The notes under the pieces are model-generated. The model worked only from the letters and a program-made list of their open reading frames with translations. It searched no databases and had not been told where the DNA came from. Source: Streptomyces sp. NBC_01451 (lineage in GTDB: Bacteria; Actinomycetota; Actinomycetes; Streptomycetales; Streptomycetaceae). Taken from it: a DNA stretch of 64,000 nt. Location: assembly GCF_036227485.1 (NCBI RefSeq), contig NZ_CP109479.1, positions 5,332,001 through 5,396,000 of the forward strand. Reading direction: 5' to 3'. The position numbers and the translations under genes are program-made. Shown here piece by piece: positions 1 through 64,000 of the stretch. Every line of letters begins with the position of its first letter. The stretch's first letter is position 1.

Positions 1-70
1 GGTGTCCAGGGGGCGTGAGGAAGTCCACTCCTTCGTGGGTTGGCTCCCCGGAGTGCGTAGGGTCGTACTC

Positions 71-895
71 ATGAGTACGACAGACGCGAACGTCGACCCG
101 CTCGCGGCCCTGGGGTCACTTCCCGGGGTGGCCGATTCCGTGGAGTCCGTGCGCAAGGCCGTGGACCGGGTCTACGGGCATCGCATCATGCGGCGGCGCA
201 GCAACGCGATCACCGGCGAGGCGGCACTGCGTGGCGCGCGCGGCTCCGCTGCCCTCTCCGGTGCCGACTGGGCTCTCGAAGAGGTGCGCCGGCGCACCGA
301 CTTCAGCGGTGACGACGAGGCCCGGGTCGTCGGCGCGGCTCTTCGGCTGACCGCGGAGGCGGGTCAACTCCTGTCCATCTGGCGCCAGTCGCCGCTGCGC
401 GTGCTGGCCCGGCTGCATCTGGTCGCAGCCGCGGGGACGGGCGACGAGGTGGGGCGCCCGCGGCAGGACGGTGAACCGGTCGACGAGCCGCTGGTCGAAC
501 TGCCGCTGCCGAGTGCGGCCGAGGTGTCCGGACGGCTGGAGGGACTCGCCGAGCTGATCATCGCGGGAGGCTCGGCCCCCGCCCTGGTCACGGCCGCCGT
601 CGTGCACGGCGAACTCCTCGCACTGCGCCCTTTCGGCTCCTACAACGGCCTCGTCGCGCGCGCGGCCGAGCGGATCGTCCTCGTCGGCAGCGGGCTCGAC
701 CCCAAGTCGGTGTGCCCGGCCGAGGTCGGCCACGCCGAACCGGGCCGCGCGGCCTATCTGGCGGCATTCGACGGCTATGTCTCCGGCACTCCGGAAGGCA
801 TGGCCGCGTGGATCGCCCACTGCGGCCGGGCTGTCGTACTCGGGGCACGTGAATCGACGGCCGTGTGCGAGGCGCTGCAACGCGGGGCGGCGTAG
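71..895 (+). CDS. Degenerate Fic-like protein
   Basis: A 274-residue protein of unknown role. Residues around 190-205 read LRPFGSYNGLVAR, which aligns with the Fic/Doc signature HPFxxGNGRxxR, but the catalytic His is Leu and the glycine-asparagine-glycine loop is altered, so AMP-transferase activity is doubtful. The rest is helical and alanine/arginine rich, with no signal peptide or membrane segment. I chose the ATG at 71 because the sequence from there (MSTTDANVDPLAALGSLPG) looks like a normal N-terminus; an in-frame GTG at position 2 would add 23 residues. A strong hairpin follows the stop, so it is probably the last gene of its transcript. The Fic-like fold is inferred from one motif. Confidence 0.7.
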   Translation: MSTTDANVDPLAALGSLPGVADSVESVRKAVDRVYGHRIMRRRSNAITGEAALRGARGSAALSGADWALEEVRRRTDFSGDDEARVVGAALRLTAEAGQLLSIWRQSPLRVLARLHLVAAAGTGDEVGRPRQDGEPVDEPLVELPLPSAAEVSGRLEGLAELIIAGGSAPALVTAAVVHGELLALRPFGSYNGLVARAAERIVLVGSGLDPKSVCPAEVGHAEPGRAAYLAAFDGYVSGTPEGMAAWIAHCGRAVVLGARESTAVCEALQRGAA

Positions 896-919
896 GAAAA
901 GAGGGCGGAGGGAAACGAA

Positions 920-941
920 AAGGCCCTCTGCGGAGGGCCTT
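920..941 (+). terminator. Intrinsic terminator after the Fic-like gene
   Basis: A 9-bp perfect stem (aaggccctc / gagggcctt) with a 4-base loop lies 25 bp after the stop codon. There is no long T-run, as is usual for Streptomyces terminators. Confidence 0.75.
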
Positions 942-950
942 CAACGGGAT

Positions 951-978
951 GCGGCGGTACGAGGATTCGTACCGCCGC
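951..978. repeat. Inverted repeat in a non-coding gap
   Basis: A perfect 10-bp inverted repeat (gcggcggtac / gtaccgccgc) with an 8-base loop sits just after the terminator. It may be a second terminator or serve the converging phosphatase gene. The remaining gap to 1301 holds no gene I can support. Confidence 0.55.
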
Positions 979-1301
979 CAGCATGTTCACCCGGGTTACC
1001 AAGCGTCCTCGGAATATCGCCCATCAGGTCGGGAACTCTGCCCGTCGCCTGGTGCGGCTGGCCCGTAATCGACGGGTCGACGTCGCGTGGGTGCCCAGTG
1101 TTCATGCTCGGTCCGTGGGGCCAAATGCGTTATTAAGGTGATCCTTTCGGATGTCCTTGGTCTCGCGGGCCGTTGAGTCCTTTCTACTCCTGGACCCGGG
1201 CAAGCGGAAGCCCTGGCTGCACTTCTTTACTTTTGTCCTCAAACAGGAATCAATCGGGCGCCGATGTGCCGGATGTCCCTGGACGGGGCGGGAGAGGCGT
1301 C

Positions 1302-2135
1302 TCAGGCGACCGTCGGGCGACGCCTGCTCGCGTACCAGACGAGACCCGCCGTGGCCGCCGCCGCACCTATCGCGGCGGCGGCGACCAGAGCCGGACGCGG
1401 CGGTACGGAGAGCGCGGGCAGGCGCTGCTTCAGTCGGACCGGGCGGTGGAAGTCGAGGATCGTCCACCCGCGCGCGATCGCTTCCCGGCGCAGTGCGCGG
1501 TCCGGGTTCACGGCGTACGGATGGCCGACGGACGACAGCATGGGGACGTCGGTGACGCTGTCGCTGTAGGCGTAGCAGCGCGCGAGGTCGTACCCCTCCG
1601 ACGCGGCCAGCTCCTTGATCGCCTCGGCCTTGGTGGGTCCGTACGCGTAGTACTCCACCTCGCCCGTGAAGCAGCCGTCCTCGCCGACGACCATGCGGGT
1701 GGCCACCACCCGGTCCGCGCCGAGCAGTTCGCCGATCGGCTCGACGACCTCCGCGCCCGACGTCGACACGATCACCACGTCACGGCCGGCGGTGTGGTGC
1801 TCCTCGATGAGGGAGGCCGCCTCGTCGTAGATGATCGGGTCGATCAGGTCGTGCAGCGTCTCGGCGACGATCTCCTTGACCTGCTGGACGTTCCAGCCGC
1901 GGCACAGCGCGGAAAGGTACTCGCGCATGCGCTCCATCTGGTCATGATCGGCGCCGCCCGCCAGGAACACGAACTGGGCATATGCGGTACGCAAGACGGC
2001 CCTGCGGTTGATCAGACCGCCTTGGTAGAACGACTTGCTGAACGTGAGCGTGCTCGACTTCGCGATGACCGTCTTGTCCAGGTCGAAGAAGGCGGCTGTG
2101 CGGGGCAAGAAGTGGTTTTCCACGAGGCTGAGCAT
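1302..2135 (-). CDS. HAD-superfamily (subclass IB) phosphatase with C-terminal membrane anchor
   Basis: A 277-residue SerB-like phosphatase. All four HAD motifs are visible: motif I FFDLDKTVI (nucleophile Asp in DLDKT, about residues 17-21), motif II VSTSG, the motif III lysine in PTKAEAIKEL, and motif IV YSDSVTDVPML. Residues about 248-268 are alanine-rich and hydrophobic, followed by arginines, and look like a C-terminal membrane anchor with the catalytic domain in the cytoplasm. The likely substrate class is small phosphomonoesters; it is not known here. Actinobacterial genes of this family have been annotated as morphological differentiation-related, which I recall but cannot check. It is divergent from the Tad operon, with a 516-bp gap holding two hairpins. 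Confidence 0.85.
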   Translation of the reverse strand: MLSLVENHFLPRTAAFFDLDKTVIAKSSTLTFSKSFYQGGLINRRAVLRTAYAQFVFLAGGADHDQMERMREYLSALCRGWNVQQVKEIVAETLHDLIDPIIYDEAASLIEEHHTAGRDVVIVSTSGAEVVEPIGELLGADRVVATRMVVGEDGCFTGEVEYYAYGPTKAEAIKELAASEGYDLARCYAYSDSVTDVPMLSSVGHPYAVNPDRALRREAIARGWTILDFHRPVRLKQRLPALSVPPRPALVAAAAIGAAAATAGLVWYASRRRPTVA

Positions 2136-2271
2136 AGGCGCCCACCATTCGGCGTAAGGTGTTGCGTCCGGGTTTGCCTGGGAGGGCTCTCGGGTACACC
2201 ATGGAAGTCACGGATCGTTCGCGACCGTGCTAACCCGGTCCGGCTCCTCCCCCCCCGAGTCGAACCGTGGG

Positions 2272-2306
2272 GACGACCCCCGCTCTCCCCCCCGGCGGGG
2301 GTCGTC
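2272..2306. promoter_or_regulatory. GC-rich hairpin in the HAD/Tad divergent region
   Basis: A perfect 12-bp inverted repeat (gacgacccccgc / gcgggggtcgtc) with an 11-base loop lies between two divergent genes, where a normal gene-end terminator is not expected. It could end a short leader or small RNA, or act in attenuation. Confidence 0.45.
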
Positions 2307-2449
2307 GCATGTCCGGGCGGGTTTCCTTTCTCCCCAAGCGCTTTCTTCGCGGCCGTGGTGCCGCCCGAGGCGGCTCCGGCCGCCTCTTTCGCATGCCCAC
2401 GCATCATCACTGTGGGTAACTGAAGCGCTGCTCTGTGGAAAGTAGTACA

Positions 2450-2473
2450 GCCGTCACCTGTTTGGGTGACGGC
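2450..2473. promoter_or_regulatory. Second hairpin upstream of the Tad operon
   Basis: A perfect 9-bp stem (gccgtcacc / ggtgacggc) with a 6-base loop lies 179 bp before the CpaE-like start. It could be an operator or leader structure. Apart from this and the 2272 hairpin, I see no gene in 2136-2651. Confidence 0.4.
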
Positions 2474-2651
2474 GATATCCACAACCACCGAGTTGTCCAC
2501 AGATTTCGACCAAGATCCACACGATTTCCGGGTTCCCCGCACCGTGATTCCAGCGCGACCCGCTCGCGGCCAGTTCGTGGCCGGTTGCGTTTGTCGGACG
2601 CGTTTGGCCGGTTTCTGCCGGCCGTGCATATGGCGAAGGGGGCTGGAAAAC

Positions 2652-3758
2652 ATGGCGGGAGCCATCACACACGACAACGATCGGTCCGCGGCCGAGGGGC
2701 GGCAGAGCGGACCGCTGATCGTCACCGAGGACGCCGACCTGCTGGACGACCTGTTGCGCCTGTGCGCGGCGGCCGGCGCCACACCCGAAGTGCACCACGG
2801 GGTGCCCGAGCGAGGAGGTGGCTGGGAGGCCGCACCACTCGTCCTGGTCGGCGACGACGCCGTCCGGCGGGTGCGCGGGGCCGCACGTCGGCGAGGAGTC
2901 GTGCTGGTCGGACGGGACCAGGACGACTCCGGGGTCTGGCGGCGGGCCGTCGAGATCGGCGCCGATCACGTCCTGATGCTGCCCGACGGCGAGCAGTGGC
3001 TCGTCGACCGGATCGCCGACGTCGCCGAGGGTGTCGGCAGGCCGGCGCTCACCGTCGGAGTCATCGGCGGCCGGGGCGGGGCCGGCGCGTCCACGCTGGC
3101 CTGCGCGCTCGCCGTCACCTCCGCGCGCGAGGGACTGCGCACCCTGCTCGTGGACGCGGATCCGCTGGGCGGCGGACTCGACGTACTCCTCGGCGGCGAG
3201 ACGGCCGACGGACTGCGCTGGCCGGCCTTCGCCGCCTCACGCGGCCGGGTCGGCGGCGGCGCCCTGGAGGAGTCACTGCCGAAACTGCACTCCCTGAGGG
3301 TGCTGAGCTGGGACCGCGGGGACTGCGTGGCCGTCCCGCCCCAAGCCGTACGCGCGGTGCTCGCCGCGGCCAGACGGCGCGGCGGCGCGGTCGTCGTCGA
3401 CCTCCCGCGGCGCATCGACGACGGCGTCGCGGAAGTCCTCGCCCAACTGGACGTCGGGATCCTCGTGGTCCCCGGCGAACTGCGCGCAGTCGCGGCGGCC
3501 GGCCGGGTGGCTTCCGCCGTCGGCATGGTCCTGCGCGACCTGCGTGTGGCGGTACGGGGCCCCTACACACCGGGACTTGACGACCACGAGGTGGCCCGGC
3601 TCCTCAATCTGACGCTGGCAGGTGAGGTCCCCGTCGAATCGGCCCTGTCGCGCCCGCACGAGGGCAAGGCGCCGCCGGGAGCGGCGGCACGCGGACCGCT
3701 GGCCCGGTTCTGCACGGTGTTCTGGGAGCGGGCGCTGGCCGAGGCGGGCAGCGTATGA
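2652..3758 (+). CDS. CpaE/TadZ-like P-loop ATPase of the Tad pilus operon
   Basis: A 368-residue MinD/ParA-family protein. Residues up to about 130 resemble a degenerate receiver domain. The ATPase part starts near residue 135 with a deviant Walker A (GGRGGAGASTLA), then LLVDADPLGGGLDVLLGG and a switch-like VVVDLPRR. In this family such proteins place the Tad secretion machinery at the cell pole or septum; S. coelicolor homologues have been called septum site determining proteins. ATG 2652 is chosen because a purine-rich stretch (gaagggggctgg) precedes it and upstream codons look unlike coding sequence. The stop overlaps the tadA start (ATGA), so the two are translationally coupled. Confidence 0.88.
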   Translation: MAGAITHDNDRSAAEGRQSGPLIVTEDADLLDDLLRLCAAAGATPEVHHGVPERGGGWEAAPLVLVGDDAVRRVRGAARRRGVVLVGRDQDDSGVWRRAVEIGADHVLMLPDGEQWLVDRIADVAEGVGRPALTVGVIGGRGGAGASTLACALAVTSAREGLRTLLVDADPLGGGLDVLLGGETADGLRWPAFAASRGRVGGGALEESLPKLHSLRVLSWDRGDCVAVPPQAVRAVLAAARRRGGAVVVDLPRRIDDGVAEVLAQLDVGILVVPGELRAVAAAGRVASAVGMVLRDLRVAVRGPYTPGLDDHEVARLLNLTLAGEVPVESALSRPHEGKAPPGAAARGPLARFCTVFWERALAEAGSV

Positions 3759-4963
3759 ACGGCGGACGCTGGGACGAAGGGCCGGGGGCGTCCACCGGCC
3801 TGCTGGACGGCGTACGGCAATGGCTCGCCGAGAGCGGGGCGGAGGCCACACCCGCGCGCGTGGCGCAGGCCCTGCGGGAGCAGGGGCGGGTGCTCGGGGA
3901 CGCCGAAGTGCTGGGCGCCGCTGAACGGTTGAGGTCGGAACTGGTCGGCACCGGCCCGCTGGAGCCGCTGCTCGCCGATCCGTCGGTCACCGATGTCCTG
4001 GTGGCGGCCCCGGACCGGGTGTGGGTGGACCGGGGCGGCGGACTGGAACTGACCGCCGTGTCCTTCCCGGACGCGGGTGCCGTACGGCGGCTCGCGCAGC
4101 GCCTCGCCGCGGTGGCCGGACGACGGCTCGACGACGCGCGGCCGTGGGTCGACGCCAGGCTGCCCGACGGGACCCGTCTGCACGCGGTACTGCCCCCGGT
4201 GGCCGTCGGCTGCACCTGCCTGTCCCTGCGGGTGGTACGGCCGCGCGCGTTCACCCTGGACGAGCTGATGGCCGCGGGAATGCTGCCGCCGGGCGGTGAC
4301 CGGGTGCTGCGGGCGCTGCTCGACGCACGGCTGTCGTTCCTGATCAGCGGTGGCACGGGATGCGGCAAGACAACGCTGTTGAGCGCGTTGCTGGGGCTGG
4401 TCGGCCCGGGCGAGCGGATCGTGCTCGCCGAGGACTCGGCGGAACTGCGGCCCGACCATCCGCACGTCGTACGGCTGGAGACCAGACCCGCCAACCAGGA
4501 GGGCGCGGGCCTGGTCACGCTCCAGGACCTGGTGCGGCAGGCATTGCGGATGCGGCCGGACCGGCTGGTCGTCGGGGAGGTCAGGGGCGCCGAGGCGCTC
4601 GATCTGCTGGCGGCCCTCAACACGGGTCACGAGGGGGGTTGCGGGACGGTCCACGCGAACGCCGCGGCGGACGTACCGGCGCGGCTGGAGGCGCTGGGGA
4701 CGGCCGCGGGGCTCGACCGGGCCGCGCTGCACAGCCAGTTGGCGGCGGCGCTGTCGGTGGTCCTGCATCTCGTCCGCGACCGGGCCGGGCGGCGCCGGAT
4801 CGCCGAGGTGCATGTGCTGGAGCGTGACCCCTCGGGGCTGGTGGTGACGGTGCCGGCGCTGCGGTGGGGCGAGGAGGCGTTCGCGTACGAGCGGGGATGG
4901 GAGCGGCTGCGGGGGCTGCTTCGCGCAGGCGGCGACAAGGGGCAGGGGAGTGAAGGCACGTGA
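3755..4963 (+). CDS. tadA: TadA/CpaF-type secretion ATPase
   Basis: A 402-residue type II/IV secretion ATPase that would power Flp pilus assembly at the inner membrane face. Walker A is SGGTGCGKTTLLSALL (about residue 200), followed by the Asp box (ERIVLAEDSAELRP), Walker B region (MRPDRLVVGEVRGAEALDLL) and His box (GTVHANAA). The N-terminal part carries the family's Pro- and Arg-rich linker and the DPSVTDVLV segment. Length fits the CpaF family. It overlaps the CpaE-like gene by 4 bp and the next gene by 4 bp (GTGA), in the second position of a seven-gene pilus operon. Confidence 0.93.
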   Translation: MNGGRWDEGPGASTGLLDGVRQWLAESGAEATPARVAQALREQGRVLGDAEVLGAAERLRSELVGTGPLEPLLADPSVTDVLVAAPDRVWVDRGGGLELTAVSFPDAGAVRRLAQRLAAVAGRRLDDARPWVDARLPDGTRLHAVLPPVAVGCTCLSLRVVRPRAFTLDELMAAGMLPPGGDRVLRALLDARLSFLISGGTGCGKTTLLSALLGLVGPGERIVLAEDSAELRPDHPHVVRLETRPANQEGAGLVTLQDLVRQALRMRPDRLVVGEVRGAEALDLLAALNTGHEGGCGTVHANAAADVPARLEALGTAAGLDRAALHSQLAAALSVVLHLVRDRAGRRRIAEVHVLERDPSGLVVTVPALRWGEEAFAYERGWERLRGLLRAGGDKGQGSEGT

Positions 4964-5829
4964 CGGGGACGGGAGGGCTTGTGGTGGGCGCGGCCGGGAT
5001 GTGTGTCGGGGTGGTCTGCTGGCTGCTGGGTGGGCGGTATCCCGGGGCCCGGCGGGCTGAGTTGCTGCTCGCCGGAGGCGGGGCCGTGGGGACCGGACCG
5101 CCTCCGTGGGAGCGGGCGTCCGGTGAACTGCGGCGGCTGCGCGGGCGGTTGCGGGCCGAGTGGTGGGCGCTGGCCGTCGGGCTGGTGGTGGCGCTGCTGG
5201 GTGCCTCCGTGGTGCCGGCGCTGGTGGGCGCGGCCGGGGTGCCGTTGCTGCGCCGGGTCAGGCTCGCCGGGGAGGTGCGGCGGGCGGGAGAGCGGCGGGG
5301 CGACGCGGTGATCGCGCTGTGCGGGGCGCTCGCCGGTGAAGTGCGCGCCGGGCGGCAGCCGGGGGAGGCGCTGCTGCGGGCGACACGCGACTCCGGCGGC
5401 CTCGGCGGGGCACAGGCGTCGGTGCTGGCGGCGGCACGGTTCGGCGGTGACGTACCCGGGGCGCTCGCCGCGGCGGCCCGGCAACCGGGCGCGGAGGGGC
5501 TGCTGGGCCTCGCGGCGTGCTGGCGGGTGGCCGTGGACCAGGGCGCGGGACTCGCGGCCGGGCTGGACCGCCTCGAAGGGGCTCTGCGCGCCGACCGGGA
5601 CCAACGCGCCGACCTGCGTGCCCAGTTGGCGGGTGCCCGGTCGACGGCGGTGATGCTCGCGGGCCTGCCGGTGCTGGGCCTCGTCCTGGGCACGGCACTG
5701 GGCGCCGACCCGTTGCACGTGCTGTTGCACACGGGCGCCGGACTGGGCTGCCTGCTGGTCGGCGGGGTGCTGGAGGGCGTGGGCCTGTGGTGGGCGCTGC
5801 GGATCGTGCGGGGAGCGGAGGCGGCATGA
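4960..5829 (+). CDS. tadB: TadB-like inner-membrane platform protein
   Basis: A 289-residue type II secretion system F-domain protein. Hydrophobic segments lie at about 1-20, 68-100, 225-250 and 255-280, with a soluble helical F domain between (EVRAGRQPGEALLRATRDSG, then AAARQPGAEGLLGLAACWRVA). TadB and TadC together form the membrane platform that TadA drives. The GTG start overlaps the TadA stop. A 73-bp gap separates it from tadC, the only sizeable gap among the first four genes. Confidence 0.88.
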   Translation: MTGTGGLVVGAAGMCVGVVCWLLGGRYPGARRAELLLAGGGAVGTGPPPWERASGELRRLRGRLRAEWWALAVGLVVALLGASVVPALVGAAGVPLLRRVRLAGEVRRAGERRGDAVIALCGALAGEVRAGRQPGEALLRATRDSGGLGGAQASVLAAARFGGDVPGALAAAARQPGAEGLLGLAACWRVAVDQGAGLAAGLDRLEGALRADRDQRADLRAQLAGARSTAVMLAGLPVLGLVLGTALGADPLHVLLHTGAGLGCLLVGGVLEGVGLWWALRIVRGAEAA

Positions 5830-5902
5830 GGGCCGGGGGAGTTGATGACGGAGGCCGTCGTCGCGGCACGGCTGTCGAGCGTGGCCGGAGAAGGGAGTTG
5901 GC

Positions 5903-6700
5903 GTGAGCGCGGAGGTTTTCCACAGGCTGGGGGTGGTGCTGGGGGCCGTACTGGCCCTGGGGTGGCTGCTCCGGTGGATCGAGACGGTCCGGCGTGAACG
6001 GAGGGTGCGCCGGAGGCTGGTCCGGCTGCTCGCGCTGGAGGCGGGGCGGGAACGCGGCCCGGCGGGAGGGTGGTTCGGGGCGCGGGTTGCCGTACGGCGG
6101 TGGCTGCCCGTGGTGGGTGCGGTGAGCGGCGGATGGGTGCTGGTCGGCGGCCTGGCTGGCGTCGTGGTGGGGCTGGTCGCCGGGGTCGGGCTGTGGCGGT
6201 GGCGGCTGCGGAGGGCGGCCGGTGGCGTGGCGGCGGACGTCGACGCTGCCGAGGCGACCCGGCAACTCCCGCTCGCCGCCGATCTACTGGCCGCATGTAT
6301 CGCGGCCGGCGCCGGACCGGTGGTCGCTGCCCAGGCGGTGGGCGAGGCGTTGACGGGACCGGTCGGGGAGGCGCTGGCGCGGGGCGCCGCAGAGGTGCGG
6401 CTCGGCGGCGAAGCGGCCGAAGCCTGGCGGAGGCTGGCGTCGATACCGGGAGCCGGCCCCCTGGCGAGGCTGCTGGAGCGGGCCGACGAGTCGGGCGTAC
6501 CGGCGTCCGGGCCCGTCGCACGCCTCGCCGCGGACACCCGGGCCGACTGGGGACGCACGGCGACGGAGCGGGCCCGGCGGGCTGCCGTCATGGTCACCGC
6601 GCCGGTGGGGCTGTGCTTCCTCCCCGCGTTCATCGCCGTCGGCGTACTGCCTGTGGTGATCGGGCTGGCGGACGGGTTGCTGGGCGGGGGTGGTGGATGA
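5903..6700 (+). CDS. tadC: TadC-like inner-membrane platform protein
   Basis: A 265-residue partner of TadB with the same T2SSF architecture: membrane segments near residues 12-28, 70-100 and 230-260, and a cytoplasmic F domain that includes LPLAADLLAACIAAGAGPV and the conserved stretch LASIPGAGPLARLLERADESG. The GTG start has a good ribosome site (agggag, 6 bases upstream). It is followed by 88 bp before the pilin gene. Confidence 0.87.
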   Translation: MSAEVFHRLGVVLGAVLALGWLLRWIETVRRERRVRRRLVRLLALEAGRERGPAGGWFGARVAVRRWLPVVGAVSGGWVLVGGLAGVVVGLVAGVGLWRWRLRRAAGGVAADVDAAEATRQLPLAADLLAACIAAGAGPVVAAQAVGEALTGPVGEALARGAAEVRLGGEAAEAWRRLASIPGAGPLARLLERADESGVPASGPVARLAADTRADWGRTATERARRAAVMVTAPVGLCFLPAFIAVGVLPVVIGLADGLLGGGGG

Positions 6701-6788
6701 CACGAGCGGGGCCTGATCGGGAGCAGTTCATCGACAGCAAGTCATCAACGACGAGTCATCAACAGAGTTGAAAATTAAGGGAGTTGAG

Positions 6789-7007
6789 ATGTTCGCAGTG
6801 GTGCGGGAACGGATGTGCGGCCTGGTGTGCAGGGCGCGTGCGGTGTTGGTGGCGCGGAGGGATGCCGGGATGGTGACTTCGGAATATGCCGTCGGCATTA
6901 TCGCCGCGGTGGCGTTCGCGGCGGTGCTCTACAAGGTGGTGACGAGCGGGCAGGTCAGCTCGGAATTGCAGGCCATCGTGAAGAAGGCCCTCGATGCCAA
7001 GATGTGA
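6789..7007 (+). CDS. Flp-type pilin (DUF4244-like small membrane protein)
   Basis: A 72-residue protein with a charged N-terminus, the sequence RRDAGMVTSEYAVGIIAAVAF and a single hydrophobic helix, as in Flp pilins of Gram-positive Tad systems. The likely prepilin cleavage is after the Gly of DAG, leaving MVTSEYAVG with the conserved Glu at position 5 of the mature pilin. ATG 6789 is preceded by aagggag at 5-6 bases; a TTG at 6768 would add 7 residues with no ribosome site. It is the probable structural subunit of the pilus. No prepilin peptidase gene is in the window. Confidence 0.85.
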   Translation: MFAVVRERMCGLVCRARAVLVARRDAGMVTSEYAVGIIAAVAFAAVLYKVVTSGQVSSELQAIVKKALDAKM

Positions 7008-7386
7008 ACGCCGGGGCCGGGAAAGGGATGTGGGACGGTTCCGGGACCGGGGCTTCGTGACCGCCGAGGCCGCCGTGGTGCTGCCCGCACTGGTGCTGTT
7101 CTCGATGGCGCTGGTCTGGGCGCTGCTCGTCGCCGCCGCGCAGATCCAGTGTGTGGACGCCGCCCGGGCCGGTGCCCGGGCCGCCGCCCGGCAGGACCCG
7201 CCCGGCGCTGTCGTCGCGGTGGCCCGGGGCGCGGCCCCGCGCGGGGCGGAGGTCACCGTCACCAGAGAGGGCGACCTCGTGCGTGTGCGGGTGGTGGCTC
7301 GGCCGCCGGGACTCGGTGGCCTCGCCGTCGATGTGGCGTACGAAGCGGCGGCGTTGGCGGAGGAGACGGTGGGGGTGGGCGCGTGA
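6994..7386 (+). CDS. TadE-like pseudopilin
   Basis: A protein of up to 130 residues with a TadE signature: RGFVTAEAAVVLPALVLFSM, a single N-terminal membrane helix and a small periplasmic-type domain. The Glu five residues into the helix (TAEAAVVLP) is typical of prepilin-peptidase substrates. The start is uncertain: ATG 6994 overlaps the pilin gene by 14 bp, and GTG 7030 or GTG 7057 would give shorter forms beginning nearer the helix. It overlaps the next gene by 4 bp. Confidence 0.82.
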   Translation: MPRCERRGRERDVGRFRDRGFVTAEAAVVLPALVLFSMALVWALLVAAAQIQCVDAARAGARAAARQDPPGAVVAVARGAAPRGAEVTVTREGDLVRVRVVARPPGLGGLAVDVAYEAAALAEETVGVGA

Positions 7387-7796
7387 GGCGTTGGAGAGGC
7401 GGGTGGCTTGCCAGGCTCGCCGGAGCTGTTTCCGCGCGCTCGGTCCGCTCCGACCGTGGCTCCGCGACGGTCTGGAGCGTTGGCGCCGTCGCCGTCCTGT
7501 GCGTGGTGTTCGGCGTACTGCTCGCCGTGGGGCAGGCGGCCGTGGCCCGGCATCGGGCCGCCGCGGGTGCGGACCTGGCGGCGTTCGCCGCAGCCGACCA
7601 CTGGACGGAGGGTGCCGAGCAGGCCTGCGCGCGTGCGGACCGGGTGGCCGCTGCCCAGAAGACCCGGCTCGTTCGGTGCGCGATGGTGGGTGAGACGTCG
7701 GACCTGACGGTGATGTCGGGACGGGGCCTTTTCAGGGCGGAGGTCAGGTCGAGAGCGGGACCACCAGGGCCCCCTGGCCCGCTGAGACCGACCTGA
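7383..7796 (+). CDS. Second TadE-like protein of helicase/secretion neighbourhoods (Rv3654c type)
   Basis: A 137-residue protein from GTG 7383 (GTGA overlap with the TadE gene). It has the motif DRGSATVWSVGAVAVLCVV followed by a hydrophobic helix, then a conserved soluble stretch (GQAAVARHRAAAGADLAAFA). This matches the small TadE-like family described beside DECH-box helicases in actinobacteria, and the helicase gene indeed converges from the other side. It is the last gene of the pilus operon and probably a minor pseudopilin or assembly factor. Confidence 0.82.
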   Translation: MRRWRGGWLARLAGAVSARSVRSDRGSATVWSVGAVAVLCVVFGVLLAVGQAAVARHRAAAGADLAAFAAADHWTEGAEQACARADRVAAAQKTRLVRCAMVGETSDLTVMSGRGLFRAEVRSRAGPPGPPGPLRPT

Positions 7797-7882
7797 GAGG
7801 AACCCGTGCACCCGTACCCGTGCATCCACGCCTCACGCCTCATGCGCCTGTTCGAGCGGGTGCCGGGTGCCGGGTGCGCGCC

Positions 7883-10357
7883 CTAACCCTTCTCGTCCGG
7901 CGCCTTCTCCTCGGGCGCCCCCTGCAGCAGAACCGTCAGCAACCGCACCGCTCCCTTTTTGTGCAAGGGCTCGTTGCCGTTGCCGCACTTGGGGGACTGG
8001 ATGCAGGACGGGCAGCCGGCGTCGCACTCGCAGGAGGCGATGGCCTGACGGGTGGCCGTCAGCCAGGAGCGGGCCGTGTGGAAGGCACGCTCCGCGAAGC
8101 CCGCGCCGCCCGGGTGGCCGTCGTACACGAAGACCGTGGGAAGGAGGGTGTCCGGGTGGAGCGGGACGGAGACGCCGCCGATGTCCCAGCGGTCGCAGGT
8201 CGCGAAGAGGGGCAGCATGCCGATCGACGCGTGTTCGGCGGCGTGCAGCGCGCCGCCGAGGATCTCCGGATTGACGCGGGCCGCGTCGAGTTGGTCCTCG
8301 GTGACGGTCCACCACACGGCACGGGTGCGCAGCTTACGCGGAGGGAGGTCGAGCTTCGTCTCGCCCAGGACCTCACCGGTGATGACGCGTCGGCGCAGGA
8401 AGGAGACGACCTGGTTGGTGACCTCGACGGAGCCGTAGCAGAGGCGGCCGTCGCCCCAGGGGATCTCGGTGTCCGTCTCCAGGACGGCGATGGACGTCGT
8501 GTCGCGGGCGACCGTCGAATACGGCGGGTTCGCCTCCTCGACCAGGGCGACCGAGTCCGCCAGGTCGAGGGAGCGGACGAGATAGGTGCGGCCCTGGTGG
8601 AGGTGGACCGCGCCCTCGTGCACGGTCGTGTGCGAGGCGCCCGCGTCGACCGTGCCGAGCAGCCGTCCCGTGCCCTCCTCGACGATCTGGACGGGGTTGC
8701 CGCCACCGCCGCGGATGTCGGCCAGGTCGGCGGCCCGCTCGCGGCGTGTCCAGTGCCAGGCGCTGGTGCGGCGCCGGAGCAGCTTCGCGGCCTCCAACTG
8801 CGGTAGCAGGGCCGCCGTTTCAGGGCCGAAGAGTCCCAGGTCCGCCTCGGTCAGGGGGGATTCGGCCGCCGCCGCGCACAGGTGGGGGGCCAGGACGTAC
8901 GGGTTGTCCGGGTCGAGGACCGTCGACTCGACGGGCTGGTCGAACAGGGCCTCCGGGTGGTGGACGAGAAACGTGTCCAGCGGGTCGTCGCGGGCGACCA
9001 GGATCGCCAGCGCGCCCTGTCCGGCGCGTCCGGCGCGGCCCGCCTGCTGCCACAGGGAGGCGCGGGTGCCCGGGTAGCCGGCGATGACGACGGCGTCCAA
9101 CCCCGAGACGTCGATGCCGAGTTCGAGGGCGGTGGTGGCGGCGAGGCCGAGGAGCTCGCCGGAGTGGAGGGCCTGTTCGAGGGCTCTGCGCTCCTCGGGG
9201 AGATAGCCGCCGCGGTAGGCGGCCACGCGGCGGGCCAGCGAGCGGTCGACCTCGGAGAGCCGTTCCTGGGCGATCACCGAGATCAGCTCGGCGCCGCGCC
9301 GGGAGCGTACGAAGGCCACCGAGCGCACGCCCTGGAGGGTGAGGTCGGTCAGCAGGTCGGCGGCCTCGGCGGTGGCCGTCCGGCGGACGGGGGCGCCCTT
9401 CTCGCCGTGCAGTTCGGTGAGCGGGGGCTCCCAGAGGGCGAACACCAGTTCACCACGGGGTGAGGCGTCGTCGGCGACCTCGACCACCGGGAGGCCCGTC
9501 AGACGGCCGGCTGAGGCGGACGGCTCGGCGGCCGTGGCGGAGGCGAGCAGGAAGACCGGGGAGGCGCCGTAGCGGGCGCACAGGCGGCGCAGGCGGCGCA
9601 GGACCTGGGCGACGTGGGAGCCGAAGACACCGCGGTAGGTGTGGCATTCGTCGATGACGACGTACTTCAGCGATTTGAGGAAGGAGGCCCAGCGCGGGTG
9701 GGACGGGAGTATCCCCCGGTGGAGCATGTCCGGGTTGGTGAGGACGTAGTTCGCGTACTGGCGGACCCACTCGCGTTCCTCGACGGGGGTGTCACCGTCG
9801 TACACGGCAGGTCGTACCGCGTTTCCCAAAGGTTGTGAAAGTTCCTTCACGGAACGGCGCTGGTCGGCTGCGAGGGCCTTGGTCGGCGCGAGGTACAGGG
9901 CGGTCGCCCCGCGGCCGTTGGGCGCCTCGGAGCCGTCCAGGAGGCGTGAGAGGACCGGTACGAGGTACGCGAGCGACTTGCCCGAGGCGGTGCCTGTGGC
10001 GACGATCACGTTGTCGCCGTCCAGGGCGTGCTCGGCGGCCAGTGCCTGGTGGGCCCAGGGGTGTTCGATTCCGGCGGACTGGACGGCCGCGATGACCTCG
10101 GCGCGAATCCGGTCCGGCCAGACGGCATGACGGCCCGCACGTGGGGGCAAGTGCTCCGTATGAGTGATGCGCGAAGCGCGGCTCGGCCCCGAGGCGAGCC
10201 GGTCCAGGATCGTGCCCGGATCGGGTCGCGAGGCGGCGAAAGCCGAGGGTCGTTCGGATCGGTGATTCTTGGCCATCGGCATCGAGTGTGTCACTGGCGT
10301 GACGGACAATGGGCCCAAGGCGTCGTGCACGCCCTGCGGTAAGTGATTGAATGCCAT
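7883..10357 (-). CDS. DEAH/DECH-box ATP-dependent helicase (Tad-neighbourhood family, C-terminal zinc cysteines)
   Basis: An 824-residue superfamily 2 helicase. Motif I is VATGTASGKSLAYLVP, motif II is IDECHTYRG (DECH), motif III LLASATA, and the C-terminal helicase domain includes ATTALELGIDVSGLDAVVIAG and QQAGRAGRAGQGAL. A DUF1998-type C-terminus carries four cysteines (CECDAGCPSCIQSPKCG) that probably bind zinc. The family sits next to Tad pili in actinobacteria without a proven link to them; relatives such as Mrf1/MrfA act in DNA repair, so a repair role is as likely as a secretion role. It is convergent with the pilus operon with an 86-bp gap, and divergent from bldG. Confidence 0.9.
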   Translation of the reverse strand: MAFNHLPQGVHDALGPLSVTPVTHSMPMAKNHRSERPSAFAASRPDPGTILDRLASGPSRASRITHTEHLPPRAGRHAVWPDRIRAEVIAAVQSAGIEHPWAHQALAAEHALDGDNVIVATGTASGKSLAYLVPVLSRLLDGSEAPNGRGATALYLAPTKALAADQRRSVKELSQPLGNAVRPAVYDGDTPVEEREWVRQYANYVLTNPDMLHRGILPSHPRWASFLKSLKYVVIDECHTYRGVFGSHVAQVLRRLRRLCARYGASPVFLLASATAAEPSASAGRLTGLPVVEVADDASPRGELVFALWEPPLTELHGEKGAPVRRTATAEAADLLTDLTLQGVRSVAFVRSRRGAELISVIAQERLSEVDRSLARRVAAYRGGYLPEERRALEQALHSGELLGLAATTALELGIDVSGLDAVVIAGYPGTRASLWQQAGRAGRAGQGALAILVARDDPLDTFLVHHPEALFDQPVESTVLDPDNPYVLAPHLCAAAAESPLTEADLGLFGPETAALLPQLEAAKLLRRRTSAWHWTRRERAADLADIRGGGGNPVQIVEEGTGRLLGTVDAGASHTTVHEGAVHLHQGRTYLVRSLDLADSVALVEEANPPYSTVARDTTSIAVLETDTEIPWGDGRLCYGSVEVTNQVVSFLRRRVITGEVLGETKLDLPPRKLRTRAVWWTVTEDQLDAARVNPEILGGALHAAEHASIGMLPLFATCDRWDIGGVSVPLHPDTLLPTVFVYDGHPGGAGFAERAFHTARSWLTATRQAIASCECDAGCPSCIQSPKCGNGNEPLHKKGAVRLLTVLLQGAPEEKAPDEKG

Positions 10358-10437
10358 CGCGGCTGGCGAACCGTCCTGGGGACTCTGCCGAGGTGTCCCT
10401 TGGGATGACCGCTCGATAGCAAGGTGCTGGAGGATCC

Positions 10438-10779
10438 GTGGACCTGTCCCTGTCGACCCGTACCGTCGGCGATCGTACGGTCGTCGAGGTCGGTGGCGAA
10501 ATCGACGTTTATACCGCGCCCAAGCTGCGTGAGCAGCTGGTCGAGCTGGTCAACGACGGGAGTTTTCACCTCGTCGTGGACATGGAGGGTGTCGACTTCC
10601 TCGACTCCACCGGGCTCGGCGTACTGGTCGGCGGCCTGAAGCGTGTGCGTGCCCACGAGGGCTCGCTGCGCCTGGTGTGCAACCAGGAGCGCATTCTGAA
10701 GATCTTCCGCATCACCGGTCTGACCAAGGTGTTCCCGATTCACACCTCGGTCGACGAAGCGGTGGCGGCCACCGACTGA
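10438..10779 (+). CDS. bldG: Anti-sigma-factor antagonist BldG
   Basis: A 113-residue STAS-domain protein essentially identical in layout to S. coelicolor BldG, which is needed for aerial growth and antibiotic production. The phosphorylatable serine is Ser57 in [13 protein letters not shown]. The start is GTG 10438, preceded by ggagg at 4-5 bases. In the known system BldG is controlled by phosphorylation and binds anti-sigma factors, including the product of the adjacent gene. It is followed by a strong hairpin, so both single-gene and two-gene transcripts are likely. Confidence 0.96.
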
Positions 10780-10845
10780 CGGCCGTTTACCGGACGCGCA
10801 CGCGGTCACTCGTAGGTGCGTCCGGCGACGGAAGAAGTTAACGAG

Positions 10846-10875
10846 GGGGGTCCGGGTCTCGGCGACCCGACCCCC
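10846..10875 (+). terminator. Hairpin between bldG and the anti-sigma gene
   Basis: The inverted repeat gggggtccgggtc / gacccgaccccc has one bulged C and a 5-base loop. It may act as a partial terminator, so that only some bldG transcripts continue into the anti-sigma gene. Confidence 0.6.
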
Positions 10876-10906
10876 TGACCGCACGCCCGTATTCCGAGGG
10901 GGATGC

Positions 10907-11341
10907 ATGGCCACCGTTGAACTCCGCTTCAGCGCGCTGCCCGAGCACGTCAGGACCGCCCGACTGGTGGCGGCAGCGGTGGCGCGCAGGGCCGGAGTGG
11001 ACGAGGCCGTACTCGACGAGGTGCGACTCGCCGTGGGCGAGGCCTGTTCCCGTGCCGTCGGACTGCACCAGAGCAGCGGTATCTCGGAGCCGGTGTGGGT
11101 GACGCTGGTCGAGGAGGAGAAGCTGTTCTCCATCGAGGTCGGCGACGAAGCACCCCGCTCGACTCCCGGTGACGACACTCCGGGTGCCGACGGTGGCGTG
11201 GACGTGGATGCCGAGGAGGACGAGATGGGCCTCGCGGTCATCAGCGGCCTCGTCGACGACGTCGAGGTCACCTCGGGGGAGAACGGCGGATCGATCCGCA
11301 TGAGCTGGCCGACCACGCCGCCGGTCACGCTCCTCCCCTGA
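10907..11341 (+). CDS. apgA: Anti-sigma factor / SpoIIAB-RsbW-like ATP-binding protein (ApgA-like)
   Basis: A 144-residue GHKL ATPase. The N-box region is LDEVRLAVGEACSRAVGLHQ and the G1-like region is EVGDEAPRS, followed by an acidic insert (residues about 90-110) and a late helix DEMGLAVISGLVDDVEV, typical of Streptomyces anti-sigma kinases. The equivalent S. coelicolor gene next to bldG encodes a BldG partner. ATG 10907 has a ribosome site (gaggggg). The insert between the G1 and G2 regions makes the ATP lid unusual compared with RsbW. Confidence 0.9.
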   Translation: MATVELRFSALPEHVRTARLVAAAVARRAGVDEAVLDEVRLAVGEACSRAVGLHQSSGISEPVWVTLVEEEKLFSIEVGDEAPRSTPGDDTPGADGGVDVDAEEDEMGLAVISGLVDDVEVTSGENGGSIRMSWPTTPPVTLLP

Positions 11342-11366
11342 GGCCGTCCGGCCCGTAATTCTCTGC

Positions 11367-11397
11367 CCAAAGGGCCCTACTCGGTAGGGCCCTTTGG
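11367..11397 (+). terminator. Terminator after the bldG operon
   Basis: A perfect 14-bp stem (ccaaagggccctac / gtagggccctttgg) with a 3-base loop lies 25 bp after the stop. It begins a 325-bp non-coding stretch (11342-11666) that otherwise holds the hppA promoter region. Confidence 0.9.
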
Positions 11398-11445
11398 CAT
11401 GTCCCGGTGCAGGTACCCGGTCCTACCGTGATCGTGCACGGCGTT

Positions 11446-11463
11446 TCGTGAATTGCTTCACGA
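11446..11463. promoter_or_regulatory. Candidate Crp-type site upstream of hppA
   Basis: The sequence tcgtgaattgcttcacga has 7-bp arms (TCGTGAA / TTCACGA) and contains GTGA-N6-TCAC, close to the Crp consensus of Streptomyces. It lies about 204 bp before the hppA ATG. Binding is inferred from sequence only. Confidence 0.45.
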
Positions 11464-11666
11464 TCAATGGAGCGGTAATTTGATCACGCAACAATGTCTT
11501 TGAAGCGTTACCGTTTTTCGGAGTCGCGCGTCCTCGTCGAGGATTATCGATCATTTGCGGAAGGTACGGGAAGTTGAATTCCGTCAACCGCGTACTGTTT
11601 TGATCAGTTTCCGGTACCTACAATCCGTCCACATCTTGAGCTCAGTCCAAGCGTCAAGGAGGACGA

Positions 11667-14072
11667 ATGGCGGGGCTTTCTTCCCCTCATCGGTTCGATC
11701 AACCCACAACCTTCGCAGCCGCAGTACTGACCGACGACAACCGACTGATCGTGATGGTCATCGCCGCGGTCGCCCTGGCGGCGCTCGTGGTCGCCGGGGT
11801 CCTGGTGCGCCAGGTACTCGCGGCGGGCGAGGGCACCGACAGCATGAAGGAGATCGCGAAGGCGATCCAGGAAGGCGCGAACGCCTATCTGGCACGGCAG
11901 TTGCGCACGCTCGGCGTATTCGCAGTGATCGTTTTCTTCCTGCTGATGCTGCTGCCGGCTGACGACTGGAATCAGCGCGCCGGACGGTCGGTGTTCTTCT
12001 TGATCGGCGCCGCGTTCTCGGCGGCCACCGGGTATATCGGCATGTGGCTCGCCGTGCGCAGCAATGTGCGTGTCGCCGCCGCGGCCCGGGAGGCGACACC
12101 GGCGGAAGGCGAGCCGGAAAGGGATCTCACCGAGGTCTCCCACAAAGCGATGAAGATCGCTTTCCGTACGGGCGGCGTCGTCGGCATGTTCACCGTGGGC
12201 CTCGGCCTGCTGGGCGCCTCCTGCGTCGTGCTGGTGTACGCGGCCGACGCGCCGAAGGTGCTTGAGGGATTCGGTCTCGGCGCCGCCCTCATCGCCATGT
12301 TCATGCGTGTCGGCGGCGGCATCTTCACCAAGGCAGCCGACGTCGGCGCCGACCTGGTCGGCAAGGTCGAACAGGGCATCCCGGAGGACGATCCGCGCAA
12401 CGCCGCCACCATCGCCGACAACGTGGGCGACAACGTCGGCGACTGCGCCGGCATGGCGGCCGACCTCTTCGAGTCGTACGCCGTGACGCTGGTCGCCGCG
12501 CTGATCCTCGGCAAGGCGGCCTTCGGTGACGCCGGACTCGCCTTCCCGCTCCTGGTGCCCGCGATCGGCGTCCTCACGGCGATGATCGGCATCTTCGCGG
12601 TGGCGCCGAAGCGTTCCGACCGGAGCGGCATGAGCGCGATCAACCGCGGCTTCTTCATCTCCGCTGTGATCTCGCTCGCACTCGTCGCGGTCGCCGTCTT
12701 CGTCTATCTGCCGTCGTCGTACGCCGATCTGGACGGGGTCGCCGACACGGCGATCTCCGACAAGGGCGGCGATCCGCGGATCCTGGCGCTCCTCGCGGTG
12801 GCCATCGGCATCGTGCTGGCGGCCCTGATCCAGCAACTGACCGGCTACTTCACCGAGACCACCCGCCGACCCGTGAAGGACATCGGCAAGAGCTCCCTCA
12901 CCGGCGCGGCCACCGTCGTCCTCGCCGGCATCTCCATCGGGCTCGAATCGGCCGTCTACACCGCCCTGTTGATCGGCCTCGGCGTGTACGGGGCGTTCCT
13001 CCTCGGCGGTACGTCCATCATGCTGGCGCTGTTCGCGGTGGCGCTGGCCGGCACCGGTCTGCTCACCACGGTCGGTGTGATCGTCGCGATGGACACCTTC
13101 GGGCCGGTCTCCGACAACGCCCAGGGCATCGCCGAGATGTCCGGCGACGTCCAGGGCGCGGGCGCGCAGGTGCTCACCGACCTGGACGCCGTCGGCAACA
13201 CCACCAAGGCCATCACCAAGGGCATCGCCATCGCCACCGCGGTCCTGGCGGCCTCGGCGCTCTTCGGGTCGTACCGCGACGCGATCACGACCGCGGCGCG
13301 CGATGTCGGCGAGAAGGTCGGCGAGGGCGGGCCGCTCAACCTGGTGATGGACATCTCGCAGCCCAACAACCTGGTCGGTCTGATCGCGGGCGCGGCGGTC
13401 GTCTTCCTGTTCTCCGGACTGGCGATCAGCGCGGTCTCGCGGTCGGCGGGTTCGGTCGTCTACGAGGTGCGGCGGCAGTTCCGCGAGCATCCCGGGATCA
13501 TGGACTACACCGAGAAACCGGAGTACGGGCGCGTCGTCGACATCTGCACCAAGGACGCGCTCCGGGAGCTCGCCACGCCCGGGCTGCTGGCTGTCCTGGC
13601 GCCCATCGCCATCGGGTTCACGCTCGGGGTCGGCGCGCTCGGCTCGTTCCTCGCGGGCGCGATCGGCACCGGCACGCTGATGGCGGTGTTCCTCGCCAAC
13701 TCCGGTGGCGCGTGGGACAACGCGAAGAAGCTGGTGGAGGACGGCCATCACGGCGGCAAGGGCAGCGAGGCCCACGCGGCGACCGTCATCGGGGACACCG
13801 TCGGCGATCCCTTCAAGGACACCGCGGGTCCCGCCATCAACCCGCTGCTGAAGGTGATGAACCTGGTCGCGCTGCTCGTCGCGCCCGCGATCATCAAGTT
13901 CAGCTACGGCGACGACGAGAATCTCGCCCTGCGCATCGTCATCGCCGTCGTGTCGATCGCGGTCATCGTGGGCGCGGTGTACGTCTCCAAACGGCGCGGG
14001 GTCGCCGGGGAGGACGAGGCGGAGGAGGCGGAACGGGAAGCCAAGTCGGCTGATCCCGCGGTGGTCTCGTAG
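11667..14072 (+). CDS. hppA: Membrane-bound proton-pumping pyrophosphatase
   Basis: An 801-residue integral membrane protein with about 16 membrane helices. It hydrolyses pyrophosphate and pumps protons outward. Signature motifs are present: GGGIFTKAADVGADLVGKVE, the Asp-rich DDPRNAATIADNVGDNVGDC, and a late GDTVGDPFKDTAGPAINPL. The sequence VGNTTKAITKG has Lys where K+-dependent enzymes have Ala, so this should be a K+-independent H+-PPase. ATG 11667 has a strong ribosome site (aaggagg). It is a single-gene unit with its own terminator and a Crp-like site upstream. Confidence 0.95.
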   Translation: MAGLSSPHRFDQPTTFAAAVLTDDNRLIVMVIAAVALAALVVAGVLVRQVLAAGEGTDSMKEIAKAIQEGANAYLARQLRTLGVFAVIVFFLLMLLPADDWNQRAGRSVFFLIGAAFSAATGYIGMWLAVRSNVRVAAAAREATPAEGEPERDLTEVSHKAMKIAFRTGGVVGMFTVGLGLLGASCVVLVYAADAPKVLEGFGLGAALIAMFMRVGGGIFTKAADVGADLVGKVEQGIPEDDPRNAATIADNVGDNVGDCAGMAADLFESYAVTLVAALILGKAAFGDAGLAFPLLVPAIGVLTAMIGIFAVAPKRSDRSGMSAINRGFFISAVISLALVAVAVFVYLPSSYADLDGVADTAISDKGGDPRILALLAVAIGIVLAALIQQLTGYFTETTRRPVKDIGKSSLTGAATVVLAGISIGLESAVYTALLIGLGVYGAFLLGGTSIMLALFAVALAGTGLLTTVGVIVAMDTFGPVSDNAQGIAEMSGDVQGAGAQVLTDLDAVGNTTKAITKGIAIATAVLAASALFGSYRDAITTAARDVGEKVGEGGPLNLVMDISQPNNLVGLIAGAAVVFLFSGLAISAVSRSAGSVVYEVRRQFREHPGIMDYTEKPEYGRVVDICTKDALRELATPGLLAVLAPIAIGFTLGVGALGSFLAGAIGTGTLMAVFLANSGGAWDNAKKLVEDGHHGGKGSEAHAATVIGDTVGDPFKDTAGPAINPLLKVMNLVALLVAPAIIKFSYGDDENLALRIVIAVVSIAVIVGAVYVSKRRGVAGEDEAEEAEREAKSADPAVVS

Positions 14073-14141
14073 CCCGAGCAGGGTCCGCGGACCACGGATT
14101 CGTCTTCCACGATGTCTTATGGCTGGTCAGGAACCGGTCAA

Positions 14142-14185
14142 CGAGCGGGCGGGCGGCGCGTTGTGACGCGTCGTCCGCCCGCTCG
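14142..14185 (+). terminator. Terminator after hppA
   Basis: A 19-bp nearly perfect stem (two G-U pairs) with the outer arm cgagcgggcgg / ccgcccgctcg and a 6-base loop lies 70 bp after the stop. The rest of 14073-14341 is the promoter region of the next gene. Confidence 0.85.
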
Positions 14186-14341
14186 ACGTGGGTTGCACGC
14201 CTTTTCCGTGAGCCTTCTCTCTCTTGGCTCTCTCTTGGTGCAAATGGCGGCAATAACACATCAAGCGGATGTCCGTCATGCTGATGTCGCCCAGTTGCCG
14301 TGTATGTTCCGGGGCCGAGAGCCATGGAAGGGACCAATCCG

Positions 14342-14920
14342 GTGAACAAGAAGCTCGCGGTCGCACTGTCCGGCGGTGCGGTACTGGTACTGGCGCTGTC
14401 GGGATGCAGCAGCGACGACGGCAACGAGAAGCTGGATGCCTGGGCCAAGCAGGTGTGCGACGCGGTGAAACCGCAGGCGCAGAAGATCGAGGCAGCCAAT
14501 GCCGCGATCCAGAAGGAGACCTCCGACAACAGCACCCCGGCGGCCGTCCAGAAGACCGACGCGCAGGCCTTCCAGGACATGGCGGACGCCTACAAGGCGA
14601 TCGGCGCGGCCGTGAACACCGCGGGTGCGCCGAACGTCGACGACGGCGAGACGAAGAAGGCGAACGCCGTCAAGGAACTCAACGACATCTCGGCCTCCTA
14701 CGCGGGCCTGAAGAAGCAGGTGGACGGACTCGACATCAAGAACCAGGCGAAGTTCGCCGACGGTCTCAAGGGTGTCGCCACCCAGCTGGACAAGCTGAGC
14801 CAGAGCGGGAACGACGCCCTGAAGGCCCTGGAGGAGGGCGACGTCGGCAAGTCGATGGCCGAGCAGGAGAGCTGCAAGTCGACCCCGGTGTCCCCGGCGG
14901 CCTCCTCGACGGCCGGCTGA
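14342..14920 (+). CDS. Small secreted lipoprotein
   Basis: A 192-residue protein with a lipoprotein signal: MNKK, a hydrophobic stretch and the lipobox LALSGC with Cys about residue 24. The mature part is helical and Lys/Ala/Asp-rich (for example AQKIEAANAAIQKE, LKKQVDGLDIKNQAKF), probably a coiled coil on the outer face of the membrane. GTG 14342 is chosen because ggaaggga lies 8 bases upstream; an ATG at 14324 would include that ribosome site. The function is unknown. Confidence 0.85.
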   Translation: MNKKLAVALSGGAVLVLALSGCSSDDGNEKLDAWAKQVCDAVKPQAQKIEAANAAIQKETSDNSTPAAVQKTDAQAFQDMADAYKAIGAAVNTAGAPNVDDGETKKANAVKELNDISASYAGLKKQVDGLDIKNQAKFADGLKGVATQLDKLSQSGNDALKALEEGDVGKSMAEQESCKSTPVSPAASSTAG

Positions 14921-15038
14921 TCGCTCCGCCGGACCCTGCCGAGCCGCGGCGGGAGTTTTCCACAGGCGTACGGGGTGTCCGCGCGCGTCTGTCCACAGGC
15001 GTGCGCGGCGGAGCGGCAGGGCGGACACAATAGGGGGC

Positions 15039-16562
15039 GTGAGTAACGCCAGCCTGCACGCCCTGCCCTCCGCCGACCGCCCCGATGCCGCCGCGAGCCT
15101 CCGGGCCGCGCTTCTGGCCGCCGACTTCACCGCCGACGGGCTGCTCGACCTGCTCGGCGCGCCCGCGTACGCCGCCCTGGCGCGCAGCGAGACCGTGCCC
15201 GCGCTCCGGGCGACCCGCGGCGACACGCCCTTGGCACAGCTCGTACGGCTGTTCCTGTTGCAGCAGTCCGTGCCCCGCGCGCGCGTGGCGGGCGTGCTGC
15301 CCGTCGACGACTGCGTGGCGAGCGGGTGGCTGGTGTCCGGGGACGACGGCCGGGTGACCGCCGCCGTCGACGTACGGCCGTACGGCGGGCCGGGCGGCGA
15401 GGACTGGTTCATCGTGTCCGACCTCGGGTGCGCGGTCGGCGGAGCCGGCGGCATCGGCAGTCACCATGAGGGCGTCGTACTCGGGGTGGGCGGTGCCTCC
15501 ACGACCCTCGCCGGCATCACCGTCCGTACGCCGGTCGGCTCCGCGCTCGACCTCGGCACCGGCTCCGGGATCCAGGCGCTGCACGCCGCCCAGCACGCCA
15601 CGCGCGTGACGGCGACCGACCTCAACCCCCGTGCCCTGCACATCACCGCGCTGACGCTCGCGCTGTCCGGCGCACCTGCGGCCGACCTGCGCGAGGGCTC
15701 GCTCTTCGAGCCGGTCCGGGACGACGAGAAGTACGACCTGATCGTCTCCAACCCGCCGTTCGTGATCTCGCCGGGCGCGCGGCTCACTTACCGCGACGGC
15801 GGGATGGGCGGGGACGATCTGTGCCGCACGCTCGTTCAGGAGGCGGGGGAGCGGTTGCGTGAGGGCGGGTTCGCGCAGTTCCTCGCCAACTGGCAGCACG
15901 TGGAGGGGGAGGACTGGCAGGACAGGCTCAGGTCCTGGGTGCCACGCGGCTGCGACGCCTGGATCGTGCAGCGCGAGGTGCAGGACGTCACGCAGTACGC
16001 CGAGCTGTGGCTGCGCGACGCCGGCGACCACCGCTCCGACCCGGCGGAGTACCGGGCGCGGTACGACGCCTGGCTGGACGAGTTCGAGACGCGCAAGGTG
16101 AAGGCGGTCGGGTTCGGCTGGATCACGCTGCGGAGGACGGGGGCGACGGCGCCTTCGGTCACCGTGGAGGAATGGCCGCATCCCGTAGAACAGCCCCTCG
16201 GGGACACGGTTCGCGCCCACTTCGAGCGTGTGGACTACCTGCGCACGCACGACGACGCGTCCCTGCTCGCCGGGCACTTCAGACTGGTGGACGAGGTCGT
16301 GCAGGAGCAGGTCGGGCTGCCCGGCGCCGAGGACCCGGAACACGTGGTGCTGCGCCAGCACCGCGGGATGCGCCGCGCCACCAAGGTGGACACGGTCGGC
16401 GCGGGCTTCGCGGGCGTGTGCGACGGCCAGTTGAGCGCCGGGCGGATTCTGGACGCCATCGCCCAGCTGGTCGGCGAGGACCCGGTGTCGCTGCGGGACC
16501 GCACACCCGCGCAGATCCGGTTGCTGGTGGAGCAGGGCTTCCTGGAGCCGTCGGGCGGGTGA
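15039..16562 (+). CDS. SAM-dependent methyltransferase (DUF7059 plus small-methyltransferase domain)
   Basis: A 507-residue protein. The N-terminal ~130 residues form a helical domain seen in actinobacterial homologues. The Rossmann methyltransferase domain has motif I ALDLGTGSGIQALHAA (about residue 167), an acidic ribose-binding residue in VTATDLNPRAL, and the catalytic loop motif NPPF (LIVSNPPFVISPGA) typical of N-methyltransferases acting on glutamine, adenine or guanine, such as PrmC or RsmC relatives. A C-terminal ~130-residue winged-helix-like part follows. The likely substrate is rRNA or a translation factor, but it is not fixed by the sequence. GTG start; a single gene. Confidence 0.85.
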   Translation: MSNASLHALPSADRPDAAASLRAALLAADFTADGLLDLLGAPAYAALARSETVPALRATRGDTPLAQLVRLFLLQQSVPRARVAGVLPVDDCVASGWLVSGDDGRVTAAVDVRPYGGPGGEDWFIVSDLGCAVGGAGGIGSHHEGVVLGVGGASTTLAGITVRTPVGSALDLGTGSGIQALHAAQHATRVTATDLNPRALHITALTLALSGAPAADLREGSLFEPVRDDEKYDLIVSNPPFVISPGARLTYRDGGMGGDDLCRTLVQEAGERLREGGFAQFLANWQHVEGEDWQDRLRSWVPRGCDAWIVQREVQDVTQYAELWLRDAGDHRSDPAEYRARYDAWLDEFETRKVKAVGFGWITLRRTGATAPSVTVEEWPHPVEQPLGDTVRAHFERVDYLRTHDDASLLAGHFRLVDEVVQEQVGLPGAEDPEHVVLRQHRGMRRATKVDTVGAGFAGVCDGQLSAGRILDAIAQLVGEDPVSLRDRTPAQIRLLVEQGFLEPSGG

Positions 16563-17083
16563 GCGCGTGCCGGGTCCGGTGCCGTGGGGCCCTGTACTGC
16601 CGGTTCCGTGGCGGTGAGCCTGTTGTCTACGTCGTGACGACCATGGCGGAGGGGGGCTCGGCGGCCGATACGGGTACGGCAGGTCGCGTACGCCTCCGCC
16701 GTACGGCAGTGGGAGGCACAGGGGCGGCGCGCGAGGCATGGGGATGCGCGCGGGTGGCGTGGGCCGACCGCTCGCGGTGCCCGTGCCGCCGTACCGAGTG
16801 CGTGGTTGGCGAGGTTCGAGCGGCATATTCACGCCGAGTTGGGGTGGCCGGACCCGGGCGGGCCGCGCGCCGCCGCCTGTGAGATTCATGGGCCTCGCCC
16901 GCGACGGAACGTGGCCGGCCGGCCCTTCCCGCGAGGGCGCCGAGGGCGGTCGGCGGGTACGCACCGGGGCGCCTGGCCCCTGTCCGCCCGGTGTTCACCT
17001 CGGGTTCGCGTGGACGCTTCCCGGACGTGCCAGCCTCCCGGGGCCGGGGACTCCCGGGCCGGAGGAAAGGGGCGCACAGGAGT
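16563..17083. other. Non-coding gap with no recognised feature
   Basis: Open frames here are arginine/glycine/proline-rich shadows of high-GC sequence with no ribosome sites or recognisable motifs. It may be decayed sequence or the leader region of the small membrane gene at 17084. Confidence 0.5.
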
Positions 17084-17281
17084 ATGGAGAGCGGACCGGC
17101 GATCTTCGCGGGAGTGGTGTTCGCCCTGTTCGGGGGCGGGCTGCTGGTGTGGACCGCGGCCCGGGTACGGCATCGGGCGCCCGTCGCCCACGGTGTGAAC
17201 CCCGTCGCATCGGCGGTCCTCGCGAGCGTCGCCGCGCTGGTCGCCGTCGGGGTCGCCGCATGGTGCCTGACCCGTGTGTGA
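17084..17281 (+). CDS. Small two-helix membrane protein
   Basis: A 65-residue protein with two hydrophobic helices: residues about 6-25 (AIFAGVVFALFGGGLLVWTA) and about 42-62. A basic loop (ARVRHRAPVAHG) between them should face the cytoplasm. The start is uncertain: a strong ribosome-like ggaggaaagg lies 13 bases upstream of ATG 17084. The function is unknown; it is too short for domain assignment, but its composition and position just before topA suggest a real conserved small gene. Confidence 0.6.
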   Translation: MESGPAIFAGVVFALFGGGLLVWTAARVRHRAPVAHGVNPVASAVLASVAALVAVGVAAWCLTRV

Positions 17282-17547
17282 GGTGGGCGGGAGGCGTATG
17301 GGAGGCGCACACGGCGTGGCCGCGCAGGTAACTGGTAGGTCACCCTCCGAATAAGCTCGAAGGGGCAGGTCGACACTCCGGGCGGCAGGAATGGCGGTAG
17401 TCGGGTTACCGTTCGAGTGGCCGTTGCGGGCTTTTCCCGTTTGACACGGGGGCGGGATGTACCGTCACACTCCGCAGCGTCAGCATGACCCGACCCCGGG
17501 AACAAGGCCGGGGGAGACCCCAGTGTCGACCGGAGAGAAGAGCGAAG

Positions 17548-20403
17548 TTGTCCCCGACCAGCGAGACCGCACAGGGCGGCCGCCGACTCGTCATCGTCGA
17601 GTCGCCTGCCAAGGCGAAGACGATCAAGGGCTATCTCGGCCCCGGATACGTCGTCGAGGCGAGCGTCGGGCACATCCGCGACCTCCCCAACGGCGCCGCC
17701 GAGGTACCCGAGCAGTACACTGGTGAGGTGCGCCGCCTCGGGGTGGACGTCGAACACGACTTCCAGCCGATCTACGTGGTCAACGCGGACAAGAAGGCCC
17801 AGGTCAAGAAGCTCAAGGACCTGCTGAAGGACTCCGACGAACTCTTCCTCGCCACCGATGAGGACCGCGAGGGCGAGGCCATCGCGTGGCACCTCCAGGA
17901 AGTCCTGAAGCCCAAGGTCCCGGTCAAGCGGATGGTCTTCCACGAGATCACCAAGGCCGCGATCCAGGCCGCCGTCGCCAACCCGCGCGAGCTCAACCAG
18001 AAGCTGGTCGACGCCCAGGAGACCCGCCGCATCCTCGACCGTCTCTACGGCTACGAGGTCTCGCCGGTCCTGTGGAAGAAGGTCATGCCGCGCCTGTCGG
18101 CCGGCCGTGTCCAGTCGGTCGCGACGCGACTTGTGGTGGAGCGGGAACGCGAGCGCATCGCTTTCCGTTCTGCTGAGTACTGGGACCTGACGGGAACCTT
18201 CGCGACCGGCCGCGCGGGAGACTCGTCGGACCCGTCGTCGCTGGTCGCCCGCCTCGCGGCCGTCGACGGCAAGCGCGTCGCACAGGGCCGCGACTTCGAC
18301 TCCCTGGGACAACTGAAGAGCGCGAACACCCTCCACCTGGACGAGGCGAACGCCCGCGCCCTGGCCGCCGCCCTGGCGGACACCAGCTTCGCCGTCCGCT
18401 CGGTCGAGTCGAAGCCGTACCGCCGCTCGCCGTACGCCCCGTTCCGTACGACGACGCTCCAGCAGGAGGCCAGCCGCAAGCTCGGCTTCGGCGCGAAGTC
18501 GACCATGCAGGTGGCGCAGAAGCTGTACGAGAACGGCTTCATCACCTATATGCGTACGGACTCCACGACCCTGTCGGAGACGGCGATCAACGCCGCCCGC
18601 GCCCAGGTCACCCAGCTGTACGGCGCCGACTACCTCCCCTCGTCCCCGCGGACGTACGCCGGGAAGGTCAAGAACGCGCAGGAGGCGCACGAGGCGATCC
18701 GTCCGTCGGGTGATCGTTTCCGCACTCCGGCCGAGACGGGCCTGACCGGCGACCAGTTCCGGCTCTACGAGCTGATCTGGAAGCGCACGGTCGCCTCCCA
18801 GATGAAGGACGCGGTCGGCAACTCGGTCACCGTGAAGATCGCGGGCACGTCCGCCGACGGCCGTGACGCCGAGTTCAGCGCCTCCGGCAAGACGATCACC
18901 TTCCACGGCTTCCTGAAGGCGTACGTGGAAGGCGCCGACGACCCGAACGCCGAGCTGGACGACCGCGAGAGCCGTCTGCCCCAGGTGAACGAGGGCGACG
19001 CCCTGTCCGCCGAGGAGATCACGGTCGACGGGCACGCCACCAAGCCCCCGGCCCGCTACACCGAGGCGTCGCTGGTCAAGGAGCTCGAAGAGCGCGAGAT
19101 CGGCCGCCCGTCGACGTACGCCTCGATCATCGGGACCATCCTCGACCGCGGTTACGTCTTCAAGAAGGGCACGGCCCTGGTGCCGTCCTTCCTGTCCTTC
19201 GCCGTCGTCAACCTCCTGGAGAAGCACTTCGGGCGGCTCGTCGACTACGACTTCACCGCCCGGATGGAGGACGACCTCGACCGCATCGCCCGTGGCGAGG
19301 CCCAGTCCGTGCCGTGGTTGCGGCGCTTCTACTTCGGGGTGGGCACCGATGGCGCTCCCGTTCCCGCCGTCGGCGGCGCGGCCGAGGCGGGCAACGGCGA
19401 CGGGGACCACCTCGGCGGTCTCAAGGAGCTGGTGACCGACCTGGGCGCGATCGACGCCCGCGAGGTGTCGTCGTTCCCGGTGGGCAACGACATCGTGCTG
19501 CGCGTCGGGCGCTACGGCCCGTACATCGAGCGTGGCGAGAAGGACTCCGAGAACCACCAGCGCGCCGACGTGCAGGAGGACCTCGCTCCCGACGAACTGT
19601 CCGTCGAACTGGCGGAGGAGCTGCTCGCCAAGCCGAGCGGCGACTTCGAGCTGGGCGCCGACCCCGAGTCCGGCCACCAGATCATCGCCAGGGACGGCCG
19701 CTACGGCCCGTACGTCACCGAGGTGCTCCCCGAGGGCACCCCGAAGACCGGCAAGAACGCCGTCAAGCCGCGCACGGCCTCGCTGTTCAAGTCGATGTCC
19801 CTGGACACGGTGACGCTGGCGGACGCGCTCAAGCTGATGTCCCTGCCCAGGGTCGTCGGCAAGGACGCGGAGGGCGTGGAGATCACCGCGCAGAACGGGC
19901 GCTACGGGCCCTACCTCAAGAAGGGCACGGACTCGCGGTCGCTGCAGACCGAGGACCAGCTCTTCACGATCACCCTCGAAGAGGCGCTGGAGATCTACTC
20001 CCAGCCCAAGCAGCGTGGCCGGGCCGCCGCCAAGCCGCCGCTGAAGGAGCTGGGCACGGACCCGGTCAGCGGAAAGCCGGTGGTCGTCAAGGACGGCCGC
20101 TTCGGGCCGTACGTCACCGACGGCGAGAGCAACGCGACCCTGCGCTCCGGCGACAGCGTCGAGGAGATCACCCCGGAGCGCGGCTACGAGCTGCTCGCCG
20201 AGAAGCGCGCCAAGTCGCCGGTCAAGAAGACAGCGAAGAAGGCTCCGGCGAAGAAGGCCCCCGCCAAGAAGGCCGCCACGACGAAGACCGCCGCCAAGAA
20301 GACGACGGCGGCCAAGACGACCACCGCGAAGAAGACGGCCGCGAAGAAGGCGCCGGCCAAGAAGGCGACCGCCGCGAGGGCCACGGTCACGGGCGAGGAG
20401 TGA
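17548..20403 (+). CDS. topA: DNA topoisomerase I
   Basis: A 951-residue type IA topoisomerase that relaxes negative supercoils. The Toprim domain begins LVIVESPAKAKTIKGYL and has the metal site ATDEDREGEAIAWH; the catalytic tyrosine is in FITYMRTDS (about residue 336). C-terminal repeats (GRYGPY appears four times, plus GRFGPY) take the place of zinc fingers, and the last ~65 residues are a Lys/Ala tail (KKTAKKAPAKKAPAKK) known in actinobacterial TopA to aid processivity. The TTG start at 17548 is chosen because S. coelicolor TopA starts there and ggagagaag lies upstream. A TTGACA at 17441 is a possible -35 element. Confidence 0.97.
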   Translation: MSPTSETAQGGRRLVIVESPAKAKTIKGYLGPGYVVEASVGHIRDLPNGAAEVPEQYTGEVRRLGVDVEHDFQPIYVVNADKKAQVKKLKDLLKDSDELFLATDEDREGEAIAWHLQEVLKPKVPVKRMVFHEITKAAIQAAVANPRELNQKLVDAQETRRILDRLYGYEVSPVLWKKVMPRLSAGRVQSVATRLVVERERERIAFRSAEYWDLTGTFATGRAGDSSDPSSLVARLAAVDGKRVAQGRDFDSLGQLKSANTLHLDEANARALAAALADTSFAVRSVESKPYRRSPYAPFRTTTLQQEASRKLGFGAKSTMQVAQKLYENGFITYMRTDSTTLSETAINAARAQVTQLYGADYLPSSPRTYAGKVKNAQEAHEAIRPSGDRFRTPAETGLTGDQFRLYELIWKRTVASQMKDAVGNSVTVKIAGTSADGRDAEFSASGKTITFHGFLKAYVEGADDPNAELDDRESRLPQVNEGDALSAEEITVDGHATKPPARYTEASLVKELEEREIGRPSTYASIIGTILDRGYVFKKGTALVPSFLSFAVVNLLEKHFGRLVDYDFTARMEDDLDRIARGEAQSVPWLRRFYFGVGTDGAPVPAVGGAAEAGNGDGDHLGGLKELVTDLGAIDAREVSSFPVGNDIVLRVGRYGPYIERGEKDSENHQRADVQEDLAPDELSVELAEELLAKPSGDFELGADPESGHQIIARDGRYGPYVTEVLPEGTPKTGKNAVKPRTASLFKSMSLDTVTLADALKLMSLPRVVGKDAEGVEITAQNGRYGPYLKKGTDSRSLQTEDQLFTITLEEALEIYSQPKQRGRAAAKPPLKELGTDPVSGKPVVVKDGRFGPYVTDGESNATLRSGDSVEEITPERGYELLAEKRAKSPVKKTAKKAPAKKAPAKKAATTKTAAKKTTAAKTTTAKKTAAKKAPAKKATAARATVTGEE

Positions 20404-20478
20404 GTCCGTCGGCCGCGGCGACACCGGTGATCATCGGTCGACACGGATGAACACCGGTGAACGGTCGCGGCCGAGCGC

Positions 20479-20595
20479 GCTGACGGACTGCGCTGACGGA
20501 CTGCGGTGACGTACTGCGCTGACGGACTGCGGTGATCGGCTGGGCTGACCGGCCGTGGTGACCGGCCGTGGTGACCGGCCGTGGTGACCGATCTT
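20479..20595. repeat. 13-bp tandem repeat array between topA and the tmk fusion
   Basis: Nine consecutive 13-bp units, the last one partial, starting at 20479, 20492, 20505, 20518, 20531, 20544, 20557, 20570 and 20583. The early units read gctgacggactgc and the later ones ggtgaccggccgt, so the array grades from one variant to another. It is not coding and lies just before the topA terminator. The period and boundaries are read directly from the sequence. Confidence 0.85.
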
Positions 20596-20624
20596 CACTT
20601 CGCCGTCACGCCGGCTTCGCGACA

Positions 20625-20660
20625 CGACCGCCCCGGCACCATCAGGTGTCGGGGCGGTCG
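20625..20660 (+). terminator. Terminator after topA
   Basis: A 16-bp stem with one G-T wobble (cgaccgccccg arm) and the 4-base loop atca lies 52 bp before the next start. With the tandem array it accounts for most of the 308-bp gap. Confidence 0.85.
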
Positions 20661-20711
20661 TACGTCGGACGGCCACTTCGACCTGTCGGTGGCTGCCGAT
20701 AGGCTGAAAGC

Positions 20712-23700
20712 ATGACGCCAGCAGAGCAGCCAACGGCCACCCCCCAGGCCCCCGACGACGCGTTGGTCGCGGACTCCCGCGAACGCGCCGTCCGCGCCCT
20801 GCTGCGGCAGCCCCAGCTGAAGCGGCTGTGGAGCGCGCAGCTGGTGGGCGGTGTCGGTGACGCGCTCGCGCTGCTGGTCCTGGTGGTGCTCGTCCTTCAG
20901 GCGGCCGTCGCCGAGGGCTCGTTCGGCGGCGGCGACCGGGGTGTGGCGCTCGCCGTGACGGCCGTCTTCGGGGCACGGGTTCTGGCCACACTGCTCTTCG
21001 GCGCCGTCCTGCTCGGCCCGCTCACGTCGATCACCTCGCGAGAGGGCCCGCTCGACCGCCGCTGGACCATGGTCGGCGCCGACGGCCTGCGCACCATACT
21101 CATGATCATCGCGCCCCTGTGGATCGACTGGACGCCTGAGAACGCCCTCGCCGTCCTCCTGGTCACCGCCTTCGTGACCGGCGTCGCCGAGCGCTTCTGG
21201 ACGGTGTGCCGGGAGAGCGCGGCGCCCGCACTGCTGCCCACGCCTCCCCCGGAGGGGGCCACGGTCCGCCCGCTGCCGGACCACATGGACGCCCTGCGGC
21301 GCCTGTCCCTGCGTACGACCTTCGTCGCGCTGCCGCTCGCGGGCGCCGCGCTCGTCGTCGCCGGGCTTGTCAACAACCTGCTGGGCACGGGCATCGAATG
21401 GTTCAGTCGGCACCAGGCGGCCTTCGGGTCGTATGTCGCGGCCGGACTGTTCGCCGCCTCGCTGTCCGTGCTCACCGCCCTGGAGCTGCCCGACACGCGC
21501 ACCCCGCGCGCGCGGTCACCGCTCGAAGGCCTGCGCCGCCCCAAGTCCGGCACGGCGGCCGACACGGGCCGTACGGGCGCGATCCCGCTGCTCGTCCTGG
21601 CCTGCGCCGCCGTCTCGGGCGCGGTCGCGGCGGCCGTCTCCGTGGCCGTCCTGCACGCCAAGGACCTGGGCGGCGGCCCGGTGACGTTCGGGCTCCTCGT
21701 CCTCGTGCTGACCGGCGGCACGGTCATCGGAATCCGTACGGCACCGAAGGTGCTGGTGGCGCTGTCGAGGCGTCGGCTGCTCGCGCTGGCCGTCGCCTTC
21801 ACCGGGGTCGCGCTGCTCGCCGCCGGGCTGGTCCCGGACGTCACGACGGTGCTGCTGATCGTCGGGCTCGCCGGCATCGGCGCGGGCATCGCCGCCAACA
21901 CCGGGCACACCCTGCTCGACCAGGAGACCGAGGACCAGCGGCGCACGCGGCTCACCGAGCACCTGCACGCGGTCGTACGGGTGTCCGTGGCACTGGCCGC
22001 GCTGATCGCCCCCCTGGTGGCCGCCCTCATCGGCCCGCACCGTCTGGAGAGCGGCAAGTTCGTGTTCGCGCACGGCGGCGCGGCGTTCACCCTGATGCTG
22101 GTGGGCGCGCTGCTGCTGCCGGTGGCCGCGCTGGTCCTCGCCAAGGTCGACGACCGTTCCGGCGTACCCCTGCGGCACGACCTGCGGGACGCGGTGCGCG
22201 GCGGAGACGACCCCGCGCAGGCACTCGCCTCGACCGGGTTCTTCATCGCCCTGGAGGGCGGCGACGGGGCCGGCAAGTCCACGCAGGCGAGGGCGCTCGC
22301 CGAGTGGATAAGGGCCAAGGGCCACGAGGTCGTGGTCACGCGCGAGCCGGGGGCCACCCCGGTGGGCAAGCGGCTGCGGTCCATCCTGCTGGACGTGTCG
22401 AGCGCCGGCCTGTCGCACCGCGCGGAGGCGCTGCTCTACGCGGCGGACCGCGCGGAGCACGTCGACACGGTCGTACGGCCTGCCCTGGAGCGCGGCGCTG
22501 TCGTCATCTCCGACCGGTACATCGACTCGTCGGTGGCCTATCAGGGCGCCGGCCGGGATCTCTCCCCGACGGAGATCGCCCGCATCTCGCGCTGGGCGAC
22601 CGACGGCCTGGTCCCGCATCTGACCGTCCTGCTGGACGTCTCCCCGGAGGCCGCGCGGGAGCGGTTCACGGAGGCGCCGGACCGGCTGGAGTCGGAGCCG
22701 GCCGAGTTCCACGAGCGCGTGCGGTCCGGTTTCCTCACGCTGGCCGCCGCCGACGCCGGCCGCTACCTGGTCGTGGACGCGGCCCAGGAGCCCGAGGCCG
22801 TCACGACGGTCGTCCGCCACCGGCTCGACCAGATGCTGCCCCTCTCCGAGGCCGAGGTGAAGGCACAGGAGGAGGCACGCAGGGCGGCCGAGGAGGAGGC
22901 CAGGCGCAAGGCGGAGGAAGAGGCCGCGCGCAAGGCCGAGGAGGAACGCGTCGAGCGCGAGCGCCAGGAGACGCTGGCCCGGCTGCGCGCCGAGGAGGAG
23001 GAGCGCAAGCGCCGCGAGCTGGAGGAGGCGCAGCGCCGCGAGGCCGAACGCCAGGCGGAGGAGGCCCGGCAGCGGGCCGAGGACGCGCGCCGCCGCGCCG
23101 AGGAGGAGCGGGTACGGCTCCTCGCGGAGGAGAAGGCCCGCGCCGAGGCCGAGGCCCGCCGCAAGGCCGACGAGGACCGCCGCCGCAGGCAGGCCGAGGA
23201 GGAGGCACGGCTGCACGCGGAGGCGGAGGAACGCCGGCTGGAGAAGCAGCGGAAGGCCGAGGAGGCGCTCGTACGGGCGGAGGCGGAGCGTCGGCGCGTC
23301 GCGGAGGCTGAACGGCAGCGTGTCGCGGAGGCGGCGGCGACCGCCGCTGCGACCACTGCGGCGGAGGCTGCCGCGGCTTCGGCGGCGACGGCTTCCGCGG
23401 CTGATGCCGGGGAAGCGGCTTCGGGTACCGGCGCGGCTTCGGGTGCTGGTACGGGTACGGCGGCGGCCGGAGGTGCGGCTGCGAGGTCCGGTGCGGCTGG
23501 GGGCGGCCGGTCCGGTGCTTCCGACTCCGAGGTGACGGCCAAGCTGCAGAAGCCGCCGGTTCCTTCGGGGGCGACGGACGAGACGGCGGTGCTGCGTCCT
23601 GTGGTGCCCGGCGCGGCGGACGAGACCGCGGTGTTGCCACCGGTTCCTTCGGGGGCCGCCGACGACACGGCTGTGCTGCCGCCCGTGGTGCCGGGTGCGG

Positions 23701-24011
23701 CCGATGAGACCGCGGTGCTGCCTGCCGTACGGGAGGACAGCACGGGTCGGCGGGACAGCGCGCCAGCGGATCGTGTGCCGCCGGGGTTCTTCCGGGACGA
23801 GCGTGCGGACGGTCAGTCCGGGGCCGGTGAGGACCGTACGCGGGAACTGCCCCAGCTCGATGCCGACGGCGCCCCGCGTCGGCGCCCGCGTTCCGACTGG
23901 GCGGAGGAGACTCCGCTGGACGACCTGCCGACGCTGGCCGACGAACTGTTCGGGGCACGCTCGGACGACGACCGGGACGAGGGGCGGGGGCGGGGCGGGC
24001 GGCGCCGCTGA
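20712..24011 (+). CDS. tmk: Membrane transporter-like / thymidylate kinase fusion with long coiled-coil tail
   Basis: A 1099-residue three-part protein. Residues 1-~495 contain about 12 hydrophobic helices in an MFS-like arrangement. Residues ~508-712 are a complete dTMP kinase: P-loop ALEGGDGAGKSTQA, the TREPGATPVGKRL motif, DRYIDSSVAYQGAGRDL and a lid. Residues ~712-873 are a charged Glu/Arg/Ala coiled coil, followed by an Ala/Gly-rich linker and four near-repeats of VPGAADETAVLPP (about 950-1010). dTMP kinase makes dTDP for DNA synthesis, and this appears to be the local Tmk. The same fusion is known from S. coelicolor. The membrane part may anchor the kinase; transport activity is not shown. 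It lies upstream of holB. Confidence 0.9.
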   Translation: MTPAEQPTATPQAPDDALVADSRERAVRALLRQPQLKRLWSAQLVGGVGDALALLVLVVLVLQAAVAEGSFGGGDRGVALAVTAVFGARVLATLLFGAVLLGPLTSITSREGPLDRRWTMVGADGLRTILMIIAPLWIDWTPENALAVLLVTAFVTGVAERFWTVCRESAAPALLPTPPPEGATVRPLPDHMDALRRLSLRTTFVALPLAGAALVVAGLVNNLLGTGIEWFSRHQAAFGSYVAAGLFAASLSVLTALELPDTRTPRARSPLEGLRRPKSGTAADTGRTGAIPLLVLACAAVSGAVAAAVSVAVLHAKDLGGGPVTFGLLVLVLTGGTVIGIRTAPKVLVALSRRRLLALAVAFTGVALLAAGLVPDVTTVLLIVGLAGIGAGIAANTGHTLLDQETEDQRRTRLTEHLHAVVRVSVALAALIAPLVAALIGPHRLESGKFVFAHGGAAFTLMLVGALLLPVAALVLAKVDDRSGVPLRHDLRDAVRGGDDPAQALASTGFFIALEGGDGAGKSTQARALAEWIRAKGHEVVVTREPGATPVGKRLRSILLDVSSAGLSHRAEALLYAADRAEHVDTVVRPALERGAVVISDRYIDSSVAYQGAGRDLSPTEIARISRWATDGLVPHLTVLLDVSPEAARERFTEAPDRLESEPAEFHERVRSGFLTLAAADAGRYLVVDAAQEPEAVTTVVRHRLDQMLPLSEAEVKAQEEARRAAEEEARRKAEEEAARKAEEERVERERQETLARLRAEEEERKRRELEEAQRREAERQAEEARQRAEDARRRAEEERVRLLAEEKARAEAEARRKADEDRRRRQAEEEARLHAEAEERRLEKQRKAEEALVRAEAERRRVAEAERQRVAEAAATAAATTAAEAAAASAATASAADAGEAASGTGAASGAGTGTAAAGGAAARSGAAGGGRSGASDSEVTAKLQKPPVPSGATDETAVLRPVVPGAADETAVLPPVPSGAADDTAVLPPVVPGAADETAVLPAVREDSTGRRDSAPADRVPPGFFRDERADGQSGAGEDRTRELPQLDADGAPRRRPRSDWAEETPLDDLPTLADELFGARSDDDRDEGRGRGGRRR

Positions 24012-24021
24012 GGCGGGCCGC

Positions 24022-24067
24022 TGTCAGTGAGCACCCGTTGTCAGTGGGGATCGACTCGTTGTCAGTG
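24022..24067. repeat. Short direct repeats between tmk and holB
   Basis: The 8-mer tgtcagtg occurs at 24022, 24039 and 24060 (spacings 17 and 21 bp), the last two extended to ttgtcagtgggga/g. It is followed by three gtgacgaa copies further on. It may be simple slippage-derived sequence. Confidence 0.4.
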
Positions 24068-24175
24068 GGGACCCGCACAATGGACTTCGCGAGGCAAGCC
24101 GTGACGAAACGGTATGTCGAAACGGTGTGACGAAGCGGCGTCGCCGACAAGGTGTGACGAAAGGGTGGTGCTCCC

Positions 24176-25381
24176 ATGCCGGTGTGGGACGACCTGGTGG
24201 GCCAGGCGAAGGTGAGCGCGCAGCTGGAGGCCGCCGCGCGGGATGCCGACGCCCTGGTCACCGCCGTCGCCGCGGGCGAGCCCCAGCCCGAGGCGTCGAA
24301 GATGACGCACGCCTGGCTCTTCACCGGCCCGCCCGGCTCCGGCAGGTCCACAGCGGCCCGCGCCTTCGCCGCCGCCCTGCAGTGCGTGAGCCCCGACCGT
24401 GCCCTCGGCGGAGTCCCCGGCTGCGGGTTCTGCGACGGCTGCCACACGAGCCTGACGGGCACACACGCCGACGTGGACGTCGTCCGCACCGACCTCCTCT
24501 CCATCGGCGTCAAGGAGACCCGCGCCCTGGTCCGGCGGGCCCAGCTGTCACCGGCCGTCGGACGCTGGCAGGTCATCGTGCTGGAGGACGCGGACCGCCT
24601 CACGGAGGGCGCGGGCAACGTCCTGCTCAAGGCCATCGAGGAGCCCGCGCCGCGCACGGTGTGGTTGCTGTGCGCTCCGTCCATCGAGGACCTGCTGCCC
24701 ACGATCCGCTCCCGCTGCCGCCTCCTCACCCTGCGTACTCCACCCGTGGAGGCGGTGGCCGACATCCTCATCCGCCGGGACGGCATCGAGCCGAACGTCG
24801 CGCACACCGTGGCCAGGGCCACCCAGGGGCACATCGGCCGCGCCCGCCGGCTCGCCACGGACGCGCGGGCCCGGGAACGCCGGGCCGCCGTGCTCAGGCT
24901 GCCGCTCCGCGTCGAGGACGTCGGGGGCTGTCTGAAGGCGGCCCAGGAGCTGATCGACTCGGCCTCGGAGGATGCCAAGCAGCTCGCCGAGGAGGTCGAC
25001 GTGAAGGAGACGGAGGAGCTGAAGCAGGCGATGGGCGCGGCCCAGGGCGGCCGGATGCCGCGCGGTACGGCGGGCGTGATGAAGGAGCTTGAGGACCGCC
25101 AGAAGCGCCGGAGAACGCGTACGCAGCGAGACACCCTCGACCTTGCCCTGATCGACCTCACCGGCTTCTACCGCGATGTTCTCGCCATCCAGTTCGGCTC
25201 CCGCCTGGCGATCGCCAACGCGGACGCCGAGGACACCCTGGAGCGCCTGGCCCGCGCCGGTTCGCCCGCGTCGACGCTCCGCCGCATCGACGCGATCGCC
25301 GCGTGCCGCGAGGCCCTGGACCGCAACGTGGCACCCCTGCTGGCGGTGGAGGCGATGACGCTGGCGCTGAGAGCGGGCTGA
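24176..25381 (+). CDS. holB: DNA polymerase III delta-prime subunit
   Basis: A 401-residue clamp-loader AAA+ protein that helps place the sliding clamp on DNA. The P-loop is modified but recognisable (FTGPPGSGRSTAARAFA), and a zinc module CGFCDGCH sits within the expected four-Cys region (CVSPDR...CGFCDGCH). Sensor and SRC-type motifs follow (EEPAPRTVWLLCAPS, TIRSRCRLL). It is longer than E. coli HolB because of a charged C-terminal insert (about 260-320). ATG 24176 is preceded by gaaagggtgg. It lies directly downstream of the kinase fusion, as in other streptomycetes. Confidence 0.93.
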   Translation: MPVWDDLVGQAKVSAQLEAAARDADALVTAVAAGEPQPEASKMTHAWLFTGPPGSGRSTAARAFAAALQCVSPDRALGGVPGCGFCDGCHTSLTGTHADVDVVRTDLLSIGVKETRALVRRAQLSPAVGRWQVIVLEDADRLTEGAGNVLLKAIEEPAPRTVWLLCAPSIEDLLPTIRSRCRLLTLRTPPVEAVADILIRRDGIEPNVAHTVARATQGHIGRARRLATDARARERRAAVLRLPLRVEDVGGCLKAAQELIDSASEDAKQLAEEVDVKETEELKQAMGAAQGGRMPRGTAGVMKELEDRQKRRRTRTQRDTLDLALIDLTGFYRDVLAIQFGSRLAIANADAEDTLERLARAGSPASTLRRIDAIAACREALDRNVAPLLAVEAMTLALRAG

Positions 25382-25418
25382 CGGTCGGTGTCGGCGACTC
25401 GCGAGTCGTACCACTTGC

Positions 25419-25472
25419 GCAGCCCGCAGCCCGCAGCCCGCAGCCCGCAGCCCGCAGCCCGCAGCCCGCAGC
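25419..25472. repeat. 7-bp tandem repeat (gcagccc) x 7.7
   Basis: Seven perfect copies of gcagccc plus a partial eighth lie in the gap between holB and the peptidase gene. The gap also has a 9-bp inverted repeat (gagtgatgg at 25487, ccatcactc at 25520) that could be the holB terminator, and three actcgtr units near 25525-25545. The array is a phase-variable-type microsatellite but is not in a coding frame. Confidence 0.85.
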
Positions 25473-25602
25473 TTGTGATGGGCGATGAGTGATGGATGGC
25501 GTGTGACGTCCCTCGTCCCCCATCACTCGTGACTCGTAACTCGTACGAGTCATGTTGCGTACGGAAGGTATTCGGTCGGTTTCGCAGGGTTACGCTCGCT
25601 GA

Positions 25603-27132
25603 ATGCATATGAGGCGCACACCTCGTCAGACCTGGACATTGCTCGCGGTCGCCGCGCTGCTCGTCTCCGCCTGTTCCACGGGGAGTTCGACGAGTGCGGC
25701 GAGTTCGACGGCCACGCCGACCGGCCTCGCGTCGTACTACGCGCAGAAGCTGAGCTGGCGGTCGTGCGGTGTACCCGGATTCCAGTGCGCCACGATGAAG
25801 GCACCCCTCGACTACGCCGCCCCGTCCAAGGGTGACGTCAGGCTCGCCGTCTCCCGCAAGAAGGCCACGGGCTCGGGCAAGCCGCTCGGCTCGCTGCTGG
25901 TGAACCCGGGTGGGCCGGGCGGTTCGGCGGTCGGCTACCTCCAGGCGTACGCCGGGATCGGCTACCCGGCCGAGGTCCGCGCGCGCTACGACATGGTGGC
26001 GGTCGACCCGCGCGGAGTGGCGCGCAGCGAGCCGGTCGAATGCCTCGACGGCCGCGAGATGGACACGTACACACAGACGGACACGACTCCCGACAACGAA
26101 CGGGAGACGGACGAACTGGTCGGCGCGTACAAGGAGTTCGCGGAGGGCTGCGGCGGCAGTTCGTCCGACCTGCTGCGGCACGTGTCCACGGTCGAGGCGG
26201 CCCGGGACATGGACATCCTGCGGGCGGTGCTGGGCGACCGGCGGCTGACGTACGTCGGGGCGTCGTACGGAACGTTCCTCGGGGCGACGTACGCGGGCCT
26301 CTTCCCCGACCGCGTGGGCCGACTGGTCCTGGACGGCGCGATGGACCCCTCCCTGCCCGCGCGCCGGCTGAACCTCGACCAGACGGCGGGCTTCGAGACG
26401 GCGTTCGACGCGTTCGCGAAGGACTGCGTACGGCAGCGGGACTGCCCGCTGGGCAGGGAGGAACGTGAGGTCGGCACGAAGCTGAAGGCGTTCTTCGACC
26501 GCCTTGACACCTCGCCCATCCCGGCGGGCGACGCGGACGGCCGCAAGCTGGGCGAGGCCCTCGCCACGACCGGCGTGATCGCCGCGATGTACGACGAGAG
26601 CACCTGGCCGCAACTGCGCGAGTCGCTGACCTCGGCGATGCGGGACAAGGACGGCGCGGGCCTGCTGCTCCTCTCCGACGGCTACTACGAGCGCGACGCC
26701 GACGGCCGCTACTCGAACCTGATGTTCGCCAACGCGGCCGTGAACTGCCTCGATCTCCCGGCGGCGTACAACACCCCCGACCAGGTGCGTGAAGCGCTGC
26801 CGTCCTTCGAGAAGGCGTCCCCCGTCTTCGGCGAGGTCATGGCCTGGGCCTCCCTGAGCTGCGCGTACTGGCCGGTTCGGCCGACGGGCGAGCCGCACCG
26901 CATCGAGGCGAAGGGCGCCGCCCCGATCGTGGTCGTCGGCACGACCCGCGACCCGGCTACCCCGTACCGCTGGGCCCGGTCCCTCTCTCGCCAGCTCTCC
27001 TCGGCCCGCCTCCTGACGTACGAGGGCGACGGTCACACGGCGTACGGGCGGGGCAGCGACTGCATCGACGACGCGATCGACACCTATCTGCTCCGGGGGA
27101 CCCCTCCGGCGGAGGGGAAGCGCTGCTCGTAG
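25603..27132 (+). CDS. Secreted tripeptidyl aminopeptidase-like lipoprotein (SlpD/TAP family)
   Basis: A 509-residue alpha/beta-hydrolase peptidase exported as a lipoprotein: positively charged start, hydrophobic core and lipobox LLVSAC (Cys about residue 24). Family motifs are the oxyanion region LVNPGGPGGSAVGY, nucleophile elbow VGASYGTFLGA (Ser about 224), catalytic Asp in GTTRDPATPY and His in EGDGHTAYG. These enzymes remove tripeptides from secreted protein N-termini in Streptomyces. Two adjacent ATGs (25603 and 25609) are possible starts. The last gene of the conserved core before the tRNA. Confidence 0.92.
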   Translation: MHMRRTPRQTWTLLAVAALLVSACSTGSSTSAASSTATPTGLASYYAQKLSWRSCGVPGFQCATMKAPLDYAAPSKGDVRLAVSRKKATGSGKPLGSLLVNPGGPGGSAVGYLQAYAGIGYPAEVRARYDMVAVDPRGVARSEPVECLDGREMDTYTQTDTTPDNERETDELVGAYKEFAEGCGGSSSDLLRHVSTVEAARDMDILRAVLGDRRLTYVGASYGTFLGATYAGLFPDRVGRLVLDGAMDPSLPARRLNLDQTAGFETAFDAFAKDCVRQRDCPLGREEREVGTKLKAFFDRLDTSPIPAGDADGRKLGEALATTGVIAAMYDESTWPQLRESLTSAMRDKDGAGLLLLSDGYYERDADGRYSNLMFANAAVNCLDLPAAYNTPDQVREALPSFEKASPVFGEVMAWASLSCAYWPVRPTGEPHRIEAKGAAPIVVVGTTRDPATPYRWARSLSRQLSSARLLTYEGDGHTAYGRGSDCIDDAIDTYLLRGTPPAEGKRCS

Positions 27133-27238
27133 CGGCGCGGCGGGCGCCGGTACGGGGGCCTCCGGGGGTGTGCGGAGCACCCCCGGAAACTGTGTAGACT
27201 TGCGGACGTTGCTGATCGCACCATGGTGTGGACAGCGC

Positions 27239-27312
27239 GCCGCCTTAGCTCAGATGGCCAGAGCAACGCACTCGTAATGCGTAGGTCTCGGGTTCGAATC
27301 CCGAAGGCGGCT
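27239..27312 (+). tRNA. tRNA-Thr (anticodon CGT)
   Basis: A complete cloverleaf: acceptor gccgcct / aggcggc, D arm gctc...gagc, anticodon arm acgca-ctcgtaa-tgcgt with anticodon CGT reading ACG, and T arm tcggg-ttcgaat-cccga. CCA is not encoded. It marks the boundary between conserved core and accessory sequence. Confidence 0.95.
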
Positions 27313-27316
27313 CCGG

Positions 27317-27353
27317 AAAACCCCAGGACTCACTCGCCGTGACCTGGGGTTTT
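27317..27353 (+). terminator. Terminator after tRNA-Thr
   Basis: The 11-bp stem aaaaccccagg / cctggggtttt is followed by a T-run. The rest of the gap to 27590 has no gene I can support. Confidence 0.9.
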
Positions 27354-27590
27354 TCCTTGCCCTTGACCCTTCTTGGTGAGGGCTGAAGCGCTCAGAGGGC
27401 CTGTCGACGGCGAGGTGAGGCCGAGGTGCGGCCATTCCTGCAGCGGCGCTGCAGGTGTGTGGCCAGGACGCGCGAGCTGGGAGCCGGCAACGCAGCAGGC
27501 GCTTTGTTCGATCTCCACAAGCGCAGAGGTGTGTGTCAGCCCTACCCTGCCGAGGGCCCGTTGTCACACCCCCACGTCACCATGGGTGGC

Positions 27591-28001
27591 ATGACGGACA
27601 CGAACCACGTCACCGACACCTCGCGACAGATCCCGGCCTGGGTCACCACCGTCGGCCCCGGATGGACCGAGCTGCTGGACCAGCTCCATCGCGACCTGTC
27701 CGCGCTCGATCCCGTCTACCGGGTTGAGGAGTTCGGCACCCAGCTCGGCGGGCTGCGGGTCAGCGTCGTCGATCGCTTCGAGGCCGGCGAGTTCGACGGC
27801 GAGTTCGCCGACCAAGCCGCCGCTCTGACCGATGCCGCCGAGACCGCGTCCGAGCACACCTGCGAAGCCTGCGGAGCCGCCGGGCGCATCCGTTTCCGCG
27901 GCGACGGCTCCGGGATAAGGATGCAATCCCTGTGCGAAGACTGCCGCAGCCTCGGGGTCTTCCCTTACACCGTGCACCGCGAGCACCCGGCCCCGCATTG
28001 A
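27591..28001 (+). CDS. Zinc-ribbon protein of mobile-element type
   Basis: A 136-residue protein of unknown function. The N-terminal half has WTELLDQLHRDLSALDP and a GGLRVSVVDRFEAGE segment of the kind seen in small proteins on actinophages and integrative elements. A CxxC...CxxC pair (HTCEACG and LCEDCRS) near residues 88-122 probably binds zinc. The start could be ATG 27582 or 27591; neither has a good ribosome site. It lies right after the tRNA, where integrated elements begin. Confidence 0.65.
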   Translation: MTDTNHVTDTSRQIPAWVTTVGPGWTELLDQLHRDLSALDPVYRVEEFGTQLGGLRVSVVDRFEAGEFDGEFADQAAALTDAAETASEHTCEACGAAGRIRFRGDGSGIRMQSLCEDCRSLGVFPYTVHREHPAPH

Positions 28002-28035
28002 CCAGGCGAATCCCGCTGCGAGTTGACGCGACTCG

Positions 28036-28743
28036 TCACACGGGGTCGGATGGCTCGTCGATATGGATCACGCTGTCGACTCGATTGTTCCCACGGCTCC
28101 TCACGCTCGTGGTCACCCGGGTCGGCCCTCCGTTGCTTCCCTCTGGGCGGCCCGCGAGCTCATCCGACCGGGTGTCAACCTCCATGTACGCGACGATCCG
28201 GAACTGTGAAGTGACGTCCAACGGCTCGAACACATCCGCCGGACGCGCCTCGGCCTGCACGAGTTTCCCCGAGCCCAAGTGGATCGCGACCCGCGGCCGG
28301 CACCGCGCATCCGACTCCCACCCCAGGAGAATGCTCGGCAGCCGGAGGGTGGACCCGGCCCGCACCACCACGGGGAACTGGATGCCGCCGTTCCCGTCCC
28401 GCAGCCACCCGTTGCCACTGACATTGAACGAAGGCGGCAAGGTGACCAGAGTGCTGCGTACTTGGGCGAGACCGACCTTGAACAGCATCCGAGCCTTCCA
28501 CCGCAGACGCTTCCACAGCATCCCGTCCAGGTCTAACCAGACGGTGTACCCGTGCACAGTCACGTCCTGGCGACCGATGTTGACCACCGATGTCGATATC
28601 TCCCAGCGATCGTCGCTGCGGTGTCCACGTAAGGCGAGCACCTGAACTCGACCGCCCGTGAGCCAATGGCTCCAGACCTGCCAGGCCACTCCGAAGGCGC
28701 CCGTACTCGCACCGAACACAGCAAGCGCAGTAGTCCAACTCAT
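28036..28743 (-). CDS. Membrane-anchored protein of unknown function
   Basis: A 235-residue protein with one N-terminal hydrophobic segment (about residues 5-30, ALAVFGASTGAFGVAW) and a beta-rich soluble part with many Val/Arg residues (WEISTSVVNIGRQDVTVHG, GIQFPVVVRAGSTLRLP). This is reminiscent of small Ig-like or DUF domains exposed on one face of the membrane. No family motif is recognised. There is no clear ribosome site, so it may be leaderless or weakly expressed. It is in the accessory region beside another minus-strand unknown gene. Confidence 0.55.
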   Translation of the reverse strand: MSWTTALAVFGASTGAFGVAWQVWSHWLTGGRVQVLALRGHRSDDRWEISTSVVNIGRQDVTVHGYTVWLDLDGMLWKRLRWKARMLFKVGLAQVRSTLVTLPPSFNVSGNGWLRDGNGGIQFPVVVRAGSTLRLPSILLGWESDARCRPRVAIHLGSGKLVQAEARPADVFEPLDVTSQFRIVAYMEVDTRSDELAGRPEGSNGGPTRVTTSVRSRGNNRVDSVIHIDEPSDPV

Positions 28744-28814
28744 GGTCCGCGAACGTATAGATCCTCCCGGCTCCGCGCCAGAGGGCCACTGCCCATCGCC
28801 ATGGGGCTGCCGGG

Positions 28815-30008
28815 CTACGGCCCGACGTGCGCGGCGACGGTCGAGCTTCGCGCCTTAGGCAGCGCGATGCCCTGGTCCTGAGCGGCCCTGCCCGGGCGCA
28901 GTGTCCACGGCACGGGGCTCGTGTCCATCAACCATTCGTTCGCCAGCAGCCGTTGCACGATGAAGCCCCGCACTGATCGGTTCACGCCCCAGCCCATGCC
29001 CGAGCACAGCTGGTTGTAGGACGGGCCGTGGCCGTGCTCGGCCCGGAAGGCCACGGTGAACTCGGCCGCCTGCGGGCCGCGGTCGGGGTGGGAGTCCTTC
29101 CAGTCGCCGTAGGCGTCCTTGATCCACTTGGGGAAGAACTGAGGGCGAACGCGCCCCATGAATGCCTCCGCGACCCGCCCCGGTTCGAGAGCGCACATGG
29201 CGCAGTACTCGACCGTCTCGACGTGCCGTCGCAGTGCAGGGGTTGCCACTGTCTTCCACGCTGACCAGGCGGCAGCGTCGAACTGGAAATCCGGCATTCG
29301 AGGGGGCACAGTCTTGCCTTCGGCCTTCGCGGGTTCCGCCGCCCGCTCCTCTTCGGTGGGACGGCGCAGGCCCGACAAGTGGCGTACTGCAGGGTCGAGC
29401 CGGCAACGGCCCTCGGACAGCTCCGCGAGGAATCCCTTCCGCAGGAGATCAGGCAGGGCGGCACGGCAGGCTTCGGGAAGGTCGGGCGGGATCTGTCCAT
29501 GGAGCTCGGACGTGCTGTGCGCGGCGAGGAACAAGCCGGCCAGCCGCGCGGCGGGCGGGAGCTTCTTGACCGGCTTGGCGGACAAGGCCCTCGTGGTCCA
29601 TCCAGACACCCGTGAGCGCACGTTCTTCCCGAACGGAAGGGGGCGGTCAGCTTCCCGTGCCAGGTCAGGGACCGTGACGGGTACCGGCGTTGCCGGATCA
29701 TCGCCGTCGAAGAGGGCGTCGTCCACCTGCCAGCCCAGGGCGCGGAGGGCATCGACGGCCCCGCGCGCATCGCTGAGCCGCAGGGCGGACAGGTCCGTCC
29801 CGGTGAGGTTGCCGACACCGCCACGTGCGGCCCGGATGGCCACCACCACAGCGACGAGCTGGGCGTCGGGGTCAGGAAGGCCGAGCGAGACTACGTAGCT
29901 CAGCAACGTCCGCGCAGCTTCACCTTGCTGACTCGTCAGGAGGAAAGGCAGCGTCTGGGGCTTTCCGGCCGGGGCAGTGCTGACGTTGCTGGATTCGATC
30001 TTCGACAC
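28815..30008 (-). CDS. Unknown protein with predicted winged-helix C-terminus
   Basis: A 397-residue protein from GTG 30008. The first ~120 residues look like a DNA-binding or helical domain (LVAVVVAIRAARGGVGNLTGTDLSALRL). Residues ~300-375 contain a possible winged helix (AAEFTVAFRAEHGHGPSYNQ, then GWGVNRSVRGFIVQRLLANE). The middle is Pro/Arg-rich, with two cysteines (EYCAMCALE). Similar layouts occur in plasmid or element control proteins, but I cannot name a family. It is divergent from the 30286 gene across an inverted repeat that could be its operator. Confidence 0.55.
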   Translation of the reverse strand: MSKIESSNVSTAPAGKPQTLPFLLTSQQGEAARTLLSYVVSLGLPDPDAQLVAVVVAIRAARGGVGNLTGTDLSALRLSDARGAVDALRALGWQVDDALFDGDDPATPVPVTVPDLAREADRPLPFGKNVRSRVSGWTTRALSAKPVKKLPPAARLAGLFLAAHSTSELHGQIPPDLPEACRAALPDLLRKGFLAELSEGRCRLDPAVRHLSGLRRPTEEERAAEPAKAEGKTVPPRMPDFQFDAAAWSAWKTVATPALRRHVETVEYCAMCALEPGRVAEAFMGRVRPQFFPKWIKDAYGDWKDSHPDRGPQAAEFTVAFRAEHGHGPSYNQLCSGMGWGVNRSVRGFIVQRLLANEWLMDTSPVPWTLRPGRAAQDQGIALPKARSSTVAAHVGP

Positions 30009-30227
30009 GACGAGTCCAACGCATGCAGCAGGCCAGGGTCACGATCCATGCGCCATCTGGCGGACCGTCGCCCCTGGCGCCCCGGACCGGTTCGGAGACC
30101 TCCGAGCAGAGCCGGACAGGCGACGGCAGCCCATCCGCCGATTTGGTGCGCCCGCCTTGCGCTGCGTTCAAGCGAATTTTGGCTACGATGCGCGTGCAGC
30201 GCTCAGGCGCTGATTCTTTGTAGCGTG

Positions 30228-30262
30228 GGCGGTGTCGGCGTGTACATCGCGCCGACACCGCC
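30228..30262. promoter_or_regulatory. 13-bp perfect inverted repeat between divergent genes
   Basis: ggcggtgtcggcg at 30228-30240 and its exact complement at 30250-30262 are separated by 9 bases containing tgtaca. It lies 24 bp before the ATG at 30286 and 220 bp from the divergent start. It could be an operator or a leader hairpin for the zinc-finger gene. Confidence 0.6.
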
Positions 30263-30285
30263 GCGCTGCGGTACAAATCGCCTCC

Positions 30286-31026
30286 ATGTCGAGGACCACC
30301 CCCACTCCGCCCAAGCCGGCACGCGTGATCGCACGCAGACGTAATGGAGCCGCTCGGCGCGTCGAGATCTCCGCCCAAGAGATGGAGGAAGCCTTCCGGC
30401 TCCTGCAATACGCGCCAGCTCCTGAGGCCCGTCAGCTGCGGGACAAGTTCGCTGCCATTCTCCGGCCGGTGTGCTTCTGGGCATCGTCGCGCACGGAACC
30501 GCACTCCAACTACCCGGCCTGGGGCCATTGTGCCGCGTTTGTCGGTGCGCCGAACGAGCGCTGCGTCGAGCACCAGTGGCCGCTGCCCGCCGACGTCCCG
30601 GATCCCTTCCCGGACCGGTGCACCGTGACCCTGGATGAGGAACTCCAGGACTCCCGCTGGGTGCGCTACTCCGGCGGACTGCGCTGCCCGTTCAACCGGC
30701 GTACGGAAAGCGACCGGTGTGCACATCACGATCCGCGCGATCGTGAACTGTGCGGCTATCCCCTGGGTGACGGCGGCACCTGTACGACTCCCCAGGGGGT
30801 CTTCGCATGCCACGACCACCGGTACAGGAGACTCACGGATGTCAGGGACCGACTCGAACGGCTGCCGTTGACGCTGGGCTGCGGTTTCTGCAATGCCGTC
30901 TCGGGCGAGAGCTGCACCAATGGGAACGGCCGAGTTGTCGCGTTCCACAAAAAGCGAGTCAACTCCGTCCAGGGCTCGGAGGAGCGCCAGGACCTGTCCG
31001 ACACGATCGAGTGGCTGAGCCGGTGA
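30286..31026 (+). CDS. Cysteine-rich zinc-finger protein
   Basis: A 246-residue protein with several Cys/His clusters: WGHCAAF...NERCVEHQW, GLRCPFNRRTESDRCAHHD, ELCGYPLGDGGTCTTPQG with HDHRY, and a C-terminal GCGFCNAVSGESCTNGNG followed by FHKKRV. The last is the CxxCxAxxGxxC...H ribbon common in actinophage and mobile-element proteins. The N-terminal ~30 residues are basic. It probably binds several zinc ions and may bind nucleic acid or protein. ATG 30286 lacks a clear ribosome site. It is followed by a hairpin and the SNF2 gene. Confidence 0.6.
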   Translation: MSRTTPTPPKPARVIARRRNGAARRVEISAQEMEEAFRLLQYAPAPEARQLRDKFAAILRPVCFWASSRTEPHSNYPAWGHCAAFVGAPNERCVEHQWPLPADVPDPFPDRCTVTLDEELQDSRWVRYSGGLRCPFNRRTESDRCAHHDPRDRELCGYPLGDGGTCTTPQGVFACHDHRYRRLTDVRDRLERLPLTLGCGFCNAVSGESCTNGNGRVVAFHKKRVNSVQGSEERQDLSDTIEWLSR

Positions 31027-31064
31027 ACGGACCTGCGGCGCCCATTTACTCCCGCACGCGCTGA

Positions 31065-31088
31065 CGCCTGCCCGGGCCAGGGCAGGCG
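31065..31088 (+). terminator. Possible terminator after the zinc-finger gene
   Basis: A 9-bp stem (cgcctgccc / gggcaggcg) with a 6-base loop. The rest of the 313-bp gap to the SNF2 start at 31340 is not recognisably coding. Confidence 0.55.
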
Positions 31089-31339
31089 CATGCGTAAGGA
31101 CGCGCCATCCGCCGTCCTCCTGACAGGTGAACCGCCCGGTCCCGGTCCTCTGTCCCTCGATCGAGTAGATCTTGGGGGCTTCGTCCTGGTTCTCCTGGGT
31201 GACCGCCGTGCGCAAGTGCGTGCTGGTCACTGGCGTCCCGTCCCAGACGGTCGCAGGACTTGTTCGTCAGCCGCTGCGCACAGGAGTGCTGGTTTGCTAC
31301 ATGCCACCTCATTTCTTCTGTTTCTCCTTGAAGGTAGAG

Positions 31340-35892
<4,553 letters not shown>

Positions 35893-35896
<4 letters not shown>

Positions 35897-36798
35897 CCCC
35901 GAACGCATGGGCCCACACCTGGGAGACCATCCTGCGGGCCGCCATCAACGACGACGCCCTCTGGCTCGCCGGCCACAACGACCTGTCCGCGGGCGGCCTC
36001 ACCCACCTCGCCCTCGAACCCGGCCGAGTCAGCGCCACCGCCAGCGACCGGCACCACACCACACCAGCACACCCGACGATCACCATGCCGGTCCTCACCG
36101 ACGACCAGACCACGGCCTGGCAATCCGCCTCCCCCACCTGCGGGCACCACCAAGCCGTCCGCACCGGCAAACTCCCCGAATGCCTCACCAACCCGGCTCA
36201 TACCGGCGGCGTGCCCATCCAGCCCACGTCTGACGAGATCACCTTCAGCTGCGACTGCGGCATCTCACCGTGCCGCCACATCGCCGCCCTCACCCACGCC
36301 ATCACCGCACGCCTGACCACCCGCCCCGCCGACTTCGCCGCGCTGCGCGGACTCCCCGAACGCCCCCCGCAACACCGCCCCGCCGCCAGCACGGACCAGC
36401 CAGTCACCACCACCCGCACGACGCCCGGCGGAAAGGTCCACATCCCCGCCCACCACGCATGGGCCTGGTACCGCGAGTGCTCCGAACCACCCCTGCTACC
36501 CGCCTACACACACGAGCTGACCGACGAACCGGTATCAGCACTCCCGGCGCCGACTCCTCCCACACCCGCACCTGAGCCGGAACAGATCCACGCACTCATC
36601 CATGACGCCGCGGCACAGGCACGGGCTCACCTACGCGACGCCACCCAACTGGAGTGCGCACTGCACGAAGACGCACTCCGCCTGGCCGCCGCAGTTCCCG
36701 GAGTCCGGCTTCCCGAGACGGCCGAGCGCCTGGCCATCGACATCGCCGATCTACGAGAACAGATCTCGGCGTACACACCGGCCCTGCGACGTCACTGA
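35893..36798 (+). CDS. SWIM zinc-finger partner of the SNF2 ATPase
   Basis: A 301-residue protein. The SWIM motif CxCx(n)CxH is FSCDCGISPCRHIAALTHAI (about residues 116-136). After it come a proline-rich linker and a C-terminal helical region (about 230-300). In bacteria, SWIM proteins are known to travel with SNF2 ATPases of this type and are thought to bind DNA or the ATPase. It starts within the SNF2 stop codon, so the two are made together. No catalytic domain is seen. Confidence 0.85.
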
Positions 36799-36839
36799 AC
36801 AGGAACATGTTGTACGACTGGCGTCACGCGCCCCAGTAG

Positions 36840-36923
36840 GGCTCATGTGTCTCGGCGCTGCAGTTGCCCGACGGTACGTTCGCCCCGGCGATCGTGGTGA
36901 ACATGACCTTCTGGTCCTGCTGA
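36840..36923 (+). pseudogene. Possible 3-prime remnant of a lost gene
   Basis: A 27-codon open stretch begins after a TAG at 36837 and reads ...SALQLPDGTFAPAIVVNMTF before a TGA at 36921. It has normal-looking residues but no start. A strong terminator follows 17 bp later, as if the tail of a truncated gene kept its terminator. It could equally be chance. Confidence 0.25.
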
Positions 36924-36940
36924 CCCCGCGGGTACCTGGA

Positions 36941-36972
36941 CCAGCCCGCCGGATGATCACCCGGCGGGCTGG
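36941..36972. terminator. Strong terminator downstream of the SNF2/SWIM pair
   Basis: A perfect 12-bp stem (ccagcccgccgg / ccggcgggctgg) with an 8-base loop lies between the SWIM gene and the opposing 37097 gene and could serve both. I see nothing else in 36799-37096 except the possible remnant. Confidence 0.85.
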
Positions 36973-37096
36973 GACGCACTGCGAAGCCCGCGATGCCAGC
37001 GAGAGCGTGGGGTGCGCCCGCCCCACGTGCCGACGTCAGTCGTCGTTGAACATCAATAGGCCACCGAGTTCAGGGCAGACCTAGTTGATCGAAAGC

Positions 37097-37498
37097 TCAG
37101 TCATCGGATGCGCCGTGGCAGTCGTAAGTTCTCGCCCAGAGTGCTTGCCCCAGGGCCCGGACCTGGGGCGTATATTCAATCCCGCACTCGCGTGCGGCTT
37201 CCCGTGCCCGGGCTTCCTTCTCCTCATCGGTGAGGGCAGGCAGGTCGACGAATGGTTCCAAGATGTCACTGAGCCGGCCGGAAGCCGCCTCTTCGGGGCG
37301 GCTGTTGTTGGCGAGTTCCCGGCGGAGCCGGCGCTTGAGATCGCCGTCTCGGGCCCGCCGAGTAGCGGCCTTGTGGATATAGGCATTGAGGGGAACCTGG
37401 AGCTCGGCCGCGTGCTCGGCGATGGCCTCCCGCTCTGCGGCGGAGAACGTCACCACAACGTCAAAGCCCGATTCTTCTGTGCCGGTCATAGCGTCCAT
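37097..37498 (-). CDS. Probable ribbon-helix-helix protein
   Basis: A 133-residue protein from ATG 37498 (a GTG at 37537 would add 13 residues; an ATG at 37489 is also possible). The segment FDVVVTFSAAEREAIAEHAA followed by LQVPLNAYIHKAATRRA fits a beta-alpha-alpha RHH DNA-binding fold, as in CopG-type repressors and antitoxins. The C-terminal half is acidic, then charged (ALTDEEKEARAREAARECG), and may bind a partner. No adjacent toxin gene is visible, so it is more likely a repressor or element-maintenance protein. Confidence 0.6.
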   Translation of the reverse strand: MDAMTGTEESGFDVVVTFSAAEREAIAEHAAELQVPLNAYIHKAATRRARDGDLKRRLRRELANNSRPEEAASGRLSDILEPFVDLPALTDEEKEARAREAARECGIEYTPQVRALGQALWARTYDCHGASDD

Positions 37499-37685
37499 GA
37501 TGACCGGGTTCGAGGCCGGATACTCCGTCACCCGCACCCCTTCGCCGTGCTGACCGACTGAGCGGCCCGGCTAACGCTGCTCCAGGAATCGGCGCCGGGC
37601 ACACCTCGGTCACCCACCCCGGCCGGTGATCCACAGAGGGCTCCGGTCAGACGGCTGTTGACCGAAGCCCCTAGTCACGGTGTTC

Positions 37686-39299
37686 TCAGGCGGTGTCCTT
37701 CTCTTCCTTGTCTGAAGGGCGCTTGGGGGGCTGCATCCTCGGCAGGGTGCGGGAGGGCTCGGGGGTCTGCTTGTCCGGGACTGCGCTGAGGTGGGGGCGT
37801 GAGCGCGGGACGAGTTGGACAACCTTCTCGGCGGCGTCGCGTGCGAGGCCGTCCAGGACCGCCTGGTAGATGTCGCGGGTGATGCGGGTGTCCGAGTGGC
37901 CGAGCGTTTCGCTGACGACCTTGATGTCCACCCCGGCCGCGAGCATGAGCGTGGCGGCGACGTGGCGAAGGTCGTGGAGCCGGATCGGAGGCAGGCCGGC
38001 GGCGGTGACCAGTCGCTCGAAGAGGTCGCTCACCTTGCCCGGGTGGAGCAGGGAGCCGTCCTCCTGGGTGAATATTCGTCCGGTGTCTTTCCAGCCCTCG
38101 CCCCACTGCTCGCGCTCGCGCTCCTGACGAAGTTTGTGGGCCTGGAGGACGTCGAAGGTCTCGTCGTCCAGGGCGATGAGACGGATGCCCGAGTCGGTCT
38201 TCGGGGCGCCCTCGTGAATCTCCCAGCCGTCCTGGACGAGCTGCGTGGCGATGGCCAGGGACCGCTCAGCGGCCGACAGGTCCTCCCACCGGGCACCGCA
38301 CGACTCGCCGCGCCGGGTTCCTCGGAAGGAGATCAGCCGCCACAGCGGGTAGAGCCGGTCACCCGCGACGAAGTCGAGGAACTTCCCCGTCTGCTCCGGG
38401 GTCCAGACCATGACGGGCGAAGGCTTGACTCCAGTCGCCTGCCAGCGAGCAATTCGCTCGTCGGTCCAGATCAGGGCCTTCGGCTTCGTGCCAGGGAGGA
38501 GCTCGACGTGCTCGGCCGGATTGAAGGGGGACATCACCTGCTGGGCGATGGCCACGTTCAGGGCGGCCCTGAGCGTGGCTTTGATGTGCGGCTGGGTATT
38601 GAGGCTGGTGATACGACGGAACGGCGGCATCGCGTCGAGCTGGGCCCTGAACCACCCCCGACGGGCCCGGTTCTCAGCACCCTTGTTCGGGGTCGCCTTG
38701 AGTTCGGCCTGGACTGCCTTCCTCTGGGCGTTCTGCTCCTGGATCTCGATGTTGCGCTCGTTGATCGAGTCGAACATCGTATTCAGGTGGTGGACCCTGA
38801 GCTTGTCCAGCCGGATGTTGCCCAGGTGCGGCTTGAGGTGGACACGGACGTCGCACTCGTAACGCTTGTAGCCGGTCACGCGAAGGCGCTTGCGGCCCGC
38901 CAGCCAGGTGTCGAGCCACTCGCCAACGGTGATCTTCGAGTTGAGTGCCTGGCCGGTCTTGAAGCGTCGCAGGGTCTCGTCGTAGTCCGGCAGTGGCTCC
39001 TTCGCCGCCGCGCAGGCTTCGAGGAGATCGCTGATGGCGAGCTGACCGGCCGGGTCGTCCTCGTCCGGTATCGCCATGAGCGCCGCGACCTTGGAGAGCT
39101 CCGTCTTCGCGGCGGTGGCGGTTTCGAATCCGCCCCGACGGAACCGGCGGCGGGTGCCGTCCTGGCGGGGGACAAGTTCCTGGATGGCGTACCAGAGGCC
39201 ATGCCGAGTGTTGGATGCCTTGGGGCATGCCGTCCCGTACGGCTTGCCTGTGGTCGGGTTCCGGCAGGCGCACCGACGGGAGGTCGTACCGTTCTTCAC
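37686..39299 (-). CDS. int: Tyrosine recombinase (phage/ICE-type integrase)
   Basis: A 537-residue integrase. An N-terminal cysteine-containing arm-binding part (CRNPTTGKPYGTACPK) and SAM-like core-binding domain (about 150-230) precede the catalytic domain with SFRGTRRGESCGARWEDL (first Arg), DLRHVAATLMLAAGVD (His-x-x-Arg box), LGHSDTRITRDIYQAVL (second His and nucleophile Tyr). The full tetrad is present, so it is probably active. The GTG start overlaps the upstream regulator by 4 bp (GTGA). In pSAM2-like elements int lies next to attP with its 3-prime end outward, which would place the att site near 37.6 kb, but I found no tRNA-like repeat there. Confidence 0.92.
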   Translation of the reverse strand: MKNGTTSRRCACRNPTTGKPYGTACPKASNTRHGLWYAIQELVPRQDGTRRRFRRGGFETATAAKTELSKVAALMAIPDEDDPAGQLAISDLLEACAAAKEPLPDYDETLRRFKTGQALNSKITVGEWLDTWLAGRKRLRVTGYKRYECDVRVHLKPHLGNIRLDKLRVHHLNTMFDSINERNIEIQEQNAQRKAVQAELKATPNKGAENRARRGWFRAQLDAMPPFRRITSLNTQPHIKATLRAALNVAIAQQVMSPFNPAEHVELLPGTKPKALIWTDERIARWQATGVKPSPVMVWTPEQTGKFLDFVAGDRLYPLWRLISFRGTRRGESCGARWEDLSAAERSLAIATQLVQDGWEIHEGAPKTDSGIRLIALDDETFDVLQAHKLRQEREREQWGEGWKDTGRIFTQEDGSLLHPGKVSDLFERLVTAAGLPPIRLHDLRHVAATLMLAAGVDIKVVSETLGHSDTRITRDIYQAVLDGLARDAAEKVVQLVPRSRPHLSAVPDKQTPEPSRTLPRMQPPKRPSDKEEKDTA

Positions 39300-39949
39300 T
39301 CGCTGTCCTCGGGGTTGTTCTCGGGGTGGTCGACATGGGCCAGTTCTGAGGGGAGCGAGGGCGGCACCAGATCCCGATCGCGCATGCGCCCCCGGAAAGC
39401 CCGCAGCTCGGCACAGTCCTCGAAGGCGTGCTCCTCGTAGCTGCTGGCCCGCTCCAGGAGCGCGGTCCGGCGTGCCCGGTCCAAAGTGGTGCTGGCCTGG
39501 CGGCGTCTCTCCGTGGCCAGCGCGGTGGACATCAACGCGGCGGCCACCAGGTCGCCGTGGTTACGGAAGACGTCGAGTACGTCCCGGGCGGTGCCCTCGG
39601 GCGCCGGTTGGTCCATGGGAGTCTCGCCCGTGAACCACGCGAGAGCGTCCCAGGTGGACACCTCTTTGCCCGGGAGGACCTCCACGGTGGCGGAGGTACC
39701 GAGTGGGAAGAGGAGAGCCACGGGCGGGACGCCTAGGACATCGGCCAAGACGACGAAGTCGGCGACCGTGATGCTCGTCTTGCGCCCGGACTCCAGGTTC
39801 TTCATGGAGTGCTCGGTGAACTCCGTCAAGCCGCGTTCAGCGCAGCCATGGGCGACTTCGCCCATGGTGAGGCCAGCGGCCTTGCGCGCCTCCCGCACCG
39901 CCTGGGCGATCCGAGCGGTGAACACTGTCGGCCATTGATCAGGTGTCAT
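39296..39949 (-). CDS. XRE-family regulator of the integrase
   Basis: A 217-residue protein with an N-terminal helix-turn-helix (AVREARKAAGLTMGEVAHGC, then EHSMKNLESGR, residues about 15-60) and a helical C-terminal domain of unknown function. It is translationally coupled to int and divergent from the AlpA-like gene, the usual place for an element's master repressor. The region between has an imperfect dyad (ggcacttt / aaaggtgc near 39952-39978) that may be its operator. Confidence 0.8.
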   Translation of the reverse strand: MTPDQWPTVFTARIAQAVREARKAAGLTMGEVAHGCAERGLTEFTEHSMKNLESGRKTSITVADFVVLADVLGVPPVALLFPLGTSATVEVLPGKEVSTWDALAWFTGETPMDQPAPEGTARDVLDVFRNHGDLVAAALMSTALATERRRQASTTLDRARRTALLERASSYEEHAFEDCAELRAFRGRMRDRDLVPPSLPSELAHVDHPENNPEDSE

Positions 39950-40040
39950 GTAGGCACTTTAGGTTGAGAAAAGGTGCTGCCGCAACTACGTGGTACATCT
40001 TTGGCGGCACCACGACACCAATCACCTTCAGGAGAGCATC

Positions 40041-40382
40041 GTGACGGCATCTTCTTCGTCCCGTGAGACGCGAGGGCTGACGAGCGACGAGCTACTCGCT
40101 TTTCCGGCGGTCATCGACCTCGACACCGCGAACCGGGCGCTGATGATCGGCCGCTCCACCGGGTACGGGCTCGCCAAGCAAGGGGAGTACCCGGTCAAGG
40201 TGCTGCGTCTCGGCAATGCCTACCGGGTGGTCACCGCCGACCTGCTGAAGCTGCTCGGCCTGGAGCGCCAGCAGTCGGGGGACGGGAAGCCTGAAGCCAG
40301 AGCTGACGAACACCGCAGCCACCCACGCAACACGCTCGGAGGCGACCCCTCCGAGTGTCTGTCTGAACTGCTCGCTGCTTGA
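40041..40382 (+). CDS. AlpA/excisionase-like DNA-binding protein
   Basis: A 113-residue protein from GTG 40041 (caggaga 5 bases upstream; an ORF upstream to 39990 lacks a site). Residues ~21-70 (DLDTANRALMIGRSTGYGLA, then GEYPVKVLRLGNAYRVVTAD) match the winged helix of MerR/AlpA-type excisionases found in Streptomyces integrative elements; the C-terminus is a polar tail. It probably directs excision together with Int. It is separated from tRNA-fMet by 165 bp of promoter sequence. Confidence 0.8.
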   Translation: MTASSSSRETRGLTSDELLAFPAVIDLDTANRALMIGRSTGYGLAKQGEYPVKVLRLGNAYRVVTADLLKLLGLERQQSGDGKPEARADEHRSHPRNTLGGDPSECLSELLAA

Positions 40383-40547
40383 GCATGCCAACCATGGGGG
40401 GATTCTCAAGCGAAGAATCCGGCGAAGCCGGCAAGTAAGAACGTGACGGGTACGCCGTTCGGAAGAATGGCTTCGTTGTGACTCTCGGCGTCGGGTGAAA
40501 TCCGATTCGGCCGAGCCGGGTCGGTGCCGTAGAGTTCACCGTACCGA

Positions 40548-40621
40548 CGCGGGGTGGAGCAGCTCGGTAGCTCGCTGGGCTCATAACCCAGAGGTCGCAG
40601 GTTCAAATCCTGTCCCCGCTA
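40548..40621 (+). tRNA. Initiator tRNA-fMet (CAT)
   Basis: Features of an initiator are present: the acceptor pair C1 opposite U72 (not base-paired), three G-C pairs in the anticodon stem (ctgggctcataacccag), and the T arm gcagg-ttcaaat-cctgt. A -10-like tagagt lies 17 bases before the 5-prime end. CCA is not encoded. It may be the chromosomal boundary of the accessory region. Confidence 0.95.
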
Positions 40622-40628
40622 CTCAAAC

Positions 40629-40658
40629 GTGAAGGCCCGGTGGATACCGGGCCTTCAC
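40629..40658 (+). terminator. Terminator after tRNA-fMet
   Basis: A perfect 13-bp stem (gtgaaggcccggt / accgggccttcac) with a 4-base loop. Confidence 0.9.
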
Positions 40659-40725
40659 TGTGTCTGGCCCCGCTCGAACAGCTACGGACTACAGCCATCG
40701 CGCACCGAACCCTGGATTTGCGCAT

Positions 40726-42699
40726 TCACTGCGCATCCTCAGCCGACATTGCGCATCGGACCGCGGACCCTACAGCCGGGGCGGGTACACGGCCGGTGCG
40801 CTCGTTCTGCAGATCCCACAGTTCGCGGAACAAGCCGTCTTGCTGGGCCAGCAGCTCCTCGGGGGTGCCGTGCTGGACGACGCGGCCTTTGTCCAAAACG
40901 ACGATTCGGTCGGCGATGGTCACGTTGGTGAGCCTGTGCGTGACCAGGACGACCGCGCGGTCCGCAGCAAGCCGGCGCAGCCCGGTGAAGATGCGGTGCT
41001 CGGCCCTTGGGTCCAGGGCTGCTGTCGGTTCGTCCAGGACGAGCAGTCCGGCCGGCCGGTGGAAGGCTCGGGCTAGTGCGATCCTCTGCCACTGCCCGCC
41101 GGACAGTTCCTGACCACCCCACCATTCCTTGGCCAGCAGGGTGTTCAAGCCGTTTCGCAGTCCGTCGATGACCTCGTCGGCGCCCGCGGCATGCGCTGCG
41201 GCGAGCACTGCGGCGTCCCCGTCCTCGGTGGCCTGGCCGAGCGTGATGTTCTCCCTCGCCGACAGGGGCCAGTTCGCATAGGACTGCGGTACGACGGCAA
41301 CACGCGCCCAGGTGGCATGCGCGTCCAGATCCCTGGTGTCGGTGCCATCCCAGGTGACGGCTCCTTGGTCGGGCAGATACAGAGCAGACAGGATCTTGCT
41401 GAGGGTGGTCTTGCCGGAGCCGTTCTCGCCCACCAGCGCGACGACTTCGCCGCGCCGAACCTCCAAGGAGACGTCGTCCAGGGCCGGGCGCTCTGCGCTC
41501 GGGTACTGGAATGTGATGTTCTCGGCGCATACGAGCGTGGGCACGGCCGGCGTCTGGGGGCCGCGGTCGATGCGGTGTCCGCCGGCTTCGTCGATGAAGT
41601 CCGCCCAGTCGTCCAAGTACATGCCGGTACGGAAGAGTTGGGCTCCGTAGCCGACGATCCCGTCCAGTCCCGCGCTGACGCGGCCCAATGCGAGGAACGC
41701 GGTGCCGAGGGCGGCGACCGAGATCTGCCCGGCGGACACCAGCAGCGCCAGGGCCACCCAGACCACGGCGTGGGCGAGACCTCCCGCGGCTCCGCCGACC
41801 AGGGAGATCCTGGCGGAGCGCCAGGTGGCCTGGTCGGTCGTCGTGTCGATCCGCACCCCGGCCGTGCGGTACTTGTCGAGCAGGAACGGCGCCATGGTGC
41901 CGGAGCGGACCTGGTCGGCGGTCTGCTTGTCGACCAGGTGCCAGCGGAGCATGCCCAGCAGCCGCCGGTCCTTCGTGGTGGCGAGCGAGGCGATGTAGCT
42001 GATGCGGGCCGCCCGCACGCTGGCCACGCCCTTCGGCAATGCCGCCAGGAGGAGCAGCGGCAGCAGCGTCCAGTGCACGGCGGTCAGGACGCACGCGGAG
42101 GCGATCAGAGAGGTGGAGGCGGCGAGAATGTACTGAGCTTGGGTAAGAAGGTCCCTGGAGACCTCCACTCCCCGGTCGGCCGCGTCCCAGCGGTCGTTGT
42201 ATCCGGGGTTGTCGTATGCGGCCAGTTCCGCTTTGGTCGCCGCGTCGAGGAGTTCGAGTTCGGCCTCCCGGGCAATACGCGGCGCCAGCCGGGCCGACAG
42301 CGCGGTGGAGACGATACCCAGCAGGGCACGCAGACCGATGGCGACCGACAGGACGATAAGCGACGGTACGGCTGAGCGGAGCTGGTCGCTGCTGATGTGC
42401 TGAGAGGCGATCAGCGGCTTGATCACACCGGTGGTGGCCATCAGCCCGAACGCCTCCAGCACCCCCGACAGGAGCTGGACGCCGAGCAGGGCGATGACTG
42501 CGGTGCGGTCGACCTGCCAGCCCAGCGCGAGGGATCGGCGGATCAGCTGGGGCAGGCGCCGGGCCATCGCGCGGGTGGTGATCGCGTTGGCGGCCTCGAT
42601 GCGGCGGTCGCCGGGGATGACGAACTTCAGCTCCTCATCCGATGCCTCCGCCTCGTCGGTCGCTGCGGTTGTGGCAGCGGGCTTCGGGATGGTGGTCAT
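40726..42699 (-). CDS. ABC transporter, fused permease and ATPase (exporter type)
   Basis: A 657-residue half-transporter. The membrane domain (about residues 60-350) has six helices. The ATPase has Walker A VGENGSGKTTLSKIL, Q-loop VVPQSYANWPLS, signature LSGGQWQRIALARAF, and Walker B GLLVLDEPTAALDP with the H-loop LVTHRLTN. Such half-transporters dimerise and often export peptides or lipids; there is no N-terminal peptidase domain (no C39). ATG 42699 overlaps the stop of a 37-codon ORF (tgATGa), so it is the last gene of an operon with kinase-like and methyltransferase genes. Confidence 0.9.
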   Translation of the reverse strand: MTTIPKPAATTAATDEAEASDEELKFVIPGDRRIEAANAITTRAMARRLPQLIRRSLALGWQVDRTAVIALLGVQLLSGVLEAFGLMATTGVIKPLIASQHISSDQLRSAVPSLIVLSVAIGLRALLGIVSTALSARLAPRIAREAELELLDAATKAELAAYDNPGYNDRWDAADRGVEVSRDLLTQAQYILAASTSLIASACVLTAVHWTLLPLLLLAALPKGVASVRAARISYIASLATTKDRRLLGMLRWHLVDKQTADQVRSGTMAPFLLDKYRTAGVRIDTTTDQATWRSARISLVGGAAGGLAHAVVWVALALLVSAGQISVAALGTAFLALGRVSAGLDGIVGYGAQLFRTGMYLDDWADFIDEAGGHRIDRGPQTPAVPTLVCAENITFQYPSAERPALDDVSLEVRRGEVVALVGENGSGKTTLSKILSALYLPDQGAVTWDGTDTRDLDAHATWARVAVVPQSYANWPLSARENITLGQATEDGDAAVLAAAHAAGADEVIDGLRNGLNTLLAKEWWGGQELSGGQWQRIALARAFHRPAGLLVLDEPTAALDPRAEHRIFTGLRRLAADRAVVLVTHRLTNVTIADRIVVLDKGRVVQHGTPEELLAQQDGLFRELWDLQNERTGRVPAPAVGSAVRCAMSAEDAQ

Positions 42700-42812
42700 C
42701 AGCTCCAGCCCTCCACCGACACGCGGTGCCCGGCCGAGGTCGTGCGGAAGCCCAGCACGGGCTGGTTACGGATGAGAACCAGGTACAGGCCGATCACTCT
42801 TCGATACGCCAT
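42699..42812 (-). CDS. 37-codon ORF coupled to the ABC transporter
   Basis: Encodes MAYRRVIGLYLVLIRNQPVL followed by GFRTTSAGHRVSVEGWS. It has a good ribosome site (aggggg, 6 bases before the ATG) and its TGA overlaps the transporter ATG. The first part is hydrophobic and basic; the rest is polar with Ser/Thr/Trp. It could be a peptide substrate, a small subunit, or just a coupling leader. An alternative 34-codon ORF in another frame starts inside the upstream kinase stop (ATGA) at 42896 and overlaps this one; only one is likely to be real. Confidence 0.45.
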   Translation of the reverse strand: MAYRRVIGLYLVLIRNQPVLGFRTTSAGHRVSVEGWS

Positions 42813-42894
42813 GGCGTCCCCCTGAATGCCGTGTGCGGTTGAGGCCGTTCCTCAACATCCTTGGAATGCCGTGCAGTTGCTAGCCGCCGGATGG

Positions 42895-43941
42895 TCATGA
42901 GGTGTCCTCGCTCGCCCCGAGGGCGGTGAGCTCGTCTTCGAGGCCCTCAAGGTCACAGAGCAGGCGCCGGATGGCGGTCTGACGCTCGCTCCAGTGCCGC
43001 TTCAGATCCAGCTCGGCGTCCCGAGGCAGGTCGTACTCGGCGGTGGTGGCGCCGTAGAAGCTGAACAGCATGTACAGCAAGGCGATCCGAGCGCAGGCCT
43101 GGACCTCTTGCATGGGGAGGCTGGGATGCTCCGAGCGGTAGGCACTCACCATGGCCAGGGCGCAGGCAGTCCACTCGGTGCTGGTCGCGACGGTGCGTGG
43201 GTCGAACGCCGCTCGCCCCAGTTCCCAGGCCGGCATCGCGCTTGCGCAGCGGAAGTCGATGATGCCGGTGACGGCATCGGAGAGGGTGATCAGGTTGGTG
43301 CGGGTGAGATCCGCGTGCAGTGCTTGTTCCACGAGCGTCTCGGGCAGCTGTTCCCGCAGCGCGGCAGCGTGGGTGCTTAAGCCCGTACGCCGCTGGTCGA
43401 GGTCGACTCGCAGTTGGTCGAGACGGTCGTGGCCTTGCCGTGTGGCTCTGGTCATCACGGTGTCGCACTTCGCTACCGCGTCCTCGACGGACTCTGTCCG
43501 CCAGCGGGTCTGCTGTAAGCGCTTGGGCAGCGGGTACGCGGCGAGCGCACGGTGCATGCGCCCCATGACGACGCCGATGTGTTCGGCGAGGGGGACCGTC
43601 ATGGCCGACGACGTCACCTGGCCCGGGGCCTCGTCGACGACGGCCCATGCGCTGCCTTCCGCGATGGTGACCAGGTTGTCGTCGGCGTCGGGCCACACGC
43701 GTGGAACGGGGAGTTCCGCTGCCCGGCAGTATTCCGACATGTCCCACGCGTTGCGTGCCTCGTCCAGGTCGGCCATCGCCGGGTACTGCTTGACGAACAA
43801 CCGCAGCCCGTCGTCGGTCAGGACTCGTCGGTTGATCGTGTCCGTGCCCATGTGCACCGGCTCGACGAGGTCGACGACGAGTCCGTACCGGTCCTCCAGC
43901 ACGTCAGCGGTCAACGCCGCACCCCGCTCTGCTTCGTCCAT
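42895..43941 (-). CDS. APH-fold phosphotransferase (second of the operon)
   Basis: A 348-residue kinase-fold protein. The N-lobe has GTDTINRRVLTDDGLRLFVKQ (Lys in FVKQ), and the catalytic loop reads ALHADLTRTNLI (HADLTRTN in place of HGDLHPGN), followed by GIIDFRCA (metal-binding Asp). It belongs to the aminoglycoside phosphotransferase/HSK2 superfamily; the substrate is unknown and could be a small molecule or a peptide. It begins 5 bp after the methyltransferase gene. A TTA codon is present at 43380-43378 (codon 188), suggesting control by the bldA tRNA. Loss of the usual Gly of HGD makes its activity uncertain. Confidence 0.8.
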   Translation of the reverse strand: MDEAERGAALTADVLEDRYGLVVDLVEPVHMGTDTINRRVLTDDGLRLFVKQYPAMADLDEARNAWDMSEYCRAAELPVPRVWPDADDNLVTIAEGSAWAVVDEAPGQVTSSAMTVPLAEHIGVVMGRMHRALAAYPLPKRLQQTRWRTESVEDAVAKCDTVMTRATRQGHDRLDQLRVDLDQRRTGLSTHAAALREQLPETLVEQALHADLTRTNLITLSDAVTGIIDFRCASAMPAWELGRAAFDPRTVATSTEWTACALAMVSAYRSEHPSLPMQEVQACARIALLYMLFSFYGATTAEYDLPRDAELDLKRHWSERQTAIRRLLCDLEGLEDELTALGASEDTS

Positions 43942-43946
43942 AGGGA

Positions 43947-44750
43947 TCACAGGCCTTCGTGTGTCGAGGGACGACGTGCCGTGAGGACGGTGAACGCGTT
44001 GTCCTCCGTGAGCACTCCTCTGTCGGCGAAGGGTGTGAGGACGTTGGCAACGGCCAGCTCGAAGTCGTCGCGGCGGTCGCCGAACAGATGCGGGGCCGCG
44101 AACGATGTTGAGTACAGGTAGCCCAGGACCTGCGAGATCTTCCAATGGCGGTGGACGGGAACGACCGTGGAGGTGACGTGTGAGAAGGCGGAAGCACGGA
44201 GTACCTCCTCGTACGGCGGCCCAGGCGTGCTGAAGGCGCAGTCGCCTGCTCTCCGTTGCCCACCGAGGAAGTGCTGGACGACCTCGCGGGCGGCCTGCTG
44301 CCACGGGCTGTCGGCGGTCCACAGACTCCGGTCGCTGAAGACCGCGACCACCCCCTCGGGGGCCACGTACTCACTGAGCCGGTCGAGGAAGCGCGGCTGG
44401 TTCAGCCAGTGGAAGACACGGCCGCAGGTGACGAGATGCGGTCGCCATCCCTCCGGTGGCAGGAAGTCCTCCGCGAGCGCGTGACGGAGTTGCAGCCGGT
44501 GGGCGGTGTCGAGCGTGGGACGGAGCATAGCTTCGGCCTCCGTGAGCATCCCCGGCTCGGCATCGACCACGAAAAGATCGTCGAAGTACGGCAAGAGCGC
44601 GTGAACAACGAGTCCCGGGCCGGTGCCGATGTCCAGAAGGCGCCGTGGGCTGTCTGTTGGCGCGGCCTGGTCGAGAAGGGCCGCGAGGGCGACGGGGATG
44701 CCTGGGCGGAAGCGTCGGTAATAGGCGGAGAGTCCGGCGAAGGTATTCAC
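43947..44750 (-). CDS. Class I SAM-dependent methyltransferase
   Basis: A 267-residue protein from GTG 44750, overlapping the kinase stop (GTGA). The Rossmann motif I is LLDIGTGPGLVVHALL, post-I VVDAEPGMLTEA, and motif IV-like PHLVTCGRVFHWLN, which is the type 11/UbiE pattern of small-molecule methyltransferases. An N-terminal FAGLSAYYRRFRPGIP motif is also typical. The substrate is unknown. It sits between two APH-fold genes, suggesting that the three act on one compound. Confidence 0.85.
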   Translation of the reverse strand: MNTFAGLSAYYRRFRPGIPVALAALLDQAAPTDSPRRLLDIGTGPGLVVHALLPYFDDLFVVDAEPGMLTEAEAMLRPTLDTAHRLQLRHALAEDFLPPEGWRPHLVTCGRVFHWLNQPRFLDRLSEYVAPEGVVAVFSDRSLWTADSPWQQAAREVVQHFLGGQRRAGDCAFSTPGPPYEEVLRASAFSHVTSTVVPVHRHWKISQVLGYLYSTSFAAPHLFGDRRDDFELAVANVLTPFADRGVLTEDNAFTVLTARRPSTHEGL

Positions 44751-45640
44751 GCGCGCCACCCGCTCCACACGCTCTTGCCGGTCTCCAGGCGCAGGTTCTC
44801 CAGCATGGTGTGGGCTTCGTCGACCAGACCGACGTCGTGATGCTGGATGCCCCAGGCCAGGGAGTCGACAGCGTCCAGGGCCCCGTACGCCCGGCATGCC
44901 GCCGCTTCCTCCTCGGTGAGGGTGCGGCCGTACCCGTGGTGGAACGCGGCGTTCAGGTCCGGGTTGTGGTGCAGGATCCGGTAGCGCAGGCGGCTGAGAT
45001 CCCGGCGTGGCGCGGGCTGGAGCTCGGCGCGTTCGAAGTCGATGACCCTCAGCAGTTGCTCGGACTCGTCCCACATCCAGTTCTTCGGCATGTAGTCGCC
45101 GTGCCCGGCGACCTGGGGCAGCCGTGGGGGCGGCTCGCTCAGGAGGGCTCGTACCGTTGAGAGTTCGTGCTTGGGCACGTACGCGGTGGCAGGCACCAGG
45201 ACCTTCGACACCGTCTCTTCCCACTCGCCCTCGGTCGTGTCCGCGGTGGGCTCGTCGCCGGCCGCCGCGTGATGGCGAGCGAGGAGCTCACCTGCCTGCT
45301 CGTAGGCCTTGCGCTTCTGCTCGGCCGGCAGTCGGAGCGAGTCGAGGCTGTGTCCGGGCACAGCGGTGACCAGGACGGTGTGGGAGGCGGCCTTGGCGGC
45401 GACCAGGTCGGGCGTCCGGCCCTCGCCGAGGGAGACCGTCCACTTCCGGTATGCATCGACCTCACGCCGGTGCAGCTTGGGGCCCACGTGCTGCTTGGCA
45501 AACCACCGCCGGCCCCCGGACGCGTGGACTTCCCAGAGGGACGGCCTGATGGTGCCGGGGCGGGGGTGCTCAGCAACCACGGTGTACGTGTCGGTTACCG
45601 ACGCCACCAGTTCGTGGAGTGCGCCGGGCATGTTCGTCAC
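44747..45640 (-). CDS. APH-fold phosphotransferase (first gene of the operon)
   Basis: A 297-residue protein; GTG 45640 is chosen because aaaggggg lies 7 bases upstream (an upstream ATG at 45670 gives 307 residues). The catalytic loop is AGHGDYMPKNWMW (His-Gly-Asp...Asn) and the metal Asp is in RVIDFERAELQP. The N-lobe has RRWFAKQHVG (Lys). All key kinase residues are present, in contrast to the second kinase of the operon. It could be a resistance or modification enzyme. It is the promoter-proximal gene; a 180-bp gap separates it from the conservon operon end. Confidence 0.83.
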   Translation of the reverse strand: MTNMPGALHELVASVTDTYTVVAEHPRPGTIRPSLWEVHASGGRRWFAKQHVGPKLHRREVDAYRKWTVSLGEGRTPDLVAAKAASHTVLVTAVPGHSLDSLRLPAEQKRKAYEQAGELLARHHAAAGDEPTADTTEGEWEETVSKVLVPATAYVPKHELSTVRALLSEPPPRLPQVAGHGDYMPKNWMWDESEQLLRVIDFERAELQPAPRRDLSRLRYRILHHNPDLNAAFHHGYGRTLTEEEAAACRAYGALDAVDSLAWGIQHHDVGLVDEAHTMLENLRLETGKSVWSGWRA

Positions 45641-45820
45641 CTCGGTGCCCCCTTTCGTTCTCCGGGCCATCCAGTCACTGCGCGCACAGCATGTGACTGG
45701 ATGGATTCTCTAGGTATTCACGTGTGGGTGCGTAGCCTGCCAAAAGGCACTGACAACGGGCGCTGAACTGGGCGTTTCCCACTCGATAGAGCCGACCCTG
45801 TACGCGCCCGTATCCCCGGC

Positions 45821-47065
45821 TCAGCCGGGTCGGCGCATGGGCTGCAGCCGCACGGGCACCGTGCGGTGCCCGTTGACGAGGAGGCTCGCCACCGGCTCAA
45901 GCTCCTCGGGCGGCACGGCGAGGGCCATGTCCGGGAAGCGGTTGAAGAGGGCGGGCAGCGCGGCTCGCGCTTCGGCGCGGGCCAGGGGAGCGCCGAGGCA
46001 GAAGTGAGCGCCGTGTCCGAAAGCGAGATGCTGTTTGTCGTCCCGCATGACGTCGAAGGCTCCCGCGGTGGCGCCGTGCAGGTTCGGATGGCGACCGGCG
46101 GCGCCGTACGAGGCGAGGATCGCCTCGCCCTGGCTGATCACGATCCCGTCCGGGAGGGGGATGTCCTCGACGGCGTATCGAAGCGGCATGTGGCTGATGG
46201 GGGCGGCGTAGCGGAGGGACTCCTCGATCACGTCGTCCCAGGACGCGCGCCCCGCCCGGACGTGAGCGAGCTGGTCGGGGCGGGTGAGCAGCGCGGTGAC
46301 GGCTTGATCGAGCAGGTTGACGGTCGTCTCGTAGCCGGCGCTGATGATCAGGAGCAGCGTGTCCAGGAGTTCCTGCTCCGTGAGAACGGAGCCATCGCCC
46401 TCTTCGTCGCGTACGTCGATGAGCGTCGACGTGATGTCCTCGCCGGGGGTGGCCCGCTTCGATGCGACCAGTTCGGTGAGGATGCCGTACAGGGCCATGG
46501 TGTTGGCGCGGGCCTCCTCGCTGGTGAGGGTGGTGTCGAAGACTCCGTCGACCACGGTCCGGAAGCGGGGCCACACGTCCTGGGTCAGACCCATGAGATC
46601 GCCGATGACCTGGATCGGCAGGGGGAAGGCGAGGGCCTCGCGCAGTTCGACGACCTCGCCGGGCTGGGTCCGGGCTATCCGGTCGATGAGGCGGGCGGTG
46701 ATCTGTTCGATGCGCGGCACCATCTCTGCGGTACGTCGGGCGGTGAACGCCTTGCTGACGAGACGCCTCAGCCGCCGGTGGTTGTCTCCGTAGGCGGTGA
46801 ACATGTTGTCCACGCCGACCCACAGGGCCAGCGGCCACTTCTCGGTGATCTCGCCGCTGATGAACGCCGGCCAGTGCCTGCTGGCGTCCTTGGACACCCG
46901 GGCGTCGTTCAGAAGGCCTTTGAGGATGGCCGGGTCGCTGACCGACCAGGCGGTCACGCCGAGGATGTCCACGAGCGTGGCGGGACCGGCGGCGTGGAGG
47001 GCGTCTTCTTCGGCCGCGCGCGCACGGCCGGTGGGGTCGAGGACGAGGGGCAGGGTGCGGTCCAT
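45821..47065 (-). CDS. Cytochrome P450, CYP154-like
   Basis: A 414-residue bacterial P450. The I helix is LLIISAGYETTVNLLD, the K-helix ExxR is EESLRYAAP, and the heme loop is LAFGHGAHFCLGAPLAR with the Cys thiolate. All catalytic landmarks are intact. CYP154 members in Streptomyces often occur in conservons beside a CYP157. Substrates are unknown here. It is the last gene of the conservon operon, 12 bp after the other P450. Confidence 0.9.
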   Translation of the reverse strand: MDRTLPLVLDPTGRARAAEEDALHAAGPATLVDILGVTAWSVSDPAILKGLLNDARVSKDASRHWPAFISGEITEKWPLALWVGVDNMFTAYGDNHRRLRRLVSKAFTARRTAEMVPRIEQITARLIDRIARTQPGEVVELREALAFPLPIQVIGDLMGLTQDVWPRFRTVVDGVFDTTLTSEEARANTMALYGILTELVASKRATPGEDITSTLIDVRDEEGDGSVLTEQELLDTLLLIISAGYETTVNLLDQAVTALLTRPDQLAHVRAGRASWDDVIEESLRYAAPISHMPLRYAVEDIPLPDGIVISQGEAILASYGAAGRHPNLHGATAGAFDVMRDDKQHLAFGHGAHFCLGAPLARAEARAALPALFNRFPDMALAVPPEELEPVASLLVNGHRTVPVRLQPMRRPG

Positions 47066-47077
47066 GTCGGGTTCTCC

Positions 47078-48313
47078 CTAGGTCAGAGTGAGGCGCGGCG
47101 ACGGGGGGAAGCGGACCGGCAGGCCGGTCAGGGAGCGGTGGAACGGGCCGGGGCGGTAGGTGAGGTGGTCGGCGGGGACGGCGAGTTCCATTTCGGGGAG
47201 GGCGTCGAGGATCTGCTCGATGGCCACCTGGGCGATGAGGTAGGCCAGGGGCTGGGCGGGGCAGCCGTGGGGCCCGGCGCTCCACGTCAGGTGGGAGCGG
47301 TTGCCGGCCCGCTGGTCGGAGATGACCGCGGGGTCGTTGTTGCAGGCGGCCATGCTGATGACGACCGGCTGGTGGGCGGGTAGGACGACGCCGTCGATCT
47401 CGACCGGACGTGGTGGATACGACACGCAGAAGTTGGCCAGCGGAGGGTCCACGAAGAGCAGCTCGTCGAGAGCGTCGCGGACGCTGAGGCTCCCCCGGAG
47501 CACGTCGCCGGAGTACCGCTCGTCGCTGACGATCAGCAGAAGGGTGTTCGCGATGACGTTCTGCTCGGGCTCGATGCCGGCGCCGTAGAGGGTGACCAGC
47601 TGGTGTATCAGCTCCAGCTCGTTCAGCTGCGTCGGGTGGCTCAACAGGCCGGTGGTGACATCCATGCCCGGGTGGCGGCGCTTGAGGTCGACAAGTTCGC
47701 TGAGAGCCTCGGTGAGCATGGCGTTGCCGGCCTCGGCGTTTACGCCTTCGAAGATCGCGGCCATCCCGAGGGCTACGCGCTGGCCGATCTCCGGTGGGCA
47801 GCCGAGGATCGCGTTGAGGACCTGGAAGGCCAGAGGCTGTGCGTACTGCGTCAGCAGGTCCGCATGGCCCACCTCGCACATCTCGTTGATCAGGGGAATG
47901 GCGATCTGTTCCACCATGGCCTGCAGTTCGTGCTGGCGGACATGGTCGAGGGCGGACGTGTTCGCGGCACGGTAACGAGCGTGAGCGGGACCGGAGTTGC
48001 GCAGCGCGTTGGGGCGGTGCTCCAGCATCGGCAGGACCGGGCAGTGCGCGGGGACGCCTTGTTGCCAGACCCGCGGGTCGGCGGGGAACCGTACGGGGTC
48101 GTGAAGGATGCGGACGGCGGTCTGGTAGCCGATCACCAGCGTGGCGGGCACGTCGGGGTCCAGGTAGACCGGGGCCAGTGTTCCGTGTTGCTCCCGCATC
48201 TGCGTGTAGAAGCGGGAGGGATCAGCTGCGAACTCCGGCGCGTACATCGCGAACCGCGTCCGACCGGCGTGAGCGCGGTGGCCGGCTTGCGATGATGGTG
48301 GCGGCATGGTCAC
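47078..48313 (-). CDS. Cytochrome P450, CYP157-like, without the ExxR motif
   Basis: A 411-residue P450 from GTG 48313 (GTGA overlap with cvnD). The heme loop is LTWSAGPHGCPAQPLAYLIA, with Cys present but Trp in place of Phe. At the usual ExxR site the sequence is DELLFVDPP, with Phe replacing the conserved Arg. The I helix is YGAGIEPEQNVIAN, lacking the acid-Thr pair. CYP157 enzymes in S. coelicolor are known to lack ExxR. It may be an atypical enzyme or a partner of the CYP154-like protein. Confidence 0.85.
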   Translation of the reverse strand: MTMPPPSSQAGHRAHAGRTRFAMYAPEFAADPSRFYTQMREQHGTLAPVYLDPDVPATLVIGYQTAVRILHDPVRFPADPRVWQQGVPAHCPVLPMLEHRPNALRNSGPAHARYRAANTSALDHVRQHELQAMVEQIAIPLINEMCEVGHADLLTQYAQPLAFQVLNAILGCPPEIGQRVALGMAAIFEGVNAEAGNAMLTEALSELVDLKRRHPGMDVTTGLLSHPTQLNELELIHQLVTLYGAGIEPEQNVIANTLLLIVSDERYSGDVLRGSLSVRDALDELLFVDPPLANFCVSYPPRPVEIDGVVLPAHQPVVISMAACNNDPAVISDQRAGNRSHLTWSAGPHGCPAQPLAYLIAQVAIEQILDALPEMELAVPADHLTYRPGPFHRSLTGLPVRFPPSPRLTLT

Positions 48314-48912
48314 GACAGGTGCTCCAGTCGGCTGGATCGGTGGAGGTATTCGACGAACGCGATCAGCGCGTGGATGGAGGACATTTCGTCGCGGGCGTCG
48401 CAGGACGTGACCACCACGTCGTCGTCGAGGGCCAGGGCCCGGCGGACCTCGTCGAGGTCGAACCGTTGAGCGCCGTCCCATTCGTTGACGGCGACTCCGA
48501 ACGGCAGGCCGCGTTCTTCGAAGAGCGCGAGAACCGCGTCGGAGTCCTGGAGCCGACGGGTGTCGACGAGGACCAGCGCGCCCAGCGCCCCGTGGAAGAG
48601 GTGCTCCCAGAAGGGGGTGAACCGGTTCTGTCCGGGGGTGCCGAACAGGTAGAGGGCCAGATGGGGGCTGAGGGTGCGGCGGCCGAAGTCGAAGGCGACC
48701 GTCGTCTCCGTCTTGCTGGGCAGGCCGGCGAGGTCGTCGATGCCGGTGCTGGCTTCTGTGATCGGCTCCTCGGTCCTCAGCGGTTTGATCTCCGACACGC
48801 TGCCCACCAGCGTCGTCTTGCCTGCCCCGAAGTGGCCGGCGATCAGGATCTTCGCTGACCGGGTCACGGTGGTTGGGAGGTATTGGTGCTCAGACGAGAG
48901 CACGGAGTCCAT
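48310..48912 (-). CDS. cvnD: Conservon GTP-binding protein CvnD
   Basis: A 200-residue Ras-like GTPase of the MglA/CvnD type. G1 is LIAGHFGAGKTTLVG, the switch region TVAFDFGRRTL, G3-like LFGTPGQNRF, and the base-recognition motif NEWDGA. In S. coelicolor conservons this protein binds CvnC and works with CvnA and B as a membrane-associated signalling complex resembling eukaryotic G-protein systems. ATG 48912 has a good ribosome site (gagga); it overlaps cvnC by 23 bp. Confidence 0.92.
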   Translation of the reverse strand: MDSVLSSEHQYLPTTVTRSAKILIAGHFGAGKTTLVGSVSEIKPLRTEEPITEASTGIDDLAGLPSKTETTVAFDFGRRTLSPHLALYLFGTPGQNRFTPFWEHLFHGALGALVLVDTRRLQDSDAVLALFEERGLPFGVAVNEWDGAQRFDLDEVRRALALDDDVVVTSCDARDEMSSIHALIAFVEYLHRSSRLEHLS

Positions 48913-49231
48913 TGAGTACTTCCTCAATAACGCTGATGTCCGGCTGGTCGGCCGGTGCCGGGGTGTTGAGGTGGCCGGTGTCGAGAAGTCCGGAGACGAC
49001 GATGAGAGCGACGGTGGGGGGCAGATCGAGGAGCGAGGCGATCTCGGCGATCACGATCGGCCCGTTGCAGATCCGCAGGATCCGCCGGGCTTCGACGTCG
49101 AGGCCGTGGAGCGGGCGGTCTGCGGCGCGAACCAGAGTCGTCAGGGTCAGGCCGTCGCGGGACGGTGACGAGTGCCCTCGTGTCCGGACATACGCTCGGA
49201 CCATGTCGGGATCGCGCCGCAGAGCGCTCAT
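48890..49231 (-). CDS. cvnC: Conservon DUF742 protein CvnC
   Basis: A 113-residue DUF742 protein with a central winged-helix-like region (ARRILRICNGPIVIAEIASL, DLPPTVALIVVSGLLDTGHL). In known conservons CvnC links the roadblock protein to the GTPase. The ATG overlaps the cvnB stop (ATGA). Confidence 0.93.
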   Translation of the reverse strand: MSALRRDPDMVRAYVRTRGHSSPSRDGLTLTTLVRAADRPLHGLDVEARRILRICNGPIVIAEIASLLDLPPTVALIVVSGLLDTGHLNTPAPADQPDISVIEEVLNGLRALV

Positions 49232-49647
49232 GGCCGAGCGCCGCCTTCGTCACCCTTGTCCCGTGCCGGGCTGGACAGTTCCGCACCGAGGCGCTCGGTC
49301 AGTCCGTTCATCCGGTAGGTGAGGATTTCGGCGTCCACCGCCTCGGTCGTCGAGACCGCCAACAACGCGTTGTGGCCGACCGTCTTGACGAACAGGAGTC
49401 CCTCGTCGAACTCGGCGACGACCTGGCGCAGGCCGTTCTTCTTGCCACCGGTGTACGGGGCCAACGCGACGCCGATGGAGTGAAAGCCGCTGGTGGACGC
49501 GGCGACCTTGTCTGCCGTGTCACGGTCCACCGATTCCGAGTAGCCCAGGGCGAGACCGTCCGTGGCCAGAAGGACGGCGTAGCTGACATCCGGCATGCTC
49601 GTGAGGTCCCCGAGCATCCAGCCGAGCCTGTTCACCTGCGTCGTCAT
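49228..49647 (-). CDS. cvnB: Conservon roadblock/LC7 protein CvnB
   Basis: A 139-residue roadblock/LC7-fold protein (LGWMLGDLTSMPDVSYAVLL, then DGLALGYSESVDRDTADKVA). These proteins act as MglB-like regulators of the CvnD GTPase. It overlaps cvnA by 4 bp (ATGA). The C-terminal tail is short and charged, as usual. Confidence 0.93.
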   Translation of the reverse strand: MTTQVNRLGWMLGDLTSMPDVSYAVLLATDGLALGYSESVDRDTADKVAASTSGFHSIGVALAPYTGGKKNGLRQVVAEFDEGLLFVKTVGHNALLAVSTTEAVDAEILTYRMNGLTERLGAELSSPARDKGDEGGARP

Positions 49648-50969
49648 GAGTCGAGGGGCCTTTCTTGCTGGTCGGGGTGTACGTCGGTGTCCCCGGCGCG
49701 ATCCTGCGGGGGTGCGGCCGTGCCGCGAGCCTGTCTGTTTGCCTGCTGCCAGGCGCCGATGACCGCGGGCCGGGCCGGTTCGGTACTCGTGCGACGCCCG
49801 GCAGAAGCCTGTTGCTGCGCATGCACCGGTTGGCGAGACGTGCGCGTCGGCAGTCCGTTCTCCGTCAGGGCGGGGGAAGAAGGCGCAGGCGCCGCGACGC
49901 GGGCGGGTCGCGGAGCCGGTTCGAGCTCAGCCGCAGCGGTGGTGAGAAGGGCCTCGGGCAGGAAGACCGAGGCGCACATCCCGCCGTAGCGGTTGGAGTC
50001 CGTGAGCACCACCTTCATGCCGTACCGGCGGGCAAGGAGCGCGATCACCGGGAAGCCGACCCTCGGGTGCGCCTCCAGGGTGAGGATGTCGACTTCCTGG
50101 CGGCCGTCCAGGATGCGCCGCGCGCGCTTCAGTTCCTCCTCGCTCATGCGCTTGCCGGCGTCGTCGATGAGGAGAGTGATTCCGTGGTGGCCGTGCTGGG
50201 CGTTCACCTCCACGTGAGTCTGAGGCGGCGAATAGCGTGCGGCGTTGTCGAGGAGGTGGCTCAGGATGAGCTTCACCGGCCCGACCATGCGGGCGATCAC
50301 TGCCCGCTCAGACGCGTACGGGTGGACCCGTGCGTAGTCGGGAATCGCTCCCTGGGCCGCCCCGACGACGTCCGTGAGTGTGCTGGCGGGCCACCGCTGC
50401 CCGAGGAGCCCTCCAGCGAGCACGACGTACGACTGTGCCTGGTGGAGCATCTGCTGGACGCCGTGATCGATCTTGGTCAGCGTCGCGAAGACGGCACTGC
50501 CGTGATGTCGCCGGAGCGCCTGGGCCACCTCGCTGCTCACGTTGATGCCAGTGCTCACCATCGCGGTGGCGAACGCCTTGACGGCTGCCTTCGCCGACTC
50601 GCGCGCCTCGGCTTCGACTTGCTGACGTGTCGAAGCCGCCGTCACTCCTCGCACTTGGTGCAGGTCGGCGACATACCGCTCGCCGAGCACCCGGAGGTTC
50701 TCCACGAAGCCGGAACCGGCGAGACAGGCCGGTACCACGAACTCTGCCGAGGCCGACTGTGGCCGCTGGAGCGAGCCCACGACCGCTTCGAGGCCCTGCG
50801 AAAGCAGCGCGACCAGGGCCGTGTCCTGGGCAACGGCGGTCTCTTGCCAATGCACGGCCTGGGCACGGTGCTTGGCGGAGAGCCATGCGAAGTATGCGGC
50901 CAGCCCGAGCGCGACAACGAGCACCGCGGCCAGACCAACGGATGCCACGACGGCTGTTTCGTGTCTCAT
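49644..50969 (-). CDS. cvnA: Conservon histidine-kinase-like ATPase CvnA
   Basis: A 441-residue protein from ATG 50969 (GTG 50981 would add 4 residues). One N-terminal transmembrane helix (about 5-28) anchors it. The cytoplasmic part has a dimerisation-like helix region and a GHKL ATPase domain with N-box SHLLDNAARYSPP, G1 LIDDAGKRM and G2-like RVGFPVIALLARRYG. There is no classical H-box His in the expected place (a KIDHGVQQMLH segment is nearest). The C-terminal ~90 residues are Pro/Ala/Arg-rich and disordered. It senses an unknown signal and starts the four-gene cvn unit. Confidence 0.9.
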   Translation of the reverse strand: MRHETAVVASVGLAAVLVVALGLAAYFAWLSAKHRAQAVHWQETAVAQDTALVALLSQGLEAVVGSLQRPQSASAEFVVPACLAGSGFVENLRVLGERYVADLHQVRGVTAASTRQQVEAEARESAKAAVKAFATAMVSTGINVSSEVAQALRRHHGSAVFATLTKIDHGVQQMLHQAQSYVVLAGGLLGQRWPASTLTDVVGAAQGAIPDYARVHPYASERAVIARMVGPVKLILSHLLDNAARYSPPQTHVEVNAQHGHHGITLLIDDAGKRMSEEELKRARRILDGRQEVDILTLEAHPRVGFPVIALLARRYGMKVVLTDSNRYGGMCASVFLPEALLTTAAAELEPAPRPARVAAPAPSSPALTENGLPTRTSRQPVHAQQQASAGRRTSTEPARPAVIGAWQQANRQARGTAAPPQDRAGDTDVHPDQQERPLDS

Positions 50970-51102
50970 CGGATCTCTCACTGGGGTCGAAGTGGACTGC
51001 GACAGGGCAACAGGACCGGCAAGTTGATGGACCGCCGGGCTGGCGACAGTTCGATGGAGCCCAAGGAGGCCCGCTCATGTCGCCCAGGTCATCGGCTGGG
51101 GC

Positions 51103-51297
51103 CTAGAACTTGATCCCGCCGATCATGCGCGCCAGGCTCGTTGTGGCCTCTGAGATCGTTGGCGCGATCGAGGAACTGGCGAGGTAGAAGCCGAGGAGGG
51201 TGCAGACCACTGCGTGCCCGGCTTTCAGCCCGCCCTTCTTGATGAGCAGGAACGTGATGATCGCCAAGAGGACGACGGCCGAGACGCTAACCGCCAT
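51103..51297 (-). CDS. Small membrane protein upstream of the conservon
   Basis: A 64-residue protein with two hydrophobic segments (residues about 2-18, VSAVVLLAIITFLLI, and 26-45, HAVVCTLLGFYLASSS) separated by KKGGLKAG. A conserved-looking C-terminal ISEATTSLARMIGGIKF follows. It overlaps the upstream gene by 11 bp. Small proteins like this occur in Streptomyces next to cvn, replication or transfer genes; its role is unknown. Confidence 0.7.
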   Translation of the reverse strand: MAVSVSAVVLLAIITFLLIKKGGLKAGHAVVCTLLGFYLASSSIAPTISEATTSLARMIGGIKF

Positions 51298-51841
51298 GCA
51301 GAGGCTCCCTTTTGCGCACGCCAGCCGACCGTGTCAGGGCGAGCCAGTGACGGAGCGCGGCGCTGTCGGTGCCTTCTGGATGTCCGTCAGGGGGAAGCAG
51401 CCATACCGTCGAGCAGCGCGAGTACCCGGCGACCTGTCTGTCGAGGGCGCATTCCCACAGGCGCCCCGCACGGCACACCGTCTGTGGAGCGTGCCACCGG
51501 TATGCCGTGTCCGCTTCGACCGGGATGTGGATACGCGAGTGCGCGTGGCAGCAGAGCACCGGCCCCACAGGGAGCCCCCGGCTTCGGGCACCCTCGACCG
51601 CACGCAAGCCGACGAGTAGTCCCGCCTGCACGACATCGACGGGCCCGAGTCGCGGCAGCGGGTGTGACGCGAGCTGGATCCTCCAGGGCAGTTCTGTCTG
51701 CGCGAACGGCAATGCCAACTCCGGTGAGGAGGAGTGGCGTTGCAACCGCTGCCGGCCGTCCAGCGGCACCACAGGTGCGACCGGCCGATGGGCAGCGGGC
51801 GGATCAGGGACGGCTTCAACTCGGCCTTGCGAGGCAATCAC
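51287..51841 (-). CDS. Unknown protein, first gene of the conservon operon
   Basis: A 184-residue protein. GTG 51841 is chosen because caggaga lies 5 bases upstream; a TTG at 51892 would add 17 residues. It has a cysteine/histidine-containing middle (GPVLCCHAHSRIHIPVEADT) followed by YRWHAPQTVCRAGRLWECAL. The pattern recalls hypothetical proteins found near Streptomyces primase-polymerase and transfer genes, but I cannot assign it. It carries the 32-bp shared element 108 bp upstream. Confidence 0.6.
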   Translation of the reverse strand: MIASQGRVEAVPDPPAAHRPVAPVVPLDGRQRLQRHSSSPELALPFAQTELPWRIQLASHPLPRLGPVDVVQAGLLVGLRAVEGARSRGLPVGPVLCCHAHSRIHIPVEADTAYRWHAPQTVCRAGRLWECALDRQVAGYSRCSTVWLLPPDGHPEGTDSAALRHWLALTRSAGVRKREPLHGG

Positions 51842-51948
51842 CGGGATCTCCTGTGCGTCCGGACACACTGACTGAGCCGCTTGACCAAGCAACTGCTGTC
51901 ACAAGGACGTTGGCTGATCCCCAAGACTGTTTACCGAAAGGCGATTAC

Positions 51949-51980
51949 GCACATTCCGAGGGTGATATCACTGAGGTGAT
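51949..51980 (-). promoter_or_regulatory. Shared 32-bp element, copy A (conservon operon)
   Basis: On the minus strand this reads atcacctcagtgatatcacc and then ctcggaatgtgc. It contains the palindrome ATCAC-N4-GTGAT followed directly by a third ATCAC half-site. It ends 108 bp before GTG 51841 and matches copy B at 28 of 32 positions. It is a candidate operator or activator site. I see no gene in 51842-52271 apart from it. Confidence 0.7.
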
Positions 51981-52271
51981 GCCGGTTCCAGGAAGACCAG
52001 GAACCGCATGCGCTCGGCGAGCGTTAGGCCGCGCTCGAAAGAGCCGCTGAAAGACCACCGCCAACGGACTCTCCACAGTGGGAGCCGGCGTTGTCCTTGA
52101 CAGCCTCGAAGACGTCCCACGGCTCCTGGACGCGATCGTCACAACAACCCTCGGCCGCGCCTGACGGCGGCGGCCCAGAAGTATGTCTCAACTGCCCGTA
52201 TTACATGAGTGATACCGGCACGCGCGTACCCCCGCCTACGCTGTCGGGCGCAGACGAGAAACGGGGGTGCG

Positions 52272-53750
52272 ATGCCAAGAAACCCTCGCGTATGCGCTGA
52301 CTGCGGATGCCGCTTGAGCCAGTACAACGACGAAGACCGGTGTGCTACGTGCGCGCGCGTCAGGTTTCTCGACACCCGCCTTCAACGCCGGGTTCCAGAC
52401 ACCGTCTGGCAGCATCCGGAAGTCCACTCCGCCATCGCGGCATGGGACTTCGGGCGCGCGAGCCGCCTCATCCGCGAGCGGGCGAAGCTTCGCCAGGACG
52501 ACATGGCCCGCATGACGGGGCTCAGCCAGGGTTTCCTTTCCATGCTCGAAGCAGGAACCCGCCGACTGACGAGCCTCGACAAGGTCGCGAGGTTCCTCAA
52601 CGGCATGGAAACACCGGACGCCTTGCTCCCCCCACCGTTCCGTGAGCATCACGCAGCCCTCACGCCACGGCCGTTGCCGCACCCAGGACCATCCGCCGTT
52701 GATCTCCAGGTCGCGACCGGCGAGCAGGCAGTGGACCTCTATGAGCTCGCGACACAAGCCGCGGCCCAGTCGCTGCGGTTCGCGGAAGCGGTCACGAGGA
52801 GCAACGTGAGCGACATCGAGCTTGAGGGGCTGGAATCCAGGATCACCCGGATCGCGACGGACTACGTCCACGCTCCCCTGTACTCGCTCTTCCAAGACCT
52901 GCTGTCGACGAGAGATCAGCTCTTCGCGCTGCTGAGCGGCCACCAACCCCCCGGCCAAACCAGGGAGCTGTACCTCCTCGCCGGCACGAGTTGCCTGCTC
53001 CTTGCTCACGCGTCACAGAATCTCGGGGACCAGGACTCCGCTGTCGCCCAACTTCAGACGGCCGGGACCCTCGCCGAGCATGCCGACCACGACGATCTCC
53101 GGGCATGGGTCAAGGGCACAGCCGCACTGATCGCGGAGTGGTCAACTCACCGGCACGCAGCCTTCAAGTACACACAACAGGCGATCCGGTTCGCCCCCGT
53201 CGGCGAGACCCGGGTCAGAACCGCGGCGATCGGGGCCAGGGCTGCGGCACGCGTCGGAGACCGGAACACGGCCCTGGCAGCGCTCAAGGAACTTGAGCAG
53301 GCCCGCGAACAGCGAACAGACCCCAACGGGCTCACCAGATTCGGAGGCCTGCTCACTTTCCCGGAAGCCAAGCAGGAGTACTACATCGGCGGAACGTACG
53401 CCCTCCTCGGCGAACACGGGAGGGCCGAGCAGCACGCCGCCGCCGCGATCGATCTGTACGAGATGGGCCCGAAGGAGCAGCGGTCGTACGGCGACGAGGC
53501 GCTGGCGCGCCTCGACATCGTCACAGCGCGCATCGCCGCAGGAGAGATCGAGGGCGCCGGCGAGCAACTCCAGCCCATACTGGAGCTGCCGGTCGACCGC
53601 CGTATCCGACAGCTTGGCGACGCCGTGCAGGGAGTGGCTACGCTTCTTGAAGAACCACGGTTCGCCCGAAGCCAGGTTGCCCGCGAGCTCGCCGATGCCA
53701 CTCGCGGCTATCAGGTGATCGACACGAGAGCGAAGGCCCTCACCTCATGA
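52272..53750 (+). CDS. XRE regulator with N-terminal zinc ribbon and repeat domain
   Basis: A 492-residue protein. Residues 8-26 have a CxxC...CxxC ribbon (CADCGCRLSQYNDEDRCATC), unusual for this family. A helix-turn-helix follows (LRQDDMARMTGLSQGFLSML, about 77-96). The C-terminal ~380 residues are TPR-like helices (LLLAHASQNLGDQDSAVAQL, AALKELEQAREQRTD), as in signal-peptide-responsive regulators. ATG 52272 has a ribosome site (gggggt). It is closely related in layout to the gene at 57260, and its ATGA overlap couples it to the next gene. Confidence 0.85.
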   Translation: MPRNPRVCADCGCRLSQYNDEDRCATCARVRFLDTRLQRRVPDTVWQHPEVHSAIAAWDFGRASRLIRERAKLRQDDMARMTGLSQGFLSMLEAGTRRLTSLDKVARFLNGMETPDALLPPPFREHHAALTPRPLPHPGPSAVDLQVATGEQAVDLYELATQAAAQSLRFAEAVTRSNVSDIELEGLESRITRIATDYVHAPLYSLFQDLLSTRDQLFALLSGHQPPGQTRELYLLAGTSCLLLAHASQNLGDQDSAVAQLQTAGTLAEHADHDDLRAWVKGTAALIAEWSTHRHAAFKYTQQAIRFAPVGETRVRTAAIGARAAARVGDRNTALAALKELEQAREQRTDPNGLTRFGGLLTFPEAKQEYYIGGTYALLGEHGRAEQHAAAAIDLYEMGPKEQRSYGDEALARLDIVTARIAAGEIEGAGEQLQPILELPVDRRIRQLGDAVQGVATLLEEPRFARSQVARELADATRGYQVIDTRAKALTS

Positions 53751-54622
53751 CAATGACGGCCTCTCCCGAGTCCGCCGCCAGTAAGGCCTGCCAGGCGTCA
53801 GGTCTGACAGACCGCTCCCTTGTCCCGCTTCACCACCACGCCACTTCCGTGTTCCTTCTTGCTGCGGAAGGCGTTGTGGTGCGCGTCAGTCCCGCCTCGC
53901 AGCAGCAGCGCTTGGCGACCGCTGTCTCCCTCACGCGTTGGCTCGTCGCGAACGACTTCCCGGCGACAGAGCCAGTGGATGTACCCCAGCCGGTGGCATA
54001 CGACCCATATGTCGTCACGTTCTGGCGGCACTACCCGCAACCTGAACACGGCGCACCTTCGCCCGGACGGTTGGGCGATCTGCTGAGAACTCTGCATTCC
54101 CTACCATCCCCGCCGGTGTCACTGCCGCAACACCAACCGCTTGCCTCACTCAAGACCGCCGTGGAGGCCAGTACCTACCTAGCGCCGAACGAACGGGCGT
54201 GGCTCATGGAGCGCAGGCAGGAACTTCTCCACGCATACGAACAGCTGGAATTCCCCTTGGGGCACGGGCACATTCACGGCGACGCATATCCGGGCAACAC
54301 GCTCTGGGACGGCGAGGACGTCAGGCTCGGAGACTGGGACGAGGCGGCATTCGGCCCGCGAGAGATCGACTTGGCTAATACGTTCCAAGGAGTCCGCTTC
54401 GGGCGAAGCGTCGGACAACTGGATGATTTCAGCGAGCGGTACGGCTACGACATCCGGCAGTGGTCTGGTCAATCGGTTCTCTGTGGAATCCGAGACCTTC
54501 ACACCCTCGGGTCCTTCATTCGGCGTGCGGATCAAGGAGACACTGCTGCTACCCAGCAGTTGTCGTATCGTATTGAGACGCTCAGAAACATGGATGCCCA
54601 AGCTCAATGGGGCGCCGCCTGA
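53747..54622 (+). CDS. APH-fold phosphotransferase
   Basis: A 291-residue kinase-fold protein coupled to the XRE gene (ATGA). The catalytic loop is HGHIHGDAYPGNTLW (HGD...GN) and the metal-binding segment is LGDWDEAAFGPREIDLA, like the GNAT/APH proteins paired with regulators in Streptomyces clusters. The N-lobe lacks a clear P-loop Lys but has VVVRVSP. The substrate is unknown. It is the third APH-fold protein in 11 kb. Confidence 0.8.
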   Translation: MTMTASPESAASKACQASGLTDRSLVPLHHHATSVFLLAAEGVVVRVSPASQQQRLATAVSLTRWLVANDFPATEPVDVPQPVAYDPYVVTFWRHYPQPEHGAPSPGRLGDLLRTLHSLPSPPVSLPQHQPLASLKTAVEASTYLAPNERAWLMERRQELLHAYEQLEFPLGHGHIHGDAYPGNTLWDGEDVRLGDWDEAAFGPREIDLANTFQGVRFGRSVGQLDDFSERYGYDIRQWSGQSVLCGIRDLHTLGSFIRRADQGDTAATQQLSYRIETLRNMDAQAQWGAA

Positions 54623-54659
54623 AAGAGCGCAGACCGGACCGGACGGGGTGGACCGAAGC

Positions 54660-55325
54660 TCAGGCCCGTTCGGCCTCTTCCGGTACGAGTCGGCTCGTGA
54701 AGCCGTCGCGACGCAACCGTTCGAAAGCCGCCGCCACATCGTCGGGAATCTCCTGCTCGATCATGAACCCTTGCCGTGGGTACACCATGAGCCGCTGCTG
54801 GGCCCCCACCAGCATGTCGATGACCAGCCGGGCGTCCTGGATCGAATCGACGTACTCGGAGAGCTCCATGGGCGTGGAGGCGCTCACCCACTCGACATCC
54901 GGCCAGAGCTTTCGCGCCGTCGCGTACGCCCGTCGCTCCTCGTACGGCTTGCTGACCAGCAGGACCGACGATACGGGAACACGCTGCTCTTCGAGCAGAG
55001 CGCGGGAGAAGCGGATGTTCTGGCCCGTGTTCCGGGCCTTCGGCTCGACGATGATGGCGCTCTCAGGAACCCCTAGCGCCATGGCACGGTCCCGATAGTG
55101 TTCGGCCTCGCCTCGGGGCATCCGCTCACGCGTCGTCCGGCTGGTCGCTCCGGTGAAGACGATGAGGGGCGCCATGCTGCGGTGGTAGAGGTCCGCGGTG
55201 GTGTCGGCTACTCCCAGGTCATGGCTGCCGAGTCCGATCGCCACGGAGCAAGGGCGCAGCTCGTGACCCATCTGCTGGAAGTCCCACAGCCGCCGAGCAT
55301 CCGCCCATGCCTGCGTTGAGATCAC
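54660..55325 (-). CDS. DUF218 (YdcF/ElyC-like) protein
   Basis: A 221-residue protein from GTG 55325. DUF218 motifs are visible: AIGLGSHDLGVADTTADLYH, LIVFTGATSRTT, EAEHYRDRAMALGVPESAII and EPKARNTGQNIRFSRALL. The family includes SAM-binding YdcF and ElyC, which affects cell envelope precursors. No signal peptide is seen, so it is probably cytoplasmic. It is opposite in direction to its neighbours. Confidence 0.85.
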   Translation of the reverse strand: MISTQAWADARRLWDFQQMGHELRPCSVAIGLGSHDLGVADTTADLYHRSMAPLIVFTGATSRTTRERMPRGEAEHYRDRAMALGVPESAIIVEPKARNTGQNIRFSRALLEEQRVPVSSVLLVSKPYEERRAYATARKLWPDVEWVSASTPMELSEYVDSIQDARLVIDMLVGAQQRLMVYPRQGFMIEQEIPDDVAAAFERLRRDGFTSRLVPEEAERA

Positions 55326-55488
55326 TTGCTCTCGCCCTCCGTCTTCGCCGAGGACCTACTCCCCGCCGTTGCCTCCGCTGGGGTCAGCCTACGTTCCAGA
55401 TCACAGGCACCCTCAGATGACGGTTCGCCTGTTCCCGCACACTCACGCCGTGTGAAACTCAATCGAGCAGGCTGAGGGGAGCAGGCCA

Positions 55489-56700
55489 ATGCGAGGAATG
55501 ACCGACCATCTTCCGTTCGGCAAGCGAGTCCGGTTCTACCGGAAACGCCGAGGTCTGAGCCAGCGGCAGCTCGGCGAACTTCTGGGACGCTCCGAGGACT
55601 GGGTGTACCGGGTCGAGTCCGAACGCCTACCGGTGAACAACGTGAAGATGCTCGCGGACCTGGCACACGCACTGCGAGTGCACGTTGAGGACCTTCAGGG
55701 AACGCCGACGCTCTTGGACGACCACGGTCGTCACGCGGCCAGCATCCCGGCGATTCGCACCGCACTCATGCAGTCGCGGCGGCTGGCGGGCTCGCTGTAC
55801 GACGGCCGCGAAACCGTGCGCCTCGAACGCCTCTCCTTCGCAGTCGACGAAGCCTGGCGGCTCTTTCAGGATTGCCGGTTCGCGCGCCTTGGAGAGTGCC
55901 TGCCCGGGCTACTCGCGGACGCCCGGCTGGCAACACAGGAGCGCACGGCCGGCGCCGAACACGCCGAAGCACTCCGGTTGTTCGCACTGACCTGCCACGT
56001 GGCAGCGGTACTTCTCCGAAAATTGGGTGAGACCAACTTGGCCTGGACCGCTGTAGACCAGGGCGACATGGCGGCTGCGGAGTCCGAAGACCCCGCCACG
56101 ATGCTGGCGTTGCGCCGAGGTGTCGCGCATGTTCAACTCGGCGCCGGCATGGCAGCGGAGGCAGTGAACGTCACCCTTGACGCGGCGGACGATCTCGAAC
56201 CCGGTTGGTGGCGCTCCACGCCGGCTTCTCTTTCCCTGTACGGGACCCTCTTCCTCAACGGAGCCGTCGCAGCGGCCCGCATGCGGAACCGGGCGCTGGC
56301 AGACCACATGATGGGTAAGGCCCACGAGGCAGCGAACCTGCTCGGCGGCGACTCCAACGCGATGTGGACCTCCTTCGGCCCCGGCAACGTAGAGATCCAC
56401 CGGCTGGCGCTCGCCCTGGAATTCGAGGACGTCCAACTGGCCGTGGACGTAGCCCCGAGAGTCAGAGCGGCAGGACTGCCGGTAGAACGACGTGGGCGGG
56501 CGCGACTGGATGTTGCCCGTGCCTATGCTGAGGCCGGGCGGACGGATGAGGCGATAGACCACCTCAAGCGCGCCTACCGAACCGCTCCCGAACAGATCAA
56601 GGCACATGAGTTCGCGCGGGACCTAGCTCGTCGGCTCCACAAACGATCCCGTCGTCAGGATGTTCAGGACCTGGCCATGCGGCTCGGCGCCATCAAGTAG
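55489..56700 (+). CDS. XRE regulator with helical repeat domain
   Basis: A 403-residue protein; ATG 55489 has ggggag upstream. The N-terminal helix-turn-helix (YRKRRGLSQRQLGELLGRSE, DWVYRVESERLPV) is followed by about 300 residues of TPR-like helices (AEAGRTDEAIDHLKRAYRTA near the end). It lacks a zinc ribbon. Similar single-component regulators control antibiotic clusters and development in Streptomyces. Confidence 0.85.
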   Translation: MRGMTDHLPFGKRVRFYRKRRGLSQRQLGELLGRSEDWVYRVESERLPVNNVKMLADLAHALRVHVEDLQGTPTLLDDHGRHAASIPAIRTALMQSRRLAGSLYDGRETVRLERLSFAVDEAWRLFQDCRFARLGECLPGLLADARLATQERTAGAEHAEALRLFALTCHVAAVLLRKLGETNLAWTAVDQGDMAAAESEDPATMLALRRGVAHVQLGAGMAAEAVNVTLDAADDLEPGWWRSTPASLSLYGTLFLNGAVAAARMRNRALADHMMGKAHEAANLLGGDSNAMWTSFGPGNVEIHRLALALEFEDVQLAVDVAPRVRAAGLPVERRGRARLDVARAYAEAGRTDEAIDHLKRAYRTAPEQIKAHEFARDLARRLHKRSRRQDVQDLAMRLGAIK

Positions 56701-56721
56701 CGCTTGTTGTAGAGAGGTTCG

Positions 56722-57270
56722 TTGGCGGACCCGGAGAAATCCTCCGGGTCCGCCTCCCCGTCGGCTTCTACGGTCGTTGCGACCAAGCCACTTGTACGGG
56801 GAGGCATCGCAGTGCCTGTGACCTACCAGCCGGATGATGGCGTCGGCCCCAAGAGCAGAAGCGCGGTGGTGCTCCGCTGGAGTCGCCATCCGCGCTGCGT
56901 CGGCCTTGCGCGTCGTGAACTCCGTAAGGCGCTGGACGGTTGGGGCCTCTCAAGTATTAAAGACCCAGCTGTCCTCGTTCTCTCGGAGCTCTTAACCGAC
57001 GCAGTACGCCACGGTAATGCGCGGCCAGGCGCAGAGATCGAGACTCGGTATCTGCGAGTCGGAATTGGCCTGCGCATCGAGGTGTCTGACACAGTCCACG
57101 AATTCCTCCAGTTGACGGTAGGTTCCTCGGAGCCGGATAGAAATACCCGGCTGAGGCTCGTAGACGCATTGGCCGACCGGTGGAAAATGAACGACCCTAT
57201 CGGGCTTGGCGCATCGGCGTGGGCAGAGATCTGCTTCCCGCCGCAGACCGGTGCCCCCGATGTCGACTGA
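56722..57270 (+). CDS. HATPase_c protein (anti-sigma-factor-like)
   Basis: A protein of up to 182 residues from TTG 56722 (agagagg 4 bases upstream; GTG 56812 is an alternative). The ATPase N-box is VLVLSELLTDAVRHGNA, the G1 region RIEVSD, and a G2-like RLRLVDALADRW follows. The family includes Streptomyces RsbW/SpoIIAB-like regulators. A TTA codon is present at 56992 (codon 91), hinting at bldA control. It overlaps the next XRE gene by 11 bp if ATG 57260 is the start. Confidence 0.8.
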   Translation: MADPEKSSGSASPSASTVVATKPLVRGGIAVPVTYQPDDGVGPKSRSAVVLRWSRHPRCVGLARRELRKALDGWGLSSIKDPAVLVLSELLTDAVRHGNARPGAEIETRYLRVGIGLRIEVSDTVHEFLQLTVGSSEPDRNTRLRLVDALADRWKMNDPIGLGASAWAEICFPPQTGAPDVD

Positions 57271-57844
57271 TGCCCGCCATCGCTTTCCGCTCGCCTTAGC
57301 AGTAGGCGAGGAAACCCGCAGGACCCCGACACTCGCAGGCGCAACGATGGTTGAGACGGAGATTCGGGAAGGAAGCCCTTCGTCCTTGTCCGAGACGGAT
57401 GCCACTGAACGGCATGGACGCCAGTGTCGATGGTGTCGACGCCCCCTGAGTCGATACAACAATGAGCCGTTCTGCAGCGCTTGTTCGCGACATGTACCAG
57501 CTACCTCTTCGCCACCGCCCCAGGTGGAGCCAGAGGTTTGGCAGCGAGCGGACGTCCGGGAAGCTCTCTGGGCCCGTGACTTTGGCCGAGTGTGCCACCT
57601 TGTGCGAATCGGAAGCTCACTACGCCAGAGTGATATGGCGGAGCTCACGGGTCTGAGCCAGGCCTTCCTGTCCATGCTGGAGTCAGGAGTACGAAGACTT
57701 ACCAACATCGACAAGATCGTCGAACTGCTTGCGGGACTCAACACTCCGGCGGAACTCACCGGCCCCATGCTCCAACCGCCGACAGCGGAAGGCCGACCGT
57801 GCGGCCCGTCACTCACAGGGAAGAAGGGGGGATGGCCGGCGTGA
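57260..57844 (+). CDS. Second XRE regulator with zinc ribbon
   Basis: A 194-residue protein from ATG 57260 (ATG 57347 is an alternative). A zinc ribbon (RQCRWCRRPLSRYNNEPFCS, then AC) precedes the helix-turn-helix (LRQSDMAELTGLSQAFLSML). It aligns with the N-terminal ~130 residues of the 52272 protein but has no repeat domain, so it may be a partial paralogue acting as a competitor or co-regulator. If 57260 is the start, codon 13 is TTA (57296). It lies upstream of the radical-SAM operon and its 32-bp element. Confidence 0.75.
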   Translation: MSTDARHRFPLALAVGEETRRTPTLAGATMVETEIREGSPSSLSETDATERHGRQCRWCRRPLSRYNNEPFCSACSRHVPATSSPPPQVEPEVWQRADVREALWARDFGRVCHLVRIGSSLRQSDMAELTGLSQAFLSMLESGVRRLTNIDKIVELLAGLNTPAELTGPMLQPPTAEGRPCGPSLTGKKGGWPA

Positions 57845-58186
57845 CGCTCGGCCCGGTAGACCACTCCAACGACATCGAGAGGGTGCTGTTCGCGTAGAAG
57901 GGAAGGAGGGCCTTTTGGCCACTTCCGTGGCCAGAACCGTCGGAAGACTCGAGCGGTTGGCTATTGCGCCAGGCATCCGAGGATTCAAACGAGATCGACG
58001 AAGATAGCTGATAATCCAGCCGGTCAGATCGCACTGTTTTACGGCTCGCCGAGTCAGGCATCGATACCTTGCAAGACCCGTATGGGGACGTGGTCAGGTG
58101 CCCCGGACGATTAGATCGACGTGCGGGCCAGTGTGTGTCAGCAGTCGACGGATTACAACTTAGCGTACTCACGTGATCCCGCGAAT

Positions 58187-58218
58187 ATCACCTCCGTGAT
58201 ATCACCCCCGAGATGTGC
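58187..58218 (+). promoter_or_regulatory. Shared 32-bp element, copy B (radical-SAM operon)
   Basis: It reads atcacctccgtgatatcacc and then cccgagatgtgc, ending 106 bp before ATG 58325. The core ATCAC-N4-GTGAT plus an extra ATCAC half-site is identical in layout to copy A and at a nearly identical distance. The 480-bp gap 57845-58324 holds nothing else I recognise. Confidence 0.72.
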
Positions 58219-58324
58219 TCGCCCCGTGAATCCGGAGCACCCTCATGAGGGGCCCGAACTCCAGGCCTGCACAGCACGACATCAGATCCGAAATACGCCG
58301 CGCCAGCGACAGGAGATGAGTGCC

Positions 58325-58681
58325 ATGCCGACACCACGACGAAACAAGAACGATCACCTGCTCTACGCCGACGTCGTCGATTCCAAGCAGAAGGCCGGAG
58401 TCTGGATGGGCGAGCGTGACGCCTTCCAGGCCAAGCAGGCCGAGATCCTGGAAGCGGTGAAGGACCAGGCGGACTGGGTCCCGGTCGAGAACGCCATCCT
58501 GGTGGTCAGCACCGAGCCCGCCGGCATCACGGTCATCGCCCCGAACCCGACCCTCCCCGGCGTGATCGTCCTCGCCGACGGCGGCTCGCCGGAGGCCTCA
58601 GCACAGCTGCAGGCCGCCGGCGAGGAGCTCGTCCGCAAGGTCATGGCCGAGCGCGGCATCCTCGAAGAGGAAGCCGCGTAA
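58325..58681 (+). CDS. Small protein of unknown function, first gene of the radical-SAM operon
   Basis: A 118-residue protein; ATG 58325 has aggag 9 bases upstream. It starts MPTPRRNKNDHLLYADVVDS, has a central hydrophobic beta-like part (ENAILVVSTEPAGITVIAPN, PGVIVLAD) and an acidic helical C-terminus ending in ERGILEEEAA. There is no signal peptide, Cys-rich core or repeated core motif of the usual RiPP precursor types. It could be a carrier or scaffold protein, a precursor of a new kind, or an accessory subunit of the next enzyme. Confidence 0.7.
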   Translation: MPTPRRNKNDHLLYADVVDSKQKAGVWMGERDAFQAKQAEILEAVKDQADWVPVENAILVVSTEPAGITVIAPNPTLPGVIVLADGGSPEASAQLQAAGEELVRKVMAERGILEEEAA

Positions 58682-58686
58682 CACAG

Positions 58687-59988
58687 GTGGTCACCTCACA
58701 GCTCCTGTGGGGGAAGTACATCCAGTACGTCCGGGATGGCGAGGGCGCCCTCCTCGACCCGGTCACGCTGGACAGTGTGTACCTCAACCGCGGGGAGGTC
58801 ACTGACCTCTCCGCGGTTCCCCCGACCGCGACCCACAAAGCTCTCGCCGAGCTCGGCTTCACACCTGACAGCCCTCGCGCTGATCAGCGTGAAGCACTCC
58901 ATAACCGGCTCCACCAACTCGACCTGAATCCCGTCCCTGTACGGATCAGCGGCTTACGTGTCGTCCTCACCGACGCCTGCAACATGAAGTGCAGCTACTG
59001 CTTCGTCGAGACCAACACCGGTAGTCCGGACATGACCGAGCAGGAAATCGCCGACGGCCTGACCTACCTCTTCGAGACGAACGCCGGTCGCGACGAGGTA
59101 GCCATCCAGTGGTTCGGCGGCGAACCGACGACCCGGTTCGACCTGATGCAGCACGGGGACACCCTCGCGGACTCTCTCGCCGCGCGGTACAACGTCAAAC
59201 GGGTCCGCCGAACAGTCGTCACCAACGGGGCCCGCATCACCGACGCCATGATCGAGCACTTCGCCCGGTACGAGTACGGCGTCGGGATCTCGATCGACGG
59301 ACCGCCCGCCATCAACGCCGAACATCGGCGGCTCCTGGGCGGGCAACCGGCCGACGACCGGATTCGGCGCAACGTCCGCCGACTCCTCGACGCAGGCGGC
59401 ATCCACGTGGGCTGCAACCTCACCCCCACACCCGCGAACATCGGCCGCCTGGCCGAAACCGTCACCTGGATCATCGACGATCTCGGGTTGAAGTTCATCT
59501 ACGCCAACACCCCGATACCCACCAGCGGACGCTGGACGGTCAAGGGCAAGGATCTGGCCAGGGAGCTGTACCAAGCACGCCTCGTCGCTCTCGGGCGGGG
59601 CGGGATGATGTTCTCCGTCCTCGACCGGGCATTCCAGGCCCTCGACCGGCGCCGCCCCATGCTCTTCGACCACATTCAGAGCGACCGGACCCTGAACGTT
59701 GCCCTGCTGCCCGGCAACCGAGTCAGCCTCTGCGACATCAACTTCACCGCACCCTCCTTCCTGCACACCCTCGACGAACTGCGTGCGGACCCGAACCTGC
59801 TGGGCGGCATCGCCAAGAACGTCGCCCCCATCCCTGAATGTGGCCAGTGCCCGGCTCTGGCGATCTGCGGGGGCCCCTCGCGCAACGAACAGCTCCTGAT
59901 TCGCGGAGACCGGCCGGACCCGCAGATGTGCGACTTCTACAAGAGCACCGTGGAGATCGCCGTATGGGACAGCACGGGGGTGCAGTGA
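58687..59988 (+). CDS. Radical SAM/SPASM enzyme
   Basis: A 433-residue protein with GTG 58687, 5 bp after the previous stop and no strong ribosome site of its own. The [4Fe-4S] SAM motif is CNMKCSYC (Cys98, 102, 105). A C-terminal SPASM-type set is Cys385, Cys388, Cys394 and Cys415 (PECGQCPALAICGG ... MCDFYKS), which would hold auxiliary clusters. SPASM enzymes commonly modify peptides. The glycine-rich WFGGEPTTRFDLM strand matches the family. Leu codon 90 is TTA (58954), suggesting bldA dependence. It overlaps the next gene by 4 bp. Confidence 0.9.
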   Translation: MVTSQLLWGKYIQYVRDGEGALLDPVTLDSVYLNRGEVTDLSAVPPTATHKALAELGFTPDSPRADQREALHNRLHQLDLNPVPVRISGLRVVLTDACNMKCSYCFVETNTGSPDMTEQEIADGLTYLFETNAGRDEVAIQWFGGEPTTRFDLMQHGDTLADSLAARYNVKRVRRTVVTNGARITDAMIEHFARYEYGVGISIDGPPAINAEHRRLLGGQPADDRIRRNVRRLLDAGGIHVGCNLTPTPANIGRLAETVTWIIDDLGLKFIYANTPIPTSGRWTVKGKDLARELYQARLVALGRGGMMFSVLDRAFQALDRRRPMLFDHIQSDRTLNVALLPGNRVSLCDINFTAPSFLHTLDELRADPNLLGGIAKNVAPIPECGQCPALAICGGPSRNEQLLIRGDRPDPQMCDFYKSTVEIAVWDSTGVQ

Positions 59989-60890
59989 ACACTGTCACCC
60001 GCCCCGAGCGCTCGTTCTCCCCAGCCCGGCAGCGGTTCCGCTCCGCTCTCATCAGCACCGCCGGCCACTGCAAGATCGCCTGCGGATTCTGCTTCCGAGC
60101 AGACCGGGCCCACGGCTTCCTCGACATCCCCACCTACACCCGGGCCCTCTCCCGACTGAAGGAGACGGGTGTCGAAGCGATCTGCCTGACCGGCGGCGAA
60201 CCCACCCACCACCCCCAACTCCGCCAGCTCGTACGGCTCGCCCACCAGTTCGGGATTCCCGTGTCGATCGTCACCTCGGCCCGAGACCCCGAGGATGTCG
60301 ACCGGTTGGCCGACAGTGCGCGCCTGCTCGCGAACGTCACCGTGTCCGCCGACTCGGCCGGTGCCATGGAACTCGGTCGCACCACCCGCTCCGTGGCGTC
60401 GGCGATCGCGACGCTCGATCAGGTCCACACGGCAGAGAGAGTTCTCCACCTCACGTACTGGAAGCTCACAGCCCAGGAGTGCCAGGACATCTACGAGCGC
60501 GTCGACAAGTCAGGAGTCCAGATCCAGCTCAGCCCGGTGGCGCTCGACGACACGGCACTACAGCGGGCCGGCTCCACCTTCTACGGCTACCTTGCCCAGC
60601 AGAGGGAGGACGCCGATCTCCTCGGCCGCTACTTTCGGCTCACTCCGCGGTTCCAGGAGCACCTCACCGCCCTGCGAGCCATGCAGTTGTACCCGTGGCG
60701 ACGACCCTTCTGCGCGTCCGCGACGCTGTACGTGTCTGCAAGCGGCGAGATCCGCCGCTGCCCGTACGGCAAAACGGGGGTGAGCGTGCGCGCGCCTCGC
60801 GCGGAGATCAGTCGCTTTCTCCGCACCGAACCGCAGGACCGGACCACCCCAGAGTGCGCGGCCATCTGCCGCGCCGACGACACCCCGTGA
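59985..60890 (+). CDS. Second radical SAM enzyme
   Basis: A 301-residue protein from GTG 59985 (overlap GTGA). The cluster motif is CKIACGFC (Cys29, 33, 36), followed by the SAM-binding GGEPTHHPQLRQL. Additional cysteines lie near the C-terminus (RRPFCAS, IRRCPYGK, PECAAIC), possibly ligands of an auxiliary cluster. It is more compact than the SPASM enzyme upstream and may act on the same substrate in a second step, or install or recycle a different modification. Confidence 0.87.
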   Translation: MNTVTRPERSFSPARQRFRSALISTAGHCKIACGFCFRADRAHGFLDIPTYTRALSRLKETGVEAICLTGGEPTHHPQLRQLVRLAHQFGIPVSIVTSARDPEDVDRLADSARLLANVTVSADSAGAMELGRTTRSVASAIATLDQVHTAERVLHLTYWKLTAQECQDIYERVDKSGVQIQLSPVALDDTALQRAGSTFYGYLAQQREDADLLGRYFRLTPRFQEHLTALRAMQLYPWRRPFCASATLYVSASGEIRRCPYGKTGVSVRAPRAEISRFLRTEPQDRTTPECAAICRADDTP

Positions 60891-60897
60891 GTGGACG

Positions 60898-61683
60898 ATG
60901 ACGACCCCAGTCACCACACCCGAAGAGTTCATCGAACGGTGGCGGACCCCTCCCAACAAGCGTGTCAGCGACACCCTCACCGCCACCGGCTTCAGCTTCC
61001 CGCCCGCCCTTGACGTCCTCGACGCCGTCCGACAGGACGAGGAAGTGCGCTTCACTATCCTCGGAGACGAGGACTGGTCCGTACGCATGGAACGTACCTC
61101 GGCCTTCCGCACAGCCCCGGTCGAAGAAGTGGCCACCTGGACGTTCCGCCTCGTCCACTTCAACCTCACCCGCTTCTACGACGGACTCCTCAGCGGATTC
61201 CAGGAGCAGGTCATGGTCCCCTGGCGTACCCAGTTGTCGAGCTGGGGGTTCACGTGGCAACGGTGCGCGCCGCTGCTGTTCATCTCCACGGGCGGTGCCT
61301 CGTCGACGTACCACAACGACAACTCGCACGGGCTCGTGTGGCAGGTCGAGGGCACGAAGACCTTCCACAGCTACAGGGACCCCGACCAGCACCTCACGGC
61401 CGAGGCCGCTGTGGTGGGCGAGACCACCGCAGAGGAACCGCCCGAACACGACCCGGCCGACCGCGAGTCCGTACGGATGGGGCCCGGTGACCGGCTGTGG
61501 AGCCACGCTCTGACCCCGCACTGGGTGGCCACCGAGTCCCCGCTCGCGATGAGCGTGACCCTCTCTCACGGCGGCCTGTGTCACCAAGGCCGCTTCGCGG
61601 ACCGTGAATTGGCACTCCGCGCCTACTGGGACCAGCACCCCGACGAGGCGTGGAAGCTCGATCTGCGTAACGTCCGCTACTGA
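60898..61683 (+). CDS. Cupin/JmjC-like oxygenase
   Basis: A 261-residue protein. The putative iron triad is His139-x-Asp141 in STYHNDNSHGLVWQVEG with His203 or His208 in WSHALTPHW. The fold resembles cupin_8 or JmjC 2-oxoglutarate oxygenases, which hydroxylate peptides or small molecules. ATG 60898 is 7 bp after the second radical-SAM stop. It is the last gene of the operon and is followed by a 20-bp terminator. Confidence 0.75.
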   Translation: MTTPVTTPEEFIERWRTPPNKRVSDTLTATGFSFPPALDVLDAVRQDEEVRFTILGDEDWSVRMERTSAFRTAPVEEVATWTFRLVHFNLTRFYDGLLSGFQEQVMVPWRTQLSSWGFTWQRCAPLLFISTGGASSTYHNDNSHGLVWQVEGTKTFHSYRDPDQHLTAEAAVVGETTAEEPPEHDPADRESVRMGPGDRLWSHALTPHWVATESPLAMSVTLSHGGLCHQGRFADRELALRAYWDQHPDEAWKLDLRNVRY

Positions 61684-61686
61684 CCG

Positions 61687-61730
61687 GGCCGGGGCCGCTG
61701 CACCCTTCAGAGGGTGCAGCGGCCCCGGCC
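61687..61730. terminator. Bidirectional terminator between the oxygenase gene and aspS
   Basis: A perfect 20-bp stem (ggccggggccgctgcaccct and its complement) with the 4-base loop tcag lies between two convergent genes. Confidence 0.95.
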
Positions 61731-61742
61731 CTTTGGCGGTGA

Positions 61743-63065
61743 CTACGGGGTGAGCCGGTTAGGACCACGGAACAGGAAGGTGGCCTCCCGGATCGACTCA
61801 AGGCCGAGCATCACCATCAGGACCCGCCCGAGTCCCATGCCCAGACCGCCGTGCGGCGGGCACCCGTACCGGAACGCGTTCAGGTAGTCCTGCAGCGACT
61901 CGGTGCCCATGCCCTTCTCCGCGGCCTGCTTCAGGAGCACGTCGTAGCGGTGCTCGCGCTGCGCTCCGGTCGTGACCTCCAGGCCCTTCCACAGCAGGTC
62001 GAAGCTAAGCGTCAGACCCGGGTCGTCCGCCGGCCGCATGTGGTAGAAGGGCCGGATGCTTGTCGGATAGTGGGTGATGAACGCCCACTCGTGGCCGGTC
62101 TGCTCTTTGATGTGCGCTGCGATCCCGCGCTCGCCCTCCGGGTCCAGGTCCTCCTTCACTCCCGCCGGGTCCCAGCCCTTGGACCGAAGGATCTCCTGTG
62201 TCTCAGCCATCGTGATCCGCGGGAACGGCATTGTCGGCACCGTGACCTCGACACCGAACGTCTCCTGGATCGCCTCACCGTGTGCGTCGGCGACCTTGGC
62301 GATGGCATGAGTAAGCATCTGCTCCTCGAATACCATCACGTCCTCGACCCCGTCGATCCACGCCAACTCCACGTCCACGCCAGTGAATTCGGTGGCGTGC
62401 CGGGAGGTGAACGACGGCTCGGCGCGGAAGACGGGCCCGATCTCGAAGACCTTGTCGATACCGGCCGAGATCGCCATCTGTTTGAAGAACTGAGGCGACT
62501 GCGCCAGGTAGGCGGAGCGGTCGAAGTAACCGAGCTTGAACACCTCGGCGCCGGACTCCGAGGCTGTGCCCATCAGCTTCGGGGTGTGCATCTCGGTGCA
62601 CCCCTGCCGATAGGCGTACTCGCGCATCCCTTGCTCGAAAGTGGTCTGCACAGCGAACAGGAGCTGCGCCTGGGGCCGACGTCGTACGTCCAGGAACCGC
62701 CAGTCCAGACGATGTTCGAGTCCGGTCTGGTCGTCGATGGGTAGTGGTGTCTCTGCCCGGTTCAGAACCTCGACTGCTTCCGGGAGGATCTCCAGGCCGG
62801 CGAGTTTCACGATCGGGTTGTCCACCACGCGCCCGGTGATCCGGACCGCGGACTCGGGTGTCAGCCCCTCCAGCGCGGCCTCGACCTCGTCGCCTTCGCC
62901 GCCGCGTTTGTGGGTTACCTGAACCATGCCGGTGTGGTCGCGCACCACGACGAATTGCATTTTGCGCTGCAGGCGGAGCGTGTTCACCCAGCCCGATACG
63001 GAAACGGTCTGTCCGACATGTTCTCGCAGGTCGGACACCAGTACACGGTTAGTCGTGTGGATCAT
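61743..63065 (-). CDS. aspS: Archaeal-type aspartyl-tRNA synthetase (aspS2-like)
   Basis: A 440-residue class II synthetase; ATG 63065 is preceded by ggaggg. An N-terminal OB fold binds the anticodon (DLREHVGQTVSVSGWVNTLR). Motif 2 is GPVFRAEPSFTSRHATEF and motif 3 ends GGLGMGLGRVLMVMLGLES. It lacks the GAD insertion of the usual ~590-residue bacterial AspRS, so it is of the short archaeal/eukaryotic type; a housekeeping AspRS should exist elsewhere. Motif 3 has Gly where Glu or Asp is common before the invariant Arg. Whether it discriminates tRNA-Asp from tRNA-Asn is unclear. It converges on the radical-SAM operon and is controlled by a T-box. Confidence 0.9.
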   Translation of the reverse strand: MIHTTNRVLVSDLREHVGQTVSVSGWVNTLRLQRKMQFVVVRDHTGMVQVTHKRGGEGDEVEAALEGLTPESAVRITGRVVDNPIVKLAGLEILPEAVEVLNRAETPLPIDDQTGLEHRLDWRFLDVRRRPQAQLLFAVQTTFEQGMREYAYRQGCTEMHTPKLMGTASESGAEVFKLGYFDRSAYLAQSPQFFKQMAISAGIDKVFEIGPVFRAEPSFTSRHATEFTGVDVELAWIDGVEDVMVFEEQMLTHAIAKVADAHGEAIQETFGVEVTVPTMPFPRITMAETQEILRSKGWDPAGVKEDLDPEGERGIAAHIKEQTGHEWAFITHYPTSIRPFYHMRPADDPGLTLSFDLLWKGLEVTTGAQREHRYDVLLKQAAEKGMGTESLQDYLNAFRYGCPPHGGLGMGLGRVLMVMLGLESIREATFLFRGPNRLTP

Positions 63066-63340
63066 CGCAGCCCTCCAAGGGGCGTCGTCATGATCCCTTG
63101 GGGGCGCGGACGAGAAGGGTACTCGCGGTGCCACCGCGCCTTTACCGCAGCTCAAAGAGCTACAGCCTCATTCATGCCCGATGACGGGGGCCAGCCGGCG
63201 GGGCATTAGGCCTTCCATGGACCGTTCCTCCCCGCGCTCAGGAGGGTCTTCACCTCGGGGCGCAAGGCCGCCTTCCCAGCTACCGGCGACTCTCTCTGCT
63301 CGCGTGATCCCGCAGCTACTTGTCTCCTTCAACGCATTGG
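63066..63340 (-). promoter_or_regulatory. Translational T-box riboswitch, Asp (GAC) specifier
   Basis: Read on the minus strand: the gagacaagtag stem I motif, distal agagagtcgccggtagctgg, and a specifier loop ggtgaaGAC with GAC at 63248-63246 (Asp). The T-box is ggtggcaccgcg at 63135-63124, whose TGGC pairs with the NCCA end of a tRNA with discriminator G, as in tRNA-Asp. Downstream, cccccaaggg can pair with ccccttggaggg, hiding the ribosome site ggaggg. So uncharged tRNA-Asp should free translation. A -10-like tatgct lies at about 63347-63352. Confidence 0.88.
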
Positions 63341-63700
63341 TGTTGAGCATAGCGGGGCAGGCGGGGATACGACAGCAAGATCACGCGAACGAGGCAGCCT
63401 GCCACCCAACCGGCCATCTTCTGGCACCTGTCCCGTCCCCTTTGCCGCGCCAGATCTGCCGGATCGACGTACAGCCGTGACAGGGGCCCCCACCGTCAGG
63501 GATCTTCACGAGCCGTCGCTCCACGCCGTCGTCACGGAAACAGTCCGGGCGTCCCTGACGAGTTGCTGGCCCTCGGCTGCATCCCTCTGACCAGGACGCC
63601 CCGCCCCCAGGGCCGCGACATGCCGGCCATCCAGCATGGCCACACGCCATCCTCGCCACAGGTCCCACCTTGCCAGCGGACCCGCAGACCTTTCCGCCAG

Positions 63701-63730
63701 GAAATTCATGGGAGATATCACGGGAGTGAT
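63701..63730 (-). promoter_or_regulatory. Shared element, copy C (weaker)
   Basis: Minus strand reads atcactcccgtgatatctcc followed by catgaatttc. The core ATCAC-N4-GTGAT is kept and the third half-site is ATCTC. It faces the aspS leader about 360 bp away and is also about 268 bp upstream of the gene starting at 63998. The rest of 63341-63997 has only unlikely ORFs. Confidence 0.5.
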
Positions 63731-63997
63731 TTTTGGTAGATGTAATCAAGCTCTACGCTGCGTTGGTCAGATCCTCGCACGGATTCGCCTCCTCCAAGGC
63801 GCAGAACGATCTCGAATGTGACGGCAATCTGCGCGACTCGGCATACACCATCCCTGGGTCTACGCCGATCCTGCTTTCGTAACAACGGGCCCACGCACGC
63901 ATGAATGATCGGCGAATGTGAACACCGGGAGCAAACTGTCGTCCCGACTTTCCACCACCGACCCTGCGCGAGCGACTCAGCGAAAGGAGCCCTCACG

Positions 63998-64000
63998 ATG
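63998..64000 (+). CDS. Start of a gene continuing past the window
   Basis: An ATG at the last three bases is preceded by aaaggag 8 bases upstream, a good ribosome site. Nothing more of the gene can be seen. Confidence 0.5.

What the first reader, a model, noticed from the sequence alone, without database searches (positions are those of the whole stretch)
58187..63065. Undescribed two-radical-SAM operon with oxygenase, converging on a T-box-regulated AspRS
Seen: small unknown protein, SPASM radical-SAM enzyme, second radical-SAM enzyme and cupin/JmjC-like oxygenase tightly packed, with an extra AspRS opposite. Known: SPASM enzymes usually modify peptides, and extra synthetases in clusters often give self-immunity or feed aminoacyl-tRNA chemistry. 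Inference: a new natural-product or peptide-modification pathway linked to aspartate. I know of no described system with this set.
Basis: partly seen in the sequence, partly recalled or inferred. Interest (0 to 1): 0.78.

Follow-up and report, generated by a model that had tools for sequence, protein, structure and literature searches.

The report
Radical-SAM cluster guarded by spare tRNA-synthetases
A rare, undescribed bacterial gene cluster, in which two radical-SAM enzymes and an oxygenase probably modify a small companion protein, travels with a spare aspartyl-tRNA synthetase (and, in a sister branch, sometimes a spare glycyl-tRNA synthetase), which suggests that it makes natural products that attack tRNA-charging enzymes.

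Summary
The window carries A (118 aa), B (SPASM-type radical SAM), C (second radical SAM) and D (JmjC-type oxygenase) head to tail, converging on an archaeal-type AspRS under a T-box-type leader whose specifier reads GAC (Asp). In 246 Streptomyces genomes C occurs in exactly the 15 with a clear A; 12 of these are A-B-C-D, and all 12 have AspRS2 beside the operon as well as a housekeeping AspRS elsewhere. Of 39 named A-B-C-D loci, 38 keep a T-box/GAC AspRS; the other contig ends after D. Yet 10 of 22 AspRS2 copies stand without A, nested among linked copies, as expected of an immunity gene that outlives its operon. A sister branch (A-B-C plus aldo-keto reductase, often PhyH oxygenases) lacks AspRS beside it; three of its loci, probably a fourth, carry an extra fused GlyRS instead, and Streptomyces shenzhenensis has both clusters and both synthetases. 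Best reading: an undescribed radical-SAM natural-product family, probably built on A's conserved flexible N-terminus, whose products inhibit a tRNA synthetase; the spare synthetase is self-immunity. Product, target and A as substrate are inferred. Eight literature searches found no paper on it.

The parts
58325..58681 (+). A: 118-aa small protein; conserved N-terminus of low predicted confidence (probably disordered, 11-26) ending in SxxKxGVW, then a helix-4 strands-helix domain; candidate precursor/substrate
58687..59988 (+). B: radical-SAM enzyme with CxxxCxxC and four further Cys (385, 388, 394, 415), all invariant in 13 aligned rows; nearest solved chains are radical-SAM enzymes, mostly maturases
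59985..60890 (+). C: second radical-SAM enzyme; C29/C33/C36 and C-terminal C243, C259, C291 invariant in 12 aligned rows, C295 nearly so; overlaps B by 4 bases
60898..61683 (+). D: JmjC-type oxygenase; H139-x-D141 and H208 invariant in 18 aligned rows; model nearest to JmjC hydroxylases (FIH, YcfD, YxbC, MINA53, NO66)
61743..63065 (-). AspRS2: 440-aa archaeal-type (aspartate--tRNA(Asn) ligase type) synthetase, extra to the housekeeping 589-aa bacterial AspRS; candidate self-immunity
63103..63341 (-). T-box-type leader of AspRS2; specifier GAC read at 63246-63248
63067..63107 (-). Predicted stem that sequesters the AspRS2 ribosome-binding site; overlaps the 3' arm of the T-box antiterminator-type stem

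Best explanation
The operon makes a tRNA-synthetase inhibitor. B and C chemically modify the flexible, conserved N-terminal stretch of A (around D19-S20-x-x-K23-x-G-V-W27), D hydroxylates it, and a processed fragment or a modified residue inhibits the cell's ordinary aspartyl-tRNA synthetase. When tRNA-Asp is left uncharged it binds the T-box leader and frees the ribosome-binding site of AspRS2, a structurally different AspRS that tolerates the inhibitor. The sister branch makes a related compound with other tailoring enzymes, and some of its members use a spare GlyRS in the same role. Shown here: gene content, conservation, T-box and specifier by sequence, recurrence of two synthetase specificities, stand-alone AspRS2 nested among linked copies. 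Inferred: A as substrate, that a compound is made, its target, that AspRS2 is resistant.
For: C (E <= 1e-20) in exactly the 15 genomes of 246 with a clear A. All 12 A-B-C-D genomes have AspRS2 adjacent (Fisher p 1.6e-15, not corrected for relatedness) and all 12 also have a bacterial AspRS. 38 of 39 named loci have T-box/GAC/AspRS, the other is cut by the contig end. Two loci (L088, L091) keep the leader but have a deeply divergent AspRS. Stand-alone copies nest among linked ones and one keeps a D fragment, as expected if immunity outlives production. Extra fused GlyRS within 12 kb of A in 3 sister loci and near a contig end in a fourth genome, against 9 of 246 in the genus sample; housekeeping GlyRS also present in 7 of 7. 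S. shenzhenensis holds both clusters and both synthetases. D's model is nearest to JmjC hydroxylases, most of them acting on proteins. Precedents: albomycin SerRS2; microcin C and AspRS.
Against: No peptidase was identified in the A-B-C-D unit and no exporter is common to it; the only transporter found to recur is an amino-acid permease near 13 of 40 loci. A is conserved over its whole length across phyla, unlike most precursors. Ten AspRS2 copies have no operon beside them. The extra GlyRS genes have no recognisable T-box. 3 of 8 sister-branch Streptomycetaceae genomes have no fused GlyRS, and in G005 it lies about 250 kb away. The Pelomonas genome has no archaeal-type AspRS over the cut-off. 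The linked AspRS2 cases are related, so they are not independent events.
Confidence: 0.5

Rival explanations
1. A is not the substrate but a partner protein (carrier, recognition or scaffold subunit) of B and C, which act on a small molecule or another peptide; the product may still inhibit a synthetase.
For: A is conserved over its full length from Streptomyces to Verrucomicrobia, has a confidently modelled folded domain, and no peptidase was identified in the A-B-C-D unit.
Against: Its conserved N-terminal stretch is modelled with low confidence, probably disordered, and ends in SxxKxGVW, invariant at S, K, G and W in 26 aligned rows; B's best solved relative is, as I recall, a peptide maturase; D's nearest folds are mostly protein hydroxylases.
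Confidence: 0.25
2. The spare synthetases supply Asp-tRNA or Gly-tRNA as a building block for the product, as in aminoacyl-tRNA-dependent pathways.
For: Two specificities track two cluster branches. A GNAT-type acetyltransferase gene, a fold that can also use aminoacyl-tRNA (recalled), lies near 10 of 40 A-B-C-D loci.
Against: Housekeeping enzymes are present in all genomes tested, 12 of 12 and 7 of 7; a T-box answers to uncharged tRNA, not to demand for product; AspRS2 persists without the operon; none of A to D is a recognised aminoacyl-tRNA-using ligase.
Confidence: 0.1
3. A-B-C-D matures a protein cofactor or peptide redox carrier; AspRS2 is an unrelated stress gene that happens to sit next to it.
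For: Radical-SAM maturation of small protein subunits is known (recalled); the quinohemoprotein maturase model TIGR03906 is among B's weak hits (87 bits, cut-off 453).
Against: Apart from A to D and AspRS no gene family is shared by more than 15 of 50 loci, so no client enzyme is common to them; AspRS adjacency holds in 38 of 39 loci over at least three genera; GlyRS recurs in the sister branch.
Confidence: 0.1
4. AspRS2 protects against AspRS inhibitors made by other microbes, and the operon next to it modifies or destroys such a compound.
For: AspRS2 also sits near other synthetase genes (SerRS, a glutamyl-type enzyme) at some loci.
Against: Radical-SAM pairs with a dedicated small protein are typical of synthesis, not of detoxification (established knowledge); some sister-branch loci lie beside NRPS-type, P450 and YcaO/TfuA genes.
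Confidence: 0.05

Closest known systems
Producer self-resistance by a second, divergent aminoacyl-tRNA synthetase (albomycin SerRS2/AbmK; mupirocin, borrelidin and agrocin 84 are named there as similar; PMC9032320, passages)
   Same: Divergent second synthetase beside a biosynthetic operon, with the housekeeping one elsewhere
   Different: Here radical-SAM/JmjC genes with no known product; AspRS, or GlyRS in a sister branch; T-box control on AspRS2
Microcin C (peptide-nucleotide antibiotic that targets AspRS; PMC8183687, passages)
   Same: Peptide-derived compound whose target is AspRS; E. coli overproducing D. radiodurans AspRS was resistant
   Different: A to D include no ThiF-type adenylyltransferase (that microcin C uses one is recalled); radical-SAM chemistry instead; A is a 118-aa protein, not a heptapeptide
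Radical-SAM peptide maturases: PapB-type ranthipeptide enzymes, 5wgg (recalled as CteB) and others
   Same: B has the radical-SAM core and auxiliary-cluster cysteines and hits these models
   Different: Hits far below equivalog cut-offs (best 109 of 340 bits); A has no Cys-rich core; two radical-SAM enzymes plus JmjC
Streptide-type KxxxW cyclisation (motif recalled)
   Same: K23 and W27 of A are invariant in the 26 aligned rows
   Different: TIGR04080 is not among the 25 best of B's 71 hits and hits C only weakly (32 of 500 bits); A is not a short precursor
Actinobacterial translational T-boxes of ileS (PMC1262725, passages)
   Same: Stem that sequesters the Shine-Dalgarno sequence
   Different: Asp specifier; controls an extra AspRS beside an operon

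Membership tests
T-box leader (RF00230) | Covariance-model match | tested here: inconclusive
   83.9 bits, E 7.3e-19, full model 1-219, but below gathering score 93; 57-84 bits, all below 93, in 22 of 22 copies
T-box leader (RF00230) | Conserved T-box sequence and a specifier codon that matches the downstream synthetase | tested here: met
   GGTGGNACNGCGAG and GAA-GAC in 38 of 39 named loci; the other is cut by the contig end. That the codon follows GAA is recalled from other T-boxes
T-box leader (RF00230) | Alternative helix that blocks expression | tested here: met
   Window only: ribosome-binding site in a -23.4 kcal/mol stem that overlaps the antiterminator-type stem; a prediction, no covariation test made
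Self-resistance aminoacyl-tRNA synthetase | Second synthetase of the same specificity beside the cluster, with a divergent housekeeping one elsewhere | tested here: met
   12 of 12 genomes
Self-resistance aminoacyl-tRNA synthetase | Confers resistance to the cluster's product | not testable with these tools
   needs product and assay
RiPP | Genetically encoded precursor peptide modified by the cluster's enzymes | not testable with these tools
   A is a candidate; no modification data
RiPP | Peptidase or exporter in the cluster (common, not universal) | tested here: inconclusive
   No other gene family in more than 15 of 50 loci; of nine recurrent neighbour families scanned none is a peptidase, one is an amino-acid permease near 13 of 40 A-B-C-D loci; rarer neighbours not all scanned
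Ranthipeptide/sactipeptide maturase | Equivalog-level match of B | tested here: not met
   best 109 bits against cut-off 340
Fe(II)/2OG JmjC oxygenase | HxD...H metal triad and JmjC fold | tested here: inconclusive

The most novel reading that the evidence does not exclude
A modular family of gene-encoded tRNA-synthetase inhibitors: all members make the same modified scaffold (SxxKxGVW), the residue just before it (position 19: Asp in the AspRS branch; Gly, Ala and more rarely Asp, His, Lys or Gln elsewhere) plus the tailoring oxygenases choose the synthetase that is hit, and each cluster carries the matching resistant synthetase. Reading residue 19 could then predict the target. Against it: the GlyRS-linked locus L114 has Ala19, the Pelomonas locus has Asp19 without an archaeal-type AspRS, and all Asp19/AspRS cases seen are one branch.
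Probability: 0.15. Interest if true: 0.92.

Novelty: new variant of a known kind. Interest (0 to 1): 0.72.

Why it matters
Few antibiotics act on aminoacyl-tRNA synthetases (established knowledge), and the only peptide-derived AspRS inhibitor met in the passages read here is microcin C. This cluster points to a likely target (AspRS), a likely resistance gene (AspRS2) and its sensor (an Asp T-box) in dozens of sequenced Streptomyces and two Nocardiopsis. It also offers two radical-SAM enzymes and a JmjC-type oxygenase of unknown chemistry with a candidate substrate protein. The sister branch with GlyRS, and one species that carries both versions, gives a built-in comparison.

Tried and rejected

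The second C-like gene in G073 (contig end) lacks the first Cys of CxxxCxxC, and L118 has a natural B-C fusion by deletion; both look decayed and were only described.

Full report
What is there. The window is G000:C1:5332001-5396000 of a 10.27-Mb single-contig genome of Streptomyces (one search gives the place; the genus follows from the named relatives, the nearest by AspRS2 being S. graminilatus, 99%). From 58325 to 61683 four genes lie head to tail on the + strand: A to B 5 bases apart, B to C overlapping by 4, C to D 7 bases apart. AspRS2 (61743-63065, -) converges on them. A matches no Pfam or NCBIfam model. B and C are radical-SAM proteins; the NCBIfam equivalog hits shown are far below cut-off. 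D is below the cut-offs of Cupin_8 and JmjC_2. AspRS2 is over the cut-off of aspartate--tRNA(Asn) ligase (475 against 353 bits) and keeps the sequences FRAEPSFTSRH and GLGMGLGR, which I take for class II motifs 2 and 3 (motif names recalled).

The T-box. Rfam's default scan misses it; a local scan finds RF00230 over its full length at 83.9 bits, E 7.3e-19, against a gathering score of 93. All 22 AspRS2 copies in the 246-genome sample carry it (57-84 bits, all below 93), with GGTGGNACCGCG and GAA-GAC. Of 39 named A-B-C-D loci, 38 have the motif, GAC, a ribosome-binding site and a start codon; the one missing (L078) ends at its contig end after D. In the window the ribosome-binding site GGAGGG is predicted to pair with CCCCC in a -23.4 kcal/mol stem whose 5' arm overlaps the T-box stem, the translational design that PMC1262725 describes for actinobacterial ileS (passages read). 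I made no covariation test.

Distribution. In 246 Streptomyces genomes A was found in 16, one of which (G191, E 2.9e-4, part of a 1102-aa frame) I set aside, as I did a second weak match in G000 itself (L017, E 1e-3). C at E <= 1e-20 was found in 15, exactly the remaining A genomes. D at E <= 1e-10 was found in 14: 12 A-B-C-D genomes, G011 of the sister branch, and G217 as a fragment beside AspRS2; G096 also has a decayed second C/D copy. AspRS2 at 80% identity or more was found in 20 genomes, 22 copies: 12 beside the operon and 10 without A, B or C in the 15.6-19.5 kb fetched around them (a 33-bit B match in L070 was not counted). One of these ten (L070) is a second copy in G006, which has the operon elsewhere. 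Fisher p for operon with AspRS2 is 1.6e-15, without correction for shared ancestry. C by profile at E <= 1e-40 was found in 9 of 245 genomes of the order sample, all one genus and including the window's own, and in 1 of 246 of the phylum sample, the window's own. A profile search of 5.8 billion proteins gave 97 A relatives (90% clusters; the tool needs shared 5-residue words), so the family is rare, but it reaches Nocardiopsis, Streptantibioticus, Pelomonas and Verrucomicrobia.

Named loci. Of 49 loci found with A, 39 are A-B-C-D. In 36 of them AspRS2 converges on D; in L086, L089, L106 and L108 0.8-1.4 kb lie between, with an Mrr-type gene in L086 and a transposase in L089. L088 and L091 have instead an AspRS at 36-39% identity about 5 kb upstream of A, over the NF003483 cut-off (534 and 527 bits), under a similar GAC T-box. 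L078 is cut. L085's AspRS2 is read in two overlapping pieces and may be broken. Beyond A to D and AspRS no gene family occurs in more than 15 of the 50 loci compared (window included; simple gene caller). The recurrent neighbours that I scanned are helix-turn-helix regulators, an amino-acid permease (13 of 40 A-B-C-D loci), a GNAT acetyltransferase (10 of 40), a HAD hydrolase and proteins without family.

AspRS2 tree (51 rows): the 10 stand-alone copies need 6 changes (at least 2 forced by well-supported branches) and lie among linked copies. This fits repeated loss of the operon with the synthetase kept, or transfer of the synthetase alone; L067 still shows residues 131-261 of D beside AspRS2.

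Sister branch. Ten named loci (L112-L121; L120 and L121 alike in all rows) plus three unnamed ones (L029-L031; L030 and L031 are the same contigs as L113 and L117) carry A-B-C at 44-54, 41-53 and 35-41% identity, with an aldo-keto reductase and, in all but the Pelomonas and Verrucomicrobia loci, PhyH-type oxygenases, and without AspRS2. L118 has a natural B-C fusion and no separate C. L117 and L118 also hold a D homologue nearby (64 and 60%). L114 and L116 have a fused glycine--tRNA ligase (1440 and 1429 bits, cut-off 1244) upstream of A, in L116 with a SARP-type regulator between. In L117's genome a copy lies about 12 kb from A on the same contig, and in L115's genome one lies near a contig end while A lies near the end of another; these three are 84-85% identical to L114's, the copy in G005 68% and that in G074 59%. 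G005's lies about 250 kb from A; G246, G247 and G252 have none. That is 5 of 8 sister-branch Streptomycetaceae genomes, against 9 of 246 in the genus sample, two of those nine being sister-branch genomes (Fisher p 0.0035 within the sample). These GlyRS genes show no T-box. Housekeeping dimeric GlyRS is present in 7 of 7 genomes tested. S. shenzhenensis (L082, L115, G249) holds both cluster types, an archaeal-type AspRS over cut-off and the fused GlyRS; the other ten sister-branch genomes tested have no AspRS over that cut-off, while G020, which has no A, does.

How it most likely works. A is modified in its flexible N-terminal stretch by B and C and hydroxylated by D; a fragment or residue released from it, or a compound built on it, inhibits AspRS; uncharged tRNA-Asp then opens the T-box and AspRS2 takes over. 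Shown: gene set, conservation, leader and specifier by sequence, different spare synthetases in the two branches. Inferred: substrate role of A, existence, release and export of a product, its target, resistance of AspRS2. The weakest point is that no peptidase or exporter is common to the loci. The logic follows established cases: albomycin's SerRS2 gives immunity where SerRS1 does not (PMC9032320, passages); microcin C acts on AspRS, and a Deinococcus AspRS made E. coli resistant (PMC8183687, passages). Passages were seen in four papers (PMC9032320, PMC8183687, PMC7136475, PMC1262725), the third without anything on this point; all others were search listings; none was read whole.

Verdict. 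Real, recurrent, not found in the searches made, with a testable prediction of target and resistance gene. As a kind it combines known kinds (radical-SAM peptide chemistry; synthetase self-immunity), so I rate it a new variant.

Noticed in passing
L064, L065, L019, L027 (L122 and L075 more weakly): A serine--tRNA ligase gene lies within 2 kb of AspRS2 in four loci; a 40% homologue lies about 7 kb away in L122 and a fragment in L075 (named by NCBIfam in L064 and L019 only). Whether it is extra to the housekeeping SerRS was not tested.
   Followed up: partly
L070:10609-11940: A 443-aa glutamyl-type synthetase (gltX/GluQRS-like) lies next to a stand-alone AspRS2.
   Followed up: no
L022, L085, L088, L091: A large NB-ARC-WD40 protein and an ARMT1-like (DUF89) protein form a pair next to the operon in four loci from different genera (ARMT1 by Pfam in all four, NB-ARC-WD40 by Pfam in L022 and L088 and by clustering in L085 and L091).
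   Followed up: partly
13 of 40 A-B-C-D loci, e.g. L090:15563-17080: An amino-acid permease (AA_permease_2) lies a few kb from the operon, and a GNAT acetyltransferase near 10 of 40; either could serve export, uptake or immunity.
   Followed up: partly
L093, L094, L095, L097, L103, L109; IMG/VR loci L181-L183: A block of phage-tail-like genes (tape-measure protein by eye in L181 and L183) lies upstream of A in a group of strains; the viral-contig records end with B.
   Followed up: partly
L112:2862-4760 and L118:13678-15864: Two large proteins without Pfam family in sister-branch clusters look like CHAT/caspase-type peptidases with a zinc ribbon (by eye only); they could mature A.
   Followed up: partly
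L115 and L116 downstream of PhyH: A P450, a YcaO and a TfuA gene follow in two GlyRS-linked clusters, which hints at peptide-backbone chemistry; L114 and L117 have the P450 only.
   Followed up: no
L067:7756-8964: A Shedu-type (SduA) gene lies beside the D fragment and AspRS2.
   Followed up: no
G058:C1:3482469-3483365 (L022 C): One in-frame TGA in C of this strain; possible pseudogene or sequencing error, left as it is.
   Followed up: no
window 2234-2310: 6C RNA (RF01066, 52 bits, over its gathering score of 47).
   Followed up: no
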